Source of the DNA: Prevotella sp.
Lineage (GTDB): Bacteria > Bacteroidota > Bacteroidia > Bacteroidales > Bacteroidaceae
Length of the DNA stretch: 64,000 bases
Direction: 5' to 3'
Assembly: GCA_017442825.1 (NCBI GenBank)
Contig: JAFRYZ010000033.1
Span: 62,001 to 126,000, forward strand
Below are positions 1 to 64,000 of the stretch, one piece after another. The notes beneath the pieces are model-generated. The model was not told where the DNA came from, did no database searches, and was given only the letters and a program-made list of their open reading frames with translations. Position numbers and translations under genes: made by a program. How positions within the stretch are numbered: position 1 is the first letter of the stretch; the number at the start of each line of letters is the position of its first letter.

Positions 1-688
1 CGAACGTCCACGTGGAGTCGGGGTAGTTGTCGAGTGTGAATTCTTTCTGTACGCCATCTTTCTCAAGGATGAACGTTGTTTCGAACTGTGGTTTTGCAGC
101 TCCTGCAGGTATCTCCATGCCCTTGCGGATGTCGGCTCCGACATGGTAGGGACGGAAGTCGATGACGGGCAGGTAGTAGAGGCTGTAGGCAGCGAGGACG
201 ACGATGCTTAGCAGGGCGGTATTGATGATGACCCACTGCCACTTCTTCGGGATGAAGCGCCGCATCTGCAACGGTTTGCGTGCAACGATGACGGCAGCGG
301 CGAGGAGGAGTACGTTCTTGAAGAACGTCTGCCAGTTGGTCAGCGTGATGGCATCGCCGAAACAGCCACAGTCGCTGATGGGGTTGGTGATGGCGAGCCA
401 GAGCGTGAGGGGTGTCATTACTACCATAAATGCCAAGACGAGGCGTGAGGTGACACGCCGCTGAATGGCAAACAACAGGAATATGCCTGCGCAGAACTCG
501 AATGCTGCCAAAGCTATGGCTGCAGCGAGTGTCAGCCAGTCGGGTACGACCTCTGTCATGCCCCATGCTGCGAGGTAGTCCTGCAGCTTGTATTGTGTTC
601 CCAACGGGTCGATGGCTTTCAGTAAGCCCGACGCGATGAAGGTGACGGCAAGGAGCAGACGGCAGATGATGAGGAGTACGTTGAACAT
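1..688 (-). CDS. DoxX/MauE-like (BT_3928-family) membrane protein, partial
   Basis: The reading frame starts at ATG 686-688 and runs off the left edge, so only the N-terminal 229 residues are seen. It begins MFNVLLIICRLLLAVTF and has several hydrophobic segments, as in DoxX/MauE quinone-linked membrane proteins. A CxCFG motif (DCGCFGDAI) lies between two helices, a hallmark of the MauE/BT_3928-like branch and suggestive of a redox role. A soluble part with FRPYHVGADI follows, which in the BT_3928 group leads into a C-terminal domain outside this window. AGGAAATC precedes the start. The gene lies 18 bases after the DUF1599 gene and is probably co-transcribed. A different frame of the same strand is open over most of this stretch, but it encodes an Arg/His-rich non-membrane peptide and was not chosen. 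Confidence 0.75.
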   Translation of the reverse strand, partial: MFNVLLIICRLLLAVTFIASGLLKAIDPLGTQYKLQDYLAAWGMTEVVPDWLTLAAAIALAAFEFCAGIFLLFAIQRRVTSRLVLAFMVVMTPLTLWLAITNPISDCGCFGDAITLTNWQTFFKNVLLLAAAVIVARKPLQMRRFIPKKWQWVIINTALLSIVVLAAYSLYYLPVIDFRPYHVGADIRKGMEIPAGAAKPQFETTFILEKDGVQKEFTLDNYPDSTWTF

Positions 689-706
689 GATTTCCTAATT
701 GGTTCT

Positions 707-1267
707 TCATTCGGCTGCCTCGGCTTCCTCTGTGAGCCTGATGGCTCCGAAGACGGCATAGTTGATGATGTCCATATAGTTGGCATCGATGCCCTCGGAG
801 ACGAGCGTCTGACCTTGCAGGTCTTCAATCTCCTTGATGCGCTGTAGCTTGGTGAGGATGAAGTCGGTGTAGCTGCTGACGCGCATGGTGCGCCACGCCT
901 CATCGTAATCGTGGTTCTTGCGGAGCATCAGCGCGAGCGCCTCTGCCGCATGGCGGTCGTAGAGGGCGAGTGCTTCTTGTGGCGTACAGTCCACTTCATC
1001 GACAAATCCCCGTTCTATCTGTATCAGTCCGACGATGCCGTAGTTGATGAGGGCGATGAATTCGGGGCGGATGCCCTCGTTGACCTGCGCTTCCTTCTTG
1101 ATTTCCAGTGAGCGAATGCGCTTTGCCTTGATGTACAGCTGGTCGGTGAGTGACGATGGGCGCAGGATGCGCCATGATGCACCGTAGTCGTGCAGCTTGT
1201 TGGCGAAGAGTGCGCGGCATTCAGCCATGACGGTCTTGAATTGTTGCTCTGTATTCTGTTGTGGCAT
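707..1267 (-). CDS. DUF1599 (nucleotide-modification-associated, Nmad1-type) protein
   Basis: 186 residues built from two copies of one unit. The first copy has KLHDYGASWRILRPSSLTD, KAKRIRSLE and INYGIVGLIQIE. The second has KNHDYDEAWRTMRVSSYTD, KLQRIKEIED and INYAVFGAIRL. The repeated HDY..(S/A)WR and INY elements are those of DUF1599, which as I recall was grouped with domains associated with modified nucleotides or bases; the biochemical function is unproven. In Bacteroidales it is usually found, as here, beside the DoxX/MauE-like gene. The start follows a promoter -7 box at 1287-1295 by about 20 bases. No DNA-modification genes are adjacent, so a role in DNA modification is not supported locally. 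Confidence 0.8.
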   Translation of the reverse strand: MPQQNTEQQFKTVMAECRALFANKLHDYGASWRILRPSSLTDQLYIKAKRIRSLEIKKEAQVNEGIRPEFIALINYGIVGLIQIERGFVDEVDCTPQEALALYDRHAAEALALMLRKNHDYDEAWRTMRVSSYTDFILTKLQRIKEIEDLQGQTLVSEGIDANYMDIINYAVFGAIRLTEEAEAAE

Positions 1268-1286
1268 GTGCTTTGTTTTTCTGGCT

Positions 1287-1295
1287 GCAAAGATA
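1287..1295 (-). promoter_or_regulatory. Promoter -7 box of the DUF1599 gene
   Basis: On the minus strand this reads TATCTTTGC, matching the Bacteroidetes -7 consensus TAnnTTTGC, about 20 bases before the ATG. No convincing TTTG -33 element is visible. Confidence 0.7.
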
Positions 1296-1369
1296 GTAAA
1301 AAGTTGGGAGTTAGGGCTTAGGAGAGGGAGTTTTTTTCATGAAAAGATAGAAAGGTAGTGTTTTTTTTG

Positions 1370-1378
1370 TACTTTTGC
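1370..1378 (+). promoter_or_regulatory. Promoter -7 box of cca
   Basis: TACTTTTGC directly precedes the cca leader. Because transcription would start after this box, an upstream in-frame ATG at 1375 lies inside the promoter and the ATG at 1402 is preferred as start. Confidence 0.7.
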
Positions 1379-1401
1379 AGTCGCAAAAAGAAAATGATAC
1401 C

Positions 1402-2928
1402 ATGCGTGACCTTACCAATACCGAACTGGCAAAGCTCTTAGACCAGGAGATTTTTCATCAGATTTCAGCTGTTGCCGACCAAATGGGGGTGGAATGCTAC
1501 GTTGTCGGCGGATATGTCAGGGACTTGTTCCTGGAACGTCCGTCGAAGGATATTGACGTGGTCGTGGTGGGGAGTGGCATTGACGTAGCGAAGGAGTTGA
1601 AAAAGCGGATAGGGAGGCGTGCACACCTGACTGTCTTCAAGAACTTCGGAACAGCGCAGGTGAAGGTGAGAGGGAGCGAAGGAACGGGAGAGCGAGAGAG
1701 CGAAGGGACGGAGGAGCTGGAGGTAGAGTTTGTGGGGGCTCGCAAGGAGAGTTACAGTCACGATTCACGAAAGCCCCATGTGGAGGACGGGACGTTGGAA
1801 GACGACCAGAACCGCAGAGATTTTACGATCAATGCTTTGGCGGTATGTCTGAATAAGGCTCGCTTTGGTGAATTGGTGGACCCCTTTGGCGGTGTCGATG
1901 ATTTGTTTGACGGCATCATAGCCACGCCCCTGGATCCTGATGTGACGTTCAGTGACGACCCGTTGCGCATGATGAGGTGCGTGAGGTTTGCCACACAGTT
2001 GAATTTTGTGATAGAAGATGAGACTTTCGAGGCGCTGGAGCGTAATGCTGAGCGACTGAAGATTATCAGTGGGGAGCGTATTGCTGACGAACTGAATAAG
2101 ATTATGATGGCGAAACACCCGTCGAAAGGAATTGTTGACTTATATCGCTGTGGATTGTTGCCATATATCCTGCCGGAACTGATACAGCTTGATGTTGTGG
2201 AGCAACGCAACGGCAGGGCGCACAAGAACAATTTCTATCATACGTTGGAGGTGTTGGAGAACGTGGTGAGAGAGGAGCGAGAGAGCGAGAGAACGGGAGA
2301 ACGGGGGAGCGGGAGAACAGAGGGCGCTCATCTCTGGCTGAGGTGGGCGGCGTTGCTGCATGACATCGGGAAGACGAAGGCGAAACGGTGGGATGCTGCC
2401 GTGGGCTGGACCTTCCATAACCATAACTATATCGGTGCAAAGATGGTGCCGAACATTTTCAGGCGTCTGAAATTACCGATGGACAGTAAGATGAAATATG
2501 TTCAGAAACTGGTTGACCTGCACATGCGTCCGATAGCCATTGCCGACGATGAGGTGACCGATAGTGCTGTGCGTCGCCTCCTGAACGATGCCGGTGACGA
2601 TATTGACGACCTGATGAGGCTCTGCGAGGCTGACATCACCAGCAAGAACGAGGTGAGAAAAGCGCAGTTCCTGGAGAATTTCAGGATGGTAAGAGAGAAA
2701 CTTGCCGACCTGCAGGTTCGCGACTACAAACGGTTGCTGCAACCTGTTATTGACGGCAACGAGATTATGGAATTGTTCCATCTGAAACCCAGCAAGGAGG
2801 TGGGACAGCTGAAGCAAACGTTGAAGGATGCCGTATTGGACAATAAGGTGGCAAACGAACGGGAGCCGTTGATGCAGCTGCTGATAGAGAAGGCGAGAAA
2901 GATGGGATTGGAACCTTCTAGGCACTGA
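1402..2928 (+). CDS. cca: CCA-adding tRNA nucleotidyltransferase with HD domain
   Basis: 508 residues from ATG 1402. The enzyme adds or repairs the CCA 3' end of tRNAs. The N-terminal class II nucleotidyltransferase head has GGYVRD at about residues 36-41 followed by the DID metal site (PSKDIDVVVVG), then RRDFTINALA and DDPLRMMRCVRFA. A C-terminal HD phosphohydrolase domain (WAALLHDIGKT, near residue 320) follows, as in other Bacteroidetes Cca proteins. Two low-complexity inserts break family blocks: residues about 89-105 (RGSEGTGERESEGTEE, before the LEVEFVGARKESY block) and about 289-308 (REERESERTGERGSG, before WLRWAALLHDIG). Both are encoded by GA-rich arrays with an 8-bp period and look like later in-frame insertions in surface loops. 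Confidence 0.93.
   Translation: MRDLTNTELAKLLDQEIFHQISAVADQMGVECYVVGGYVRDLFLERPSKDIDVVVVGSGIDVAKELKKRIGRRAHLTVFKNFGTAQVKVRGSEGTGERESEGTEELEVEFVGARKESYSHDSRKPHVEDGTLEDDQNRRDFTINALAVCLNKARFGELVDPFGGVDDLFDGIIATPLDPDVTFSDDPLRMMRCVRFATQLNFVIEDETFEALERNAERLKIISGERIADELNKIMMAKHPSKGIVDLYRCGLLPYILPELIQLDVVEQRNGRAHKNNFYHTLEVLENVVREERESERTGERGSGRTEGAHLWLRWAALLHDIGKTKAKRWDAAVGWTFHNHNYIGAKMVPNIFRRLKLPMDSKMKYVQKLVDLHMRPIAIADDEVTDSAVRRLLNDAGDDIDDLMRLCEADITSKNEVRKAQFLENFRMVREKLADLQVRDYKRLLQPVIDGNEIMELFHLKPSKEVGQLKQTLKDAVLDNKVANEREPLMQLLIEKARKMGLEPSRH
1669..1718 (+). repeat. 8-bp GA-rich array inside cca (first)
   Basis: About five degenerate 8-bp units of the form GGAGCGAA / GGAACGGG / AGAGCGAG lie in frame within cca. 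They encode a Glu/Arg/Ser/Gly stretch between two conserved Cca blocks. Confidence 0.7.
2268..2325 (+). repeat. 8-bp GA-rich array inside cca (second)
   Basis: Six or seven degenerate 8-bp units (GAGAGCGA, GAACGGGA, GAGCGGGA) lie in frame just before the HD domain of cca. They are the same sequence family as the array at 1669. Confidence 0.7.
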
Positions 2929-2978
2929 AAAGTTGTTAAAAAAGAGATAAGAATGAGATGCTATTATGTTTTAATGTG

Positions 2979-2987
2979 TAATTTTGC
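2979..2987 (+). promoter_or_regulatory. Promoter -7 box of the RND efflux operon
   Basis: TAATTTTGC fits TAnnTTTGC and lies 55 bases before the adaptor ATG. No operator palindrome and no adjacent TetR or other regulator gene was seen. Confidence 0.6.
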
Positions 2988-3042
2988 ACCTTCAAAACGT
3001 ATTAGAAGTAATATTTTGAATATTAAATAATAAGGAAACGAT

Positions 3043-4269
3043 ATGAAAAGAAACACGATGATCTGGTTTGCAGCCTTGTCTGTCATGGTGCTGGCCAGTT
3101 GTGGTAAGTCTGGCCGTCCAGAGTTCGGCGATAACGAATATCCAGTGATGACTGTGGGTATTCAGAATGCGGAGTCGGAGACCAGTTATCCTGCAACTAT
3201 CAAAGGTGTGCAGGATGTAGAGATTCGTCCGAAAATCTCCGGTTTTATCACCCGTCTTGCCATTCAAGAGGGACAGACGGTGGGAAGAGGGCAACTTCTT
3301 TTTACCATAGACAATGCCACTTACGTTGCAGCTGTGCGTCAGGCACAAGCTACGCTGAACTCTGCCCAGGCTGCAGTGAACTCTGCTCAGGCACAGTTGG
3401 CAACGGCTACGCTGACGTATCAGAACAGTCAGCAGTTGTATAATAATAAGGTGATAGGTGACTACGAACTGCAGACATCACGGAACACGATGAATAACGC
3501 GCAGGCTGCGTTGAACCAGGCAAAGGCTGGTGTGGCACAGGCTCAGGCAGCGTTGACCAATGCCAAGGAGCAGTTGGCTTTCTGCTATGTGACTGCTCCT
3601 ACGTCGGGAATTGTCGGCAATCTGCCGTATAAGCAGGGAGCACTGGTCAGTCCGTCGTCTAATCCAGCGGTGACAACTATTTCCAACAACAGTGTGATGG
3701 AGGTGTATTTCTCCATGACAGAGAAAGATATGCTTGCAGTGACCAAGACTCTTGGCGGCAGTAACGCAGCTGTCAGTTCGTTCCCTGCCGTGAAGTTGCG
3801 TCTGGCAGACGGCACAATGTACAGTCACAATGGTACGGTGACGAAGGCAAGTGGCGTGATAGATCCGGCAACCGGTTCGCTGTCGATGATTGCCCGTTTT
3901 GACAACCCTGAGCATCTGCTGAAGAGTGGAGGTAGTGGTTCGGTGGTTGTTCCTCATGTCAACAGTCGTGCGTTGCTGATTCCGCAGTCGGCATGCACTA
4001 CCGTTCAGGACAAAGTGTTTGTCTATAAGGTAGATAAGAACAACAAAGTACATTATTCTGAAATCAAGGTGGCTAAGCAGAACGACGGTAAGAACTATGT
4101 GGTTACTGAAGGTCTGAGTGTAGGCGACAAGATTGTCTCCAACGGTATCACCAAGCTTACCGACCAAATGGAAATCAAGCCCATCACCCCTGAACGCTAT
4201 CAGAAGAAGATTGACGAGCAGGCTAAGTCTATGACAGCCGGCGACATCGTGAACGGAATGAAGAAATAG
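3043..4269 (+). CDS. RND efflux periplasmic adaptor (membrane fusion) lipoprotein
   Basis: 408 residues. The N-terminus is a lipoprotein signal with lipobox LASC (Cys about residue 20). Next come the adaptor's first lipoyl half (IRPKISGFITRLAIQEGQTVGRGQLLF), a long Ala/Gln-rich alpha-hairpin (QAQATLNSAQAAVNSAQAQL and onward) and the second lipoyl half (CYVTAPTSGIVGN). The beta-barrel and membrane-proximal domains follow. This is the AcrA/MexA architecture: the protein links the inner-membrane pump to the outer-membrane channel in the periplasm. It is the first gene of a three-gene operon with the pump and a TolC-like factor. The substrate cannot be inferred. Confidence 0.93.
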   Translation: MKRNTMIWFAALSVMVLASCGKSGRPEFGDNEYPVMTVGIQNAESETSYPATIKGVQDVEIRPKISGFITRLAIQEGQTVGRGQLLFTIDNATYVAAVRQAQATLNSAQAAVNSAQAQLATATLTYQNSQQLYNNKVIGDYELQTSRNTMNNAQAALNQAKAGVAQAQAALTNAKEQLAFCYVTAPTSGIVGNLPYKQGALVSPSSNPAVTTISNNSVMEVYFSMTEKDMLAVTKTLGGSNAAVSSFPAVKLRLADGTMYSHNGTVTKASGVIDPATGSLSMIARFDNPEHLLKSGGSGSVVVPHVNSRALLIPQSACTTVQDKVFVYKVDKNNKVHYSEIKVAKQNDGKNYVVTEGLSVGDKIVSNGITKLTDQMEIKPITPERYQKKIDEQAKSMTAGDIVNGMKK

Positions 4270-4275
4270 AAAACC

Positions 4276-4318
4276 TAGTCCCAAGCCACTCCAGGGAGGG
4301 GAACTGAGGGGTAGGGGT
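4276..4318 (+). repeat. C/G-rich repeat between adaptor and pump genes
   Basis: A degenerate copy of the C-rich/G-rich palindromic family (CACTCCAGGGAGGGG followed by GAGGGGTAGGGG) separates the adaptor and pump genes. Better copies are at 12361, 17401 and 17963. Confidence 0.55.
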
Positions 4319-4353
4319 TGAAGGTTTATGGAAAAGAGATAAAAGTTTACTAT

Positions 4354-7300
4354 ATGACATTTACAAACTTTATCAAACGCCCTGTGCTCTCGACGGTGAT
4401 TTCTATTGCCATCGTGCTGTTGGGTTTTATCGGATTGGTTTCGCTGCCTATTGCGCAGTATCCAGATATTGCACCGCCAAACATTATGGTCATCACCAGT
4501 TATCCCGGTGCTGATGCCGAGACGGTGAAGAATGCTGTCATTACACCGTTGGAGGAAAGTATCAACGGTGTGGAAGGTATGGATTATATCACCTCTACCG
4601 CATCGCCAGGTTCAGCCATGATTCAGGTGATGTTCCGTCAGGGAATGAACCCCGACATGTGTGCGGTGAATGTGCAGAACCGTGTTTCTCAGGCTACAGC
4701 TTTGTTGCCTGCAGAAGTAAACCAGGTTGGTGTGCGCGTTGTCAAGCGCCAGTCGTCTCAGGTCATCATGTTCTCGTTGACCTCCGACGGACGTTATGAC
4801 GATGAGTTCCTCACGAACTACAACGCTATCAACATTATTCCCGCCATGAAGCGTATTCAAGGTGTCGGTGATGCTTCGAGTTTCAGTTCGAAGACCTATG
4901 CCATGCGTATTTGGCTCTATCCGGAAGTGATGAAGGAGCACAGTTTGATGCCGAGTGATATTACCGCAGCTTTGGCAGAGCAGAATATCGAGGCAGCACC
5001 GGGTAAGTTCGGTGAGATGTCTTCGGTAGCCTATGAGTATTCCATGCGCTATACCGGTCGTTTCAGAAGTGCTGAAGAATTCGGTAATATCATCATCAAG
5101 AGTACTGCCGACGGTCAGACGCTGAAGCTGAAGGATGTTGCCAAGATAGAATTGGGTGGTGAGGGCTACGCAGTGTCTATGCATAACAATGGTATGCCGT
5201 CCATTATGACCATGATTCAGCAGGTGGCAGGTTCTAATGCCAACGAAATAGCCAAACAGGTGAAAGCCGAACTGGAAGAACAGCAGAAGATGATGCCTCC
5301 CGGAATGAAGGTTAAGATTAACTACGATGTCACGGAGTTCCTTTATGCCTCTATCGAAGAAGTCGTCTTCACGTTGGTTTTCACCTTGGTGCTCGTATTC
5401 CTTGTGATTTACCTGTTCTTGCAAGACTGGCGTTCGACCCTTATCCCGTTGATTGCCGTTCCGGTTTCGTTGGTGGGTACGTTCTTCTTCTTGAATTTGA
5501 TGGGCTTCTCCATCAACTTGCTGACACTTTCGGCGCTGTTGTTGGCTATCGCTATTGTGGTCGATGACGCCATTGTGGTGGTAGAAGCTGTCCATGCGAA
5601 GTTGGATCAAGGTTACAAGTCGTCGTTGACGGCAAGTATTGATGCCATGAACGAGATTTCAGGAGCCATTATCTCCATCACGCTTGTCATGGCTGCGGTG
5701 TTTATTCCCGTTTCATTCATCGGTGGTACCAGTGGTACTTTCTATCGTGAGTTCGGTGTGACGATGGCTGTGAGCATCTTTATCTCGGCGTTGAACGCAC
5801 TGACCTTGTCGCCGGCGTTGTGTGCCATTTTCCTGAAACCCCACGATAAGAATGGTCACGAGAAGAAAATGTCTTTTATAGACCGTATGCACACGTCGTT
5901 TAATACGGCTTTCGATAAATATACGAATAAGTATAAGAACACTGTAGAGAAACTGGTTCACAAACCATTGCTGATAGGTCTGATGGTGATTGCCGGCATT
6001 GTAGTGATGGGCATTACCATGAAGACGACCAAATCAGGATTGGTTCCAGACGAAGATACGGGTACGATTTTCTGTACCATCTCCATGCCTCCAGCAACGT
6101 CGGAAGAACGTACCAAGGAGGTCGTTGCGCAAGTCGATTCCATCTTGGCTGCTGACCCAGCCATCATGAACCGCGAGCAAGTTCAGGGTTACAACTTTAT
6201 TGCTGGTGCCGGTTCAGACCAGGCAACCTTCATCATCAAGTTGAAACCCTTCTCTGAGCGTCAGAAAGGATTCTGGTGGAAACTGAGCGGTTTGTGGGAA
6301 GGTGACGGCATCTACCGTTTCTTCATCAACCCATGGGAGGCGAACGGTGTGCTGGCACAGATATACATGAAGACTGCCCACATCAAGGATGCTCAAATTT
6401 TGGCATTCGCTCCACCGATGATTCCAGGTTTCTCTGCCAATTCAGGTGTGTCTCTGGTCATGCAAGACCGAACGGGTGGTGATTTGAACAAGTTCTTTGG
6501 TATTGTGAAGGATTATCTGGAGGAACTTAACAAACGTCCGGAGATTCAGATGGCTATGACGTCATATAACCCGAACTATCCCCAGTACATGGTGAGCATC
6601 GATGTTGCCAAGTGTAAGCAGGCGGGAATCTCGCCAACGACGGTGCTTTCTACCTTACAGGGGTACTATGGCGGACTGTATGCTTCCAACTTCAACAGTT
6701 ACGGAAAGCTTTATCGTGTTATGATACAAGGTTCGCCTGAAACCCGTATGACTCCTGAATCGCTTAATGGTGTCTATGTGCGTACTCCTGGTGGTATGGC
6801 TCCAGTCAAGGAGTTCTGCAATCTTGAGCGTGTCTATGGTCCTTTGAATATCAACCGTTTCAACTTGTTTACCGCTATCAATGTTACGGCGACAGTTGCC
6901 GACGGTTATTCTACGGGTGAGGCTTTGAAGGCTTGCCAGGAAGTAGCTGCCGACTTGCTGCCTACAGGTTACTCGTATGACTATCAGGGCCTTACGCGTG
7001 AGGAAGCCAAGGCTTCGAATACCACAGCCATTATCTTTATACTGTGCTTCATCTTCATCTATCTGATTCTGTCTGCACAGTATGAGAGCTACATCCTTCC
7101 GTTGGCAGTACTCCTTTCAGTACCGTTCGGATTGGCAGGCTGTTTCCTCTTTACCATTATCTTTGGACACTCCAACGACATCTACATGCAGATTTCACTG
7201 ATCATGTTGATAGGTCTGTTGGCGAAGAACGCCATCTTGATTGTGCAATTCGCCCTTGAACGCCGTCATTTAGGTATGGCGATAACGTGGTCTGCCATCC

Positions 7301-7617
7301 TGGGTTCTGCAGCCCGTCTGCGTCCTATCTTGATGACTTCGTTGGCGATGATTATCGGTTTGTTGCCGATGATGTTCGCATCGGGTGTAGGTAAGAACGG
7401 AAACCAGACGTTGGGTGCAGCTGCTGTAGGTGGTATGCTCATTGGTACTATCTGTCAGTTGTTTGTCGTCCCGACGTTGTTCGTCATCTTCCAGTCGCTG
7501 CAAGAGAAAGTTTCTCCGATTAAGTTTGAGGGCGAAGAGGAAGAGATTATCACGCCAGAGTTGGAACAATATGCTCAAGAGTTGTCCAAGGTTGAGCCTG
7601 AAGAAAAGAATGATTAA
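4354..7617 (+). CDS. RND (HAE1-type) efflux pump inner-membrane permease
   Basis: 1087 residues from ATG 4354. An alternative TTG at 4318 adds 12 residues of no family character, whereas MTFTNFIKRPVLSTVISIA is the usual RND start. The protein has two 6-helix halves with large periplasmic loops. The family block PNIMVITSYPGADAETV sits in the first porter loop, and the proton-relay Asp pair lies in the fourth helix (AIAIVVDDAIVVVEAV). The second half repeats the pattern, with GLLAKNAILIVQFA. The C-terminus is acidic (EGEEEEIITPELEQY). It acts as a proton-driven trimeric pump with the adaptor upstream and the outer-membrane factor 2 bases downstream. Length is slightly above the usual 1030-1060. 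Confidence 0.95.
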   Translation: MTFTNFIKRPVLSTVISIAIVLLGFIGLVSLPIAQYPDIAPPNIMVITSYPGADAETVKNAVITPLEESINGVEGMDYITSTASPGSAMIQVMFRQGMNPDMCAVNVQNRVSQATALLPAEVNQVGVRVVKRQSSQVIMFSLTSDGRYDDEFLTNYNAINIIPAMKRIQGVGDASSFSSKTYAMRIWLYPEVMKEHSLMPSDITAALAEQNIEAAPGKFGEMSSVAYEYSMRYTGRFRSAEEFGNIIIKSTADGQTLKLKDVAKIELGGEGYAVSMHNNGMPSIMTMIQQVAGSNANEIAKQVKAELEEQQKMMPPGMKVKINYDVTEFLYASIEEVVFTLVFTLVLVFLVIYLFLQDWRSTLIPLIAVPVSLVGTFFFLNLMGFSINLLTLSALLLAIAIVVDDAIVVVEAVHAKLDQGYKSSLTASIDAMNEISGAIISITLVMAAVFIPVSFIGGTSGTFYREFGVTMAVSIFISALNALTLSPALCAIFLKPHDKNGHEKKMSFIDRMHTSFNTAFDKYTNKYKNTVEKLVHKPLLIGLMVIAGIVVMGITMKTTKSGLVPDEDTGTIFCTISMPPATSEERTKEVVAQVDSILAADPAIMNREQVQGYNFIAGAGSDQATFIIKLKPFSERQKGFWWKLSGLWEGDGIYRFFINPWEANGVLAQIYMKTAHIKDAQILAFAPPMIPGFSANSGVSLVMQDRTGGDLNKFFGIVKDYLEELNKRPEIQMAMTSYNPNYPQYMVSIDVAKCKQAGISPTTVLSTLQGYYGGLYASNFNSYGKLYRVMIQGSPETRMTPESLNGVYVRTPGGMAPVKEFCNLERVYGPLNINRFNLFTAINVTATVADGYSTGEALKACQEVAADLLPTGYSYDYQGLTREEAKASNTTAIIFILCFIFIYLILSAQYESYILPLAVLLSVPFGLAGCFLFTIIFGHSNDIYMQISLIMLIGLLAKNAILIVQFALERRHLGMAITWSAILGSAARLRPILMTSLAMIIGLLPMMFASGVGKNGNQTLGAAAVGGMLIGTICQLFVVPTLFVIFQSLQEKVSPIKFEGEEEEIITPELEQYAQELSKVEPEEKND

Positions 7618-7619
7618 AA

Positions 7620-9017
7620 ATGAAAACCATGAAGATAAAGAACATCATCATACTGAGTGTCGCCGCCGTGCTGCTGACTGGCTGTAAGTCGCTCTATGGC
7701 ACGTACGAACGGCCAAAAGATGTGAGAACGGACAGTATTGTCCGCGACCCTGTGACAGGTGTGGGTTATCTGAGCGCTACAGACACAACAGGTTTTGGCA
7801 ATCTGCCGTGGCGCAGCGTTTTTACAGACCCGCAGTTACAGGTTCTGATCAACAAGACGTTAACCAACAATCCAGATTTGTTGAATGCAGCCTTGAACAT
7901 TCATATAGCAGAACAACAGGTGAAGACTGCCAAGTTGGCTTTCCTGCCGCAGGTAGCCTTTTCTCCGCAGGGTACACTGTCGCAGTTTGGAACGGGGGCT
8001 GTGTCGAAAACTTACAGTTTGCCCCTTTCTGCCAGTTGGAATGTAGATTTGTTTGGCAACCTGCTCAGTCAGAAACGTGCTGCACAAGTAGCCTTGCTTG
8101 CAGCACGTGACTATCAGCTGGCAGTGAAAACCAATCTGATATGTAATGTTGCCAACCTCTACTACACGTTGCTGATGCTCGACCGCCAGTTGGAGATTAT
8201 CACAAACATGGAAGGGTTGACAAAAGAGACGTGGGACATGATGAAACTGCAGATGCAGTTGGGACGCGCACGTTCAACCAGCGTGCAGAGTGCGGAGGCT
8301 TCGTACTACAATGTGCAGACGCAAGGTGTAGATCTCAAACGTCAGATTCGGGAAGTGGAGAATTCCTTGTCCTTGCTGATGGGAGAACCTGCACACGGAA
8401 TCCCGCGTGGAAAACTGGAGAGCCAGAATCTGCCTTCCGATTTCTCCGGTGGCTTAGGCATTGGCAGGTTGGCAAACCGTCCGGATGTCCATGCCAACGA
8501 AATGGCGTTGGCTCAGTGCTTCTATGATGTTGAAACCGCCCGTAGCCGCTTCTATCCGAGTTTGAACATCTCATCGACAGGTGCTTTTACCAACAATGCC
8601 GGTGCTATAGTCAATCCGGGAAAGATTCTTTGGAATCTTGTTGGTCAGTTGACGCAACCCATCTTTATGAAGGGTCAGCTGACGGCAGGACTCCGTGTGG
8701 CTGAAGACCAATATAAGAAAGCGTACAACAACTGGCAGAACTCACTACTTTCTGCCGGCAGTGAAGTGAGCAAGGCTTTGGTGCAGTATAATTCCAGTGA
8801 CGAGATGAGTAAGCTGGAACAACAGCAGATTGACGTGCTGCGTAAGAATGTTGAACATACGATTTTGTTGTACAAACAGTCGGGCAGCAGTTATCTTGAG
8901 GTTATCACCGCGCAGCAACAACTGTTGAACGCCGAGATTTCGAAAGTTCAGGACGACTTCTCGAAGATGCAGGCTGTCGTCAGCCTTTACTATGCACTGG
9001 GAGGGGGAGTGAAGTAA
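7620..9017 (+). CDS. TolC/OprM-type outer-membrane efflux lipoprotein
   Basis: 465 residues. The signal peptide ends in lipobox LTGC (MKTMKIKNIIILSVAAVLLTGC), as in OprM/NodT-family factors. Two repeated outer-membrane-factor halves follow. The first has LPWRSVFTDPQLQVLI and NNPDLLNAALNI, and the second has RLANRPDVHANEMALAQ with coiled-coil helices. It forms the trimeric outer-membrane exit duct for the adjacent pump. Only two bases separate it from the pump stop codon, indicating translational coupling. Confidence 0.93.
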   Translation: MKTMKIKNIIILSVAAVLLTGCKSLYGTYERPKDVRTDSIVRDPVTGVGYLSATDTTGFGNLPWRSVFTDPQLQVLINKTLTNNPDLLNAALNIHIAEQQVKTAKLAFLPQVAFSPQGTLSQFGTGAVSKTYSLPLSASWNVDLFGNLLSQKRAAQVALLAARDYQLAVKTNLICNVANLYYTLLMLDRQLEIITNMEGLTKETWDMMKLQMQLGRARSTSVQSAEASYYNVQTQGVDLKRQIREVENSLSLLMGEPAHGIPRGKLESQNLPSDFSGGLGIGRLANRPDVHANEMALAQCFYDVETARSRFYPSLNISSTGAFTNNAGAIVNPGKILWNLVGQLTQPIFMKGQLTAGLRVAEDQYKKAYNNWQNSLLSAGSEVSKALVQYNSSDEMSKLEQQQIDVLRKNVEHTILLYKQSGSSYLEVITAQQQLLNAEISKVQDDFSKMQAVVSLYYALGGGVK

Positions 9018-9055
9018 TTGATAATTGATAATTGACAATTGACAATTGATAATTT
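9015..9055 (+). repeat. AT-rich TTGATAATTGACAA repeat
   Basis: The gap between the efflux operon and the acyltransferase gene is filled by tandem degenerate units of about 10 bp (AATTGATAATTGACAATTG). The same family recurs at 9828, 14206, 22634 and 51677. Confidence 0.75.
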
Positions 9056-9829
9056 ATGGCAAGTGAGATTAGTCCAAGAGCAGAAGTGTCGCCAAAAGCA
9101 AAAATCGGTGATAACTGCAAGATTTATCCATTCGTCTATATCGAAGACGATGTCGTCATCGGCGATAATTGTATCATACATCCTTTTGTAAGCATCCTCA
9201 ACGGGGCGCGAATAGGTAAAGGAAATCATATACACCAAGGGTCGGTTATTTCAGCTTTACCGCAAGACTTCGAATTCCAAGGAGATAAAACAGAGGTTGT
9301 CATCGGTAAAAACAATGTCATCCGCGAGAATGTGGTCATCAACAGAGGTACGCACGCTGGCGGGCAGACCGTTATCGGCAATAAAAACTACCTGATGGAG
9401 GGTGTCCACATCCTTCACGATACTAAAATTGGAAACCAATGCGCATTTGGCTTCGGTACGAAGATAGCTGGTGACTGTGAGATTGGCAACGGAGTCGTTT
9501 TCACAGCTGCTGTGCTGCAGCTGCCAAACACACGTGTGGGCGATTGTGCACTGGTGACATCAGGCTCAATCTTTAACAAAGACATACCTCCTTATGTGAT
9601 TGTCGGCAACAATCCCGTCTCTTTCAATGGTGTAAATGCCCCAATGTGTAAGGCTATTGGCATTGAGGAAAAGGTGGTTAAGCATATTGCTAATGCTTAT
9701 CGTCTGGTGTTCCGCGGGAAGGTGAGCCTTTTCGATGCAACGCTTCAGATTAAAGAACAGGTTCCCGATGGTCCTGAGATACAGAAGATTATCGACTTCC
9801 TGTCAACTTCGAAGAAAGGAGTGATTTGA
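9056..9829 (+). CDS. lpxA: LpxA-like acyl-ACP--UDP-GlcNAc O-acyltransferase
   Basis: 257 residues. Hexapeptide repeats of a left-handed beta helix run through residues 1-190 (ISPRAEVSPKAKIGDNCKIY and onward), then a helical C-terminal domain (IGIEEKVVKHIANAYRLVFRG) as in LpxA. The pair H118/H121 in VHILHD matches the LpxA catalytic HxxHD, H121 corresponding to the catalytic His. HIHQGSVISALPQDFEFQG matches the LpxA block that ends in PQD. It would start lipid A synthesis by acylating UDP-GlcNAc in the cytoplasm. It is not next to lpxB, lpxC, lpxD or fabZ, so it could be a paralogue with another acceptor. The symbol is given for the family. Confidence 0.8.
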   Translation: MASEISPRAEVSPKAKIGDNCKIYPFVYIEDDVVIGDNCIIHPFVSILNGARIGKGNHIHQGSVISALPQDFEFQGDKTEVVIGKNNVIRENVVINRGTHAGGQTVIGNKNYLMEGVHILHDTKIGNQCAFGFGTKIAGDCEIGNGVVFTAAVLQLPNTRVGDCALVTSGSIFNKDIPPYVIVGNNPVSFNGVNAPMCKAIGIEEKVVKHIANAYRLVFRGKVSLFDATLQIKEQVPDGPEIQKIIDFLSTSKKGVI

Positions 9830-9908
9830 TAATTGACAATTGCTGCGCTCTTGGCGTGAACATCAATAATTGATAATTGTCAATAGTCAATTATCAATTA
9901 TCAATTAG
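9828..9908 (+). repeat. AT-rich repeat pair between convergent genes
   Basis: TTGATAATTGACAATTG, a short GC-richer core (CTGCGCTCTTGGCG), then the family in both orientations (CAATAATTGATAATTG, TCAATTATCAATTATC). It overlaps the stop codon of the radical SAM gene on the minus strand. The inverted halves could fold but there is no clear U-run terminator. Confidence 0.7.
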
Positions 9909-10672
9909 TAGGACGCTGTGCAGGGTATTCCGGCAGCAATCACACGGTCGCGGATGGCATCAAGCTGTTCGCGACTGGCTTTTTTTAATCCTTTGACGGG
10001 AGTCTCGCGGTCAATGGTGTAGATCATCACCTCTTCCGGCTGTATGTCTGTGACGGCTTTCAGCCACGGTCCCACATACTCCTCGCCGGTGTTGTCTACG
10101 CCTTCGCCCTGCATGAACATCGTCTGGATGATGACATGCCCGTTGAAAGCCTTCAGTTGCGTGATGATCTGGTTGACATCATAGCTCGCCGACAGCGGGC
10201 GGTCCACCCTTCGGATGTAGTCCATGTCCACCGTGTCTAACTTCTGGATGTTGTTGTCCACCTTCAGGAGTGCCCGGCAGACGTCTGCCTTGTGCGTCAT
10301 GGTGGCGTTGCTCAGCACCGATACCTTTGCCTTCGGGCAGTATTCGTCGCGCAGCCGTATCGTGTCGTCGATGATGCCCGGAAATGACGGGTGTGCCGTC
10401 GGCTCGCCGTTGCCGGCAAAGGTCAGCACGTCGGGTGTCTCTCCGCTTTGGCTCATCTCCTTCAGTTTCGCTTCCAACGCCGTTGCCACCTCCTCACGGG
10501 TGGGGCGGGGCAGGGTGGTGCGGTGCTGACCGTTCAGTCCGCACTCACAGTAGATGCAGTCGAAGGTACATACTTTGCCGTCGGCAGGCATCAGGTTGAT
10601 GCCCAACGAAAGACCGAGCCTGCGGCTATGAACAGGTCCGAAAATAGGAGAAGGGTAGATAATCGTACTCAT
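9905..10672 (-). CDS. Radical SAM protein
   Basis: 255 residues. The [4Fe-4S] cysteine triad CxxxCxxC is at residues 35-42 (CTFDCIYC), after the FGPVHSRRLGLSLGINL block typical of the COG0731-like radical SAM group. The SAM-binding GNGEPT motif is in VLTFAGNGEPTAHP. No extra ferredoxin or auxiliary cluster domain is visible. The specific reaction is unknown to me; members are often annotated only as radical SAM or Fe-S oxidoreductase. The -7 box lies only about 8 bases before the ATG, so the transcript has almost no leader. Codon use resembles its neighbours. Confidence 0.85.
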   Translation of the reverse strand: MSTIIYPSPIFGPVHSRRLGLSLGINLMPADGKVCTFDCIYCECGLNGQHRTTLPRPTREEVATALEAKLKEMSQSGETPDVLTFAGNGEPTAHPSFPGIIDDTIRLRDEYCPKAKVSVLSNATMTHKADVCRALLKVDNNIQKLDTVDMDYIRRVDRPLSASYDVNQIITQLKAFNGHVIIQTMFMQGEGVDNTGEEYVGPWLKAVTDIQPEEVMIYTIDRETPVKGLKKASREQLDAIRDRVIAAGIPCTASY

Positions 10673-10679
10673 ATCGGCT

Positions 10680-10688
10680 GCAAAAGTA
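10680..10688 (-). promoter_or_regulatory. Promoter -7 box of the radical SAM gene
   Basis: The minus strand reads TACTTTTGC, ending about 7 bases before the start codon. If used, transcription would begin within a few bases of the ATG. Confidence 0.6.
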
Positions 10689-10819
10689 TGAAAGAAATCC
10701 GCGTTGGCGAAGGCAACGAAGCCGTAAAATCCCCTCCATTAACATTTTTTATGCTCCACTTATTATATATGGTCAAAGTCATTGCCAATTTCAAGTCGAA
10801 GAAAAAAATCGCATTATTC

Positions 10820-10851
10820 TTTGCTTTATTTTCATTTTGTCGTATCTTTGC
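10820..10851 (+). promoter_or_regulatory. Promoter upstream of the fabG remnant
   Basis: TTTG (10820-10823), a 19-base spacer and TATCTTTGC (10843-10851) form a full Bacteroidetes-type promoter. It would transcribe the fabG remnant, the long hairpin and then the secreted-protein genes from 11121. Confidence 0.6.
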
Positions 10852-10857
10852 GCAGAC

Positions 10858-10942
10858 AACTGAAGCCGCCTGCCTTGCCAGCGACCATTTCAGCAGTATC
10901 GGCGGACAGGTCATTCAGGTTGACGGCGGCATGAACATGTAA
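10858..10942 (+). pseudogene. 3' remnant of a FabG-like short-chain dehydrogenase
   Basis: The last codons before TAA 10940-10942 encode AACLASDHFSSIGGQVIQ followed by VDGGMNM. This matches the conserved SDR/FabG C-terminus (LASD..S.I.GQ.I.VDGG). The rest of the gene, including the Rossmann nucleotide motif and the YxxxK site, is absent. The fragment follows a consensus promoter, as if a deletion had fused the promoter to the tail of the gene. It is non-functional as an enzyme. Confidence 0.75.
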
Positions 10943-11004
10943 CAAGAAAGTAAAATGACAAATTTTACCCCCCCCCTAAAATTGTAGCCAATGCTATCGG
11001 CAAG

Positions 11005-11049
11005 CGACGGCACGTCAGGCTCCATTGACTGGAACCTGACGTGCCGTCG
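11005..11049 (+). repeat. Long GC-rich hairpin in the leader of the secreted-protein operon
   Basis: CGACGGCACGTCAGGCTCCA and its reverse complement, with one mismatch, are separated by 5 bases, giving a 20-bp stem. It lies downstream of a run of nine C (10968-10976) and 72 bases before the next gene. There is no U-run after it, so it is not a standard terminator. A leader regulatory structure or a leftover of a mobile element are both possible. Confidence 0.65.
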
Positions 11050-11120
11050 TTGCGTTTTACTTCAAGTATGACCAGAGAGTAATTAACCATATCATTAACC
11101 AATCCATTCAATTGAAGCAC

Positions 11121-11597
11121 ATGAGAAAAAGATTTTTTACCTTCCTCTTAGCCTTGTTCGGCATCATGCCGGCAGTATGGGCAGACGATGGCGTGTGGAT
11201 AGAGAAGCTGAACGGCACGAAGCAGGGCTTCCTCTTCTCGCAGCAGCCTCAGATTTCCTACACCGCCGACGCTCTTGTGATGACCACGACGGTAGCAACG
11301 GCAACGTTTCCGCTTGACGAACTGAAGCGTATCTATTTCGACGGTAATGTTGTCAACGCCATCAACGCTGTCGCTGGCGGTGGTTCTGCCCAGCTGATGC
11401 GCGCCACGGCTGGCGGTGCCGAGCTTTCAGACTTCCCCGCAGGCACGGCGGTCACCGTCTATGCGCTTAGCGGCAGCAAGGTGGCACAGTTGCGCGTGCC
11501 TTCTGATGGTCAGCTCACCGTTGACCTCTCCGCCTTTCCACAAGGCATCTACATGATTCAAGCAGAAAAAGTAACCCTTAAAATCCAAAAGAAATGA
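11121..11597 (+). CDS. Secreted protein with T9SS-like C-terminal domain
   Basis: 158 residues from ATG 11121; a TTG start at 11112 is also open. It has a signal peptide (MRKRFFTFLLALFGIMPAVWA), a short beta-rich region (GVWIEKLNGTKQGFLFSQQP ending FPLDELKRIYFDG), an Ala/Gly-rich linker, and a final domain TVYALSGSKVAQLRV ending in IYMIQAEKVTLKIQKK. That ending resembles the type A sorting domain of the type IX secretion system (VY.L.G..V ... GIY.I...). T9SS genes are not in the window, so the export route is uncertain. The stop overlaps the start of the next gene (ATGA), indicating coupled translation. Function unknown. Confidence 0.65.
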   Translation: MRKRFFTFLLALFGIMPAVWADDGVWIEKLNGTKQGFLFSQQPQISYTADALVMTTTVATATFPLDELKRIYFDGNVVNAINAVAGGGSAQLMRATAGGAELSDFPAGTAVTVYALSGSKVAQLRVPSDGQLTVDLSAFPQGIYMIQAEKVTLKIQKK

Positions 11598-12358
11598 AGA
11601 AAAGATTATTGACTATGGCAGCCCTGCTTGCTATGGTGTTCACCATGCAGGCACAAGAAACCACCAAGATAATGGTTGTAACGGGTAATGATGGTAAGGT
11701 CTATCGGAAGGCTGTAAAAGACGTGAAGGACATCACGTTTGTTGACGAATCCTATGAATATGTTGACCTCGGCCTGCCAGAGGAGTATGGCGACTATTTT
11801 GCCTGGGGCGAGACGGAGCCATATTATACAGAAGGCAATGCCTTGAGCACTGCGTCCGACACCTGGAAGACAGGCAAGACTGGTTACAATTGGGCAAGCT
11901 ATTTCGATACTCCAAGCGGTTACACCAGTGGTACACCTACTTATTTCACGACATACAACACAGCAAGTGCTCAATTGCAGTCTCAGCACGACGTTGCCAC
12001 TGCCAAGTGGGGCAGTGCTTGGTGTATGCCGACTCATGCTCAGCTGCAGGAGCTTGTGGCTAACACCGTCAGTGAGTGGGGCACCTTGAATGGGGTTAAC
12101 GGCCGTTACTTCTACAAGAAGGATGCCGGTGGCAGCAAGGTTGCCGATACCTACATTTTCCTGCCCGCAGCGGGCTACCGGCACGCTACGAGTCTGGACA
12201 GTCAGGGGTCGTACGGCTACTACTGGTCGAGTGAGCTCCACTCCAGTAGCGTGGACCGCGCGTGGCTCCTGTACTTCGATTCGGGCAGCGTGTATGCGGA
12301 GAACTACGACGGCGCCCGTTACAACGGTCTGTCGGTGCGGGCGGTGTGCGCACAATGA
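11594..12358 (+). CDS. Secreted FISUMP-like paralogous-domain protein with internal deletion
   Basis: 254 residues. A cleavable signal peptide (MKKRLLTMAALLAMVFTMQA) is followed by a short beta region (KIMVVTGNDGKVYRKAVKDV). A domain of the major paralogous type common in secreted Bacteroidales proteins follows: YVDLGLP, YFAWGET, WCMPTHAQLQELV, IFLPAAGYR, YYWSSELHSSSVDRAW and NGLSVRAVCAQ. In family members I know, YVDLGLP is followed by SGTLWAT.N.GA..PEEYGDYFAWGE. Here YVDLGLP is joined directly to EEYGDYFAWGE, so about 15 residues are missing without loss of frame. The fold is lectin- or sulfatase-modifying-enzyme-like and the role is unknown. It is coupled to the upstream secreted protein. 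Confidence 0.7.
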   Translation: MKKRLLTMAALLAMVFTMQAQETTKIMVVTGNDGKVYRKAVKDVKDITFVDESYEYVDLGLPEEYGDYFAWGETEPYYTEGNALSTASDTWKTGKTGYNWASYFDTPSGYTSGTPTYFTTYNTASAQLQSQHDVATAKWGSAWCMPTHAQLQELVANTVSEWGTLNGVNGRYFYKKDAGGSKVADTYIFLPAAGYRHATSLDSQGSYGYYWSSELHSSSVDRAWLLYFDSGSVYAENYDGARYNGLSVRAVCAQ

Positions 12359-12360
12359 GA

Positions 12361-12455
12361 ACTTACCTCCCCAAAGCCCCCATCCCCAAAGCCCCCCGAC
12401 CCCCAAAGCCCCCCGACCCCCTAAAGGGGGAGGAGGGGAGGGGAGGGGGGATGCT
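12361..12455 (+). repeat. C/G-rich palindromic repeat cluster
   Basis: Several tandem copies of AAAGCCCCCCGACCCCC end in CCCTAAAGGGGGAGG and a G-rich tail. This is the largest copy of a family that also occurs in or near folK, the yfhO-like gene and the GSCFA gene. Confidence 0.8.
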
Positions 12456-12520
12456 ATTCGGTGTAGGATGACACTTTTTCGAGCGCAATCCTGCGCTGTG
12501 GTGCCCCTACAGGGGAAATA

Positions 12521-12872
12521 AAAAATAAAATTATACATACGACACCAGCTTCGTAAACCACTAAGTAATAGTGACTTACGCGATTGAGGTCGCATAAAGT
12601 ACTACACTTTTAGGCGAAAGTCGAACACCGACCTTCCAACTACTATGAGTTTGCGTCCCAACTACTATGTAGTTGCGTTCCAAACTCATAGTAGTTGGAA
12701 GGCAAACACATAACAGTTGCAGAAAAGGGACTAAATGTTTGTTTTTTCAACTTTTTGGGGCGGTGTACGACTTGCGCTCAGTCAGCGTATACATACACCC
12801 GTGCCTCTTTTACGTAAGCTACTGAGCCTGAGCAGTTTGCGAAACATGGTGTCGTATGTACAATTTTTATTT
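12521..12872. mobile_element. Candidate MITE with imperfect inverted repeats
   Basis: The ends share TACATACGACACCA (left end at 12547, right copy starting at 12847 in reverse complement), extended outward by A-rich AAATAAAA(A)TT sequence and inward by weaker similarity (TTCGTAAACCAC against TTCGCAAACTGC, then CTTACG). The element is about 350 bp, lies in a gene-free stretch and has no open frame that looks like a protein. No target duplication was identified. Its centre holds a separate nested palindrome at 12632-12702. Confidence 0.5.
12632..12702. repeat. Nested cruciform palindrome
   Basis: A perfect 22-bp inverted repeat (12632-12653 and 12681-12702, core CCAACTACTATGAGTTTG) encloses a second palindrome, CAACTACTATGTAGTTG (12659-12675). 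The motif CAACTACTAT therefore occurs four times in 71 bases in alternating orientation. Confidence 0.8.
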
Positions 12873-13138
12873 AAATTCTCCCTGTATATATACTTTTTAA
12901 CCACAGATGGCACAGATTCACAGAGTTATTTAACAACGGAAAACACTCTAAGGATTTTTTCGAAAGAAATTAGCATAATTACTATAATTCAACCCAGAAA
13001 ATTTCTGGGTAATTTCTTGAAATTTCTTTCTTTGATCCTCTCCATCATCCCTTTAGGGATGATTTTCCGTTTTTGCCTCCGTGTGAGAAAAATAAAAAGA
13101 TGATGACTTTCTAATCGTAGGTTGCATGGATTAGAAGA
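12873..13138. other. Gene-free AT-rich stretch
   Basis: No convincing gene is present. It contains CCACAGATGGCACAGATTCACAGAG, a motif resembling dispersed CACAGATT repeats of Bacteroidales, and two small inverted repeats (CCCAGAAAATTTCTGGG and ATCATCCCTTTAGGGATGAT). The open frame across it is low-complexity and lacks family character. Confidence 0.5.
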
Positions 13139-13287
13139 AGGTACTTTCGCTCGACAAAGCAAAAAAAAGCAAGATTTCTTTTGCTTTGTCCTCACTTAAT
13201 CGTACCTCTGGCTTCGCCGAAGGTAGGTTGCGCCTCAGAAAAACTCAAATAAATTTGGTTTTTCGTTCGGCTTGCACTACCTTTGCA
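13139..13287 (+). repeat. Promoter-hairpin repeat (two modules) upstream of ftsX
   Basis: Module 1 reads GGTACTTTCGCTCG, a palindrome (GACAAAGCAAAA / TTTTGCTTTGTC) and CCTCACTTAATCGTACCT. A more degenerate second module ends in the ftsX -7 box TACCTTTGC (13278-13286). The same module precedes typA, fucP, the NRPS gene, cysE and the 53108 gene in the same relative orientation. Confidence 0.75.
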
Positions 13288-13317
13288 CGCAAATTGGCAA
13301 ATAGTGCCCTGTTGAAA

Positions 13318-14205
13318 ATGGGAAAAAAGAAAAAACGTAATCAAGAACGTAGCCGTTTTGGCTTACAAAAGATAACATTGTGTATCAGTACCGCTATGGT
13401 GCTGATTCTTTTGGGAATGGTGGTTCTGACGGTGCAGACAGGACGCAATCTGTCGCAGTATGTCAAGGAGAACTTGATGGTGACGCTGGTTCTTTCACCG
13501 GAAACTTCACCTCAAGATGCACAACACTTATGCAAACGTGTGAAGATGCTTCCCTATGTGAACGGATTGAACTATATCAGTAAGGAAGACGTGCGCAAAG
13601 ACCTTTCTAAGGAATTGGGAACCGACCCCACGGAGTTTGTGGGTGGTGAGAATCCCTTGTCGGCATCAATAGAATTGAGACTGAAGGCAGACTATGCCAA
13701 CAACGACTCTATCAAATGGATTTCTGAACGATTGAAAACCATGCACGGTGTGGCGGAGATAGATTACAGGAAAGACTTGATAGACACAGTGAACTTCCGC
13801 CTGCGCCAGATTAGTTTGGTGCTGTTGGTGTTGGCTGCACTGCTGGCTATCGTTTCTTTCTCACTGATCAACAACTCTATCCGTCTTGCCATATATGCAC
13901 GTCGTTTCTCGATACATACGATGAAACTTGTCGGTGCATCGTGGGGTTTTATTCGTGCCCCATTTATCCGTTCGGCTATCGGTCAGGGACTGCTTTCGGC
14001 TGTCTTGGCATTGTTGGTCTTGGGCGGAGGCATTTATGCTTTATACCGTTATGAACCGGAACTGATGGCAGTCATCAACTGGCAGGTACTTGCTCTGACT
14101 GCAGGTGCTGTGCTGCTGTTTGGTCTGCTGATTACAACGTTCTGCGCCTGGCTGTCTGTGAACAAGTTCCTCAAGATGAAGGCTGGAGAACTGTATAAGA
14201 TATAA
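13318..14205 (+). CDS. ftsX: Cell-division ABC-type permease FtsX
   Basis: 295 residues from ATG 13318, chosen because it follows the promoter box at 13278 and the in-frame upstream extension is repeat-encoded. There is a basic N-terminus (MGKKKKRNQERSRFG), one helix (ITLCISTAMVLILLGMVVL), an extracytoplasmic domain of about 110 residues with ENLMVTLVLSPETSPQDAQ, and three C-terminal helices with SIHTMKLVGASWGFIRAPF, the typical FtsX block. With the ATPase FtsE, not in this window, it activates peptidoglycan hydrolysis at the septum. It heads a run of envelope genes (DUF3098, uppP). Confidence 0.92.
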   Translation: MGKKKKRNQERSRFGLQKITLCISTAMVLILLGMVVLTVQTGRNLSQYVKENLMVTLVLSPETSPQDAQHLCKRVKMLPYVNGLNYISKEDVRKDLSKELGTDPTEFVGGENPLSASIELRLKADYANNDSIKWISERLKTMHGVAEIDYRKDLIDTVNFRLRQISLVLLVLAALLAIVSFSLINNSIRLAIYARRFSIHTMKLVGASWGFIRAPFIRSAIGQGLLSAVLALLVLGGGIYALYRYEPELMAVINWQVLALTAGAVLLFGLLITTFCAWLSVNKFLKMKAGELYKI

Positions 14206-14325
14206 TTGACAATTGATAATTGACAATTGACAATTCACAATTCATAATTGACAATTCACAATTGATAATTGGCGAAGCCGATACCTCTAAATTCTAAATT
14301 CATAATTCTAAATTTGCAACAGATA
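14206..14325 (+). repeat. AT-rich repeat array after ftsX
   Basis: Tandem degenerate units (ATTGACAATTGATAATTG, CACAATTCATAATTG) fill the gap. They are interrupted by GGCGAAGCCGATACC and continue as AAATTCTAAATTCATAATTC. Confidence 0.75.
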
Positions 14326-14329
14326 TTTT

Positions 14330-14578
14330 ATGGATAAGAGAAATCTTGCATTTGGAAAAATAAACTTTATCCTGCTTGCCATCGGCATGGCAGTGGTTGT
14401 CTTGGGTTTTATCCTGATGAGTGGAGGGGCATCTACGGAACAGGCTTTTGACCCCTCTATCTTCGATGCCCGCCACATTAAAGTGGCTCCCGTGGTAACC
14501 TTTATTGGTTTTGTGTCCATTATCGTTGCCATCGTATATAAACCGAAGGACGAAAGCAAGGAGGAACATGCGAAATGA
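14330..14578 (+). CDS. DUF3098 small membrane protein
   Basis: 82 residues with two hydrophobic helices (INFILLAIGMAVVVLGFILM and VAPVVTFIGFVSIIVAIVY) and a charged C-terminus. LAFGKINF at the start and FDPSIFDARHIKVAPVV between the helices match DUF3098, a Bacteroidetes family found between ftsX and uppP. The ATG of uppP overlaps its stop (ATGA), so the two are coupled. A role in envelope assembly is inferred from gene order only. Confidence 0.85.
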   Translation: MDKRNLAFGKINFILLAIGMAVVVLGFILMSGGASTEQAFDPSIFDARHIKVAPVVTFIGFVSIIVAIVYKPKDESKEEHAK

Positions 14579-15432
14579 CTTGGATTGAAACGGTTATCAT
14601 AGCCATTGTAGAAGGACTGACAGAGTTCCTGCCTGTCTCTTCGACAGGACACATGATTATCACGCAGAACTTGTTGGGTATAGAGCAAGGCGACCCGTTT
14701 GTTCATGCTTTTACGTTTATCATACAGTTTGGCGCTATCCTGTCGGTGGTATGTCTCTATTGGAAACGTTTCTTCCGATTTGACAATACGCCTGCCCCAG
14801 AAGGCAGTTCGTGGTTACAACGCATGAAGCATAGATATCACTTCTATTGGTTGCTCATCGTCGGTGTGTTGCCGGCCATTATCATAGGATTGCTTGCCAA
14901 GAAGTCTGGATTGCTTGACTGGCTGCTTGACAGCGTTGAGGTGGTAGCCATCATGCTGGTTATCGGTGGTATCTTTATGCTTTTCTGCGACAAGCTGTTT
15001 AACAAAGGTACCGAGGAAACGAAACTTAATGAGAAGCGCGCTTTCAACATTGGTCTGTACCAGTGCATCTCCGTTATCCCAGGTGTATCGCGCTCTATGG
15101 CAACCATTGTAGGCGGTATGACACAAGGGCTAACCCGTCAGCGTGCCGCAGAATTCTCATTCTTCCTTGCCGTGCCGACGATGGCTGGTGCTACATTGCT
15201 CGATCTGCTTGACTTACTAAAGGAAGATGCAGCATGGGCAACCTCTCATAATATAGCGATGCTCCTGTTGGGATGTGTTGTGGCATTTATCGTAGCGTTG
15301 CTTGCCATGAAATGGTTTGTGGCCTTCCTGACGAAATATGGATTCAAAGCCTTTGGTATCTATCGTATCATCGTTGGCGGCATCATTATCGTGTTGCTGC
15401 TGACAGGTCACTCACTTGCAATGGTCGATTAA
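14575..15432 (+). CDS. uppP: Undecaprenyl-diphosphate phosphatase
   Basis: 285 residues, eight predicted membrane helices. The BacA/UppP signature GLTEFLPVSSTGHMIITQ is near the N-terminus and the second conserved block is PGVSRSMATIVGGM, which carries the catalytic SR region. It recycles the lipid carrier for peptidoglycan and O-antigen synthesis by dephosphorylating undecaprenyl diphosphate at the membrane. It is coupled to DUF3098, and truB starts immediately after its stop codon. Confidence 0.95.
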   Translation: MTWIETVIIAIVEGLTEFLPVSSTGHMIITQNLLGIEQGDPFVHAFTFIIQFGAILSVVCLYWKRFFRFDNTPAPEGSSWLQRMKHRYHFYWLLIVGVLPAIIIGLLAKKSGLLDWLLDSVEVVAIMLVIGGIFMLFCDKLFNKGTEETKLNEKRAFNIGLYQCISVIPGVSRSMATIVGGMTQGLTRQRAAEFSFFLAVPTMAGATLLDLLDLLKEDAAWATSHNIAMLLLGCVVAFIVALLAMKWFVAFLTKYGFKAFGIYRIIVGGIIIVLLLTGHSLAMVD

Positions 15433-16137
15433 ATGGATTTCAGAGAAGGAGAAATCATTGCCATAGACAAACCCTACGGCGTGTCGAGTTTCGGTGCGTT
15501 GGCTCATATCCGTTATCTCTGCTCCCGCAAATGGGGACGGAAGGTAAAGATGGGACACGCAGGTACGCTGGACCCGTTGGCAACGGGGGTCCTGATTCTC
15601 TGTACAGGAAAGATGACGAAGCGCATTGAAGAGTTCCAACACCATACGAAGGAGTATGTGGCGACGTTACAGCTCGGTGCTACAACACCCAGTTTCGATA
15701 TGGAACATGAGATAGATGCCACCTTTCCGACATCGCATATCACCCGTGAGGGTATAGAACAGGCTCTGGCAGCTTTTGTCGGTGATGTGATGCAGGTTCC
15801 GCCTGTATTCTCAGCATGCAATGTCAACGGAAAACGTGCCTATGCTCTCAGTCGGAAGGGCAAGGAGGTGGAACTTGCTCCCAAGCAAGTGCGTATCGAC
15901 GAGATAGAACTGGTGTCGTTTGGCATCGAGAAGAAGCAACTGACGTTGCGCATTGTTTGTGGAAAAGGAACCTATATCCGTGCTTTGGCACGCGACTTGG
16001 GACGGGCTCTACAGAGCGGAGCCTATCTTACTGCCTTGCGGCGTACCCGTGTCGGTGACATCCGTGTGGAAGACTGTCATGACTATGACCAGTTTGGCGC
16101 ATGGCTCGACCAACAGGAGATGACAAAAGCGGAATAA
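15433..16137 (+). CDS. truB: tRNA pseudouridine-55 synthase
   Basis: 234 residues. AIDKPYGVSSFGAL is followed by the TruB catalytic block KMGHAGTLDPLATGVL with its catalytic Asp, then GKGTYIRALARDLG near the C-terminus. It converts U55 in the T-loop of tRNAs to pseudouridine. It is a short TruB without a C-terminal PUA extension, usual for Bacteroidetes. It starts directly after uppP with no gap. Confidence 0.94.
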   Translation: MDFREGEIIAIDKPYGVSSFGALAHIRYLCSRKWGRKVKMGHAGTLDPLATGVLILCTGKMTKRIEEFQHHTKEYVATLQLGATTPSFDMEHEIDATFPTSHITREGIEQALAAFVGDVMQVPPVFSACNVNGKRAYALSRKGKEVELAPKQVRIDEIELVSFGIEKKQLTLRIVCGKGTYIRALARDLGRALQSGAYLTALRRTRVGDIRVEDCHDYDQFGAWLDQQEMTKAE

Positions 16138-16206
16138 CGGAACGACGGAATGCCGTCATACCGAAACAACGAAACAAAGTCATACCGTCATACCGAAAAA
16201 TAGTAA
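16133..16206 (+). repeat. CCGTCATACCG repeat array (first)
   Basis: Degenerate units GGAATAACGGAACGACGGAA, TGCCGTCATACCGAAACAACG and GTCATACCGTCATACCG lie between truB and queA. The same family is at 38396-38465. Confidence 0.7.
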
Positions 16207-16218
16207 AAAAACATAATA

Positions 16219-17400
16219 ATGAAACTGTCACAATTCAAATTCAAATTGCCCGAGGAGTTGATAGCCCTCTATCCCCATTCTTCAGAGCATACGGTGAACC
16301 GTGAGGATGGAACGTCCGAGACCTTCAAGGTGACCCGTCGCGATGAATGCCGTTTGATGGTGTTGCACCGTAAGTCGCAGACCATCGATTTGTTCAAGAA
16401 AGATGAGAACGGCAACCCCATAGAAGGCGAATACCTGGACTTCCGTAGTGTTCTCGACCATTTCGACGAGGGCGACACCTTTGTCTTCAATGACACGAAG
16501 GTGTTCCCGGCTCGTCTTTATGGTACGAAGGAAAAGACGGATGCGAAGATTGAAGTTTTCCTCTTGCGCGAGCTGAACAAGGAGATGCGGCTTTGGGATG
16601 TGTTGGTAGAACCAGCCCGTAAGATACGTATCGGCAACAAACTTTTCTTTGATGAGTCGGGTACAATGGTGGCAGAAGTCATTGATAACACGACCAGCCG
16701 CGGTCGGACACTACGTTTCCTTTACGACTGTCCGCACGATGAGTTTAAGCGAGAGTTGTTTGCCTTGGGCGAGGCTCCTCTGCCCCGTTATATCCTTGAC
16801 CGTCGTCCATGCGAAGAAGGAGACATCCCTCATGCAACGGAAGATGACATGACAGATTATCAGACAGTCTTTGCTAAGAACGAAGGGTCGGTGACGGCTC
16901 CTGTGGCAGGTCTGCATTTCAGCAGGGAGATGATGAAGCGTATGGAAATCCGTGGTATCAATACCGCTTTTGTAACGTTGCATTGCAGTCTAGGCAGTTT
17001 CCATGATATTGAGGTGGAAGACCTGACGAAGCATAAGATGGACTCTGAACAAATGATTATCAATGCCGAAGCCTGCGAGATTGTCAATAAGACCAAACGT
17101 GAAGGACGACATATCTGTGCTGTAGGTACTGGTACGCTGAAGGCAACGGAAACTGCTGTGGGTACAGACGGTATGCTGAAGGAATATGACGGATGGACCA
17201 ATAAATTCATCTTCCCACCTTATGAGTTTGGACTTTCCGATTCGCTCATTGCCAATTTCTATCATCCCTACAGTACGTTGCTGATGGCAACATGTGCTTT
17301 TGGTGGCTACGACCTTGTGATGAAGGCGTACGATTTGGCAGTAGAACACGGCTACCTGTTTGGTGGCTATGGTGATGCCATGCTCATCTTGGATGATTAA
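16219..17400 (+). CDS. queA: S-adenosylmethionine:tRNA ribosyltransferase-isomerase
   Basis: 393 residues. It transfers and rearranges the ribose of SAM onto preQ1 in tRNA, forming epoxyqueuosine. QueA blocks are visible: FKFKLPEELIALYP at the start, FVFNDTKVFPARLYG, GEAPLPRYI, SVTAPVAGLHFS and TLHCSLGSF near the C-terminal half. At 393 residues it is longer than the usual 340-360; the extra residues are mainly in the N-terminal region around NREDGTSETFKVTRRDEC. The cca, truB and queA genes give the window several tRNA-processing functions. Confidence 0.93.
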   Translation: MKLSQFKFKLPEELIALYPHSSEHTVNREDGTSETFKVTRRDECRLMVLHRKSQTIDLFKKDENGNPIEGEYLDFRSVLDHFDEGDTFVFNDTKVFPARLYGTKEKTDAKIEVFLLRELNKEMRLWDVLVEPARKIRIGNKLFFDESGTMVAEVIDNTTSRGRTLRFLYDCPHDEFKRELFALGEAPLPRYILDRRPCEEGDIPHATEDDMTDYQTVFAKNEGSVTAPVAGLHFSREMMKRMEIRGINTAFVTLHCSLGSFHDIEVEDLTKHKMDSEQMIINAEACEIVNKTKREGRHICAVGTGTLKATETAVGTDGMLKEYDGWTNKFIFPPYEFGLSDSLIANFYHPYSTLLMATCAFGGYDLVMKAYDLAVEHGYLFGGYGDAMLILDD

Positions 17401-17465
17401 AAGCCCACCCCCGCCCCCAAAGCCCCCCGACCCCCTAAAGGGGGAGGGAGAAATAAAAGGGAGGG
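17401..17465 (+). repeat. C/G-rich palindromic repeat between queA and folK
   Basis: CCCAAAGCCCCCCGACCCCC followed by TAAAGGGGGAGGGAG is the same sequence as the cluster at 12361. The short G-rich tail continues to the folK leader. Confidence 0.8.
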
Positions 17466-17497
17466 GAGTAGTGGAGTTAGTTTTTAATAGCTTTCGC

Positions 17498-17992
17498 ATG
17501 AAGCATATAGCATATTTGAGTCTCGGCTCCAACATCGGTGACCGTCGGTCGGCGTTGCAGGAGGCGATAGAAAGAATAGGGAAGTCGGTTGGCACGGTAG
17601 TGCGCCAATCGGCTTTTTACGAAACGGAACCGTGGGGTTTCGACTCCGACAACCTGTTCCTGAATGCTGCGGTATGTGTGGAGACCGCCCTCTGTCCGCG
17701 TTGCCTGCTGGAAACCACCCAGCGTATCGAGCGGGAATTGGGACGAACGAAAGCCAACAAACGACAGATGGGAAATGAAAGTGTCACTGCTGGCTCCTCT
17801 CCTAAACAGGGGAGGTCGGGAGGGGGCTCTTATAAAGACCGCCCGATAGACATTGACATCTTGTTGTATGACGACCTGACTATTGATGAACCTGATTTGA
17901 AGATTCCTCATCCGTTGATGTACGAACGAGAGTTTGTGATGAAACCGTTACGAGAGATTATGAAAAACCCCTCCCTGAGCAGGGAGGGGTAG
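17498..17992 (+). CDS. folK: HPPK: 2-amino-4-hydroxy-6-hydroxymethyldihydropteridine diphosphokinase
   Basis: 164 residues from ATG 17498. It pyrophosphorylates the pterin in folate synthesis. HPPK motifs: LSLGSNIGDR at the start, SAFYETEPWG, DNLFLNAAV, and the catalytic RPIDIDILLYDD with IPHPLMYEREFVM. A stretch of about 20 residues (MGNESVTAGSSPKQGRSGGG) separates ELGRT from the RPIDIDILLYDD block and comes from a C/G-rich palindromic repeat at 17791-17841. The last residues (NPSLSREG) and the stop codon come from a second copy at 17963-17997. Both copies are in frame and avoid the catalytic core. Confidence 0.9.
   Translation: MKHIAYLSLGSNIGDRRSALQEAIERIGKSVGTVVRQSAFYETEPWGFDSDNLFLNAAVCVETALCPRCLLETTQRIERELGRTKANKRQMGNESVTAGSSPKQGRSGGGSYKDRPIDIDILLYDDLTIDEPDLKIPHPLMYEREFVMKPLREIMKNPSLSREG
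17791..17841 (+). repeat. C/G-rich palindrome inserted in folK
   Basis: GGCTCCTCTCCTAAACAGGG is followed by GAGGTCGGGAGGGGGCTC. The copy is in frame and encodes the Gly/Ser-rich loop of FolK. Confidence 0.75.
17963..17989 (-). terminator. rpsO terminator overlapping the folK 3' end
   Basis: CCCCTCCCT-GAGC-AGGGAGGGG is a 9-bp perfect stem. On the minus strand it is followed by TTTTT (17967-17963), the form of a rho-independent terminator for rpsO. On the plus strand the same bases encode the last residues of FolK. Confidence 0.75.
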
Positions 17993-18012
17993 GGGGATAA
18001 TTAAGTCTTTGC

Positions 18013-18285
18013 TTAACGACGCAGACCTAATTCTTTGATAATTGCACGATAGCGGTTGATGTCGCGATCGTACAGATACTTCAGCAGAGCGCGGCGCTTG
18101 CCTACAAGCTGTGTCAGCGAACGGGTAGTCACGAAGTCCTTGCGATTCTTCTTCACGTGCTCTGTGAGGTGCTTGATGCGATAGGTGAACAATGCAATCT
18201 GGCTTTCGGCAGAACCGGTGTCTTTTACGCCACCTTTGCCATACTGACCAAAGATTTCCTCTTTCTTAGCTTTGTCTAAATACAT
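18013..18285 (-). CDS. rpsO: Ribosomal protein uS15
   Basis: 90 residues starting MYLDKAKKEEIFGQYG; upstream in-frame codons are leader. The S15 signature is TGSAESQIALFTYRIKHLTEHVKKNRKD followed by LVGKRRALLKYLYDRD. It binds 16S rRNA in the central domain of the 30S subunit. It is monocistronic, with a promoter box at 18386-18394, a leader of roughly 95 bases that could hold an autoregulatory site as in other bacteria, and a terminator inside folK. Confidence 0.97.
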   Translation of the reverse strand: MYLDKAKKEEIFGQYGKGGVKDTGSAESQIALFTYRIKHLTEHVKKNRKDFVTTRSLTQLVGKRRALLKYLYDRDINRYRAIIKELGLRR

Positions 18286-18385
18286 GGTTTTGTTGTTTTG
18301 ATGAATAATGTTTGTTACTATCCAGACAACGGAAGCCGTCTTCATCGGGGCGTACTCCATCGTACATGGATTTCTTTAAGCGGCT

Positions 18386-18394
18386 GCAAAGGTA
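18386..18394 (-). promoter_or_regulatory. Promoter -7 box of rpsO
   Basis: The minus strand reads TACCTTTGC, a strong match to TAnnTTTGC, about 100 bases before the rpsO start. Confidence 0.75.
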
Positions 18395-18463
18395 CTGCAT
18401 TTCTGCAATATTGCCAAATCTTTGCACGTGTTTTTTGTTTGTGCTGCAATTTCTTATTAATTC

Positions 18464-18497
18464 TTTTGGATATATCGTTATTCGTTTATATCTTTGC
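18464..18497 (+). promoter_or_regulatory. Promoter of the YARHG/M15 gene pair
   Basis: TTTTG near 18464-18468 and TATCTTTGC at 18489-18497 are separated by 20 bases. The first gene starts 47 bases after the -7 box. Confidence 0.7.
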
Positions 18498-18543
18498 AAT
18501 GATTGATATATCTAATATTATTAACTTAAATAGTAACGTAAAG

Positions 18544-18951
18544 ATGAGACTATTGAAAAACAAGTGGATGGTCATTGCAGCCATGCTGTTGACCCTTTCA
18601 GTTGCTGATGCCGTAGCACAGCCATCGATTCCCCGTAGAAACGGACGTAGTGGTTATTATGGAAGACCGCGCCGCAGTTATTCATCCAGCAATACCGTAT
18701 GGGGTACCCAGTACGACTGGCTTTCCCGTCGTTATGCCAACTATGATGACGTACAGTATCGCGATCGCGGACAGGTTCGCGTCTTGTTGAACTCTATCTA
18801 TGCCCGTCACGGTCGTCGTTTCAAGGATGCCGGACTCCGTCACTATTTCAACTCTCAGGGTTGGTACAACCCTTGGCGTAATGAGGTTCCTTCTAGCGAG
18901 TTCAACCGCTACGAGCAGTATAACATCAGTTTCCTTTCCAAGTATGACTAA
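18544..18951 (+). CDS. Secreted YARHG-domain protein
   Basis: 135 residues from ATG 18544. There is a signal peptide (KNKWMVIAAMLLTLSVADAVA), then an Arg/Ser/Gly/Tyr-rich segment (RRNGRSGYYGRPRRSYSSSN). The C-terminal domain has the YARHG signature (LLNSIYARHGRRFKDAGLRH, then YFNSQGWYNP). YARHG domains are extracellular and thought to bind cell wall or surface ligands, with no proven activity. The next gene, a putative cell-wall peptidase, overlaps its 3' end by 8 bases, so the two are likely made together. Confidence 0.8.
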   Translation: MRLLKNKWMVIAAMLLTLSVADAVAQPSIPRRNGRSGYYGRPRRSYSSSNTVWGTQYDWLSRRYANYDDVQYRDRGQVRVLLNSIYARHGRRFKDAGLRHYFNSQGWYNPWRNEVPSSEFNRYEQYNISFLSKYD

Positions 18952-19711
18952 ACGAATGAGATACCTGCTGTCCTTGCTGCTGCTGGCTTTCTTGCCCGCG
19001 GCGGCACAAGGACAGGGGAGCGCAATACCCAAGGGTGCTGCCATCTTGATGAAGTGCTATCCTAACTTCGTCAAAGGATACAAGGACGGCAAACTCATCA
19101 TGTCTGACGGTTCCACGATCGTCTATAATGATGGGCGCGAGAAATCGTTTGTGGAGAAACTTGACGAGGCTGACCCCGAAGACATGTTTGCGTTCAAGTA
19201 CGACCGCAAGTCGTGGACTCCTGGCTACCTGCAAGATGCTGGTCGTAGTCGTTGTGAAGCTTTGTTCAAGAAAATGTACGGTTCTTCTCAGGCTGAGGTG
19301 CGTAAGCATCTGATTAGCGTTCCTTGGTTCGGTCAGCGTGTTCTCTTCACTAATGTTAATGGGGCTGCCGACCATTTGAAAGCCGTTGCTGCAGAATTGG
19401 CTAAGCATCCTCAATACAGCAAGTATTTTAAGTCGGAGGGAACGTTTTATTGGCGTCCTGTCCGCGGTGCGAAGCGTTTGAGTGCCCACTCCTACGGCAT
19501 GACTATCGACATCGGTGGTAATTTCAAGACCTACTGGCTGTGGAAGAAACCGGGCGCAAAGGAAACAGACAAGGTAGGCTATGAGAACAAGATGCCGCAC
19601 GAGATCGTTGAAATCTTCGAGAAACACGGTTTTATCTGGGGCGGTCGCTGGTATCACTATGACACCATGCATTTTGAATACCGTCCGGAGATACTCATGG
19701 CTAACCCGTAA
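18944..19711 (+). CDS. Secreted M15-family (D-Ala-D-Ala carboxypeptidase-like) peptidase
   Basis: 255 residues from ATG 18944 (MTKRMRYLLSLLLLAFLPAAA); an ATG at 18956 is equally possible. After the signal peptide, the M15C/VanY-like zinc site is visible as SAHSYGMTIDIGG (His and Asp ligands) and YHYDTMHFEYRPE (third His ligand and adjacent catalytic region). Such enzymes cleave D,D or L,D bonds in peptidoglycan stem peptides in the periplasm. Overlap with the YARHG gene suggests a cell-wall-acting pair. The exact bond is not predictable. Confidence 0.8.
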   Translation: MTKRMRYLLSLLLLAFLPAAAQGQGSAIPKGAAILMKCYPNFVKGYKDGKLIMSDGSTIVYNDGREKSFVEKLDEADPEDMFAFKYDRKSWTPGYLQDAGRSRCEALFKKMYGSSQAEVRKHLISVPWFGQRVLFTNVNGAADHLKAVAAELAKHPQYSKYFKSEGTFYWRPVRGAKRLSAHSYGMTIDIGGNFKTYWLWKKPGAKETDKVGYENKMPHEIVEIFEKHGFIWGGRWYHYDTMHFEYRPEILMANP

Positions 19712-19785
19712 AATACACATCTTCTTCATCGCCCTCTATGCAAATGAAAGCATAAGGGGCGATTTCTTTGGTTTGCAGTACCTTT

Positions 19786-19941
19786 GGATAAGGTTCTATC
19801 GCTCGACAATGAAAAGAAAAACAAGTTTTCCTTTTGCTTTGTCCTCGCTTAATCGTACCTTTGAAGAAAGTTCGCTGCGTCTTAACAATAAAAATAAAAA
19901 AGTTTTTGTTTTGTATTGTCTTCGACTTGCAGTACCTTTGC
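19786..19941 (+). repeat. Promoter-hairpin repeat (two modules) upstream of typA
   Basis: Module 1 runs from TTCTATCGCTCGACAATG through a palindromic A/T-rich stem to TTGTCCTCGCTTAATCGTACCTTTG. Module 2 is degenerate (ACAATAAAAATAAAAAAG and its complement TTTTGTATTGT). It ends in the typA -7 box TACCTTTGC at 19933-19941. Confidence 0.75.
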
Positions 19942-19963
19942 AAACGATTTTTATAAAAAAGGT

Positions 19964-21766
19964 ATGCAGAAAATTAGGAACATAGCGATTATAGCCCATG
20001 TTGACCATGGAAAGACTACGCTTGTAGATAAGATGATGCTCGCCGGAAAACTCTTCCGCGAGGGACAGGATAACAGCAGTCAGGTGCTCGACGCCAACGA
20101 CTTGGAGCGTGAGCGAGGTATTACGATTCTTTCGAAGAACGTTTCTATCAACTGGAAAGGAACAAAAATCAATATCATAGACACTCCGGGACACTCCGAT
20201 TTCGGTGGAGAGGTGGAGCGCGTGCTGAATATGGCTGATGGTTGTCTGCTGTTGGTCGATGCGTTTGAAGGTCCTATGCCGCAGACTCGATTCGTCTTAC
20301 AGAAGGCATTGGAAATAGGACTGAAACCCATCGTGGTGGTCAACAAGGTGGATAAACCCAACTGCCGACCTGAAGAGGTCTATGAGATGGTGTTCGACTT
20401 GATGTTCGACTTGAATGCTACAGAAGACCAACTGGATTTCCCTGTTGTCTATGGCTCTGCCAAGAACGGATGGATGGGAGAAGACTGGAAGATGCCCACC
20501 GACAATATCGAATACCTATTGGACAAGATCGTAGAGATTATCCCAGCGCCTGAGCAGTTGGAGGGAACACCTCAGATGCTCATTACCTCGCTCGACTATA
20601 GCAACTATACAGGACGTATAGCTGTGGGGCGTGTTCATCGCGGAACGCTCACCGACGGCATGGCTGTGACTATCTGTCACCGTGACGGTTCGCAGGAGAA
20701 GACAAAGATCAAGGAACTGCATACCTTTGAGGGTATGGGACACCAGAAGACTGACCATGTTGATTCCGGCGATATCTGTGCCGTTATCGGTTTGGAGCAT
20801 TTCGAGATTGGTGACACCATCTGCGATGCTGAAAATCCTGAAGCTCTGCCCCCGATTGCTATCGATGAACCAACTATGTCGATGCTCTTTACCATCAACG
20901 ATTCACCCTTTTTCGGAAAGGAAGGCAAATACTGCACCTCACGTCATATCAACGACCGTCTGCAGAAGGAACTGGAGAAAAACCTTGCGTTGCGTGTGGA
21001 GTTCTTCGAAGATTCTACTGACAAATGGATTGTCAGCGGACGTGGTGTGCTGCACCTTTCTGTTCTTATCGAGACCATGCGTCGCGAAGGTTACGAGTTG
21101 CAGGTTGGTCAGCCACAGGTGATTTATAAGGAGGTTGATGGTGTGAAGTGTGAACCGATAGAAGAACTGACCATCAATGTTCCGGAAGAGTTCGCTTCGA
21201 AGATGATTGATATGGTGACCCGCCGCAAGGGTGAGATGACGGGCATGGAGACACAAGGCGAACGCAGCAATATCGAGTTCGAGATACCTTCGCGTGGTAT
21301 CATAGGTTTGCGCACCAACGTGCTGACAGCCAGTCAGGGAGAAGCTATCATGGCACACCGTTTCAAGAACTATCAACCCTATAAGGGTGATATCGAGCGC
21401 CGCGTCAATGGTTCGATGGTAGCTTTGGAAACGGGTACGGCATACGCTTACAGTATTGACAAGCTGCAAGACCGCGGCAAGTTCTTCATCGATCCAGGTG
21501 AGGAAGTCTATGCCGGTCAGGTTGTCGGTGAACATGTTCACGACAATGACCTTGTTATCAACGTTGCCAAAGCCAAGCAGCTCACCAATGTGCGTGCGTC
21601 GGGAAGTGACGACAAAGCGCGTATTGTGCCGAAGACCATCATGAGTCTGGAGGAGTGTCTGGAGTATATCAAGGCTGACGAATACGTGGAGGTGACTCCG
21701 CAGTCTATGCGTATGCGTAAGATCATCCTTGACCACGACCAGCGCAAGAAAGCAAACAAAGTATAA
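19964..21766 (+). CDS. typA: Ribosome-associated translational GTPase TypA/BipA
   Basis: 600 residues from ATG 19964. All G motifs are clear: [15 protein letters not shown] (G1), [10 protein letters not shown] (G2), [16 protein letters not shown] (G3), [10 protein letters not shown] (G4) and YGSAKNGW (G5). The TypA-specific C-terminal domains follow, including [19 protein letters not shown] and [12 protein letters not shown]. It acts on 50S assembly and stress-linked translation at the ribosome. Its promoter is supplied by the promoter-hairpin repeat. Confidence 0.97.
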
Positions 21767-21781
21767 ACTAAACACGACAAA

Positions 21782-22639
21782 ATGATGAAAAAGATGCTCT
21801 TGACTATCGCACTGGCTGCGATGACATGTACGGCAGTAACGGCACAGGAGAAAGCAAGTGCCTGGCCGTGGGACTTTCCGCAGGACGTACCGCTGAAGGC
21901 AGAGACCGGACAGATGGTGCTGAGCTGCTACGGACACTACTTCGATGCGGTGGAAGCCGGGAAGTCATTAGAAAACAACGTCCTGATTTTCTACAAGACA
22001 ACGATGGAGAAGCCGGGCAGCGGAAGGTCTTTGGTTGCCAGTTGGCAGAAGGAAGTGGAGGTGCCCAACGCACTCATCATCCCACTCGACAAGAAAGCCA
22101 AGGCAAAGAAGGGTGACATCGTGCTCACCTGGTGGCAGTCGGGAAGCGGCATGCAGCGTGCCATCGTCATCGACGACGATATTCCTACCGAGCCGACGGT
22201 GTGCTATCTGGATTTAGACTGGCCTGACAACCCCGACAGTCCGAAGACGGCAGAGCGGCGCAAGGGCGAACAGCTGAAGCCGGGAACGTTCAGCGTGATA
22301 AAAGGTGGCAAGTGGCAGAGTGGCGAACAGGTGGCTTACCGCAGCAACGGCGAGTGGAAAGCCGGCAGAATCATCCATACCGCAGGCGACAAGGTGCTCA
22401 TGTCAGTCTTTGCCAGCAATATCGAAGCCACGACAAAAGACCGCATCAAGCTCATTCCTTTCAAAGAGAAGTTCAAGGTGGGCGACAAGGTTTCGGTGAT
22501 ATGGGTAAGTAAGTACAAGCCCGGCTACACCGTCGTGAAGGTCGATGAGACTTATGGACGTGTCTATGTCAAGCAAGACGGCAAAGACCGTGTAGAATGC
22601 AAGAGCATTGTCGAAGTAACGAAAGTTTTAGACAATTGA
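21782..22639 (+). CDS. Secreted hypothetical with SH3/Tudor-like C-terminal segments
   Basis: 285 residues; an ATG one codon later (21785) is also possible. The signal peptide is MLLTIALAAMTCTAVTAQ. I recognise no family by name. The central part has ENNVLIFYKTTMEKP and ALIIPLDKKAKAKKGDIVLT, and the second half contains two short beta-barrel-like segments (GEQVAYRSNGEWKAGRIIHT and FKVGDKVSVIWVSKYKPG). These resemble Tudor/Agenet or SH3b-like repeats. It lies 15 bases after typA, with its own terminator at 22697. Probably periplasmic or surface; role unknown. Confidence 0.7.
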   Translation: MMKKMLLTIALAAMTCTAVTAQEKASAWPWDFPQDVPLKAETGQMVLSCYGHYFDAVEAGKSLENNVLIFYKTTMEKPGSGRSLVASWQKEVEVPNALIIPLDKKAKAKKGDIVLTWWQSGSGMQRAIVIDDDIPTEPTVCYLDLDWPDNPDSPKTAERRKGEQLKPGTFSVIKGGKWQSGEQVAYRSNGEWKAGRIIHTAGDKVLMSVFASNIEATTKDRIKLIPFKEKFKVGDKVSVIWVSKYKPGYTVVKVDETYGRVYVKQDGKDRVECKSIVEVTKVLDN

Positions 22640-22696
22640 CAATTCTTTTAGTCGCTTCCTTAGAAAAGCGCTTTGAGATTACACAATTAACAATTT
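22634..22696 (+). repeat. AT-rich repeat with GC core
   Basis: GACAATTC, then a core with AAAAGCGCTTTGAGATTAC, then ACAATTAACAATTTG. The core AAAGCGCT..GATTAC recurs at 51718-51736 next to another copy of this AT repeat. Confidence 0.6.
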
Positions 22697-22728
22697 GAGG
22701 GTATGCATATTCGCATACCCTCTTTTTT
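22697..22728 (+). terminator. Rho-independent terminator of the 21782 gene
   Basis: GAGGGTATGC-ATATTC-GCATACCCTC, a 10-bp perfect stem, is followed by six T. The T-run overlaps the luxS stop codon on the other strand, so the convergent genes are packed tightly. Confidence 0.9.
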
Positions 22729-23221
22729 ATGCATCGGCAAATACCTTTCCGTCGTCAAGAGTAATCTGAAGTTTCTTGTACTCGCAATGGAAATCGTTCT
22801 GAAGACGATTGAGATAGCGTGCACTTTCCCATTTGCACATCGGGAGGTCGTGGAGCAGGTAGTTGCCGCAAGCCTCTGGTTGGGTGGCAGGAACCTCTTC
22901 CTGTGTGAGAATCCATTTCAAACATTCAATCGTCAGACGTCGCATGTCCTCTGCACTATAGCAGCCGGTCATGATGATGTACATGCCCGTGAGACATCCC
23001 ATCGGACCAACATAAACTACATCCTCTTTTACTTCCGAGTTGCGGAACCATGTTGCCATCAGGTGTTCAAGGCTGTGCATGGCTGCTGGGGCAATGGCCG
23101 GTTCTTTGTTGGGTTCGGTGATTCGTATGTCGAAGGTTGTGAATCCCTTATCTTGTCGTGATACATAGATGCCAGGTTTCAGACAAGTGTGGTCGATGGT
23201 GAAACTTTGTATGACTTCCAT
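22727..23221 (-). CDS. luxS: S-ribosylhomocysteine lyase (AI-2 synthase)
   Basis: 164 residues. The metal site HSLEH (H49, H53) and third ligand Cys in EACGNY (C118) are present, as is the catalytic Cys in GPMGCLTG (C76). It cleaves S-ribosylhomocysteine to homocysteine and DPD, the AI-2 precursor. It lies 38 bases downstream of mtnN on the same strand, giving both steps of SAH detoxification in one operon. No AI-2 receptor or Lsr-type transporter is visible in the window. Confidence 0.97.
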   Translation of the reverse strand: MEVIQSFTIDHTCLKPGIYVSRQDKGFTTFDIRITEPNKEPAIAPAAMHSLEHLMATWFRNSEVKEDVVYVGPMGCLTGMYIIMTGCYSAEDMRRLTIECLKWILTQEEVPATQPEACGNYLLHDLPMCKWESARYLNRLQNDFHCEYKKLQITLDDGKVFADA

Positions 23222-23259
23222 GATTGAGTTTGGAGTTTTTAAAGTTTAGAGTGATGTTC

Positions 23260-23910
23260 TTACAGGGTTTCTAGAAAGTTGCGTGTTACAGCAAACGATT
23301 TGTCGGCTATCGTGTTCCAAAAGTTGTGATATTGTGAGGCATCTGTATCGCGTAACGGGATGTCGCTGATGATGCGGAATGAGATAAACGGCACCTTATT
23401 GATATAGCATGTCTGTGCGATGGCACACGACTCCATATCCACAGCCTTGGACTCTGGGAAAAGGTCGATGATGCTTCGCATCTTTTCCTTTGAATCCACA
23501 AACCAGTCACCAGTGACGATGAGTCCTGCATGAACCTTAACGCCACAGTCTAAGTTCAACGCTTTTTCTATCAGATTTTGGTCTGGTTTGTAGCGAACGG
23601 GTAATCCCTGTACTTGTCCGTAAACGGTTTTGTCGTCGATAGCTTTTCCACAATATACGTCGTGATAGGTCAGTTCTGCACTTACCACGACATCTTGAAT
23701 GTTGATGTCGTCGCCATTTCCACCAGCACAGCCGCTGGAGATGATGATGTCAGGATGATGTTCGTTGATCATCTTTTGTGCACCTAATGCCGCATTCACT
23801 TTCCCAATGCCGCATTTTGCCAATACAATGTCATGATTGTCGATGGATTGTGCAACTTCTTGCAACTGCACGTATTCCTTGTCCATCGCTACGATAATTC
23901 CTATTTTCAT
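23260..23910 (-). CDS. mtnN: 5'-methylthioadenosine/S-adenosylhomocysteine nucleosidase
   Basis: 216 residues. It begins MKIGIIVAMDKE, with the usual Pfs start. GIGKVNAALGAQKMI and SSGCAGG form the nucleoside-phosphorylase-fold binding loops, VDMESCAIAQ supplies ribose-binding Glu, and IISDIPL the catalytic Asp. It hydrolyses SAH and MTA to adenine plus thioribose products, feeding LuxS in the same operon. The promoter box is at 23936-23944. Confidence 0.95.
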   Translation of the reverse strand: MKIGIIVAMDKEYVQLQEVAQSIDNHDIVLAKCGIGKVNAALGAQKMINEHHPDIIISSGCAGGNGDDINIQDVVVSAELTYHDVYCGKAIDDKTVYGQVQGLPVRYKPDQNLIEKALNLDCGVKVHAGLIVTGDWFVDSKEKMRSIIDLFPESKAVDMESCAIAQTCYINKVPFISFRIISDIPLRDTDASQYHNFWNTIADKSFAVTRNFLETL

Positions 23911-23935
23911 GATCCGATTCTGATGTTTTATGCAT

Positions 23936-23944
23936 GCAAAGATA
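23936..23944 (-). promoter_or_regulatory. Promoter -7 box of mtnN-luxS
   Basis: The minus strand reads TATCTTTGC, 26 bases before the mtnN start, in the divergent region shared with the Sel1 gene. Confidence 0.75.
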
Positions 23945-23987
23945 CAAATAATTGTGAATAGTGAATGGCGAATTATAGATTATTTTG

Positions 23988-23996
23988 TACATTTGC
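23988..23996 (+). promoter_or_regulatory. Promoter -7 box of the Sel1 gene
   Basis: TACATTTGC, 30 bases before ATG 24027. It is divergent from the mtnN promoter, with about 43 bases between the boxes. Confidence 0.65.
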
Positions 23997-24026
23997 GCCA
24001 ACGAACCGAATAAAACAAAGAAGAGC

Positions 24027-24989
24027 ATGAAGAAATTCATATTATTATGCTGCCTGTGCGTATGCTTGATGGTTGTCTGTGCCCAATGGGTGTCGAGCCC
24101 CGATACCGAGACAGCTTATGAACTTGTTGGGAAACAGAAATTCGGTAAGGCTTTTACTATCATGGAAAAAGAAGCCCTCCGCGGTGTAGCCAAGGCTCAG
24201 TTCGGTTTGGGACTGATGTATGCTGACGGTTTAGGCGTCACCCAAAACACAGGAAGAGCTGTGGAGTGGGTTGAGAAAGCGGCTAACAGCGATTTCTCTG
24301 AAGCACAAACGGTATTGGGCAGATGGTATTATGCCGGTCAGGTGGTGCCGCAAGATTGCAAAAAAGCGTTGATGCTGTTGGAGAAAGCGTCTAAGAAGAA
24401 TGAAAAAGAAGCCTATCACCTGATGGGTAACATCTATGCCGAGGGCAAGTGTGCACAACAGAACTACAATAAGGCGTTGCTATGTTATTTGTCTGCAGGA
24501 AGTTTAGGGTATTCAGATTCTTGGTACAACGCTGCCGCGCTATATATGAACAGTTGGGGAACGCCTCAAAACACAGAGAAAGCCATTGATGCCTATGTGA
24601 GGGCAGCCTATGCTGGACACAAGATGGCGCAGTTTAAGATTGGTCTCATCTATGAGCAAGGGGCCGGTGTCCCCCAGGACTTGCACAAGGCTTCCATCTG
24701 GTATCTGAAGGCTGCGAAAGATGGAGTACCCGAAGGACAGTTTGCTATTGGTAACCTATATTTCAGCGGTCAAGGTGTTGAAAAGGATACCAAAAAGGCC
24801 AAAGAGTGGTTTGAGAAGGCTGCCCTTCAAGGTTTTGCTCCGGCCCAATATAACTTAGGAGTGATGTATTACGAAGGCACGGGCATGAAGATAGACCGTA
24901 AGAAGGCGAAAGAGTGGTTGCGTAAAGCTGCAGCCCAAGGCCATCAAGAGGCACAAGCCGCCCTCGACTCCATTCCACCGGAAAGGTAG
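24027..24989 (+). CDS. Secreted Sel1-repeat protein
   Basis: 320 residues from ATG 24027. An N-terminal hydrophobic segment (FILLCCLCVCLMVVCAQW) is a signal peptide or anchor. About seven Sel1-like (TPR-related, 36-residue) repeats follow, each with the pattern A...LG..Y..G.GV.QD..KA..W..KAA..G. Good copies are FGLGLMYADGLGVTQNTGRA and IGLIYEQGAGVPQDLHKASI. Such repeats form alpha-solenoids that bind partner proteins. The partner is unknown. It ends 27 bases before the YfhO-type gene and may share its transcript. Confidence 0.87.
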   Translation: MKKFILLCCLCVCLMVVCAQWVSSPDTETAYELVGKQKFGKAFTIMEKEALRGVAKAQFGLGLMYADGLGVTQNTGRAVEWVEKAANSDFSEAQTVLGRWYYAGQVVPQDCKKALMLLEKASKKNEKEAYHLMGNIYAEGKCAQQNYNKALLCYLSAGSLGYSDSWYNAAALYMNSWGTPQNTEKAIDAYVRAAYAGHKMAQFKIGLIYEQGAGVPQDLHKASIWYLKAAKDGVPEGQFAIGNLYFSGQGVEKDTKKAKEWFEKAALQGFAPAQYNLGVMYYEGTGMKIDRKKAKEWLRKAAAQGHQEAQAALDSIPPER

Positions 24990-25016
24990 GAATTTTTCAA
25001 CTAGAAACAAAAAGAC

Positions 25017-27686
25017 ATGAAAAGAATGAATACATTGAAGAAATGCTGGCCCGACGTGCTGGTTATCGTATTATTTGCTGCAATATCCTTTGCTTATTTT
25101 TTCGTTCCAGTCACCCAGGGAAAGATTCTTTACCGGCATGACTCTTCTGCCGGACGTGGTGCCGGGCAGGAAGTGGCAGAATACCGCGAGCAGACGGGTG
25201 AAACCTCTCGTTGGACGAATGCTCTTTTCGGAGGAATGCCTACCTACCAGACGTCACCTTCGTATCAGTCGACCAATGCGTTGTCGAAGGTTATGGATGC
25301 CTATCATTTGTGGTTACCAGAAAATGTATGGTACCTGTTTGTATATCTGTTAGGCTTCTACATCATGTTACGCGCCTTCGACTTCCGACAGGCGTTAGCG
25401 GCGTTGGGTTCTGTCATCTGGGCCTTCTCCAGCTATTTCCTTATTATTATTGCTGCCGGACACATCTGGAAAGTGATGGCGTTGGCATACCTCCCGCCGA
25501 TGATAGCAGGTGTGGTCTTGTCATACAAAGGTAAATATATGTGGGGCTTCCTGCTGACCGCCATCTTTACGGCTTTTGAGGTGAAAGCCAATCACGTGCA
25601 GATGACCTACTACTACCTGTTTATCGTTTTCTTCTTGGTGATAGCCTATCTGGTACAAGCTATTCGCGAAAAGCAGTTGGCACGCTTCTTCAAAGCCAGT
25701 GCCGTTTGTGCTGTGGCAGCTTTGATAGGTGTAGCCATCAATATCTCCAACCTCTATCATACCTGGGAATACCAGAATGAAACCATGCGTGGCAAGAGTG
25801 AGTTGGTGAAGAAGAATACTGCCAACCAAACCAGCAGCGGATTGGAGCGCGACTATATTACCCAATGGAGTTATGGCATCGGCGAAACATGGACGTTGTT
25901 GGTGCCGAACACGAAAGGTGGTGCTTCAGTACCGATGATTTACGATAAGACCGTTCAGAAAGAAGGCGACCCGATGTACGAGCCCATCTATCAGCAACTG
26001 GGACAGTATTGGGGCGAACAGCCGATGACCAGCGGTCCCGTATATGTCGGAGCATTTGTGCTGATGCTGTTTATCCTTAGTCTCTTCGTGGTGAAAGGAC
26101 CTGTGAAATGGGCTTTGCTCGCAGCCACCATCTTGTCTGTCCTGCTCTCATGGGGGCGTAACTTCATGTGGTTCACCGACCTGTTTATAGACTATATGCC
26201 GATGTATGCCAAGTTCCGAACAGTAGCATCCATTCTCGTCATAGCCGAGTTTACTATTCCCTTGCTTGCCATACTAGGCTTGCGCGAGTGTGTAAAGGTT
26301 GTTGAGGGAGAGAAAGCACAGAGTGTTCAGAATAATCAGAATACTCAGAGTACTCCGAATACTCCGAGTCTTCTCACGATGAAGCAACTGAAACGTTATA
26401 CCTTGATAAGTTTCTTGCTGACCGCAGGTATAGCAGCTCTCTTTGCCTTGATGCCAGGCGTGTTCTTCGACTTCGTCTCTTCTGCCGAACGGCAGGCGTT
26501 GTCGCAGATTCCAGCAGACCAGTTGAATCCGTTGCTTGACAACCTGACGACGATTCGTAAGCATATCTTCACGGCAGACTGTTGGCGTACTGTCTTTGTC
26601 ATCGTACTTGGAACCGTTTTCCTCTTCTTGTATTTCATGAAGAAGTTGAAAGCAGAATACATGGCCGTAGCGCTGTTCGTCCTTTGTTTGGTTGATTTAT
26701 GGCAGGTTGACAAGCGCTACCTCAACGATGCCATGTTTGTACCCAAGAGCGAGCGTGAGGCTCCTATCGAAATGACGAAGGCAGATGAAATCATCCTGAA
26801 AGACAAGTCGCTCGACTATCGTGTGCTGAACTTCGCCAGCAATACCTTCAACGAGAACGAAACCTCTTTCTACCATAAGAGCATAGGTGGTTATCATGCC
26901 GCTAAGTTGCGCCGTTATCAGGAACTCATAGAAGCCCATATCGTTCCTGAGATGCAGAAGACCATGCAGGCGGTGGCAGAGGCTGGCGGCAATATGGAGG
27001 CGGTGGCAGGCGACAGTATCTATCCCGTGCTGAATATGCTCAACACCAAGTACTTCATTATGCCGTTGCAAGGAGGAGAAACCGTTCCCCTGCTCAATCC
27101 CTATGCCTATGGCAACGCCTGGATGGTGGATAAGGTGACCTTCGTTGACAATGCCAACGACGAATTGGAGGCTTTGGGTAAAATTAACCTGCGCCATGAG
27201 GCTGTGGCGGATAAGAAGTTTATGGAAAGCCTAAGCCTCACCCCCGCCCCCTCTCCAAAGGGAGAGGGGAGTAGTCAGAGCTCTCAGGATGCTCAGAGTA
27301 ATCAGAATACTCCGAATATTCAGAGTAATCCGAATACTCTGAGTAATCAGAATACTCAGAGTTCAATAGGCACCGTAGTCTTAAAGCAATATGCTCCGAA
27401 CCAACTGACTTATCAAGTTGATGCTGAAAAAGACGGCGTCATCGTATTCTCAGAAATCTACTATCCGGGTTGGTCAGCAACCATCGATGGGCAGGAAGTG
27501 GAACTAGGACGAGTTGACTATGTACTGCGTGCCCTTCCTGTGAAGGCAGGCAAGCACCAGATTGTGCTGACCTTCCAACCGAAGAGCATTACCATTACAG
27601 AGACCATTGCCTATGTCGCTTTCGGTATTCTGATACTTGCCATCCTCATCGTGGCTTTCTTGACGTGGAAAAAGAAAAAAGGTTGA
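25017..27686 (+). CDS. YfhO-family multi-spanning membrane protein
   Basis: 889 residues with about a dozen hydrophobic helices and a large C-terminal extracytoplasmic beta domain (VFSEIYYPGWSATIDGQEVEL), the YfhO (GT-C-like) layout. Early features HDSSAGRGAGQEVAEY and LFGGMPTYQTSP are typical of Bacteroidetes members. Firmicute homologues function in lipid- or teichoic-acid glycosylation; the substrate here is unknown. Two low-complexity inserts encoded by dispersed repeats interrupt it: about residues 436-452 (Gln/Asn/Ser/Thr-rich) and about 742-783 (starting LTPAPSPKGEGSS, then Gln/Asn-rich). Both lie in hydrophilic loops. Confidence 0.85.
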   Translation: MKRMNTLKKCWPDVLVIVLFAAISFAYFFVPVTQGKILYRHDSSAGRGAGQEVAEYREQTGETSRWTNALFGGMPTYQTSPSYQSTNALSKVMDAYHLWLPENVWYLFVYLLGFYIMLRAFDFRQALAALGSVIWAFSSYFLIIIAAGHIWKVMALAYLPPMIAGVVLSYKGKYMWGFLLTAIFTAFEVKANHVQMTYYYLFIVFFLVIAYLVQAIREKQLARFFKASAVCAVAALIGVAINISNLYHTWEYQNETMRGKSELVKKNTANQTSSGLERDYITQWSYGIGETWTLLVPNTKGGASVPMIYDKTVQKEGDPMYEPIYQQLGQYWGEQPMTSGPVYVGAFVLMLFILSLFVVKGPVKWALLAATILSVLLSWGRNFMWFTDLFIDYMPMYAKFRTVASILVIAEFTIPLLAILGLRECVKVVEGEKAQSVQNNQNTQSTPNTPSLLTMKQLKRYTLISFLLTAGIAALFALMPGVFFDFVSSAERQALSQIPADQLNPLLDNLTTIRKHIFTADCWRTVFVIVLGTVFLFLYFMKKLKAEYMAVALFVLCLVDLWQVDKRYLNDAMFVPKSEREAPIEMTKADEIILKDKSLDYRVLNFASNTFNENETSFYHKSIGGYHAAKLRRYQELIEAHIVPEMQKTMQAVAEAGGNMEAVAGDSIYPVLNMLNTKYFIMPLQGGETVPLLNPYAYGNAWMVDKVTFVDNANDELEALGKINLRHEAVADKKFMESLSLTPAPSPKGEGSSQSSQDAQSNQNTPNIQSNPNTLSNQNTQSSIGTVVLKQYAPNQLTYQVDAEKDGVIVFSEIYYPGWSATIDGQEVELGRVDYVLRALPVKAGKHQIVLTFQPKSITITETIAYVAFGILILAILIVAFLTWKKKKG
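26321..26371 (+). repeat. 9-bp array inside the yfhO-like gene (first)
   Basis: Units such as CAGAATAAT, CAGAATACT, CAGAGTACT and CCGAATACT repeat every 9 bases, in frame, encoding Gln/Asn/Thr/Ser triplets. Confidence 0.8.
27238..27365 (+). repeat. Composite C/G palindrome plus 9-bp array inside the yfhO-like gene
   Basis: A C/G-rich palindrome (CCCTCTCCAAAGGGAGAGGG) is followed directly by about ten 9-bp units (CAGAGTAAT, CAGAATACT, CCGAATATT). The whole composite is translated in frame. It joins two otherwise separate repeat families. Confidence 0.8.
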
Positions 27687-27707
27687 GCATTATGCCCAAC
27701 CTTTTTT
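27674..27707. terminator. Bidirectional terminator between yfhO-like gene and fucP
   Basis: AAAAAAGGTTG-ggcat-type loop-CAACCTTTTTT: the GGTTGaGCAT / ATGCcCAACC stem (27681-27700) is flanked by A-run and T-run, so it can terminate both convergent transcripts. Confidence 0.85.
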
Positions 27708-27729
27708 CTTTCTTATTTCATAAGACGTT

Positions 27730-29094
27730 TTATCCATTATCAATTAGCGAAGCGTTTTTCTCCCTCTTGTTGGAACGAAGCCCGTAAAGGGCGACCACCA
27801 CGAAGCAGATGAGAGGAACGATGAACGATACGTTTTCGGCAGGGAGTCCACAGATAGCATGCTTTACATCGATGATGGCAGCCTGAACGGGAGGCAGGAC
27901 GCTGCCGCCGAGGATGGCCATGATGAGTCCGGCACCACCGAACTTCACATTCTCGCCCAGTCCTTCGAGGGCAATACCGTAGATGGTGGGGAACATCAAA
28001 GACATGCAGGCACTCACACCAACGAGACAATAGAGTCCTTTGATGTCGGTGAAGCAGATGACACCGCAGACCAAGGCAAAGCCTCCGCAGGCGAGAATCA
28101 TCAGCAACTTACCCGGGTTGATGTATTTCAGGAACCAAGTGCAGATGAAACGGCTGCATACGAAGAATATCATGGCGATGATGTTGTAGCGTTGCGACAT
28201 CACTTCAGCCGCTTTCTCAGCCATGCCTTCTGCCATCAAGACGCGCGTACCATATTGTATAATGAATGTCCAACAAGTAATCTGTGCTCCCACATAGAAG
28301 AATTGTGCAATGACGCCTTCGCGGTAGTTGCTCACCGAACAAATTTCCTTGATGGCAGTCCATATTCCTTTATGTTTGCGCGTCTCTGAGTTCTCGTCCG
28401 CGGTAGTGGTTTCGCCATTCTTCGGCATTTTCATGAAGCGGATGAGCAAAGCCAATGCGATGACAACGATGCCGATATAGACATACGGCTGGATGAGTAC
28501 GTTGAGGTCTTGTTCGCGCAACACCTCAAACTCAGCATCCGACAATTGCGCTCTAGTAGCCGTGTCCATGGGGTTGAGGCGTGCTTGTACAAAATTCATC
28601 GCCACAAACATTCCGCATAGTGAACCTATCGGATTGAAAGCTTGTGCAAAGTTCAGGCGCCGTGTGGCGGTGTCTTCGCTACCCATGACATAGATGTACG
28701 GATTGCAACTCGTCTCCAGGAACGACAATCCGCAAGTCAATATCAGGTAAGCCAATAAAAATGGATAGTACATACCCGTGAACTTGGCAGGGATGAACAT
28801 CAGGGCACCTGTGGCGTAGAGCCCAAGTCCCATCAGCACGCCAGCCTTGTAGGAATACTTCTGGATGAACATGGCGGCGGGGAATGCCATCAGAAAATAG
28901 CCGCCGTAGAATGCCACCTGTACCAATGCTCCTTCCGTCACGCTCATGCGGAAGATTTTTGAGAATGCTTTCACCATCGGGTTGGTCACATCGTTGGCAA
29001 ATCCCCAGAAAGCGAAGCATGAAGTAATCACGATAAACGGCACGAGAAAGTTCACGCCGTTTTTCCAAAAGAGTCCGTTTTTCTTATGGTCCAT
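27730..29094 (-). CDS. fucP: FucP-type L-fucose:proton symporter
   Basis: 454 residues, twelve predicted helices of the FHS family of the major facilitator superfamily. VPFIVITSCFAFWGFANDVTN at the start and YGGYFLMAFPAAMFIQKYSYKAG are FucP-type blocks, and FLETSCNPYIYVMG resembles the FHS signature region. It would import L-fucose across the inner membrane. The divergently transcribed neighbour is the Fkp-type fucose salvage enzyme, supporting fucose as substrate. Galactose/glucose-specific FHS members exist, so the sugar is inferred from context. Its promoter lies in the promoter-hairpin repeat. Confidence 0.88.
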   Translation of the reverse strand: MDHKKNGLFWKNGVNFLVPFIVITSCFAFWGFANDVTNPMVKAFSKIFRMSVTEGALVQVAFYGGYFLMAFPAAMFIQKYSYKAGVLMGLGLYATGALMFIPAKFTGMYYPFLLAYLILTCGLSFLETSCNPYIYVMGSEDTATRRLNFAQAFNPIGSLCGMFVAMNFVQARLNPMDTATRAQLSDAEFEVLREQDLNVLIQPYVYIGIVVIALALLIRFMKMPKNGETTTADENSETRKHKGIWTAIKEICSVSNYREGVIAQFFYVGAQITCWTFIIQYGTRVLMAEGMAEKAAEVMSQRYNIIAMIFFVCSRFICTWFLKYINPGKLLMILACGGFALVCGVICFTDIKGLYCLVGVSACMSLMFPTIYGIALEGLGENVKFGGAGLIMAILGGSVLPPVQAAIIDVKHAICGLPAENVSFIVPLICFVVVALYGLRSNKREKNASLIDNG

Positions 29095-29116
29095 ATTGGT
29101 TTATAGTATTTTTGTT

Positions 29117-29238
29117 TGTGCAAAGATACGATTAAGCGAGAGAAAAGCCAAATTTATTTGAGCTTTTCCGAGCGTAAGTATCTACGACTACGTCAAAGAT
29201 GCGATTAAGCGAGAGAAAAGCCAAATTTATTTTGCGGA
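29117..29238 (-). repeat. Promoter-hairpin repeat (two modules) upstream of fucP
   Basis: Read toward fucP: a partial module, then TACTTACGCTCG, a palindrome (GAAAAGCTCAAAT / ATTTGGCTTTTC), CTCTCGCTTAATCG and the -7 box TATCTTTGC. Same orientation rule as the other copies. Confidence 0.75.
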
Positions 29239-29264
29239 TTTGGGATACTCCCTTTCGTTCTTCG

Positions 29265-29398
29265 TTTGCAAAAGGATAGGTTTTGGGCTGCAAGTACGGC
29301 TCAATTGCCTTGCAAAAGGATAGGTTTCGCCCTCCAAAAGGGGCTCTTTTGCCCTGCAAAAGGATAGGTTTTGCAACGCGAAAGTAATGCTCTTGCGA
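29265..29398 (+). repeat. 44-bp direct repeat, three copies
   Basis: TGCAAAAGGATAGGTTT begins at 29267, 29311 and 29355, a period of exactly 44 bases. The shared core is about 16 bases and the rest of each unit is less conserved. It lies in the fucP-fkp intergenic region. Confidence 0.75.
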
Positions 29399-29446
29399 GG
29401 GTTGTGCCTGAAAAGCGCTTGTGCCGAAGTCTTTTTGACATGTGTT

Positions 29447-29479
29447 TTTGGTGGAATGAAATAAATCGACTACCTTTGC
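29447..29479 (+). promoter_or_regulatory. Promoter of fkp
   Basis: TTTG (29447-29450), 20 bases, TACCTTTGC (29471-29479), then 25 bases to the ATG. This is a complete Bacteroidetes promoter. Confidence 0.8.
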
Positions 29480-29504
29480 AAGATAGAAAAAAAGAAAGAC
29501 ACGC

Positions 29505-32312
29505 ATGAAGAAACTGTTGTCACTTCCGCCTAATTTGGTAGGATGCTTCCATGATATTACAGGCTGTTCACGTGATGAATGGTTTTGTACGAACGACCCC
29601 GTAGGTCATAAGCTCGGTTCGGGTGGCGGTACGTCGTGGCTGCTGCAACAAGCATTTCAGAACAGTACCTCAGAAACCTCCACCAGTAAAGGAGAAACTC
29701 TTACAGAAAGAGAACGACGGGAGCGTTTTATGACTTGGCTCGGACAAGAGAAACGCATCCTTTTGCATGCCGGCGGACAAAGTCGCCGGTTGCCTGCATA
29801 CGCTCCTTCGGGCAAGGTGTTGACACCCATTCCTGTTTTCCGTTGGGAGCGCGGACAGCGGTTGTCGCAAGACCTCCTGTCGTTGCAGGTACCCCTCTAT
29901 GAGCGCATCATGGCAGCTGCTCCCGACCATCTGCACACGATGGTGGTGAGTGGCGATGTATATATCCGTTCCACAGAACCCCTTCAGCCCATTCCTGAAG
30001 CCGATGTCGTTTGCTACGGCTTGTGGTTGGGACCAGAGATAGCAAAGGATCATGGTGTCTTTGTTTCTTCCAGGAAGTCGCCGTCTGTTTTGAAATGTAT
30101 GTTGCAGAAACCCTCCGTGGAAACGTTGAGCGGTTTGTTGAAAGACCATTTCTACCTGACCGACATTGGTATCTGGATGCTTAGCGACAGAGCGGTGGAG
30201 GTGCTGATGAAGAGGAGCGGAGCTGCTGAGGAACGAGGGAACAAGAATGGTTCCAGCGTCGCCAACGACTGTAATGCCGTTCCTTCGTACTACGACTTAT
30301 ATTCCGATTTCGGCTGTGCTTTAGGTACCGAACCCTCTCAGCCCGACGACGAAGTGGGCATGTTGACGGTAGCCGTCTTGCCTTTGCCGGGCGGCGAGTT
30401 CTATCATTTCGGTACATCCCACGAACTGCTCTCCTCGACACTTGCCATACAGAATCTCGTGAACGACCAGAGGCAGGTGTTGCATCGCGACCGCAAACCC
30501 CATCCTTCTATGTTCGTACAGAATGCAGAAGTGATGATTCGGTTGACCGATCAGAACAAGAATGTATGGATAGAGAATTCTTGTGTGGGCAGCCATTGGC
30601 AGTTTGACAGCGAACACATTATTACCGGCGTGCCGCAAAACGACTGGCACATCACCTTGAAACAGGGGCAATGTGTTGATATCGTGCCGATAGGCAACTG
30701 CGAATGGGTGGTACGTCCTTATGGTTATTACGACCGTTTCGATGGTCAGTTGCAGCAGGAACGTCGTTTCCCCGTCGTCGATTCTGTCGAGGAAATGGGA
30801 ATGGTTCTTCAAGCTATGCTCAGCGGAGAGAAAGCCAACGAAAGAAAATATCGGCTTTTAAGTGCAGAAGACATAAGTGCCGAAGCCAACTTGTCGCGAC
30901 TGACAGCACAACGTCGTGATTTCCGCATGAAGGACTGGCAGGCTTTAGCCGAGAACTATGCGCACAGCGTGTTCTATCAAGTAGATTTGGAAGATGCCGC
31001 CCACGAGTTTTCGGCAGGAAAACTGCCGTTGCCTCAACCTTTGTCCGAACAAGAGGGACTGATGACGCGCATACACGATGCCATGTTCCGTTCGGAGGTG
31101 TTGAGGCTCAACGGAAAAGCTGGTTCCGAAGCCTATGAGAAACAGGCTTTCTCCCTGTTGCGTGAAGGTCTGACGAATCAGGTACAACCCTTAGCCCTTC
31201 CTCATAAGTCGGTCTATGACGACCAGATAGTCTGGGGACGTTCCCCAGTACGTATCGACCTGGCAGGCGGATGGACTGACACACCGCCTTACTGTTTGAT
31301 GGAGGGTGGCAACGTGTTGAATATTGCCATCGAACTGAACGGGCAACCGCCCTTGCAAGCATACGTGAAACCTTGCAAGGATTGGCATATTGTGCTCCGC
31401 AGTATCGACCTTGGCGCATCGGAGATAGTGAAGACGAGCGAAGAACTGGCGGCTTTCAACAAGGTGGGTTCGCCATTTTCCATACCTAAAGCAGCACTCA
31501 CGTTGATAGGTTTCGGTGGAGAGAACGCCTCTCTCGACGAACAGTTGCACGCCTTCGGTTGTGGCATAGAACTGACGTTGCTTTCTGCCATTCCTGCAGG
31601 TTCGGGTCTTGGAACGAGCAGCCTGTTGGCTTCGACGGTACTGGGTGCGCTGAGCGATTTCTGCGGAATGGGATGGGATAATAACGAGATAGGCAGACAG
31701 ACGTTAATGCTGGAACAACTGCTGACTACAGGTGGCGGATGGCAAGACCAGTATGGCGGACTGCTGCAGGGCGTAAAGCTGTTGCAGACGGAGCGCGGTT
31801 TCCATCAGCTGCCGGTGGTTCGTTGGTTGCCTACCGACCTATACCTGCAACCCGAATACCGTGCTTGCCACCTATTATATTATACAGGTATCACGCGTAC
31901 GGCGAAGACCATCCTTGCCGAGATAGTGCGTCGCATGTTCCTCAACCAATGTGACGAGATAGAGATGTTGCGCGAGATGAAAGCCCATGCCCTCGATATG
32001 TATGATGCATTCCAGCGGAACGATTTCGAACGGGTTGGCAGGCTGGTGCGCAAAACATGGATGCAAAACCAGGCAATTGACAGCGGAACCAATCCACCTG
32101 AGGTGCAGGCTTTGACTGAATGGATTGACGACCTCTGTCTGGGTTACAAATTGCCAGGAGCGGGTGGCGGCGGCTATCTCTATATGGTGGCAAAAGATCC
32201 GCAGGCTGCTGTTCGAATCCGTCAGGTTTTGGCAGAACATCCAATGAATGCTAATGCCCGTTTTGTTGATATGCAGTTGAGCACAAAAGGACTGCAGGTA
32301 AGTAGGAGTTGA
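29505..32312 (+). CDS. fkp: Bifunctional L-fucokinase / fucose-1-phosphate guanylyltransferase
   Basis: 935 residues, close to the about 950 of Bacteroides Fkp. The N-terminal half carries the nucleotidyltransferase region (ILLHAGGQSRRLPAYAPSGK, near residue 86), with a beta-helix-like middle. The C-terminal half is a GHMP kinase with PVRIDLAGGWTDTPPYC (about residue 581) and the ATP loop IPAGSGLGTSSLLA (about residue 700). Together they convert fucose to GDP-fucose for capsule and glycoprotein fucosylation. A Ser/Thr/Glu-rich insert near residues 50-68 (NSTSETSTSKGETLTERE) may be repeat-derived. It is divergent from fucP, forming a fucose salvage locus. Confidence 0.93.
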   Translation: MKKLLSLPPNLVGCFHDITGCSRDEWFCTNDPVGHKLGSGGGTSWLLQQAFQNSTSETSTSKGETLTERERRERFMTWLGQEKRILLHAGGQSRRLPAYAPSGKVLTPIPVFRWERGQRLSQDLLSLQVPLYERIMAAAPDHLHTMVVSGDVYIRSTEPLQPIPEADVVCYGLWLGPEIAKDHGVFVSSRKSPSVLKCMLQKPSVETLSGLLKDHFYLTDIGIWMLSDRAVEVLMKRSGAAEERGNKNGSSVANDCNAVPSYYDLYSDFGCALGTEPSQPDDEVGMLTVAVLPLPGGEFYHFGTSHELLSSTLAIQNLVNDQRQVLHRDRKPHPSMFVQNAEVMIRLTDQNKNVWIENSCVGSHWQFDSEHIITGVPQNDWHITLKQGQCVDIVPIGNCEWVVRPYGYYDRFDGQLQQERRFPVVDSVEEMGMVLQAMLSGEKANERKYRLLSAEDISAEANLSRLTAQRRDFRMKDWQALAENYAHSVFYQVDLEDAAHEFSAGKLPLPQPLSEQEGLMTRIHDAMFRSEVLRLNGKAGSEAYEKQAFSLLREGLTNQVQPLALPHKSVYDDQIVWGRSPVRIDLAGGWTDTPPYCLMEGGNVLNIAIELNGQPPLQAYVKPCKDWHIVLRSIDLGASEIVKTSEELAAFNKVGSPFSIPKAALTLIGFGGENASLDEQLHAFGCGIELTLLSAIPAGSGLGTSSLLASTVLGALSDFCGMGWDNNEIGRQTLMLEQLLTTGGGWQDQYGGLLQGVKLLQTERGFHQLPVVRWLPTDLYLQPEYRACHLLYYTGITRTAKTILAEIVRRMFLNQCDEIEMLREMKAHALDMYDAFQRNDFERVGRLVRKTWMQNQAIDSGTNPPEVQALTEWIDDLCLGYKLPGAGGGGYLYMVAKDPQAAVRIRQVLAEHPMNANARFVDMQLSTKGLQVSRS

Positions 32313-32346
32313 TTTCGCAATTTACAATCCATAACTCCACACGCTT

Positions 32347-33216
32347 ATGATTTTCAGGACTAAAGTCAACATACCCCAAGCACCATTCTCTATCGAACCG
32401 ATGGAGAGGATGCTCTTTGTGGGTTCCTGTTTTGCTGACAATATGGGGAAGCGATTCCGGGAAGAACAATTCCAGACGGTCATCAATCCTTATGGCGTGA
32501 TGTACAATCCTGCCAGTATCTTGCATACCGTAGAACATTTTTTTACGGTTTCTCCCTCGCTAGATAGTGAGGAAAAGAAAGAAACTCAACCCTTCAACGT
32601 TGCCGTCTTGACACTCGGAACCAATCATGTATATATAGAAAAGGCAACAGGCAAGATTGTTGACAACTGCCAAAAACGTCCGCAAAACCTCTTTGACGAG
32701 CGTGAACTGTCTGTAGAGGAGTGTGCAGACCTGTTGCGGAAAACCATCCATTTGCTTCGCGAAAAGAATCCGCAGATAAATATCATCCTGACCCTCAGTC
32801 CAATCCGTTATGCGAAATACGGCTATCATGAGAGCCAACTGTCGAAAGCAACCTTGTTGCTGTCCATAGAGCATGTGATAAGAGAAACTCCCCAGTCCCC
32901 TGATGGAGGAGCAGCAGGGGAGCTTTGCTATTTTCCCGCCTATGAACTTGTTCTCGACGAGTTGCGCGACTACCGTTTCTACCAATCCGACATGCTTCAC
33001 CCTTCCCCTCAGGCGGTGGACTATATTTACGAGCGTTTTGCTGACACTTTCTTCAGCAAAGCTACCCATTGCTTTATCCGTGAGTGGCAACCCATCAAGA
33101 AAGCTCTTGCCCATCGGCCTTTCAATCCTGATTCGGATGAATATAAAGACTTTATAAAGAAAACACAGGAAAAACTTCGTTGTTTTTCAAAGAAATATCC
33201 TAATTTTGCAGGTTGA
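32347..33216 (+). CDS. GSCFA-domain protein
   Basis: 289 residues. The defining GSCFA motif is in ERMLFVGSCFADNMGKRFRE, followed by NPYGVMYNPASI, LTLSPIRY and YFPAYELVLDELRDYRFY with the terminal DMLHPS block. The fold is SGNH-hydrolase-like with Ser in GSCF and a DxxH-like end, so an esterase role is plausible but unproven. Residues about 182-193 (ETPQSPDGGAAGE) coincide with a C/G-rich repeat copy at 32887-32927 and lie just before the CYFPAYE block. The gene is between fkp and murF-alr, the usual Bacteroidetes neighbour of murF-alr. Confidence 0.88.
   Translation: MIFRTKVNIPQAPFSIEPMERMLFVGSCFADNMGKRFREEQFQTVINPYGVMYNPASILHTVEHFFTVSPSLDSEEKKETQPFNVAVLTLGTNHVYIEKATGKIVDNCQKRPQNLFDERELSVEECADLLRKTIHLLREKNPQINIILTLSPIRYAKYGYHESQLSKATLLLSIEHVIRETPQSPDGGAAGELCYFPAYELVLDELRDYRFYQSDMLHPSPQAVDYIYERFADTFFSKATHCFIREWQPIKKALAHRPFNPDSDEYKDFIKKTQEKLRCFSKKYPNFAG
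32887..32927 (+). repeat. C/G-rich repeat inserted in the GSCFA gene
   Basis: AAACTCCCCAGTCCCCTGAT and GGAGGAGCAGCAGGGGAGC form an imperfect palindrome (CTCCCC..GGGGAG) in frame. Confidence 0.65.
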
Positions 33217-33233
33217 TAATAAGTTCTTAAGCT

Positions 33234-35801
33234 ATGAACTATACGATAGAAAAGATAACAACGCTTATAGGTGCACGTCGTTATGGGTGCGCAGAAACGA
33301 ACATCAGCTTCCTTCTGACAGACAGCCGCTCGCTCTGTTTCCCAGAGGAAACGTTGTTTTTTGCCATCAAGACAAAACGCAACGACGGACACTTTTATAT
33401 TGATGATTTATATCGGAGAGGGGTGCGCAACTTTGTAGTGGAAGATTTACCTGATTTGTGGGAATCGAAATACAGCGGGGCAAACTTCCTGAAGGTTGTC
33501 GGCGTAAGAGAGGCGCTGCAAAGACTGGCCGAGCGCCATCGTGACGAATTCGATATTCCTGTGGTGGGAATAACGGGCTCTAACGGAAAGACTATCGTTA
33601 AGGAATGGCTCTACCAAATACTCTCAGGCGTGGTGGAAAGGCAGATGGCTGCGATGGACAACACTCTGATGACGGCATTGGAAGCTCAGTATTCTCCGCT
33701 GAACATTACGCGTTCGCCGCGATCCTATAACTCACAGATTGGTGTGCCGTTGTCGGTATGGCTATTGGACGAGCAGTCGGAGGTGGGTATTTTTGAAGCA
33801 GGCATCAGTAAACCGGGTGAGATGAAGGCTTTGCGAAGCATTATTCAGCCTACCGTTGGCGTGTTGACCAATCTTGGTGCTGCCCATCAGGAGAATTTCT
33901 CGTCGATGGAGGCAAAATGCAAGGAGAAGATGGCGCTCTTTCATGATACAAAGGCTGTGGTCTATTGCATGGACGACGAGATTGTCGCGCGCTGCATCTC
34001 GCAGTATGCTTATCGTGGCGAGCAATTGTCGTGGTCGATGAAAAATCCGAAGGCGACGTTCTTCGTTAATTTTGCGGAACGGGGAGACCAGGCAACTACC
34101 ATCTCATACGTTTGGAAAGGAAAGGAATATAAATATCAAATTCCGTTTATCGACGAGGGCTCTATACAGAACTCTATCACTTGTGCCGTTGTGGCCTTGC
34201 ATTTAGGCCTGACTCCAGAAGCTCTGACCGAGCGCATGCCCTTGTTGGAACCGGTGGCCATGCGCCTGGAGGTGAAGGAGGGGCAGTATGGTTGTATTCT
34301 TATCAACGACTCCTACAACTCGGATGTCTTTTCGCTGGACATCGCTTTGGATTTCATGAACCGACGTCCCGACCAGAAGGGACGCAAGCGGACGCTGATA
34401 CTGAGTGACATAGAACAGAGTGGTATCGCCCCGACGGCATTATACCAGTCTGTTTCCGAACTGGCACAGAAGCGCGGCGTGGAAAAGTTTATTGGTATAG
34501 GTCCGCAGCTGCAAGTCAACCAGTCGTTGATAACAATTGCCGAAAAGGAGTTCTTCGGCAGTTGCGAGGAGTTTATCTATAGCGAAGCCTTCCATCATCT
34601 CCGTAACGAGTTGATTTTGCTGAAAGGTGCCCGCAGGTTCGGCTTCGACCAACTGACGGAACTCTTGGTCCAGAAAGTGCATGAGACAACATTGGAGGTA
34701 AACCTGAATGCTGTTGTCGATAACTTGAACTATTACCGTTCGTTCCTGAAACCGGAAACGAAACTGGTTTGTATGATCAAGGCTGACGGCTATGGTGCAG
34801 GAGCGGTGGAGATTGCCAAGACGCTGCAGGAACATCGTGTGGATTACCTCGCCGTAGCTGTTGCCGACGAGGGCGTGACGTTGCGCAAAGCGGGCATCAC
34901 ATCGAATATCATGATTATGAACCCAGAGATGACGTCCTTCAAGACGATGTTCGACTACGAACTGGAGCCGGAGGTTTATTCCTTCCGACTGCTTGACGCT
35001 CTCATCCGTGCTGCTCGCCAGGAAGGTATTACGGGATGGCCTGTTCATATTAAACTGGACACGGGCATGCACCGGTTAGGCTTTAACGTGAATGATTTGT
35101 CTGTTTCGTCTGAGTCTTTGGATGAGATAGCCGAACTGATTTCCCGACTGAAGAACCAACAGGCTGTCATTCCACGTTCGGTATTCTCCCACTTCGTAGG
35201 TTCCGATAGTGATGACTTCGATTCATTCTCTGCACAACAGTTCGCCCGATTCAAGAGTGGGGCAGACCGTTTGCAGGAGGCTTTCGAACATCATATCATC
35301 CGTCACATGGACAACTCGGCAGGCATTGAGCACTTCCCGGAGCGACAGATGGATATGTGTAGGCTCGGATTGGGACTCTATGGCGTGAACCCGCGTAATA
35401 ACGAAATGCTTCACAACGTCTCAACGCTAAAGACTACCATCTTGCAATTGCGCCACGTGCCGGCAGGCGACTCTGTCGGCTACAGCCGCAGGACAATACT
35501 CGACCGGGACAGCGTCATCGGGGCTATCCCTATCGGCTATGCCGACGGATTGAACCGCCATTTAGGCAACCGTCACGGCTTCTGCCTGGTTAATGGCAGA
35601 CGGGCGGAGTATGTCGGCAACATCTGTATGGACGTGGCGATGATCGACGTGACGGATATTGATTGCCAAGAAGGCGACAGCGTGGAAATCTTCGGAGACA
35701 ACCTGCCCGTTACGTCGCTCTCAGACACCATCGACACCATCCCCTACGAGGTGCTGACGGGTATCAGTAATCGGGTGAAACGAGTCTATTTTCAAGATTA
35801 A
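33234..35801 (+). CDS. murF-alr: Bifunctional MurF ligase / alanine racemase
   Basis: 855 residues, a fusion typical of Bacteroidetes. Residues about 1-480 are MurF, adding D-Ala-D-Ala to UDP-MurNAc-tripeptide, with the ATP loop GITGSNGKT near residue 115 and NDSYNSD in the third domain. Residues about 485-855 are the PLP-dependent alanine racemase, with the PLP Lys in KADGYGAGA (K516), HIKLDTGMHRLGF, and the catalytic Tyr region VGYSRRTIL. The fusion couples D-Ala production to its use. Only 17 bases separate it from the GSCFA gene. Confidence 0.95.
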   Translation: MNYTIEKITTLIGARRYGCAETNISFLLTDSRSLCFPEETLFFAIKTKRNDGHFYIDDLYRRGVRNFVVEDLPDLWESKYSGANFLKVVGVREALQRLAERHRDEFDIPVVGITGSNGKTIVKEWLYQILSGVVERQMAAMDNTLMTALEAQYSPLNITRSPRSYNSQIGVPLSVWLLDEQSEVGIFEAGISKPGEMKALRSIIQPTVGVLTNLGAAHQENFSSMEAKCKEKMALFHDTKAVVYCMDDEIVARCISQYAYRGEQLSWSMKNPKATFFVNFAERGDQATTISYVWKGKEYKYQIPFIDEGSIQNSITCAVVALHLGLTPEALTERMPLLEPVAMRLEVKEGQYGCILINDSYNSDVFSLDIALDFMNRRPDQKGRKRTLILSDIEQSGIAPTALYQSVSELAQKRGVEKFIGIGPQLQVNQSLITIAEKEFFGSCEEFIYSEAFHHLRNELILLKGARRFGFDQLTELLVQKVHETTLEVNLNAVVDNLNYYRSFLKPETKLVCMIKADGYGAGAVEIAKTLQEHRVDYLAVAVADEGVTLRKAGITSNIMIMNPEMTSFKTMFDYELEPEVYSFRLLDALIRAARQEGITGWPVHIKLDTGMHRLGFNVNDLSVSSESLDEIAELISRLKNQQAVIPRSVFSHFVGSDSDDFDSFSAQQFARFKSGADRLQEAFEHHIIRHMDNSAGIEHFPERQMDMCRLGLGLYGVNPRNNEMLHNVSTLKTTILQLRHVPAGDSVGYSRRTILDRDSVIGAIPIGYADGLNRHLGNRHGFCLVNGRRAEYVGNICMDVAMIDVTDIDCQEGDSVEIFGDNLPVTSLSDTIDTIPYEVLTGISNRVKRVYFQD

Positions 35802-35893
35802 GTCTTCATCCAAAACTTCCTTGGTGGCTTGAACACGGAAGTCCGAAAAACAAAAAGTTTATGCATAATGGTATGAATATTCAAAGTTTTTTG

Positions 35894-35902
35894 TACTTTT
35901 GC
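35894..35902 (+). promoter_or_regulatory. Promoter -7 box of the uronate-type gene set
   Basis: TACTTTTGC, 70 bases before the EIIC gene. A CRP-like or KdgR-like operator was not recognised. Confidence 0.7.
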
Positions 35903-35972
35903 ACGGCTATGCCGTATTTTGCGGGATATGACAAGTTTACCGACAACAATTTATAATTAAGAACATAGATCT

Positions 35973-37364
35973 ATGGAACAAGTATTTAGTTACATTATTG
36001 GACTCGGAGCAGCCGTGATGATGCCTATCATCTTCACCATTCTCGGAGTTTGTATCGGTATTAAATTCTCAAAGGCGCTTAAGAGCGGTCTTTATGTAGG
36101 TGTCGGTTTTGTCGGCCTGAGCATCATCACGGCTCTTCTCGTTGACACGATGTCGCCAGCACTTTCAAAAGTAGTGGAAATCTACGGGTTGGAGCTTCAG
36201 GTGTTCGACATGGGATGGCCTGCCGCAGCCTCTGTCGCTTACAATACGTTGGTAGGCTCGTTCATCATCCCCGTTTGTCTGGGTGTGAACCTTGTTCTCC
36301 TTTTATTGGGATGTACTCGTACTGTAAATATTGACCTGTGGAATTACTGGCATTTCGCTTTTATCGGTGCGGTTATTTATTTCATGACCGACAGCGTGGT
36401 TTGGGGATTCTTTGCAGCTATTATCTGCTATATCATTACGTTGGTGCTTGCAGATGTTACAGCCAAGAAGTTCCAGAAGTTCTATCCCGGTATGGATGGA
36501 ATCTCCATTCCGCAGCCTTTCTGCCAAGGCTTCATGCCTTTTGCCGTAGGAATCAATAAAGTGTTGGACTATGTGCCAGGCATCAACAAAGTGAATATCG
36601 ACTCGGAGGGTATGAAAAAGAAGTTCGGACTCTTTGGCGAACCACTTTTCCTGGGTGTGCTCATCGGTATCATCATCGGTTGTCTGGCATGCCGCAACTG
36701 GCAAGAGATTGTTGACAATATTCCCACAACCTTGCAGATTGGTATCAAGATGGGAGCCGTGATGGAACTGATTCCCCGTATCACATCTCTCTTTATCGAA
36801 GGTTTGAAACCTATTGCTGAAGCTACGAAAGAATTGATTGCCAAGAAGTTCGGTGCCGACAAGGAACTGTATATAGGTATGTCGCCTGCACTCGTTATCG
36901 GTCATCCTACCACTTTGGTAGTATCCTTGCTGCTCATCCCCGTAACGTTGGTATTGGCAGTCGTTCTCCCGGGAAACCAGTTCCTGCCGTTGGCGTCACT
37001 TGCCGGCATGTTCTACGTTTTCGTGATGGTTTTGCCTTACACCAATGGTAACGTTCTGCGTTCGTTTATTGTCGGACTCGTTGTTATTGCCATCGGCTTA
37101 TACTTTGTGACCTGGATGGCGGGCGACTTCACATCAGCTGCTCACCATGTGGCAGCTATCCACCCCGACGACAAGACCGTTCAGGTGCCTGCTGGATTTA
37201 GCGCAGGTGCCCTTGACTTCGCATCATCTCCGCTTTCTACACTTATCTATGCTTGCATGAAATACATCAATTATATAGGTGCAGGTATCCTTACCGTTCT
37301 CACCATCCTGTTGGTGGTATGGAACAGAATGCGTATCAATAGCGCAGGCAAGAAGAATAAGTAA
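35973..37364 (+). CDS. Orphan galactitol-type PTS EIIC permease homologue
   Basis: 463 residues with about eleven hydrophobic helices. Blocks such as [41 protein letters not shown] and [19 protein letters not shown] match the EIIC-GAT (galactitol/SgcC) family. In a true PTS this subunit needs EIIA, EIIB, HPr and EI, and none of these genes is nearby. Bacteroidetes generally lack a complete sugar PTS, so it may work as a non-phosphorylating transporter. Being next to kduI and a hexuronate-type MFS gene suggests a uronate or related sugar. The start was chosen 70 bases after a promoter box. Confidence 0.8.
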
Positions 37365-37410
37365 TCTATATGAAAAGGACAAAGAATATTATAAACTAAA
37401 ATTGATAGAA

Positions 37411-38385
37411 ATGAAAAGAACTTTGATTTCATTAGCGCTGCTGGGAATGGCATTTGGTGTGAGTGCTCAGCAGAAAGTAAACTTCCAGACGGCTTGCCAT
37501 CCGGAGGACGTGAAGCATTACGACACAAAGACCCTTCGCGAGCGTTTCGTGATGGAGAAGGTGATGGTGGCAGACGAAATCAACCTGACTTATTCGCACT
37601 ATGACCGCTTCATCTTCGGTGGTGCTATGCCTGTGACAAAGACGCTGAAGTTGGAAAACTTCCGCGACCTCGGTCTCGATGTAGACCCAGGCATCAAGGA
37701 TAAGTATTTCCTTTACAACCGTGAGTTGGGAATCGTTAACTGTGGCGCAGGAGATGGTGTTGTCATCGTTGATGGAAAAGAATACGCTCTTTCACCGAAA
37801 GAGGCACTCTATATCGGACGTGGACATATTTCCAAGGACAAGGATGTCAACAAGAGTGTGGAGTTCCGTTCAAAGGATGCTTCTAAGCCCGCTAAGTTCT
37901 ATCTTAATTCGGCAACTGCTCACAAACACTACAAGACCCAATGGATTACCCTCGACGGACGTAAAGGCTCGCTCAAGGCTGCCGTTTGGGGACCTGTAGG
38001 TTCGTTGGAAGAGTGTAACAACCGTACCGTTTATAAGCTTATCGTCAACGACGTGCTGGAGGAGGGCCCGTGCCAGTTGCAGCTTGGTCTGACGCAATTG
38101 AATCCTGGTGCTGCATGGAATACAATGCCGCCTCATCTTCACGGTCGCCGTATCGAGGCCTATTATTACTTCAACCTGCCGCAGGATCAGACTATCGCGC
38201 ACATCATGGGGCAGCCGCAGGAAAGCCGTGTGGTATGGCTGCACAACGAGCAAGCCATCATGTCGCCCGAATGGAGCATCCATGCTGCCGCAGGTACCTA
38301 CTACTATACCTTCATCTGGGGTATGGCCGGCGAGAACCTGTATTATAACGATAAGGACAATATCCCCGTTATTGATATTAAGTAA
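37411..38385 (+). CDS. kduI: KduI isomerase with a predicted signal peptide
   Basis: 324 residues from ATG 37411. The body is 5-dehydro-4-deoxy-D-glucuronate isomerase: [42 protein letters not shown], then the cupin metal block [16 protein letters not shown]. It isomerises the unsaturated uronate released from pectin or glycosaminoglycans. KduI proteins normally begin at about the HP.DVKHYDT block and are cytosolic. Here 20 residues ([19 protein letters not shown]) with the form of a cleavable signal peptide come first, so the enzyme would act in the periplasm. An internal ATG at residue 13 could make a shorter form, but would leave VSAQ unexplained. Confidence 0.9.
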
Positions 38386-38395
38386 GGAGTGTGTT

Positions 38396-38465
38396 TCGGC
38401 ATGACGGAATAACGTCATACCGTTATAATTGTATGAAGCCAAACCGCCATACCGGAACAGCAATT
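38396..38465 (+). repeat. CCGTCATACCG repeat array (second)
   Basis: CGGCATGACGGAATAACG, TCATACCGTTATAATTG and AACCGCCATACCGGAAC fill the gap between kduI and the MFS gene. It is the same family as 16133. Confidence 0.7.
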
Positions 38466-38497
38466 AAAAGTGAAATAACGAAATAAACAATAAAACT

Positions 38498-39955
38498 ATG
38501 AACGCAATCAAAACAACAAAGATGTCCAACTTCCGTTGGATTATCTGTGCGTTGCTGTTTTTGGCAACGACTATTAACTACATGGACCGTCAGGTGTTGT
38601 CGCTGACGTGGAAGGACTTCATCGCTCCTGAATTCCATTGGACCGACGCTGACTATGGTACGATTACCGGTCTGTTCTCCATCTTCTATGCCATTGCCAA
38701 CCTCTTTGCTGGCAAGTTCATCGACTGGATGGGAACAAAGAAAGGTTACCTGATTGCCATTTTCGTATGGTCGCTTGGTGCTGTTCTCCACGCTGGATGC
38801 GGTTGGGTAGCGATGACCGTCGAAGGTTACGACTCTCTTGAAGCTCTGCGCCTTGTTCAGGCAGGTTCAGATGCTGCAGTAGCCATTGCTACCATATCGG
38901 TATGGCTCTTCCTCTCTTGCCGTTTGATTCTTGCCGTTGGTGAGGCAGGTAACTTCCCTGCAGCCATCAAGGTGACGGCAGAGTATTTCCCGAAGAAAGA
39001 CCGTGCCCTTTCTACTTCTATCTTCAACTCTGGAGCTTCTGTTGGAGCCTTGGCAGCCCCAGCTACCATTCCTCTGCTTGCCCGTGCTTGGGGTTGGGAA
39101 ATGGCATTTATCATCATTGGTGCCCTTGGTTTCATCTGGATGGCACTTTGGATTTGGCTCTACGACAAACCTGCTAAAAACAAGCGTGTGAACCAAGCCG
39201 AGTTGAACTATATCGAGCAAGATACCGACATCGCAGAAGTTCAAGACCATCAGGAAGCAAAGGAAGAGAAGGTCATTCCGTTCTTCGAGTGCTTCAAGTA
39301 TAAGCAGACATGGTCGTTCATCGTTGGCAAGTTCATGACCGACGGTGTTTGGTGGTTCTTCCTCTTCTGGGCACCGGCTTACTTCTCCGACCAGTATGGT
39401 TACACCTCAGACTCAACGATGGGTATTCTCTTGATTCTGACTCTTTACACCATCGTTACCATTCTTTCTATCGGTGGCGGTTACCTGCCCAAATACTTTG
39501 TAGAGAAGAAAGGCATGAACCCCTATTTGGGACGTATGCGTGCCATGTTGATTTTCGCCTTCTTCCCGCTGTTGGGTCTCTTGGCGCAGCCTCTTGGCGC
39601 ATATAGCGCATGGTGGCCAGCCATCCTGATTGGTTTGCTCGGCGCCGGACACCAGGCTTGGAGTGCCAACATCTTCTCGACCGTTGGCGACATGTTCCCC
39701 AAGTCCACTATCGGAACCATTACCGGTATCGGTTCTATGGCTGGAGGTGTAGGCTCATTCCTCATCAACAAGGGTTCAGGCTCCTTCTTCACATGGGCTG
39801 AAGGTCAAGGTAGCGCCTTCTCCTTCTTCGGTTTCGATGGTAAGCCAGCCGCTTACATGGTTGTCTTCTGTATTTGTGCTGTTGCCTACCTGATTGGCTG
39901 GAGCATCATGAAGGCACTCGTTCCGAAGTACAAACCCATTGTACTGGAAGACTAA
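38498..39955 (+). CDS. Hexuronate-type MFS transporter (ACS family)
   Basis: 485 residues, twelve helices. FRWIICALLFLATTINYMDRQVLSL is the anion:cation symporter start shared with ExuT and related hexuronate carriers. SIFNSGASVGALAAPATIP and RLILAVGEAGNFPAAIKVTAEYFP are other ACS family blocks. It probably imports a hexuronate or its keto derivative by proton symport. It is downstream of kduI and the EIIC gene; the three would make an uptake and isomerisation set. The loop between the second and third helix region (CGWVAMTVEGYDSLEALRL) is longer than in E. coli ExuT. Confidence 0.88.
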   Translation: MNAIKTTKMSNFRWIICALLFLATTINYMDRQVLSLTWKDFIAPEFHWTDADYGTITGLFSIFYAIANLFAGKFIDWMGTKKGYLIAIFVWSLGAVLHAGCGWVAMTVEGYDSLEALRLVQAGSDAAVAIATISVWLFLSCRLILAVGEAGNFPAAIKVTAEYFPKKDRALSTSIFNSGASVGALAAPATIPLLARAWGWEMAFIIIGALGFIWMALWIWLYDKPAKNKRVNQAELNYIEQDTDIAEVQDHQEAKEEKVIPFFECFKYKQTWSFIVGKFMTDGVWWFFLFWAPAYFSDQYGYTSDSTMGILLILTLYTIVTILSIGGGYLPKYFVEKKGMNPYLGRMRAMLIFAFFPLLGLLAQPLGAYSAWWPAILIGLLGAGHQAWSANIFSTVGDMFPKSTIGTITGIGSMAGGVGSFLINKGSGSFFTWAEGQGSAFSFFGFDGKPAAYMVVFCICAVAYLIGWSIMKALVPKYKPIVLED

Positions 39956-39969
39956 AATAACGTAAAAAA

Positions 39970-40003
39970 GACTCCTTCGCCGTTGTGCGTAGGAGCCTTT
40001 TTT
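39970..40003 (+). terminator. Rho-independent terminator after the MFS gene
   Basis: GACTCCTtCGC-cgttgt-GCGtAGGAGCC followed by TTTTTT. One mismatch pair sits inside an otherwise continuous stem. Confidence 0.85.
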
Positions 40004-40049
40004 CTCTTTTTTCAACTTTTTTGTACATAACCTCCAAACACAAATAGCT

Positions 40050-41156
40050 ATGATAGTAGGAATTCCAAAAGAGATTAAGAACAACGAGAATCGCGTGGGT
40101 ATGACGCCGGCAGGTGTTGCCGAGTTGGTGAAACACGGACACGAGTTGCTGGTGCAGCATACGGCTGGAGACGGCAGCGGTTTTTGTGACGAAGAATATG
40201 TAAAGGCTGGTGCTAGGATACTTCCGACCATCGAAGATGTCTATGCTCAGGCAGAGATGATAGTGAAGGTGAAGGAGCCGATAGAACCAGAATACAAGCT
40301 GATACGCAAGGGACAGGTGTTGTTTACCTATTTCCATTTTGCCTGCGACGAGCCGTTGACGAAGGCGATGATGGCAAGTGGTGCCATCTGTATCGCTTAC
40401 GAGACCGTAGAGACCGCTGACCACCGCCTGCCGTTGCTTATTCCGATGAGTGAGGTGGCAGGGCGCATGGCGGTGCAGAATGGCGCTTACTATCTTCAGA
40501 AGACACAAGGCGGCAAGGGCAAGTTGATGACGGGTGTGCCTGGCGTGAAGCCGGCGAAAGTGTTGGTCTTGGGTGGCGGAACGGTAGGCGAGGCTTCAGC
40601 CCGTACCGCTGCAGGAATGGGTGCCGATGTGACTATTACCGATATATCTCTTCCACGTCTGAAGCAGCTTGCTGCCGAGCTGCCGGCTAATGTCCACACG
40701 TTGTATTCCTCGGAACATAACATCAGGAAGGAACTTGCCGACGTAGATGTTGTCATCGGTTCAGTTCTTATACCCGGCGATGCAGCCCCGAAGCTTGTCA
40801 CGAAGGATATGTTGAAGCTGATGGAGCCAGGAACGGTACTTGTCGATGTCGCTATAGACCAAGGCGGTTGCTTCGAGACCTCACGTCCTACGACCCATAG
40901 CGAACCCGTCTATAGTCTCGACGGTATTGTACACTATGCTGTTGCCAACATTCCGGGTGCAGTTCCCAACACCTCTACCATGGCGCTCACCAATGCCACG
41001 TTGCGCTATGCTATCGCCTTGGCAGACAAAGGTTGGCAGCAGGCTTGTCTTGACGACGAGTCGTTGCGCAAGGGCTTGAATATGGTGGACGGCAAGTGTA
41101 CTTTCGAGGCCGTTGCCAAAGTATGGGGATTACCCTATACGGAGTGGAAGAATTGA
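40050..41156 (+). CDS. ald: Alanine dehydrogenase
   Basis: 368 residues, the usual length. MIVGIPKEIKNNENRVGMTPAGV is the Ald start with the pyruvate-binding Arg, KVKEPIEPEY carries the catalytic Lys, and the NAD loop is VLVLGGGTVGEASARTAAGMGAD. It interconverts alanine and pyruvate plus ammonia with NAD. An AGCS-type alanine symporter is encoded at 61873, but not in the same operon. The 3' end runs into short direct repeats. Confidence 0.96.
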   Translation: MIVGIPKEIKNNENRVGMTPAGVAELVKHGHELLVQHTAGDGSGFCDEEYVKAGARILPTIEDVYAQAEMIVKVKEPIEPEYKLIRKGQVLFTYFHFACDEPLTKAMMASGAICIAYETVETADHRLPLLIPMSEVAGRMAVQNGAYYLQKTQGGKGKLMTGVPGVKPAKVLVLGGGTVGEASARTAAGMGADVTITDISLPRLKQLAAELPANVHTLYSSEHNIRKELADVDVVIGSVLIPGDAAPKLVTKDMLKLMEPGTVLVDVAIDQGGCFETSRPTTHSEPVYSLDGIVHYAVANIPGAVPNTSTMALTNATLRYAIALADKGWQQACLDDESLRKGLNMVDGKCTFEAVAKVWGLPYTEWKN

Positions 41157-41216
41157 GTATAGGGATGGCTCTATACGGAATGTGAGTATAGGGTTGGCTC
41201 TATGTGGAATGTTGAG
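41127..41216 (+). repeat. 29-bp direct repeats at the ald / NRPS convergence
   Basis: The end of ald (TATACGGAGTGGAAGAATTG) is followed by two degenerate copies, GAGTATAGGGATGGCTCTAT and GAGTATAGGGTTGGCTCTAT, each ending in a GGAATG motif. The last copy includes the stop codon of the convergent NRPS gene. Confidence 0.7.
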
Positions 41217-44200
41217 TAAGCGAAAGAAATTCTTCATCAGATACAAGGCGGAGGCGTTTGTCTCCGCCATTTCTTTCTGCTATGATTTCGCGGAGCGGGC
41301 GCGGAGTGGCATCCATCCATTTTATGGGTGGTGTAACTTCGTAGCAACCTTTGACGATAGCCTGGGCTACGACGTCAACAGGAGCGCAGACGACAGGGTA
41401 GTCTGCTAGGCTCGCCGCACATGTTCCCGTTTGCTGGATGACGTTTAGCAGACGCATGAACAGGTTGTCTTGCGCATTCACTTGGAACATGCCGTCGGAT
41501 AGGCGTGGCATCAGACTGCCGATTCGGATGATATGAGCATCCAGCAGCTGTTCGTTCGCGGCTCTCAATACCAACTCCTCAGCTGCTCGCTTGGATTGTA
41601 GGTAGGGTAGGGAGAGCAATCCTTGCGCCGTTATTCCCAGTTGCTCCAACATCGTTGTATTCAGTTGCGCGGGAAGCTTTCTGCCCTGTTGTTCCTGATG
41701 CAAAACGTTGAGCGATGTGGTAGAGATATGGATGAGGCGGGTTCCTGTAGCAAGACAAAAGCGGATCACGTTTTCAGTCCCCTTGATATTGGTATCTTCG
41801 ACAGCTGTACCTTGTGCAAAATAACGCACATCGGCAGCACAATGGATGAGGGTTGAAGGCGCGTGAGAAACCTTTACTGCTGTATCAGTTGAAGGCGATA
41901 GTGGAGGAAAAGGTAAGCGGTTGAAGGAGAGGACTGAGGTGATATCGCCACAAACCACCTGTATGCGGCTGCCAAGGAGAGAAAGCATGGACGATTCTTC
42001 GCCGAAGTAGGTCCGGATGCGGTTGCGCAGGCGCTCTTCAGCCTTTATTCCGTCTTTGTCGCGCACCAGACAACAAACCTTCTGGGCATCGTGGTTGATA
42101 AACTCGTGCAGGATGTGAATGCCGAGGAAACCCGTGGCGCCGGTAAGTATGAAGGGAGCCGCTCCCCATTCCTCCTTATAGGGAGAAAGACGGTTTGCGA
42201 CGGAATCGCAACATACAGGACGGGGAGGGCAGGAAGGAGCAGGAGTGCGAGGCGTGCTTAAGCTTCTTGGCGTCGGGTTGTTGAATACTTCTTGGTATGT
42301 CAGGTGGATGCCTGCCTTCTCCAGTTCGCCCAACAACAGCATGACGGAAAGGGAGGTGCCGCCCAAGTCGAAGAAGTTGTCGGTAGCCCCCACTTGGTCT
42401 GTTTGTAACACCTTGGCAAAAGTCCGACATAGCAGTTGTTCTCGCTCGTTGGCAGGCCTTACATACAGCCTTTCTGGGATGGTTGGCTCCGGCAGCCGTT
42501 TGTCGTCCGTCTTTCCGTTGGCGTTGAGCGGTATTTCCGTCAGTTGCATGAGAATGTCGGGTATGAGATAGTCAGGCAATAACTTTTTCAGTTTTCGTCT
42601 GATTTCGTCAGCGTCCATCTTTTTTATAGCCGTAAAATAGGCACAAAGCAGTTCTTTCTTGCTCGTAGAAACAGTTTGCTTGTCTGTAGGAGAAACGGCT
42701 TGCTTGTCTGTAGGAGAAACAGCTTGCTTGTCTGCAAGAGTAACCAACTTGACGACCGCTTGCGTGATGCCTTCAAGTTGGAGGAGAGCCGATGCTATTT
42801 CTTCAGGTTCGATACGGAATCCATTTCGCTTGAACTGCTGGTCGGTACGTCCTACAAACTCCAGCAGTCCTTCTTCGTTCCATTTGACGAGGTCGCCCGT
42901 GTGATAGACCTTTCCTTTGCAAAAACGGCACGACGTAAACATCCGGTTGGTCAGTTCAGGTTCGTTCCAATACCCTGCCGCCACCTGCGGTCCAGCTATC
43001 CACAACTCGCCAGTAGCTCCTTGCGGCAGGAGCTGTCCGTGCTGGTCAACCACCAACACCAGCATGTTGTCGAGCGGTCTGCCGATGGGAATGGAAGTAG
43101 CTTCCGCGCTTCGCCCTACGGTCGAACCCATCGTATTTGTTGTGGGAAAATCATGAGAGTCGATAGCGTCTGTCGTGGGAACTACGTAGTAAGTAGCATC
43201 CACCGTACATTCCGTTGGTCCGTAGGTGTTGATGACACGGAAATTCGCAGAGAATGCAGGAGTTCCTTGAGCAGAGATAAGTGGAAGGTTCAGTTTCTCT
43301 CCGCCCAAGCATAAGTACTCCACCTGCAACTGATGATGTTCTGCCAGCATCACCCCCAGTCGAGTGGTATAGCATCCGCCCGTGATGCCGTTATCCTTCA
43401 AGTATTGCGCCATCGCCGCAAGGTTCATGCGAATGTTGTCGGGTACGATGTAGAGCGTTCCTCCAACCGTCAGCACGGGGAACAAATCCTCTATGGAAGC
43501 ATCGAAGGAGAGCGGCGCATGACAGCTGATGCGGCTCAGATTCGTCAGATTCCAACGTCGAGTGATGAAGCGGGTGAGGTTGAAGAGTCCTCGATGTGTT
43601 ATCATGACACCCTTCGGTTTTCCTGTAGAACCAGAGGTGAACATCATGTAGGCCAGATTTGTGCGAAACGAAGTTTCGTTGATGGAGTGAGCAGATGTAG
43701 AGGAGGATGGAGAGGTGAGGGTCGTTTCGAAAATTTGACGCCTCCGTGCTTCCGGCCATTCTGCGTCAAAAGGGACGAAAGCCAGTCCCGCCTTCAAGAC
43801 ACCGATGACCTGTACCATCCATTCCTTCGTGCGCGTTGTCGTCAGACAAACGAAGGGAGAGTTTCGATTGCCTTGTCCGTTTGGTTCTTTTGTTTTCCCT
43901 TCTCCGTTATGCTCTTCAGCTTTCCCTTGTCCGTTGGGCTCTTCTGCCTTCCTTTGTTTGTCCAGCCTTTCTGCATATAGAGAAGAAAGTTGGTCCAGTT
44001 CGCGGTAGGTTAACGAGCCGTCTTCGGCTACGACGGCTATGTTGTCGGGTGTCAGGGCAGCTTGTTGTCGGAACAGGTCCGTCCACGTAGGTTCGTCGCC
44101 CTCTTCCTCTCTTTGTGGCGAAGTCCGTTCGCCTTGTCCCAGCGTGATGAGCCGTTGTTGCTCGTTGTCGTCGATGAGACAGATGTCCTGCAGGCGCCCG

Positions 44201-45390
44201 TTGGGGAGTTCCATCATCTGTTGCAGACAAGTAGCCACCGCCTGCGCCACCATTTGTAAGGTTGCCTGCTTGACGAGTGCTTCGCTGGCATCTGTACGTA
44301 TTTCGTAGTTGCCATCCGAAGAGTAGATGGTACAGTTGAGATCGTTACAAGCCTCTTTATGATCCAGTTGTGTCCCTTTGTACGGAATGTCGTCCAGCCA
44401 GCACACTTCCTCAATCTCCCTGCCTTGAAAGCCGAAGGTGATGGCAGGTTTCGTCTGCGTGTCGCGACAGAAATGAGTGGCAGGGTAAACGTTGTTTTTC
44501 AGCGCCGTTCGTTGTTCCTGCTGTAACCTCTGGATGAAGTCCATGACCAACATATCCCCGTCCGTATCAGCCAAGAGTGGAAGCGAGCGCACAAACATGC
44601 CGAAAGAACGTCGCATGCGTGCGTCCGTTCGTCCGTGAGTGAGCGTGAAGAATGCCACCCGTTGCTGTCGCGTCAACTTAGACAATACGATGCTGAAGGC
44701 AGCCGTAAAGACAATACTGACTTTCGTTTCATGTAATTTACACCATTCGTCGATGGGAGTCCTTGCCATCGTGCAAGAAGCCATCAGATGGCGTCCCCAA
44801 GGCGTGGTCAGTCCCCTGTGAGGCGTGGCAAATGTTGTCAGTTGCGTTCCCCGGAAATGCTCCAGCATGTATTCACGCGCCACTTGATAAGCCTTCGTTT
44901 GGAACGCCGCCTCTTCCGCCTCCGCTGCCTCCGTCATCTCCATCTGTCGTTCTTCGTCTTCCTCCGTCATCATGCGGACGATGCTGGTGCCGTCGGCTAT
45001 GGTGTGGTGGTAGTCTGTGAGCAGCAGCAGGCGTTGTGGCGTCTCTATGATTTCGATGCGGCAGAGCGGAAACGGTCCGAACGGTTGAAAAGGTTTCACA
45101 AAGTCGTTCGCCATATATGCCTCCGCCTCCGTTTCCGTCATCCGCCTTGTCGGGATGGGAATCGTCATGTGGGGGTCGCAATATTGGCGAATCGCCATTC
45201 CGATTTTGACAAATCGGGTGTGGGTTGCTTTGTGACGGGTGATGCGTTTGGCAGCCTCCTGCAAACGCTTCAAACCTACCGACTTGGGAAAGGAAATCAC
45301 CGAAGGCAGGTTCCAAGCAGTTGTCTCAGGGTGCATCTGCCACCCCATGAACACGCTCATTTGCGATTGCAATAGTGGATACGTCTTCAT
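41200..45390 (-). CDS. Single-module NRPS, condensation-adenylation-thiolation-reductase
   Basis: 1396 residues from ATG 45390; the in-frame extension upstream is promoter-repeat sequence. Domains: condensation (1 to about 410) with active site HHTIADG at 128-134; adenylation (about 430-975) with A3 MFTSGSTGKPKGVMITH near 590, GRTDQQFKRNGFRIEPEE and terminal NANGKTDDK; thiolation with phosphopantetheine site DLGGTSLS (Ser1013); terminal reductase (about 1075-1396) with NADPH loop LTGATGFLG and YLQSK. By alignment with GrsA in my head, the A-domain pocket reads about D-A-E-T-C-G-T-V-D-K, for which I assign no amino acid. The layout predicts N-acylation of one amino acid and reductive release as an aldehyde or alcohol. 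No phosphopantetheinyl transferase, transporter or immunity gene is adjacent. Two tandem repeats expand the A domain. Confidence 0.92.
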   Translation of the reverse strand: MKTYPLLQSQMSVFMGWQMHPETTAWNLPSVISFPKSVGLKRLQEAAKRITRHKATHTRFVKIGMAIRQYCDPHMTIPIPTRRMTETEAEAYMANDFVKPFQPFGPFPLCRIEIIETPQRLLLLTDYHHTIADGTSIVRMMTEEDEERQMEMTEAAEAEEAAFQTKAYQVAREYMLEHFRGTQLTTFATPHRGLTTPWGRHLMASCTMARTPIDEWCKLHETKVSIVFTAAFSIVLSKLTRQQRVAFFTLTHGRTDARMRRSFGMFVRSLPLLADTDGDMLVMDFIQRLQQEQRTALKNNVYPATHFCRDTQTKPAITFGFQGREIEEVCWLDDIPYKGTQLDHKEACNDLNCTIYSSDGNYEIRTDASEALVKQATLQMVAQAVATCLQQMMELPNGRLQDICLIDDNEQQRLITLGQGERTSPQREEEGDEPTWTDLFRQQAALTPDNIAVVAEDGSLTYRELDQLSSLYAERLDKQRKAEEPNGQGKAEEHNGEGKTKEPNGQGNRNSPFVCLTTTRTKEWMVQVIGVLKAGLAFVPFDAEWPEARRRQIFETTLTSPSSSTSAHSINETSFRTNLAYMMFTSGSTGKPKGVMITHRGLFNLTRFITRRWNLTNLSRISCHAPLSFDASIEDLFPVLTVGGTLYIVPDNIRMNLAAMAQYLKDNGITGGCYTTRLGVMLAEHHQLQVEYLCLGGEKLNLPLISAQGTPAFSANFRVINTYGPTECTVDATYYVVPTTDAIDSHDFPTTNTMGSTVGRSAEATSIPIGRPLDNMLVLVVDQHGQLLPQGATGELWIAGPQVAAGYWNEPELTNRMFTSCRFCKGKVYHTGDLVKWNEEGLLEFVGRTDQQFKRNGFRIEPEEIASALLQLEGITQAVVKLVTLADKQAVSPTDKQAVSPTDKQTVSTSKKELLCAYFTAIKKMDADEIRRKLKKLLPDYLIPDILMQLTEIPLNANGKTDDKRLPEPTIPERLYVRPANEREQLLCRTFAKVLQTDQVGATDNFFDLGGTSLSVMLLLGELEKAGIHLTYQEVFNNPTPRSLSTPRTPAPSCPPRPVCCDSVANRLSPYKEEWGAAPFILTGATGFLGIHILHEFINHDAQKVCCLVRDKDGIKAEERLRNRIRTYFGEESSMLSLLGSRIQVVCGDITSVLSFNRLPFPPLSPSTDTAVKVSHAPSTLIHCAADVRYFAQGTAVEDTNIKGTENVIRFCLATGTRLIHISTTSLNVLHQEQQGRKLPAQLNTTMLEQLGITAQGLLSLPYLQSKRAAEELVLRAANEQLLDAHIIRIGSLMPRLSDGMFQVNAQDNLFMRLLNVIQQTGTCAASLADYPVVCAPVDVVAQAIVKGCYEVTPPIKWMDATPRPLREIIAERNGGDKRLRLVSDEEFLSLTQHST
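42671..42742 (-). repeat. 24-bp tandem repeat, three copies, in the NRPS A domain
   Basis: Three in-frame 24-bp units encode (T)DKQAVSP-type octapeptides between the A8-like region and the A10 motif. Units one and two are nearly identical; the third is more divergent. An 8-codon unit can change copy number without breaking the frame. Confidence 0.9.
43871..43951 (-). repeat. 27-bp tandem repeat, three copies, in the NRPS A domain
   Basis: Three 27-bp units encode KAEEPNGQG, KAEEHNGEG and KTKEPNGQG near the start of the A domain, a charged loop not expected in the family. Confidence 0.9.
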
Positions 45391-45395
45391 CGTAT

Positions 45396-45622
45396 TTGCG
45401 ACAAAGGTACGATTAAGCGAGGACAAAACAAAGAACTTGTTCTTTTTTTGTCGAGCGGAAGTACCTTGGACGAAGTCAAAGTATCGATTAAGCGAGGACA
45501 AAACAAAGAACTTGTTCTTTTTTTTGTCGAGCGGAAGTACCTTGGACGAAGTCAAAGTATCGATTAAGCGAGGATAAAACAAAATTTATTTTAGCATTTC
45601 CGAGTGAGAGTACCTTATTAAA
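45396..45622 (-). repeat. Promoter-hairpin repeat (three modules) upstream of the NRPS gene
   Basis: Two nearly identical modules of about 75 bp, each with TACTTCCGCTCG, palindrome GACAAAA..GAAC / GTTC..TTTTGTC and CCTCGCTTAATCG, follow one divergent module with a GGAAATGC/ATTTTG-type stem. The gene-proximal module ends in the -7 box TACCTTTG 14-20 bases before the NRPS start. Confidence 0.85.
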
Positions 45623-45644
45623 AGATAATAATTTCATAGAAAAC

Positions 45645-45677
45645 TTGGCATAAGAGTGGAATTTTATCTATATTTGC
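45645..45677 (+). promoter_or_regulatory. Promoter of rmuC
   Basis: TTGG (45645-45648), 20 bases, TATATTTGC (45669-45677). The ATG at 45682 is only four bases further on, so the transcript is probably leaderless or the start is at 45688. Confidence 0.7.
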
Positions 45678-45681
45678 AGGC

Positions 45682-47037
45682 ATGGAAATGGCATTGTATA
45701 TTGTATTAGGACTCGTTTGCGGTGCAGCCGTAGTGTATGTCATGCTGTCGGGTAAACTGTCGAAAGTGCGGCAAGAGATTGCCGTGGCACAGACACAACT
45801 GGCTTCTGAGCGCGAAAATGCGGAGAAGCAGTTGCGTAGTGAGCAGGAACATGCCGCCGAGCAGCAGAAACAGCTACAGGAACGTCATGCCAAGGAACTG
45901 GCAGACGTTCAGGCGCATGCCGAAGAGTTGCGGGCAGAGATGGTGAAGCAACAGGAGGCGAAGAACAAGCTGGTGCAAGAGGAAATCCGCAACATGGCAG
46001 TACAGATGCTCAACGAGAGCAAGAGCGAGTTGAACAAGGAGAACCGTGAACGCTTGGACACCCTGCTGACGCCCCTCAAGGAACGTATAGAAGCCTTCCA
46101 GAAGACCGTCAGCGACAACAGCAAGGAGGGAGCCCAGAACAAGACTGAGATAAAGACCGCCTTTGAAGAGGCGATGAAGAAACTTCACGACGAGCAGGAA
46201 CAGACCGTCCGCAGGATGAAAGAAGAGCAGGAGCGTACGGTTCGCGAGTTGAAAGAGCAGACCGAGCGTATCGGTAACGATGCCGCCTCGCTTACGCAGG
46301 CGCTCAAGGGCGATTCGAAGATGCAAGGCGACTGGGGCGAGATGATTCTCGACAAGACGTTGGAAGATTGCGGACTGGTCAAGGACGAGCAGTATTTCCT
46401 GCAACAGACGTTCCGCGACGACGACGGCAACCTGTTCCGTCCCGATGCCGTCATCGAGTTTCCCAATCATGAGACGGCAGTCATAGACTCCAAGGTGTCG
46501 CTCACAGCCTATCAAGAAGCCACGAAGGCAGAGACGCTCGAGGAGCGCGAGCGGCTGTTGAAGGAGCATGTTGCCAGCGTGCGCACACACATCAACGAAC
46601 TCTCAGCCAAGAACTACGAGAAGCTGGTGCCCAACTGCATCGGCTACGTGCTCATGTTCATCCCCTACGAGAGCGGCTATTCGGCAGCCCTGAAGACCGA
46701 CTCCTCGCTGTTGCAGTATGCCTATAAGAAGCACATCATCATGCTCTCGCCGTCGAACCTGCTCATGGCACTTCAGCTGATACATACCATGTGGCAGAAC
46801 TTCCGCATGAACAAGAATGTGGAGGATATTCTGCGCCAGTCGAACGACCTGTACGACAAGTTCGTCATCTTTACCGAGTCGTTCCTCAAGATAGAGGGCG
46901 ACATGCAGAAGATGCAGCGCGACTTCGAGGCGGCTAAAGGTCAACTGCGCGACGGCAAGGGTAACATCATCCGCCGCCTGGACAACATGAAGACGCTCGG
47001 CATCACGCCGAAGAAACAAATCCCGGACAGCCTATAG
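45682..47037 (+). CDS. rmuC: RmuC-family DNA recombination protein
   Basis: 451 residues. An N-terminal membrane helix (MALYIVLGLVCGAAVVYVML) is followed by a long coiled coil rich in Gln/Glu/Lys (about 30-190) and the RmuC nuclease-like core. The core has GDWGEMILDKTLEDCGLVKD, FRPDAVIEFP, VIDSKVSL and VLMFIPYESGYSAAL, the PD-(D/E)XK-type blocks of the family. RmuC limits recombination at inverted repeats in E. coli, which is notable in a repeat-rich genome. Monocistronic. Confidence 0.93.
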   Translation: MEMALYIVLGLVCGAAVVYVMLSGKLSKVRQEIAVAQTQLASERENAEKQLRSEQEHAAEQQKQLQERHAKELADVQAHAEELRAEMVKQQEAKNKLVQEEIRNMAVQMLNESKSELNKENRERLDTLLTPLKERIEAFQKTVSDNSKEGAQNKTEIKTAFEEAMKKLHDEQEQTVRRMKEEQERTVRELKEQTERIGNDAASLTQALKGDSKMQGDWGEMILDKTLEDCGLVKDEQYFLQQTFRDDDGNLFRPDAVIEFPNHETAVIDSKVSLTAYQEATKAETLEERERLLKEHVASVRTHINELSAKNYEKLVPNCIGYVLMFIPYESGYSAALKTDSSLLQYAYKKHIIMLSPSNLLMALQLIHTMWQNFRMNKNVEDILRQSNDLYDKFVIFTESFLKIEGDMQKMQRDFEAAKGQLRDGKGNIIRRLDNMKTLGITPKKQIPDSL

Positions 47038-47090
47038 GACTGTCATTCGTTAAATTCGTAGTTGTATATCAATCAATACTTCGTGTCCTC

Positions 47091-49076
47091 CTATTTTGCC
47101 GTCTTCAGATAGTCTTCGAAGTATTGCGTGATGCGTTCGTGCAGATGAACGCTTTGGTGTCCGCGCATGTTGTGCGGTTGTCCGGGATAGACGAAGAAGT
47201 CGGGTTGAGTGCCCGCCTTGATACATTCGGCAAGGAACGACAGGCAATGTTGCGGCACCACCGTGTCGTCGTTATATCCCGTGATAATCTGCAGTTTTCC
47301 CTTCAGGTCCTTAGCCTTGCCCAGGAGGCTCGTCTTCTCGTAGCCTTCGGGGTTGGTTTGCGGCGTGTCCATATATCGTTCGCCGTACATCACCTCGTAC
47401 CATTTCCAGTCGATGACGGGACCTCCTGCCACGCCCACCTTGAACACGTCGGGATAGTTGGTCATGAGGGAGATGGTCATGAACCCGCCGAAGCTCCATC
47501 CGTGAACGCCCATGCGTTCGGCGTCGACATAGGGGAGCGACTTCAGAAAATCCACACCCTTCATCTGGTCCTGCATCTCCACCTGTCCCAGTTGTCTGAA
47601 CGTCGCCTGTTCGAAGTCGCGTCCGCGGTTGTCGCTCCCGCGGTTGTCGAGGATGAAGATGATGTATCCCTTCTGTGCCATGTACGTCTCCCACGAGCGC
47701 GAGCCGTAGTGCCAGCTGGCATCCACGTTGTGGGCATGCGGTCCGCCATAGACATAGACTACGGTGGGGTAGCGTTTTGTGGGGTCGAAGTCGGCAGGTT
47801 TCACCATGCGGTAGTATAGGTCCGTCACGCCGTCGGCAGCCTTGATGGTTCCGCATTCGAATCGGGGTTGCTCATATTCCGCCCACGGGTCGGGCGCTGT
47901 GAAGAGCGTCGTCTGCCTGCCCGTCTTCGTGTCCGTAGCCACGATCATTCGCGGCAGGTCGGGTTCTTCAACATAGTCGAGCAGGCTCTCGCCCTTCTCC
48001 GAGAGCATAGCCTCGTGCCATCCCCGTCCGTTGTCGAGCGGCTTGCGTTTTCCCGTTTTTATGCTGACGGCATAGCAGTTGCGCTGTATGGGGTTGGCCT
48101 CGTTGCTGGCGATGATGATGCTCTTCGCCTTCTCGTTGAATCCCAGCACGTCCATGACCACCCATTTGCCGGAGGTGAGTTGGCGTTGCAGTTTCCCCTG
48201 CTTGTTGTAGAGGTACAGGTGGTTGTATCCGTCGCGCTGGCTCTGCATGACGAAGAGGTTGTCGTCCCAGGGCAGGAAGCGTATGGGGTGCATGGGTTCC
48301 ACGTATTTCGGGCTGGTTTCGCGGTAGAGTTCCGCTGTGCGTCTGCCCGTAGCTGCGTCGTAGCTGACCAGCCGGCAGTCGTTCTGGTCGCGGTTCAGTT
48401 CGAACATGTAGATGGTCTTGCTGTCGGGGCTCCATGCGATGTTCGTGAAATATACGGGACGGTTGTCGTCTTGTGCGTCGGCAGCCACCGAACCTGCTTT
48501 CGTCTGCAGGTAGATGGTCTTTGCGGTCTTCATGTCATAGACGCCTACGGTCACCTGGTGCGACGTCTCGCCCGCCATCGGGTATTTGTCGGGCACCAGT
48601 TCGGCTATGCGCGGGACGATGTCCACCTGCGGATAGTCAGCCACCATCGACTGGTCCATGCGGTAGAACGCCACCCTTGAGCTGTCGGGGCTCCAGAAGA
48701 TGCCTTTGTTGATGCCGAACTCGTTGCGGTGGACCGTTTCTCCATATACGATTTCGCGGCTGCCGTCGGTAGTGAGCTGGTGGGTTTTGTTGTTGCGGTC
48801 GGTCAGGTAGAGCTGCGCGTCGTCGCCTCGTTCCAGTCGGGGCAGGGGCTTTTCCTCGTTGCTGAGGTCTTCCTTCTCCACCTCCGTCCATTTTTCCAGC
48901 TTCGCGTCCCACTTGTAGTATCGGTTCTCGCGAGCCGTCTGCCGGTAGTTCTTGCCGCCGTAGTTCAGTTCTTCCAGCGTGAACCGTTTCTTCTGCGCCT
49001 TCATGGTTGTCGGTAATGATACAAAGAGACATGCCGTCAGCACGAGCATGATGCTCCGCCAGTTAATCGTCGTCAT
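47091..49076 (-). CDS. Dipeptidyl peptidase IV-type S9 serine peptidase
   Basis: 661 residues from ATG 49076, with signal peptide MTTINWRSIMLVLTACLFVSL ending TMKAQ. The N-terminal beta-propeller (DPPIV_N) includes GIFWSPDSSRVAFYRMD. The C-terminal alpha/beta hydrolase carries the triad Ser in GWSFGGF (about 529), Asp in GYNDDTV (about 603) and His in GQPHNMRG (about 634). It removes X-Pro or related dipeptides in the periplasm or outside. Slightly shorter than the 720-740 of typical DPP4. Its start overlaps the end of the methyltransferase gene by 14 bases. A longer in-frame extension was rejected because it translates the neighbour's Arg/Asp-rich repeat in another frame. Confidence 0.9.
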   Translation of the reverse strand: MTTINWRSIMLVLTACLFVSLPTTMKAQKKRFTLEELNYGGKNYRQTARENRYYKWDAKLEKWTEVEKEDLSNEEKPLPRLERGDDAQLYLTDRNNKTHQLTTDGSREIVYGETVHRNEFGINKGIFWSPDSSRVAFYRMDQSMVADYPQVDIVPRIAELVPDKYPMAGETSHQVTVGVYDMKTAKTIYLQTKAGSVAADAQDDNRPVYFTNIAWSPDSKTIYMFELNRDQNDCRLVSYDAATGRRTAELYRETSPKYVEPMHPIRFLPWDDNLFVMQSQRDGYNHLYLYNKQGKLQRQLTSGKWVVMDVLGFNEKAKSIIIASNEANPIQRNCYAVSIKTGKRKPLDNGRGWHEAMLSEKGESLLDYVEEPDLPRMIVATDTKTGRQTTLFTAPDPWAEYEQPRFECGTIKAADGVTDLYYRMVKPADFDPTKRYPTVVYVYGGPHAHNVDASWHYGSRSWETYMAQKGYIIFILDNRGSDNRGRDFEQATFRQLGQVEMQDQMKGVDFLKSLPYVDAERMGVHGWSFGGFMTISLMTNYPDVFKVGVAGGPVIDWKWYEVMYGERYMDTPQTNPEGYEKTSLLGKAKDLKGKLQIITGYNDDTVVPQHCLSFLAECIKAGTQPDFFVYPGQPHNMRGHQSVHLHERITQYFEDYLKTAK

Positions 49077-50619
49077 GGTCAAATCGTTTGTTTCTGAATC
49101 CCTTTTCAAAAGTCTTTCCGTCGTTCCTGCCGCGTCGGTCGTCGTCCCTGCGGTCGAAGCGTCGTCCATCCCTGCGGTCGAATCGTCGGGGTTCCTTTCT
49201 CTCGAATCGTCCATCCCTGCGGTCGAAGCGCCGGTCGTCGTCCCTGCGTTCGAAGCGTCGGGGTTCCCTGCGCTCTTCGCCGAGATAGTTTTTTTCAAAC
49301 GAGTGGAACTTGAACGAGCGTATGTCGCCCTCTTCGTTCTGCTCCTCGTCGGTCATGCGTTGTTTGAAGTCGCGGTTCTTCTTGAACCTGTGTTTCTCTG
49401 CCATCGCCTGTTTCTCCTCTTCGGTCTTGACGATGCCTCCCTCTTCGCGGAACTCCTTCATCTTGCCTTCGAACATGGCATACTTGCGGAACTCGCATTC
49501 CAGCGAACCGTTGTAGAGCGGTATCTTGATAGAGGGTTTCAGTCCTATCTGTTCGAAACATTCCTCGCGATAGCTCAGAATCCATGCGTTGTTGCCGCCG
49601 AAGGCATGCTTCAGCCGTTCGCCTATCATTTTGTATGTGCCCAGCAGGTTGGGTGTGGAGATGCGTTCGCCGTAGGGCGGATTCATCACGATGATGCTCT
49701 TCTCAGCAGGTCGGGTGAAATCTTTGAAATCCTGCTGGCTGATGGTGATTTCCTTCGTCAGACCAGCTGCGCGCACGTTGAGATTGGCGGTGTTTACGGC
49801 TTTCATGTCGTTGTCGTAGCCGTAGATATGATGTTCGAAGTCGCGCTCTTGCGAGTCGTCGTTGTAGATTTCGTCGAACAAGTCGGCGTCGAAGTCAGGC
49901 CATTTCTCGAAAGCAAACTCTTTGCGGAAAACGCCTGGCGAAATGTTGCGTGCGATGAGGGCAGCCTCTATCGGGAGCGTTCCCGATCCGCACATCGGGT
50001 CGATGAAGTCGGTTTCGCCTCGCCATCCCGTCATGAGAATCATGCCGGCAGCCAGCACCTCGTTGAGCGGAGCTTCGCGCGTCTCCTGCCTGTAGCCTCT
50101 GCGGTGGAGCGACTCGCCGCTGGAGTCGAGCGAGAGGGTGGCGTTGTCTTCTGCTATGTGTATGTGCAGCCGTATGTCGGGGTTGGCCACGGAGATGTTC
50201 GGGCGGTCGCCCGTGCGTTCGCGGAACTGGTCCACGATGGCGTCTTTCACCTTGTAGGTCACGAAGCGCGAGTTGCGGAACTCCTCCGAATAGACCACGC
50301 TGTCCACCGAGAACGTCTTTCCCTTCTCGATATACCGGCTCCAGTCAATCTTCTTCACCTCGTCGTACATGTCCTCTGCCGACTGTGCCTTGAAGTGGGC
50401 TATGGGCTTCAGAATGCGTATGGCTGTGCGCAGCTGGAAGTTGGCGCGGTACATCATTTCCTTGTTGCCCGTAAACGACACCATGCGCCGTCCCGTCTGT
50501 ATGTTGTTGGCCCCCAGCCCCGTCAGTTCCTCAGCCAGCACGTTCTCCAGTCCCATGAAGGTCTTGGCTATGAGTTCAAACTCTTCGTTTCTCACTTCCT
50601 CCTTATATTCCTGTTCCAT
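49063..50619 (-). CDS. rlmL: THUMP-domain 23S rRNA guanine-N2 methyltransferase (RlmL-like) with R/D-rich tail
   Basis: 518 residues. An N-terminal ferredoxin-like/THUMP region (FELIAKTFMGLENVLAEELTG) precedes a Rossmann methyltransferase with DPMCGSGTLPIEAALIARN and the NPPYGERI motif of base amino-methyltransferases. This matches the RlmL half of E. coli RlmKL; the RlmK half is absent. From about residue 440 a disordered tail is made of RRFERRDDDRRFDRRDGRFE-type repeats ending FDHDDD, likely an RNA-binding tail. The gene overlaps cysE by 17 bases and the peptidase by 14 bases. The symbol is by domain match; the target base is inferred. Confidence 0.85.
   Translation of the reverse strand: MEQEYKEEVRNEEFELIAKTFMGLENVLAEELTGLGANNIQTGRRMVSFTGNKEMMYRANFQLRTAIRILKPIAHFKAQSAEDMYDEVKKIDWSRYIEKGKTFSVDSVVYSEEFRNSRFVTYKVKDAIVDQFRERTGDRPNISVANPDIRLHIHIAEDNATLSLDSSGESLHRRGYRQETREAPLNEVLAAGMILMTGWRGETDFIDPMCGSGTLPIEAALIARNISPGVFRKEFAFEKWPDFDADLFDEIYNDDSQERDFEHHIYGYDNDMKAVNTANLNVRAAGLTKEITISQQDFKDFTRPAEKSIIVMNPPYGERISTPNLLGTYKMIGERLKHAFGGNNAWILSYREECFEQIGLKPSIKIPLYNGSLECEFRKYAMFEGKMKEFREEGGIVKTEEEKQAMAEKHRFKKNRDFKQRMTDEEQNEEGDIRSFKFHSFEKNYLGEERREPRRFERRDDDRRFDRRDGRFERKEPRRFDRRDGRRFDRRDDDRRGRNDGKTFEKGFRNKRFDHDDD
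49084..49265 (-). repeat. Arg/Asp-encoding repeats at the 3' end of the methyltransferase gene
   Basis: GTCGTCCCTGCGGTCGAAGC and GTCCATCCCTGCGGTCGAAT-type units recur several times, encoding RRFDRRD and RRFERRDD tail repeats. Confidence 0.8.
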
Positions 50620-51559
50620 GATTGAATTCCAAATCTAAGTTGTCAATTTTCTCCTTGTTGTATTTCCGCGTGTTGGCGCGCATGTTGCGCGTCACCCATA
50701 CGTTGGCACCCACGACGCAGTTTTCGCCTATCGTGATGCGTCCCAGGACGGTGGCATTGGCATATATCACCACGTTGTCCTTCAGAATCGGGTGGCGCGG
50801 GATGCCCTTGATGGGGTTGCCTTCGTCGTCGAGCGGGAAGCTGATGGCGCCCAGCGTCACACCCTGGTACAGCTTCACGTGGTCGCCGATGATGCAGGTG
50901 GCGCCTATGACCACACCCGTACCGTGGTCTATCGTGAAATACTTGCCTATGGTAGCCGCCGGATGGATGTCGATACCCGTCTCCGAGTGAGCCATCTCCG
51001 TCATCATGCGAGGGATGAGGGGCACGCCCAAGAGATACAGTTCGTGGGCTATGCGGTAGTTGATGAGCGCCTTGATGACCGGATAGCACGAGATAATCTC
51101 ACCCTGACTCGATGCCGCAGGGTCTCCGTCGTAGGCAGCCTTGATGTCCGTTGCCAGCGTACTGCGAATCTCCGGCAGCTTTGCTATCAGCTTCGTCGCC
51201 AGGTCGGAGGCATGCTCCAGGCAGATGTCCGACTCCGCCTTCTGGCATCCGCACGCCGCCGCATCCTCGGCAGTCAGTCCGAAGCACAGTCCGGCAAGAA
51301 TCTGCTGGCTCAGCAGCTTGTGCATGCGTTCTATGTTCACGCCAATCTGATATTTCAAGGTTTGCGACTTTACGGAAGAATGTCCGTAGAATCCGGGGAA
51401 GATGGTTGCCCTCGCCAGTTCGACAATCTCTTCGAGTGCCTTTCCAGAAGGCAGCGGGTCGCCCTCGCGGTGTTCGTGGAAGAGCCCTTTCAGAGCATAC
51501 AGCTCCGAGAGGTGGTCCACCGTCTGGGTCAGAATGTGAGTTGTGTTCTCGCTACTCAT
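50603..51559 (-). CDS. cysE: Serine O-acetyltransferase
   Basis: 318 residues. A helical N-terminal domain is followed by a left-handed beta helix of hexapeptide repeats: DIHPAATIGKYFTIDHGTGVVIG with the catalytic His/Asp region, GDHVKLYQGVTLGA and GENCVVGANVWVT. It makes O-acetylserine for cysteine synthesis. The C-terminus FNHGTGI resembles the GDGI tail with which E. coli CysE docks into CysK, so cysteine-synthase complex formation is plausible. It is the first gene of an overlapping operon with rlmL and the S9 peptidase. Longer than the usual 270-300. Confidence 0.93.
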   Translation of the reverse strand: MSSENTTHILTQTVDHLSELYALKGLFHEHREGDPLPSGKALEEIVELARATIFPGFYGHSSVKSQTLKYQIGVNIERMHKLLSQQILAGLCFGLTAEDAAACGCQKAESDICLEHASDLATKLIAKLPEIRSTLATDIKAAYDGDPAASSQGEIISCYPVIKALINYRIAHELYLLGVPLIPRMMTEMAHSETGIDIHPAATIGKYFTIDHGTGVVIGATCIIGDHVKLYQGVTLGAISFPLDDEGNPIKGIPRHPILKDNVVIYANATVLGRITIGENCVVGANVWVTRNMRANTRKYNKEKIDNLDLEFNHGTGI

Positions 51560-51584
51560 TTTCGTGTGTATCAGTAAATATGGT

Positions 51585-51676
51585 GCAAAGGTACGATTAA
51601 GCGAGGGAAAAGCAAAATTTATTTTAGCTTTTCCGAGCGTGAGTACTTTCGACCGAAGGTCAAAGGTACGATAAAT
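51585..51676 (-). repeat. Promoter-hairpin repeat upstream of cysE
   Basis: Read toward cysE: TTTATCGTACCTTTGACC, GTACTCACGCTCGG, palindrome GGAAAAGC..GCTTTTCC, CCTCGCTTAATCG and the -7 box TACCTTTGC. It is almost identical, in inverted orientation, to 52987-53087 on the other side of the insertion sequence. Confidence 0.85.
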
Positions 51677-51736
51677 AATTCATAATTCATAATTCACAAT
51701 TCATAATTCTTTGCAAGCAAAGCGCTGCGCGATTAC
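51677..51736 (+). repeat. AT-rich repeat next to the insertion sequence
   Basis: AATTCATAATTCATAATTC and similar units, then GCAAGCAAAGCGCTGCGCGA and TTAC immediately before the IS end. The AAAGCGCT core resembles 22664-22683. Confidence 0.6.
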
Positions 51737-51814
51737 GGGTCACCTGTATAACCACGTGTGAGCGTACACTAAAAGCGTGCTGTTTTTCGTTCTTATAAGA
51801 AACGAGATATGACA

Positions 51815-52219
51815 ATGAATCCACAATACGAAATACTTGCCAAATGTTTGTAGCCAACACATATGTTGGAATGGTTTGAACAGACCAATGTTGAGGTGAA
51901 GCCCAAGGAAAAGACAGCCACCCAAGATACGGAGTCAGATGAGAGTCCTGTGAACGTTATCCATCAGTATCTTGACGAGAATGAGTTAAGAGCTGACAAT
52001 CGTGAAGATTTGCACCCTAACGGCTTTACGCCAGCCAAGACCTTCCATGACTTTCCTATACGGGGTCAGGAGGTGTTGCTGCATGAGCGCCGCCGTCGCT
52101 GGCTTGACTCCGACAATCACAATGTCATGTCAGAGTTTGATTTTATCCAGGAGTCGCCCCGCTGTTCGAAGGAACTGGCGGATTTTTTTTTAAGAAGCGT
52201 TTGGAGCCGCTCCCTATAA
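51815..52219 (+). pseudogene. ISAon1-type transposase N-terminal frame with internal stop
   Basis: The frame starts at ATG 51815 (MNPQYEILAKCL) but meets TAG at 51851-51853, then continues as PTHMLEWFEQTNVEVKPKEK, where homologues read through. A restart at ATG 51863 is possible. The later part (FHDFPIRGQEVLLHERRRRW) is the N-terminal region of ISAon1 transposases. The frame ends at 52219, just after a run of nine T (52183-52191). Confidence 0.75.
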
Positions 52220-52962
52220 CGGCCCGTTCGTTTGAGAAAGACTATCACATCAACGGTGATACCTTCGAGCGCTCATACAAGGAGAAAATCAGTGGTTTCA
52301 AGATCCGGGAAGCCGAAGACCATGCAGAGGACTGGGTGATAATCCCGAAGAATATGGGCACTCATCTGAGCATAGATGGGACATGTCTGTCCACAGGTGA
52401 GGTCTATACCATCCTGTCCAACAAGGAGGCTCATGGTCGAAAGGGATGCCTCGTGGCCATTGTGAAGGGAACCAAGGCAAAGGAAGTTACAAGCATCCAG
52501 AAGAAGATACCGGAAGTAGTACGCCTGCAGGTTGAAGAGGTGAGGCTTGACTTCTCCGACAGCATGCACCAGATTGTCAGTGCCTGCTTCCCCAAGGCGA
52601 TGATTACCCTTGACCGTTTCCATCACCAGCAGTTCTGTCTGGAGGCATTACAGGAAATACGCATTGGGCATCGCCGTGAGGTAATGACGGAGGTTGCTAA
52701 TGCCAGAGATGACTTCAGGGCTATGATAAAAGACCTGATCAAGAGCGGAAAGCCGCTTGTAGATGCAGAAGGCAAGCCAATCCGTAGCAATGCCGCAGCC
52801 ATGTACGACAGGGAGGACGAAATACTCAACTATTTTGTGAACAGGTCAACCAATGCTTCTGCAGAATCGCTGAATGCTAAGATTAAGGACTTCAGGGCTC
52901 AGTTAAGAGGTGTTATTGACAAGAAATTCTTCATCTTCAGACTGGTCAAGATTTTCGGTTAA
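52183..52962 (+). CDS. ISAon1-type DDE transposase, C-terminal frame
   Basis: Reached from the upstream frame by a -1 shift on the nine-T run, which would give ELADFFFKKRLEPLPITARS. Alone it could start at TTG 52201. The ISL3-type DDE residues are visible: THLSIDGTCLS (first Asp), VRLDFSDSMHQIV (second Asp) and STNASAESLNAKIKDFR (Glu in the conserved SN..AE..N..IK..R block). The frame itself is intact to the stop 24 bases before the right end of the element. Confidence 0.8.
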   Translation, partial: FFFKKRLEPLPITARSFEKDYHINGDTFERSYKEKISGFKIREAEDHAEDWVIIPKNMGTHLSIDGTCLSTGEVYTILSNKEAHGRKGCLVAIVKGTKAKEVTSIQKKIPEVVRLQVEEVRLDFSDSMHQIVSACFPKAMITLDRFHHQQFCLEALQEIRIGHRREVMTEVANARDDFRAMIKDLIKSGKPLVDAEGKPIRSNAAAMYDREDEILNYFVNRSTNASAESLNAKIKDFRAQLRGVIDKKFFIFRLVKIFG

Positions 52963-52986
52963 TCCACGCGGTTATGCAGGTGACCC

Positions 52987-53087
52987 ATTATTTATCGTAC
53001 CTTTGACCTTCTGTCGAAAGTACTCACGCTCGGAAAAGCTAAAATAAATTTTGCTTTTCCCTCGCTTAATCGTACCTTTGCAAAACA
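52987..53087 (+). repeat. Promoter-hairpin repeat upstream of the nucleotidyltransferase gene
   Basis: ATTATTTATCGTACCTTTGACC, then GTACTCACGCTCGG, GGAAAAGC..GCTTTTCC palindrome, CCTCGCTTAATCG and -7 box TACCTTTGC (ending near 53083), 20-25 bases before ATG 53108. It differs from the inverted copy at 51585-51676 at about one position in 90. Confidence 0.85.
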
Positions 53088-53107
53088 TTTCTAAAACAGG
53101 GAGGCTG

Positions 53108-53884
53108 ATGAGATATGCTATTATTGCAGCAGGTGAGGGTTCGCGGCTGACACAAGAGGGTGTGGCGTTGCCCAAACCGCTGGTGGAAGTGGGTGGCGAG
53201 AGTCTGATACTCAGGCTGTTGCGCATCTTCATGGTTCACGGGGCTACGGAGATATGCGTCATCTGCAACGACCGCACCCCGCTGGTGGAGGCGCGCCTGA
53301 AGGAGATTCAGACTGCCGGCATCAGTCTGTCGCCGTCGGCGGAGAAGACGACGGTGCCCCTGCGCTTTGTCGTCAAATCGACGCCCAGCTCCATGCACAG
53401 CTTCTACGAGCTGGCAGACTGGCTCGACGGCGACGAGCCTTTCGTGCTGACGACGGTGGATACCGTGTTCCGTGAAACGGAGTTTGCCGAATATCTTGCC
53501 GCCTTCAAAAGCTGTCTGGCTGCCGGCAACGACGGACTGATGGGGGTCACGACGTATGTGGATGACGAGAAACCGCTCTACGTCGAGACGGACCGCCGGC
53601 AACGCATCACGGCTTTCGCGGATGCTGTCGGGGGGACAACGAAACGCATAGAAACCGCGGATGAGGGGAGCGGGACGTACGTCTCTGCCGGCATCTACGG
53701 ACTGACGCCGAAGGCCCTGCAGACGCTGCGGACGTGTGTGGCGCGGGGAGAGAGCCGCATGCGCAATTTCCAGCGTGCCTTGTTGCGCGACGGCTTGCAG
53801 CTGCAGGCATGGGCGTTCTCGAAGGTGCTGGACGTGGACCACCAGAGCGACATCGCAAAGGCTGAGGAGTTCTTGAAAGAATAA
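53108..53884 (+). CDS. Sugar-phosphate-type nucleotidyltransferase (inositol-lipid operon)
   Basis: 258 residues from ATG 53108. The nucleotide-binding signature AIIAAGEGSRLTQEG is followed by ALPKPLVEVGGESLI and the metal-site region TTVDTVF, as in GlmU/RmlA-type pyrophosphorylases. The nucleotide and sugar are not readable from the sequence. It is the first gene of a run with an ATP-grasp protein, a CDP-alcohol phosphatidyltransferase, a HAD protein and myo-inositol-phosphate synthase. A nucleotidyltransferase also occurs in the B. thetaiotaomicron inositol-lipid cluster (BT_1522-BT_1526 as I recall). A CTP:inositol-phosphate cytidylyltransferase role is possible but unproven. Confidence 0.82.
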   Translation: MRYAIIAAGEGSRLTQEGVALPKPLVEVGGESLILRLLRIFMVHGATEICVICNDRTPLVEARLKEIQTAGISLSPSAEKTTVPLRFVVKSTPSSMHSFYELADWLDGDEPFVLTTVDTVFRETEFAEYLAAFKSCLAAGNDGLMGVTTYVDDEKPLYVETDRRQRITAFADAVGGTTKRIETADEGSGTYVSAGIYGLTPKALQTLRTCVARGESRMRNFQRALLRDGLQLQAWAFSKVLDVDHQSDIAKAEEFLKE

Positions 53885-53963
53885 TTAGAATAATCGGAAT
53901 AATCAGAGTAATCGGAGAACTCGGAGTAATCGGAGTAATCAGAGTAATCGGAGTAATCAGAAT
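53885..53963 (+). repeat. 9-bp array before the ATP-grasp gene
   Basis: About eight units of CGGAATAAT, CAGAGTAAT, CGGAGAACT and CGGAGTAAT run up to the ATG at 53965. They are the same family as the arrays inside the yfhO-like gene. Confidence 0.85.
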
Positions 53964-53964
53964 C

Positions 53965-54936
53965 ATGATAGTCATAGGCATAGCACGCGAAGAACGGTTC
54001 TCGCCCAACTCGGTAGAGAAGGACAGGGCTATCATGGTTGCCGTCATGGCGCAGATGCAGGGACGCACCCTCTCCGAGGAAGATGTGAAGAGGCACGGCA
54101 CTATGCTCTCCGAGGCTGATATGAAGAAGGGCGGCATCGTCCTTTCCGAGGCGGACATCCTTGCGGCGGCTGCCGAAGCCGAAAGGCATGGCGAAGAATA
54201 CCACCTGCCCGATGTCGACCTCTACCTGTCGATGGCGCGTGGCGAACGGCTGTTGGCGTTGCTCAGGGAGAAAGAGGCACAAGGCAGGGTGGTGATGAAC
54301 CCTACGGAGGGCGTGGAAGCCTGTCGCCGCAGCCGTGTGGAGGCGTTGATGCGCCGCCACCATCTGCCCCTGCCGCCCCAGGAGAGTGGCGAAGGCTATT
54401 GGCTGAAGCGCGGCGACGGAGCTGCCCAGGAGGCTGCCGACGTGGTGTTCTGCGAAGACCGGCAGGCGTTGGCTGTCGCGGAGCAGGCTTTCCGCGAGCG
54501 CGGCATCGCCGACATGGTGGTGCAGGCACATGTGCGCGGCGACCTGGTGAAGTTCTATGGCGTGGAGCCTGCGGGCTTCTTCCGCTATTTCTATCCGGGC
54601 GACGACGGCGACAGCAAGTTTGGCGACGAAGAGCGCAACGGCAAGCCCCGCCACTACTTCTTCCAGCGGCAGCAGCTGCAAGCAACGGCAGAGCTCCTCT
54701 CGCGGCTGGCGAAGGTACCCGTCTACGGTGGCGACGCCATCGTCAAGGCCGACGGCGACTTCGTGCTGATAGACTTCAACGACTGGCCCAGCTTCTCGCG
54801 ATGCAAGGACGAGGCGGCAAGGGCGATAGCTTTCGGCGGAAATTGGAGTAATCGGAATAATCGGAATAATCGGAATAATCGGAGTAATCGGAATAATCGG
54901 AGTAATCGGAATAATCAGAATAATCGGAAAATATGA
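53965..54936 (+). CDS. ATP-grasp-like protein of the inositol-lipid operon
   Basis: 323 residues. The middle and C-terminal parts have an ATP-grasp look: NPTEGVEACRRSRVEALMRR followed by LPLPP, MVVQAHVRGDLVKFYGV (nucleotide-contacting strand), and GGDAIVKADGDFVLIDFNDW with acidic metal ligands (D, D, N) as in RimK/ITPK-like ligases. It would join a carboxylate to a nucleophile, or phosphorylate, using ATP; the substrate is unknown. Residues 34-69 are three 12-residue repeats (RTLSEEDVKRHG, TMLSEADMKKGG, IVLSEADILAAA). The last about 30 residues (NRNNRNNRS-type) are translated from a 9-bp array and overlap the next gene's start by 4 bases. It is an uncharacterised partner of the surrounding lipid genes. 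Confidence 0.75.
   Translation: MIVIGIAREERFSPNSVEKDRAIMVAVMAQMQGRTLSEEDVKRHGTMLSEADMKKGGIVLSEADILAAAAEAERHGEEYHLPDVDLYLSMARGERLLALLREKEAQGRVVMNPTEGVEACRRSRVEALMRRHHLPLPPQESGEGYWLKRGDGAAQEAADVVFCEDRQALAVAEQAFRERGIADMVVQAHVRGDLVKFYGVEPAGFFRYFYPGDDGDSKFGDEERNGKPRHYFFQRQQLQATAELLSRLAKVPVYGGDAIVKADGDFVLIDFNDWPSFSRCKDEAARAIAFGGNWSNRNNRNNRNNRSNRNNRSNRNNQNNRKI
54064..54171 (+). repeat. 36-bp internal repeat, three copies
   Basis: Three 36-bp units within the ATP-grasp gene encode the 12-residue repeats around LSEEDV/LSEADM/LSEADI. Identity is higher in CTCTCCGAGG(A/C) than elsewhere. Confidence 0.8.
54842..54932 (+). repeat. 9-bp array at the 3' end of the ATP-grasp gene
   Basis: About ten units (AGTAATCGG, AATAATCGG) are translated in frame as Ser-Asn-Arg and Asn-Asn-Arg triplets. 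The array ends at the ATG of the phosphatidyltransferase gene. Confidence 0.9.
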
Positions 54937-55883
54937 ACAATAACGATTGGCGTAAGGGTAGGAGCTTCGGCGAACTGTTGAAGGCCTCCTTCAAGTCGGA
55001 CGACACAGAAGAGTGGTTGGACGTGCATTTCACGCGCCCCATTGGTTTGTTCTTCGCCCTGGGCTGGATCAGGCTGGGCGTCCACCCGAATGTGGTCACC
55101 ATCCTCTCCATTTTCCTCGGCGCAGCAGCCGGCGTGATGTTCTATTTCGACGACCTGTGGCACAACCTCTGTGGCGTGCTGTTGCTGATGTTTGCCAACT
55201 TCTGCGACTCCACCGACGGACAGATGGCGCGCCTCACGGGACAGAAGACGCTCATCGGGCGTATGCTCGACGGCTTTGCCGGCGACGTGTGGTTCTTCTT
55301 CATCTACTGTGCCATTTGTCTGCGCCTGATGCCCCAGCAGATACCCGGTCTGACGATGAACTGGGGAGTATGGATATGGTTGTTGGGCATCGTTGCCGGC
55401 TTCCTTTGCCATGTGCCCCAGGCATCGCTTGCCGACTACTACCGGCAGATTCACCTGCTGTTCCTTCTGGGCAATGAAGGGTCGGAGCTGGACACCTATG
55501 CCGAGCAGCATCGCATCTGCGAACAGCTGCCACGCAAGGGGGCTCTGCTGGAGCGTGTCTTCCACGGTAACTACCAAAACTATTGCAAGAGCCAAGAGCG
55601 GCGAACGCCTGAGTTTCAGCGTTTTTATGTGCGAGTGAAAGAACGGTTTTCGGGTGTTGAAAACCTGCCTGCCGACCTGCGCCAACGTTTCTTGCAAGGC
55701 AGTCGTCCGTTGATGCCCATCACCAACATCCTCTCGTTCAACACCCGTGCCATCGTCATCTATGCCACTTGCCTCTTGAACTGTCCGTGGATGCTCTTCC
55801 TGGTGGACATCATGGTGTTCAACACGCTGTACATATACATGCACACCAAGCACGAAAGATTGTGCAAGAGTTTAGAGTTTTAA
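54933..55883 (+). CDS. CDP-alcohol phosphatidyltransferase, likely phosphatidylinositol-phosphate synthase
   Basis: 316 residues, five or six helices. The family motif D..DG..AR........G...D is present as DSTDGQMARLTGQKTLIGRM with D92, D95 and D113. The final Asp is D118 (LDGFAGD), one residue further from D113 than in the D(x)3D consensus. It would join a CDP-activated lipid to inositol phosphate, or a CDP-inositol to an acceptor, at the membrane. The gene two downstream makes inositol phosphate, which supports a PIP synthase role as described for B. thetaiotaomicron. Start chosen at the ATG overlapping the previous stop by 4 bases. Confidence 0.85.
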   Translation: MNNNDWRKGRSFGELLKASFKSDDTEEWLDVHFTRPIGLFFALGWIRLGVHPNVVTILSIFLGAAAGVMFYFDDLWHNLCGVLLLMFANFCDSTDGQMARLTGQKTLIGRMLDGFAGDVWFFFIYCAICLRLMPQQIPGLTMNWGVWIWLLGIVAGFLCHVPQASLADYYRQIHLLFLLGNEGSELDTYAEQHRICEQLPRKGALLERVFHGNYQNYCKSQERRTPEFQRFYVRVKERFSGVENLPADLRQRFLQGSRPLMPITNILSFNTRAIVIYATCLLNCPWMLFLVDIMVFNTLYIYMHTKHERLCKSLEF

Positions 55884-55886
55884 AGT

Positions 55887-56603
55887 ATGGACACAAAAGG
55901 ATATATCTTCGATTTCGGTGGCACCCTCGACACGGCGGGAGTGCATTGGGGCAAGGCTGTATGGCATGCCTACGAGCGCCACGGCGTGAACGTGGGAGAA
56001 GCGGCCTTCCGCGAAGCCTATGTGCAGGTGGAACGCCGCCTGGGAAGGGAAGACATCATCCGTCCCGATTTCACGTTTTTTCAAACGCTTGATGTTAAAC
56101 TTTCTCTTCAGTTTGATTATCTCAAAGAAAAGAAATACCTTTGCACCCGTAATGCCGAAATCAGTCCCCGCGCCCTGGTCGAAGACCTCTACCAATGGGT
56201 GGCGGCAAACGTGCGCCATAGTGCCGACGTGCTGGCTGAATTAGGAAAGAAAGCGACGCTGGCGCTCGTCAGCAACTTCTACGGCAATCTCGAAACCGTG
56301 TTGCACGAATTTGCACTCGCGCCACTCTTCCAGAGCGTGACAGAGTCGGCGCAGGTAGGGTTGCGCAAACCCGACAGCCGCATCTTCAGCCTGGCGCTGG
56401 AGGCTATGGGAATGGAAGCCTGCGAGGTGGCTGTGGTAGGCGACAGCCTGAAGAACGACATCCGTCCGGCACACGAACTGGGATGTACCACCATCTGGCT
56501 CAAAGGCGAGGGATGGAACGACGACGAAACGGCTGAAGGTCAGGCGGATAGAGTAATTTCAGACCTTACCGAGCTGCTCTCGTGCAATATATCCCCAAAA
56601 TGA
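55887..56603 (+). CDS. HAD-superfamily hydrolase, candidate PIP phosphatase
   Basis: 238 residues. Motif I is FDFGGTLDT, motif II LVSNFYG, motif III Lys in GLRKPDSRIF and motif IV VVGDSLKNDIRPA. In motif I the residue two after the nucleophile Asp is Gly instead of the Asp used as general acid by most HAD phosphatases. A phosphatase that removes phosphate from PIP to give PI is expected at this position in the pathway, and this gene lies 3 bases after the phosphatidyltransferase. The missing acid makes the activity less certain. Residues 62-92 are encoded by an unusually AT-rich stretch containing a promoter-like sequence. Confidence 0.8.
   Translation: MDTKGYIFDFGGTLDTAGVHWGKAVWHAYERHGVNVGEAAFREAYVQVERRLGREDIIRPDFTFFQTLDVKLSLQFDYLKEKKYLCTRNAEISPRALVEDLYQWVAANVRHSADVLAELGKKATLALVSNFYGNLETVLHEFALAPLFQSVTESAQVGLRKPDSRIFSLALEAMGMEACEVAVVGDSLKNDIRPAHELGCTTIWLKGEGWNDDETAEGQADRVISDLTELLSCNISPK
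56113..56147 (+). promoter_or_regulatory. Promoter-like sequence inside the HAD gene
   Basis: TTTG, 20 bases, TACCTTTGC match both Bacteroidetes promoter elements within the coding sequence. It could give internal transcription of the myo-inositol-phosphate synthase gene, or be chance in an AT-rich patch. Confidence 0.4.
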
Positions 56604-56658
56604 ACGTTATATAGAATATAAAAAGCGAAAGCGATATATCGAAAAATAGAAAAACGAA

Positions 56659-57978
56659 ATGAATCAGACTATCACAAAGCCGGCAGACGGCAAGTTGGGC
56701 ATCATGGTCGTAGGGTGCGGAGCGGTTTCCACCACTTTCATGACCGGTGTGCTCATGGCACGTAAGGGACTCGCAAAACCCATCGGCTCCATGACCCAGT
56801 ACGACAAGATTCGCGTGGGGCGTGGCCATGAAAAACAATACCTGCCCGTGGGAGAAATCGTTCCGCTGGCACAATTAGACGACATCGTCTTCGGCACTTG
56901 GGACGTCTATCCGCAGAATGCCTATCAGGCTGCGGTTTATGCCGAGGTGCTGAAAGCCAAAGACATAGAACCCGTACGCGACGAACTGCAGCAGATCGTA
57001 CCCATGAAGGCTGCTTTCGACACCAACTATGCCAAGCGACTCAACGGCGACAACGTGAAGACCGTAGAGGGCAAGTTGCCTACACGATGGGAGATGGTGG
57101 AGATGCTGCGCGACGACATACGCCGCTTCAAAGCTGAGAAGGGATGCCAGCGCATCGTTGTGCTCTGGGCAGCATCAACGGAAATCTACGTTCCCGTATG
57201 CAAGGACGTACATTACCAGCTGGCAGACCTGGAACAGGCGATGAAAGCCGACGACCGCGAACATGTGGCACCCTCTATGTGCTATGCCTATGCAGCCCTG
57301 AAAGAAGGGGCACCCTTCGTCATGGGAGCGCCCAACACCACCGTGGACATTCCTGCCATGTGGCAACTGGCCGAGCAAACCCACATGCCCATCGCCGGCA
57401 AGGACTTCAAGACGGGGCAGACGCTCGTGAAGTCGGGCTTCGCACCCATTCTTGCCGTACGCAACCTGGGACTCGATGGATGGTTCTCGACCAATATCCT
57501 CGGCAACCGCGACGGACTGGTGCTCGACGACCCGCAGAACTTCCGAACGAAGGAGGTGTCGAAACTCTCCACCTTGGAAACCATTCTCAAGGCTGACAAC
57601 CAGCCCGACCTCTACAGCGACTACTATCACAAAGTGCGCATCAACTACTATCCACCGCGCAACGACAGCAAGGAGTCGTGGGACAACATCGACATCTTCG
57701 GATGGATGGGCTATCCCATGCAGATAAAAATCAACTTCCTCTGCCGCGACTCCATCCTGGCAGCTCCCGTCTGCCTCGACCTCTGTCTGCTCACAGACCT
57801 TGCCGCGCGTGCCGGACGATACGGAACACAACAGTTCCTGAGCTTCTTCCTCAAGAGTCCCATGCACGATTACACCACAGGCGAAGAGCCTGTCAACAAC
57901 CTTTTCCAGCAATACACCATGCTGAAGAATGCCATCCGCGAAATGGGCGGATACCAACCCGATGAAGAAATTGACTAG
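56659..57978 (+). CDS. Myo-inositol-phosphate synthase
   Basis: 439 residues, the usual size of the bacterial enzyme in Bacteroidetes. The NAD loop is IMVVGCGAVSTTFMTG, WAASTEIYVP and the conserved catalytic-core block IAGKDFKTGQTLVKSGF follow, with NILGNRDGLVLDDP. It cyclises glucose-6-phosphate to inositol-3-phosphate (numbering as 1D), the head group for inositol lipids. It is the clearest member of this operon and the reason for assigning it to inositol-lipid synthesis. The stop overlaps the next gene's start by 17 bases. Confidence 0.94.
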   Translation: MNQTITKPADGKLGIMVVGCGAVSTTFMTGVLMARKGLAKPIGSMTQYDKIRVGRGHEKQYLPVGEIVPLAQLDDIVFGTWDVYPQNAYQAAVYAEVLKAKDIEPVRDELQQIVPMKAAFDTNYAKRLNGDNVKTVEGKLPTRWEMVEMLRDDIRRFKAEKGCQRIVVLWAASTEIYVPVCKDVHYQLADLEQAMKADDREHVAPSMCYAYAALKEGAPFVMGAPNTTVDIPAMWQLAEQTHMPIAGKDFKTGQTLVKSGFAPILAVRNLGLDGWFSTNILGNRDGLVLDDPQNFRTKEVSKLSTLETILKADNQPDLYSDYYHKVRINYYPPRNDSKESWDNIDIFGWMGYPMQIKINFLCRDSILAAPVCLDLCLLTDLAARAGRYGTQQFLSFFLKSPMHDYTTGEEPVNNLFQQYTMLKNAIREMGGYQPDEEID

Positions 57979-60508
57979 ACGATTAACCCTTCTTTTCCTC
58001 CTCCTTGCTATGGTCGCTACGACCACAGCACAGGAGTTGCGCGGATATGTCGTCGACCAGCAGACGGGCGACAGCATACCCTATGCCAACGCTGTATATA
58101 AAAGCAACAAAGTGGGGGCTGCCGGTGACGCCTCTGGTATGTTCACTATTGCCCGCCACGAAGGTCTGACCATTACCGTGAGTGCCGTAGGATACAAACC
58201 CCGACGCGTGAAAATCAACGCCAACACACCTTCAGAGATTCATGTCTCGCTCATAGCCGACTCACGACGCATGGAAGAGGTAGTGGTAAAAGCCAAACGC
58301 CGACGCAAATACACGCGAAAGAACAACCCTGCCGTGGAACTCATGCGCCGCGTCATAGCTGCCAAAAAGCAGACCGACCTGGAAAACCACGACTTCTACC
58401 AGTACGACAAGTACCAGAAAATCACCATGGCGGTCAACAACCTGACGCCGGAGGAGATGGAAAAAGGCATCTTCCGCAAGTCGCCCTGGCTGAAAAACCA
58501 AGTGGAGGTATGCCCCTACAACAACAAACTCATACTGCCTATCTCCATCGACGAGACTCTGACGCAACACATCTACAGAAAGTCGCCGAAGGACAGCAAG
58601 GACATCATACAGGGACAGACTACCAAGGGCATCAGCAAACTCATTCAGACGGGTGAGGCGCTCAACACGGTTGTCAAAGACCTATTCTCCGACATCGACA
58701 TCTACGACGACCAGATACGACTCCTGCAGAAGCAGTTCCCTAGTCCTATCGGCTCTACCGCTATCTCGTTCTATCATTTCTATATCGACGATACCGTCTA
58801 TGTGGACCAAGACCCGTGCATACGCCTGCAATTCCTGCCTGCCAACCAGCAGGACTTCGGATTCCGAGGCGAACTGTATGTCGTCAACGACAGCTCTCTG
58901 CACGTCAAGAAATGTGACATGCAGCTGCCTGCCAACACAGGAGTGAACTTCGTCGATGCCATGAAGATTGAACAGGCTTATACAAAACTCGACAACGGCG
59001 AGTGGGTGCTTACCAAGGACAACATGATAGCCGAACTCGAACTCACAGACTTGTTCCAGAGGGCAGTCGTCATCCGTACTACCAACATGAACAACTATGC
59101 CTTCGAACCCATCGACAACAAACTCTTCAAGGGAAAGGCGAAGACGCGGACTCTGGCTGACGCCAAACTGCGCGACGAGCAGTTCTGGAAGGAACATCGT
59201 ACCGTAGAACTCACCAAGAGCGAGGCCGACATGGACAACTTCATCAAGAACATGTCCAAGTCGAAAAACTTCAAGTGGCTCATGTTCTTGTCGAAGGCAC
59301 TCATAGAAAACTTCGTGGAGACGGGAAATCCCAGCAAAATCGACATCGGACCGGTCAACACATTCCTCTCTAAAAACTTCGTCGATAACATCCGCCTGCG
59401 CGTAAGCGCACGTACTACTGCCAAGTTAAGCCCCCATTGGTTTGCCGAAGGTTATTATGCCTACGGTACAAAGTCGAAGAAACACTACTACGGCGCCACG
59501 TTGACCTACTCTTTCAACAAACCGCAATACCAGCCGAAAGAGTTCCCCATAAGAACCATTTCCTTTGAATCGACCTACGACATGATGTCGCCGTCGGACA
59601 AATATCTGAAGCACAACAAGGACAATATCTTCATGACCATCCGTCCGCAGAAGGTGCAGCAGATGTTCTTCTACAACCGACAGGCGCTGCGATTCAAGTG
59701 GGAGACGGACTACGGACTGGCTACCGATTTCGAATTGAAGACCGAGAGCAACGCGCCTACAGGATTGCTGGAATACAAACGCCTGAACGATGGTGCCGAC
59801 GTGGAGAAAATCCGTATGACGGAGATGAAGCTCGGCTTCGACTACAGACCGGGACAAAGCTACGTCAATTCCAAGCAAAACCGTATTGAGGTAAACCTCG
59901 ACGCACCGCAGTTTACCCTTTCGCACACCATTGGTCTGAACAAATTCCTCGGCGGACAATTCCAATATCATCTCACCGAGGCTTCCATCTACAAACGACT
60001 GTGGCTCGGTTCCTGGGGACATATCGACACCCGACTCAAGGCTGGAGCCCAATGGAGCAAGGTGCCCTTCCCCTTGCTCATCATGCCTGCCGTCAATACG
60101 TCATTCTTCGAAACCCAGGGTACATTCAACATGATGGAGAACATGGAGTTCCTGAACGACCGCTACGCACAGTTCAATATTGCATGGGACCTCACGGGAA
60201 AAATCTTCAACCGCATACCGCTGCTCAAACGACTGAAATGGCGCGAATATGTGGCGTTCAAAGGCATGTGGGGACATCTCACCAGCAAGAACAACCCCTT
60301 CCTGGAAGCCAACGCCAACGATCCGGAATTGTATCGATTCCCCGAAAATACACACGTCATGAACAACCAGCCCTACATGGAACTGGTGCTCGGCGTGCAT
60401 AATATCTTCAAGATGTTCGAAGTGGATTACGTACGCCGACTCACCTATACCGCCTATCCAGGCGTCAAGGTCCATGGCATACGCTTCGGATTCAATCTCG
60501 TGTTCTAA
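57962..60508 (+). CDS. DUF5686 outer-membrane-type protein with carboxypeptidase-like regulatory domain
   Basis: 848 residues from ATG 57962, which overlaps the synthase stop by 17 bases. A signal peptide (LTLLFLLLAMVATTTAQ) is followed by a CarboxypepD_reg-like beta domain (LRGYVVDQQTGDSIPYANAV ... SAVGYKPRRV). The long DUF5686 region ends in alternating hydrophobic strands and a terminal aromatic (RFGFNLVF), as in outer-membrane barrels. The function is unknown. Position at the end of the inositol-lipid operon suggests an envelope role, possibly in lipid placement; that is inference only. Confidence 0.85.
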   Translation: MKKLTRRLTLLFLLLAMVATTTAQELRGYVVDQQTGDSIPYANAVYKSNKVGAAGDASGMFTIARHEGLTITVSAVGYKPRRVKINANTPSEIHVSLIADSRRMEEVVVKAKRRRKYTRKNNPAVELMRRVIAAKKQTDLENHDFYQYDKYQKITMAVNNLTPEEMEKGIFRKSPWLKNQVEVCPYNNKLILPISIDETLTQHIYRKSPKDSKDIIQGQTTKGISKLIQTGEALNTVVKDLFSDIDIYDDQIRLLQKQFPSPIGSTAISFYHFYIDDTVYVDQDPCIRLQFLPANQQDFGFRGELYVVNDSSLHVKKCDMQLPANTGVNFVDAMKIEQAYTKLDNGEWVLTKDNMIAELELTDLFQRAVVIRTTNMNNYAFEPIDNKLFKGKAKTRTLADAKLRDEQFWKEHRTVELTKSEADMDNFIKNMSKSKNFKWLMFLSKALIENFVETGNPSKIDIGPVNTFLSKNFVDNIRLRVSARTTAKLSPHWFAEGYYAYGTKSKKHYYGATLTYSFNKPQYQPKEFPIRTISFESTYDMMSPSDKYLKHNKDNIFMTIRPQKVQQMFFYNRQALRFKWETDYGLATDFELKTESNAPTGLLEYKRLNDGADVEKIRMTEMKLGFDYRPGQSYVNSKQNRIEVNLDAPQFTLSHTIGLNKFLGGQFQYHLTEASIYKRLWLGSWGHIDTRLKAGAQWSKVPFPLLIMPAVNTSFFETQGTFNMMENMEFLNDRYAQFNIAWDLTGKIFNRIPLLKRLKWREYVAFKGMWGHLTSKNNPFLEANANDPELYRFPENTHVMNNQPYMELVLGVHNIFKMFEVDYVRRLTYTAYPGVKVHGIRFGFNLVF

Positions 60509-60513
60509 AGTCA

Positions 60514-60573
60514 TTCCGGAATCCTCGGAATCTCCAGTATTTCCGGAACCTCAGAACCTTCAGATTCTCCGGT
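60514..60573 (+). repeat. Degenerate 9-bp-type array after the DUF5686 gene
   Basis: CCGGAATCCTCGGAATCTCC, AGTATTTCCGGAACC and CAGAACCTTCAGATTCTCCGG resemble the 9-bp family with more divergence. Confidence 0.5.
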
Positions 60574-60605
60574 CTTCTTTTCTTAGAAAAAAAGTGCAAA
60601 AAAAT

Positions 60606-60640
60606 AGCCAAAAGTGTTTCACAACACCTTTGGCTCTTGT
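60606..60640 (+). terminator. Terminator of the inositol-lipid operon
   Basis: AGCCAAAaGTGTT-tcac-AACACcTTTGGCT followed by CTTGTTTT; one internal mismatch. Confidence 0.8.
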
Positions 60641-60759
60641 TTTCTAACTAACTTATTATCAACTATTCATTACTCTTCTATATTAAAATCAAATGCAATG
60701 CAAATGTATGCATTAATTTTTATACACCATAGATTTTGACAATAAAACTATAAAAAAAC

Positions 60760-60777
60760 TACGCAAACGTTTGCGTA
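60760..60777 (+). promoter_or_regulatory. LacI-type operator
   Basis: TACGCAAACGTTTGCGTA is a perfect 18-bp palindrome with the central CG and AACGTT core typical of LacI/PurR-family operators. It overlaps the -33 element of the regulator's own promoter. Confidence 0.9.
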
Positions 60778-60802
60778 AATAAAACGGAATTACTATTTTT
60801 GC
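60770..60802 (+). promoter_or_regulatory. Promoter of the LacI-type regulator
   Basis: TTTG (60770-60773), 20 bases, TATTTTTGC (60794-60802), then 25 bases to the ATG. The -33 element is inside the operator, so bound regulator would block initiation. Confidence 0.8.
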
Positions 60803-60827
60803 AGCGATGAATTAGTGTTTTGCCAAG

Positions 60828-61841
60828 ATGAAACAGCGTAGAATATCATTAAAGGACCTGGCTGAGCGCATGGGAGTGAGCATCGCTACCGTATCACGTG
60901 CCCTGAGCAACAGCCACGAGGTGAGCGAAGAGATGAAACGCAAGATTCAGGCTGTGGCACGCGAGATGAACTATCGCCCCAACCCGTTTGCACAAAGCTT
61001 GCGCAAGGAGGCGCCACACATCATAGGAGTGGTTGTCCCAAACCTCGTAGCCCATTACTATGCTGCTGTGCTCGACGGCATCGAGGACTATGCACGACAA
61101 AAGGGATACTCCGTCTTTAGCAGTAACTCGCACGAGAGTAACGAACTGGAAACACTCGCCATAGACAACTTCATCAGCATGCACGTGGATGGCATCATCG
61201 CTTGTCTCGCACAAGACACGACAGATTACTCGCACTTCGAGGAAATCCACCGCATGGGAATTCCGCTGGTTTTCTTCGCACGCACATGCTTGCCCAACCT
61301 CTTTTCGCAAGTGGTGGCAGATGGCGACATCGCAGCACAGAAGGCTACGCAACACCTTATCGACGCCGGCAGCAAGCGTATAGCATTCCTTGGAGGACCC
61401 AACCACCTGGACATGGTGCGACGCCGCAAGCACGGCTATCTGGAGGCCCTGCGCAACAACAAGATACCTGTTGACCGTTCGTTGGTGGTCAACGGGAAAA
61501 TAGACTTCCAGACTGCAAGGGAAGCGGCTGTGCAACTCTTGCGACGCGACGACAGACCGGATGCCATCCTGGCTTTCAACGACATTGTTACTTATGCTGC
61601 CTTCGATGCCATCAGGTCGATGGGATTGCGCATACCTGATGATGTAGCCATCATCGGATTCTCCGATACGGAGTCGGGACTCTTCGTCACACCTACACTC
61701 TCCGTCATCGCCGACCAGGCTCACCAGCAAGGCGTGAAAGCCTGCGAATTGCTGTTGCGCAACATCAACGGCGACCACACCATCTATCAGGAGGTGGTGC
61801 CGATGGAACTGAAAATCAGGGAAAGCAGCATCAAGAAATAA
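60828..61841 (+). CDS. LacI-family transcriptional regulator
   Basis: 337 residues. The N-terminal helix-turn-helix and hinge (ISLKDLAERMGVSIATVSRA, LSNS, then NYRPNPFAQSLRK) precede a periplasmic-binding-protein-like effector domain (IIGVVVPNLVAHYYAAVLDG ... IAFLGGPNHLDMVRRR). A perfect operator at its own promoter predicts autoregulation. The other targets are not visible: neither neighbouring operon has a second copy of this palindrome in the sequence I examined. The ligand is probably a sugar or nucleoside, by family. Confidence 0.92.
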   Translation: MKQRRISLKDLAERMGVSIATVSRALSNSHEVSEEMKRKIQAVAREMNYRPNPFAQSLRKEAPHIIGVVVPNLVAHYYAAVLDGIEDYARQKGYSVFSSNSHESNELETLAIDNFISMHVDGIIACLAQDTTDYSHFEEIHRMGIPLVFFARTCLPNLFSQVVADGDIAAQKATQHLIDAGSKRIAFLGGPNHLDMVRRRKHGYLEALRNNKIPVDRSLVVNGKIDFQTAREAAVQLLRRDDRPDAILAFNDIVTYAAFDAIRSMGLRIPDDVAIIGFSDTESGLFVTPTLSVIADQAHQQGVKACELLLRNINGDHTIYQEVVPMELKIRESSIKK

Positions 61842-61872
61842 CCCTCAACCCCCAAATAACCCTCAACTTTCA

Positions 61873-63273
61873 TCACATCTCCTTGTCGAGTCGTCCTCGC
61901 CACAGGTATTTGCGCGTTTCGTGAACGATCACGCCGTTCAGGAAGAGCAGCGAAAGCAGGTTGGGTATTGCCATGAGCGCATTCATACAGTCGGCTAAAT
62001 TCCACACGACGGTAAGATTGGCAATACTACCTATAAACACAGCTACAATATAGAGAACGCGGTACGTCAGCACCAGCTTACTCCTCATGACTATTTCCAC
62101 CTGTTTCTGCGTATGACGGAATTTTCGCCATTTGATAGAGAGGTACTCCACAGCCCGCTCGCCGTAGTAGCTCCAGCCGAGAATGGTGCTGAAGGCAAAC
62201 GTCAGCAGACCGAAAGAAAGCAGGGGCGATCCTACATAGGGTATCTTGGAGAATGCGGCATGGGTGAGGGCGCCTCCGTCTTTAAAGTCGATGTCGGGAT
62301 ACGCCAGCACGCTACTGACGATGACGAGTCCGGTAAGGGCACAGATGACGACCGTGTCCCAGAAGGTTCCGCTGGAGGATACCAACGCTTGTCTGACGGG
62401 ATTGCGCGTCTGGGCTGCTGCCGCTACGATGGGGGCAGAACCCAGACCTGACTCGTTGGAGAACAAACCGCGGGCAATACCGAAGCGGGCGGCCATCATG
62501 ACGGAGGTTCCCACAAAACCGCCACCTGCTGCCTCGGGCGTGAAAGCGCTCGTACAGATGAGTTGCAGGGCGGGCCACACGTAGCTGCCGTTGACAAAAA
62601 GGATATAGATGCAGCCCAACACATAGAAGATAGCCATGAATGGTACAAGCATGCCGCACACCTTGGCGATACTCTTCACCCCGCCGAGGATGACGGCTGC
62701 CGTCAACAGGCACACTACGGCACCTGTGATAACGGGGGATATCGAATAGCTTTCGTTGGTTAACGTGGAGATAGCGTTGGCCTGTACCGTACAGCCGATA
62801 CCGAAAGAGGCGCAGGCGGTAAACAGGGCAAAGGCTACAGCCATCCACTTCCATCCCAGACCGCGTTCCAAGGCATACATCGGACCGCCCAGCATCTTAC
62901 CGTGCTTGGTCTTGATACGGTATTTCACAGCCAGCAGACCTTCGGCATACTTGGTGGAGATGCCGAAGACTCCTGTAAGCCAGCACCATAGCACGGCACC
63001 AGGACCTCCCAATGCCACAGCCGTAGCCACACCTATGATGTTTCCCGTGCCTATGGTGGCGGCCAGGGCCGTTGCCAGCGCCCCAAACTGGGATACGTCA
63101 CCCGTAGCGTTCTTGTCTTTCTGAATAGACAACTTGATGGCGGTAAATATCTTTCGTTGTGGAAATCGCAACCGGATGGTAAGAAACAGGTGGGTTCCCA
63201 ATAGGAGAATAATCATGGGCCATCCCCATAGGAAACCGCTGATTTGTTCTAATATGTCGTTGAGTACTTGCAT
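61873..63273 (-). CDS. Alanine/glycine:sodium symporter (AGCS family)
   Basis: 466 residues, about eleven helices. The AGCS signature is GGPGAVLWCWLTGVFGISTK followed by YAEGLLAVKYR; IGTGNIIGVATAVAL and SNESGLGSAPIVAAAAQT are other family blocks. It imports alanine or glycine with sodium. Alanine dehydrogenase (40050) is encoded elsewhere in the window, so alanine use as nitrogen or carbon source is plausible. It is preceded by a 12-bp tandem repeat. Confidence 0.93.
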   Translation of the reverse strand: MQVLNDILEQISGFLWGWPMIILLLGTHLFLTIRLRFPQRKIFTAIKLSIQKDKNATGDVSQFGALATALAATIGTGNIIGVATAVALGGPGAVLWCWLTGVFGISTKYAEGLLAVKYRIKTKHGKMLGGPMYALERGLGWKWMAVAFALFTACASFGIGCTVQANAISTLTNESYSISPVITGAVVCLLTAAVILGGVKSIAKVCGMLVPFMAIFYVLGCIYILFVNGSYVWPALQLICTSAFTPEAAGGGFVGTSVMMAARFGIARGLFSNESGLGSAPIVAAAAQTRNPVRQALVSSSGTFWDTVVICALTGLVIVSSVLAYPDIDFKDGGALTHAAFSKIPYVGSPLLSFGLLTFAFSTILGWSYYGERAVEYLSIKWRKFRHTQKQVEIVMRSKLVLTYRVLYIVAVFIGSIANLTVVWNLADCMNALMAIPNLLSLLFLNGVIVHETRKYLWRGRLDKEM

Positions 63274-63284
63274 CTTTTTTTTGA

Positions 63285-63358
63285 AGGGGAGTTATAGGGG
63301 AGTTGAAAGGGAGTTATAGAGGAGTTATAAGGGAGTTGAAGGGGAGTTATAGAGGAGA
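63285..63358 (-). repeat. 12-bp tandem repeat before the symporter gene
   Basis: About six 12-bp units (GGAGTTATAGAG, GGAGTTGAAGGG) lie between the symporter gene and the DUF4230 gene and reach into the latter's last codons. Confidence 0.8.
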
Positions 63359-63970
63359 TTTCTCGATATTTACCCAAACCTTTTCGAACCCCAGGGAACG
63401 TAACAGTTGTGCAAACTGCTGACGGGCGTTCTCTTCTGCTGTTGCGATGTTTTGCGGGGTAACGCATCGCGCGTACATCTTCTGATAGGCTCGGTTGTAG
63501 AGGGCTTCGCGATCGGCTGATGACCACGACCCGCTTTCAAAGAATGAACGTGTCTGGGCTTCGTCTATGAAATTGCGGTCGAGGAGTTGTATCGGCGGCA
63601 GGGTGGCGACGACGGCGGTATCGGTAACCTGAATCCATTTGTCGTCGGTCTTCTGCAGGTCTATGCCGAGACGTACTGTCCCGTAGTAGATGCGCACCAG
63701 TTCCTTGTCGCTGAAGAAACCGCGCGAGAGGGTATCGACAAGTTCTTCGTCTCTGACCGACAGGAACTCCCATTGACCTATCTGCTTGATAGCGGCAATC
63801 TGCGTGGGGGTGATGTCGATATGCTGGTCTGGTCCCACGTCGATGTGATTGTCTTTGTTGAACCAATACAACAGTCCACCGCCAATGGCGATGAGCAGGG
63901 CAAAACCGACAAGTTTCACCCATACGTAGGTGCTGATGTCCTTGATTTCTCTTAACAACCGCTTTTTCAT
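63347..63970 (-). CDS. DUF4230 membrane-anchored protein
   Basis: 207 residues. One N-terminal helix (WVKLVGFALLIAIGGGLLYWF) is followed by an extracytoplasmic domain with DITPTQIAAIKQIGQWEFLS and YGTVRLGIDLQKTD, then VVATLPPIQLLDRNFID, as in DUF4230 proteins of Bacteroidetes. Function unknown. The 12-bp repeat array supplies its last codons (NIEKSPL). It probably precedes the symporter in the same transcript. Confidence 0.85.
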   Translation of the reverse strand: MKKRLLREIKDISTYVWVKLVGFALLIAIGGGLLYWFNKDNHIDVGPDQHIDITPTQIAAIKQIGQWEFLSVRDEELVDTLSRGFFSDKELVRIYYGTVRLGIDLQKTDDKWIQVTDTAVVATLPPIQLLDRNFIDEAQTRSFFESGSWSSADREALYNRAYQKMYARCVTPQNIATAEENARQQFAQLLRSLGFEKVWVNIEKSPL

Positions 63971-64000
63971 ACCTGTTGGTTATTGGTGTTCTATGGAGAG

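Follow-up and report, generated by a model that had tools for sequence, protein, structure and literature searches.

A dispersed, promoter-carrying palindrome in Prevotella that is probably mobile and REP-like in kind

A short hairpin module with a predicted promoter folded into it recurs upstream of unrelated genes in the 64,000-nucleotide stretch of Prevotella DNA analysed here (the window), elsewhere in the source genome and in related genomes. The module is probably a promoter-carrying mobile palindrome, REP-like in kind, a reading to which we assign a probability of about two in three; by its design it would work like a REP or another small non-autonomous element containing a promoter. 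The proposal of the first-pass annotation that it is a mobile or amplified promoter cassette is well supported by sequence comparison, which reveals many extra copies, genome-specific sub-families, species-specific gene sets and an apparent gain at rpsP, while a shared regulatory hairpin is not favoured and a -7 box at the end of every copy is wrong for upstream copies.

Allowing up to one mismatch, we find nine matches to the core CTCGCTTAATCG in the window, where shuffled sequence would give 0.21, and the module is indeed present, far above chance, at the sites where it had been noted. The source genome (G000, a 2.31 Mb draft of 69 contigs, 79% complete) holds 76 matches against five for the same pattern read backwards, the existence of extra copies having been named beforehand as a test. 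A -7-like box, defined by a permissive pattern, directly follows CTCGCTTAATCG in 68 of the 75 genome matches (out of 76) that were read in context, and the motif of the other flank, ACTTNCGCTCG, is by itself weakly above chance (10 matches with 1 mismatch in the window against 4.2). Cores besides CTCGCTTAATCG exist (CTCGCTTACCCG, CTCGATTTTTCG and GTTCGGCTTGCAC), and the exact core represents one sub-family only, since a covariance model of the module family yields more copies, 10 in the window at E < 1e-4 and at least 96 in the source genome. The same model finds at least 121 and at least 80 copies in two relatives, and four more members of the genus yield few or no copies (0 to 12 each); these counts may be low, as 150 candidates were scored per genome.

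Architecture and covariation of the hairpin

The module has the order GAAGNTAC - TCACGCTCG - inner stem/loop/stem - N - CTCGCTTAATC - GTANCTTTG, with TANCTTTG as its right end. The outer stem is formed by AAGNTAC and the -7 box of the same module. The inner stem contains the -33 TTTG in its 3' arm, and a fixed internal loop, TCACGCTCG opposite CTCGCTTAATC, separates the two stems. The lower end of the inner stem is sharp, as the base immediately before the core is free. The left block complements the -7 box of its own module: a letter of the block is complementary to the third letter of that box in 156 of the 171 copies compared, which places the -7 box within the outer stem. An alternative in which the left block pairs with an upstream -7 box was considered and rejected: among 115 modules with such a box the block fits both boxes in 87, its own only in 18, the upstream one only in 2 and neither in 8.

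The stems covary as the first-pass annotation had claimed, the arms of a copy pairing better with each other than with permuted or shuffled arms. Inner pairs 1-7 average 5.95 Watson-Crick pairs; swapping arms among copies lowers this to 3.95, and the highest mean in 2000 permutations is 4.22. These values come from the 155 copies with a recognisable left block out of 212 non-redundant ones from the source genome and its relatives. The commonest length class of 218 copies provides an aligned class of 65 gapless sequences, in which 92.7% of 1170 cells are paired compared with 82.6% in shuffles, and 108 cells carry double changes, a number that averages 24.6 over the shuffles and never exceeds 19 in slid structures; the shuffles ignore relatedness among copies, which the slid-structure control does not. 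One-sided changes occur in 7 cells, and further pair types are not beyond the shuffles (18 against 15.7; 57 of 500). This alignment also has a one-base bulge, often a T, in the 5' arm (place 7 or 8), facing the -33 region. Folding of eight window copies as DNA gave z scores from -4.17 to +0.47, with weak folding in two of them, the distal NRPS copy and the scored copy at typA.

RNA helices normally pass through G-U pairs, which are nearly missing from the aligned class (7 cells). Over pairs 1-6 of all 218 well-anchored copies, 1198 of 1308 cells are Watson-Crick, 38 are G-T, 22 A-C and 50 other mismatches; these figures come from a stricter count than one over 193 copies with looser left-block anchoring, in which G-T stood at 65 and A-C at 24. 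So few G-U pairs in stems that covary favour a DNA constraint over an RNA one, and the constraint is probably on DNA. An RNA leader structure, that is an attenuator or stability hairpin transcribed from an upstream promoter, we regard as very improbable. Many modules do have a second -7-like box upstream whose transcript would include the hairpin, and G-T is somewhat commoner than A-C over the 218 copies; against this stand the ratio of 7 one-sided to 108 double changes in the aligned class, the low share of G-T over the 218 copies and the frequent breakage of upstream boxes (44 of 77). The neighbouring genes argue in the same direction, as the upstream neighbour of the 47 arrays of the source genome is divergent in 27, co-directional in 17 and not found in 3, so that for most arrays read-through of an upstream gene is no explanation. 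Rfam 15 gave a best score of 22.8 bits against a threshold of 74 over positions 45300-45700 of the window, and on four loci its only matches were to SRP RNA and tRNA, neither over the element.

Arms that are mostly Watson-Crick, together with tandem arrays and with other fold-backs seen by eye upstream of typA in relatives, would also be expected of fold-back mutation, by which unselected palindromes are perfected through template switching or hairpin repair in replication and promoters spread by ordinary repeat recombination. We consider this explanation rather unlikely. The internal loop and, in the aligned class, the one-base bulge stay uncorrected, although perfecting would erase both, and the process does not itself account for dispersal.

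Promoter placement, tandem arrays and the genes served

The Bacteroidota promoter consensus is TTTG, about 19 nt and TAnnTTTG. Among promoter-form copies the box is preceded by TTTG at a distance of 18-21 nt in 234 of 254, compared with 46 of 282 other TAnnTTTG boxes and 16 of 61 non-promoter copies, the latter (described below) including some broken-box copies of promoter arrays. For 40 of 47 arrays the gene-proximal box is no more than 45 nt from the start codon, a distance found for 90 of 273 other TAnnTTTG sites of this DNA; the random placement relative to genes that had been named beforehand as a refuting outcome is therefore not what is seen. These features show a promoter of the Bacteroidota type, as predicted from sequence, to be built into the module, and the gene-proximal copy would drive its gene. 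A divergent promoter within the module was set aside, the other-strand spacing being too short by eye.

The genes preceded by a module include typA, fucP, rpsP, ffh, dxs, mnmA, rlmN, pheS, gpmI, dut and mfd, as well as ftsX, an NRPS-like gene with a terminal reductase domain and a cysE-like gene whose match is under the curated cut-off. Family names were sought for 41 of the 46 module genes of the source genome, plus ftsX, and no shared pathway was seen among the named ones; homologous promoter sequences stand before non-homologous genes of one genome. One further module gene (L044:3154-4038) resembles a class A beta-lactamase, below the curated cut-off.

Table 1. Module copies and associated boxes in the window.
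Feature	Position	Strand	Score or basis	Details
Upstream module, ftsX	13137..13210	+	65.8 bits	box altered to TACCTCTG
Gene-proximal module, ftsX	13219..13285	+	42.7 bits	core GTTCGGCTTGCAC, intact TACCTTTG
Module upstream of typA	19789..19863	+	53.9 bits	weak fold, z -1.04
Gene-proximal variant, typA	about 19864..19940	+	by eye, outside model scoring	core TCTTCGACTTGCAG, box TACCTTTG
Gene-proximal module, fucP	29121..29185	-	90.7 bits	box TATCTTTG
Distal copy, fucP	29194..29255	-	27.7 bits	mainly right half, CATCTTTG after core
Gene-proximal module, NRPS-like/reductase gene	45402..45468	-	65.5 bits	
-7 box of gene-proximal NRPS module	45402-45409	-		intact TACCTTTG
Middle tandem copy, NRPS array	45477..45544	-	45.6 bits	fold z -2.23
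Distal tandem copy, NRPS array	45553..45617	-	53.1 bits	weak fold, z 0.47
Module before serine acetyltransferase (cysE-like) gene	51586..51650	-	covariance model	
Module before nucleotidyltransferase gene at 53108	53016..53080	+	covariance model	

The claim that every copy ends in its -7 box proved wrong for upstream copies, in which the core is followed by TACCTCTG (at 13191), CATCTTTG (at 29213) or ATACTTTG (at 45496 and 45572). In the NRPS array ATACTTTG follows the core of each upstream copy, the middle one keeping its hairpin and core with ATACTTTG in place of an intact box, and the proximal copy alone is intact; in all window arrays with changed upstream boxes the intact copy is the one nearest the gene. 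Beyond what had been annotated, ftsX has a second, gene-proximal copy with the different core GTTCGGCTTGCAC. The modules before the cysE-like and nucleotidyltransferase genes are an identical 65 nt ahead of two genes on opposite strands, and their likeness extends through the upstream box.

Box loss in tandem arrays is general. Of the 77 copies followed 60-115 nt downstream by a further copy, 44 are without an intact TAnnTTTG, and a perfect core is retained by 25 of those; changed letters in upstream tandem copies affect 74 of 539 cells in the box and 48 of 924 in the core, a comparison that favours the core in that a core match at 10 of 12 positions was demanded. A second -7-like box is present upstream in 16 of 31 distal copies with a left block in the source genome and in 49 of 85 elsewhere, so that many units have a -7-like box at both ends, with the outer stem acting as inverted ends. 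The left block is lacking from the distal copy in 17 of 48 arrays in the source genome and 48 of 133 elsewhere, and the right half alone therefore seems to suffice as a promoter. Some modules (L079, L128, L129, L162 and L187) are immediately preceded by another hairpin-like stretch that contains a block close to CTCGCTGCTC.

Distribution, turnover and non-promoter relatives

The motif is found in 55 of 100 genomes of the genus (none with the reversed control), copy number across the 100 running from 0 to 70, in 22 of the 50 most complete genomes of the genus, and in 2 of 198 genomes sampled across the order, the source genome being one of those 2; the genomes are largely drafts. Among the matches listed, records with an exact match are mostly of uncultured Prevotella, Prevotellaceae, Bacteroidaceae and Bacteroidales MAGs, with titles that point to a rumen origin for many. 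A genome of another family of the order (G539; L357, L358 and L360) contains four exact copies of the motif, possibly by transfer or from an older origin.

Sub-families are genome-specific: in G082, 47 of 53 copies share one core, CTCGCTTATTCG, and G117 is mixed. The genes served differ as well, for only 5 of the 46 module genes of the source genome also have a module in G117 (61 module genes) and 2 in G082 (37), and at these shared genes the printed modules differ in arms and core. At rpsP, for which the best 30 of 263 genomes with a match were compared, the source genome included, a TAnnTTTG box and a conserved leader are present in 30 of 30, and the module is present in the source genome only, as a run of three copies that ends on that box and whose distal member is partial. 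The orthologous-promoter comparison that had been suggested thus uncovers a pre-existing box and leader in relatives that lack the module, and the 29 such relatives argue that cassettes arrive at existing promoters. Upstream of typA a sense module is found in 6 of the best 30 of 398 matches, one of them weak and the source genome again among them.

The same comparisons bear on the suggestion that the module is a shared regulatory hairpin for unrelated genes, or more broadly a regulatory DNA element, in which a cruciform or a protein on the constant blocks would control a gene set. Outside the -33 and -7 boxes, conservation extends to the two constant blocks, and upstream copies keep the core while losing the box (the 25 of 44 broken-box copies given above, subject to the same 10-of-12 core threshold). 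Nevertheless, the small overlap between the gene sets of different species speaks against a regulon, the module is absent at most of the rpsP and typA orthologues read, and copies exist that carry no promoter. This explanation is disfavoured and we judge it improbable.

These non-promoter relatives have the form CGCTCG, 24-46 nt, CTC[AG]CTTAATCGC, with the same blocks and a spoiled -7 box, and occur in 113 of 299 genomes (reversed control 0), some of the 113, such as G000, being counted for broken-box copies of promoter arrays. G086 has 41 of them, G078 21 and G060 8. One near-identical type makes up 12 of the 13 copies read in G078, and the same 47 nt recur in all 7 read in G060, a pattern that amplification would produce. 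The arms of the non-promoter copies have a higher G+C content than those of promoter copies (46% against 26%). The positions of 57 non-promoter copies divide into 16 between two genes that are both oriented against the element, 18 overlapping an open frame of at least 90 aa and 23 others. In G078 and G060 many copies sit among 7-bp repeats; such heptamer arrays were set aside as a regular companion of the element, being found at 1 of 155 left flanks and 0 of 155 right flanks of promoter modules.

Relation to known elements and a possible mode of copying

A RAYT/Y1 transposase was set aside as the mover: PF01797 has no match in G000, G117, G031, G034 or G086, several of which are copy-rich, and none of 20 Y1 loci from 18 other genomes has a module. 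By inspection, PF01797 proteins (about 265-300 aa) looked commoner in module-bearing genomes. In the flanks of 9 of the 20 Y1 loci (L336-L355, proteins mostly 262-298 aa) we found GGGACAGG or CCTGTCCC, which recall the GGGGWSAS motifs given at TIRYT genes in a figure legend of PMC3733652. A similar palindrome occurs upstream of typA in L222. Carriage by phage was likewise set aside, one contig of a viral collection having the exact pattern.

No paper describing this element was found in searches of the open-licence literature, and several known systems resemble it in part. Putative mobile promoters are reportedly (Matus-Garcia et al., in 2012) homologous promoter sequences before unrelated genes within a genome; the present module differs in having its promoter inside a covarying hairpin with a fixed internal loop, in forming tandem arrays and in having amplified non-promoter relatives. 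The ends of IS200/IS605-type elements and integron attC sites are structure-recognised single-strand hairpins with bulges and variable stems. The module would resemble both in these respects (attC by eye only), and differs from the IS200/IS605 case in that no Y1 transposase was found in the source genome.

The GTAG- and CGTC-tagged REPs and REPINs, as described in PMC3733652, are like the module in being short dispersed palindromes of uneven copy number between species that form clusters, and in having sub-families with alternative complementary stem letters and, in some, one-base bulges. GTAG and CGTC REPs lie mainly downstream of genes, and some non-promoter relatives of the module lie between genes. 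Neither the GTAG nor the CGTC tag is present in the consensus of the aligned class or in its reverse complement, and no Y1 gene was found in several copy-rich genomes, and with neither tag nor transposase found we do not file the module as a GTAG REP. It differs also in that its promoter form precedes genes and contains a promoter, and in its few G-T pairs, GT pairing being stressed in PMC3733652, which also mentions, without tests, that repeats may act as promoters in some species. The BrickBuilt MITE of Porphyromonas gingivalis is similarly an intergenic repeat of the Bacteroidales with tandem units and promoter activity, which for our module is predicted. By description rather than by sequence comparison it is unlike the module, with a 23-nt minisatellite and bidirectional promoters (PMC4596501).

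If the module is a mobile palindrome, copies would arrive with their right end placed on an existing -7 box, and extra -7 boxes left upstream after arrival would tend to be lost. The fold would persist because some copying step acts on single-stranded DNA in its folded state, with the stems, the internal loop and the bulge as recognition features; fold-back replication by the host may contribute to that step. A bolder version, which we put forward only tentatively, is that the module represents a new kind of mobile element, a complete promoter folded in a single-stranded DNA hairpin, with a putative structure-reading enzyme placing copies of it on -7 boxes already present. Promoters of ordinary genes across the genus would then have been replaced repeatedly, and the fold inherited more than the stem sequence. 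If true, a small DNA element would be exchanging the promoters of housekeeping genes in an abundant group of gut and rumen bacteria, which would provide a natural test of whether what mobile DNA passes on can be a fold, not a sequence, as well as compact promoter parts for bacteria with few genetic tools. Promoter alignments in the genus may, by the same token, mix native and acquired parts.

Other repeats occur in the window. There are 7-bp AT-rich repeat arrays of the TAATTGACAATTG type at 9001-9071, 9853-9909, 14189-14331 and 51669-51711, and 9-bp minisatellites of the TAATCGGAG type, partly within open frames, at 26310-26383, 27255-27383, 53856-54002 and 54814-54951. Three 44-bp repeats (TTGCAAAAGGATAGGTTT...) at 29266-29397 adjoin the fucP modules and are perhaps another promoter-like tandem repeat.
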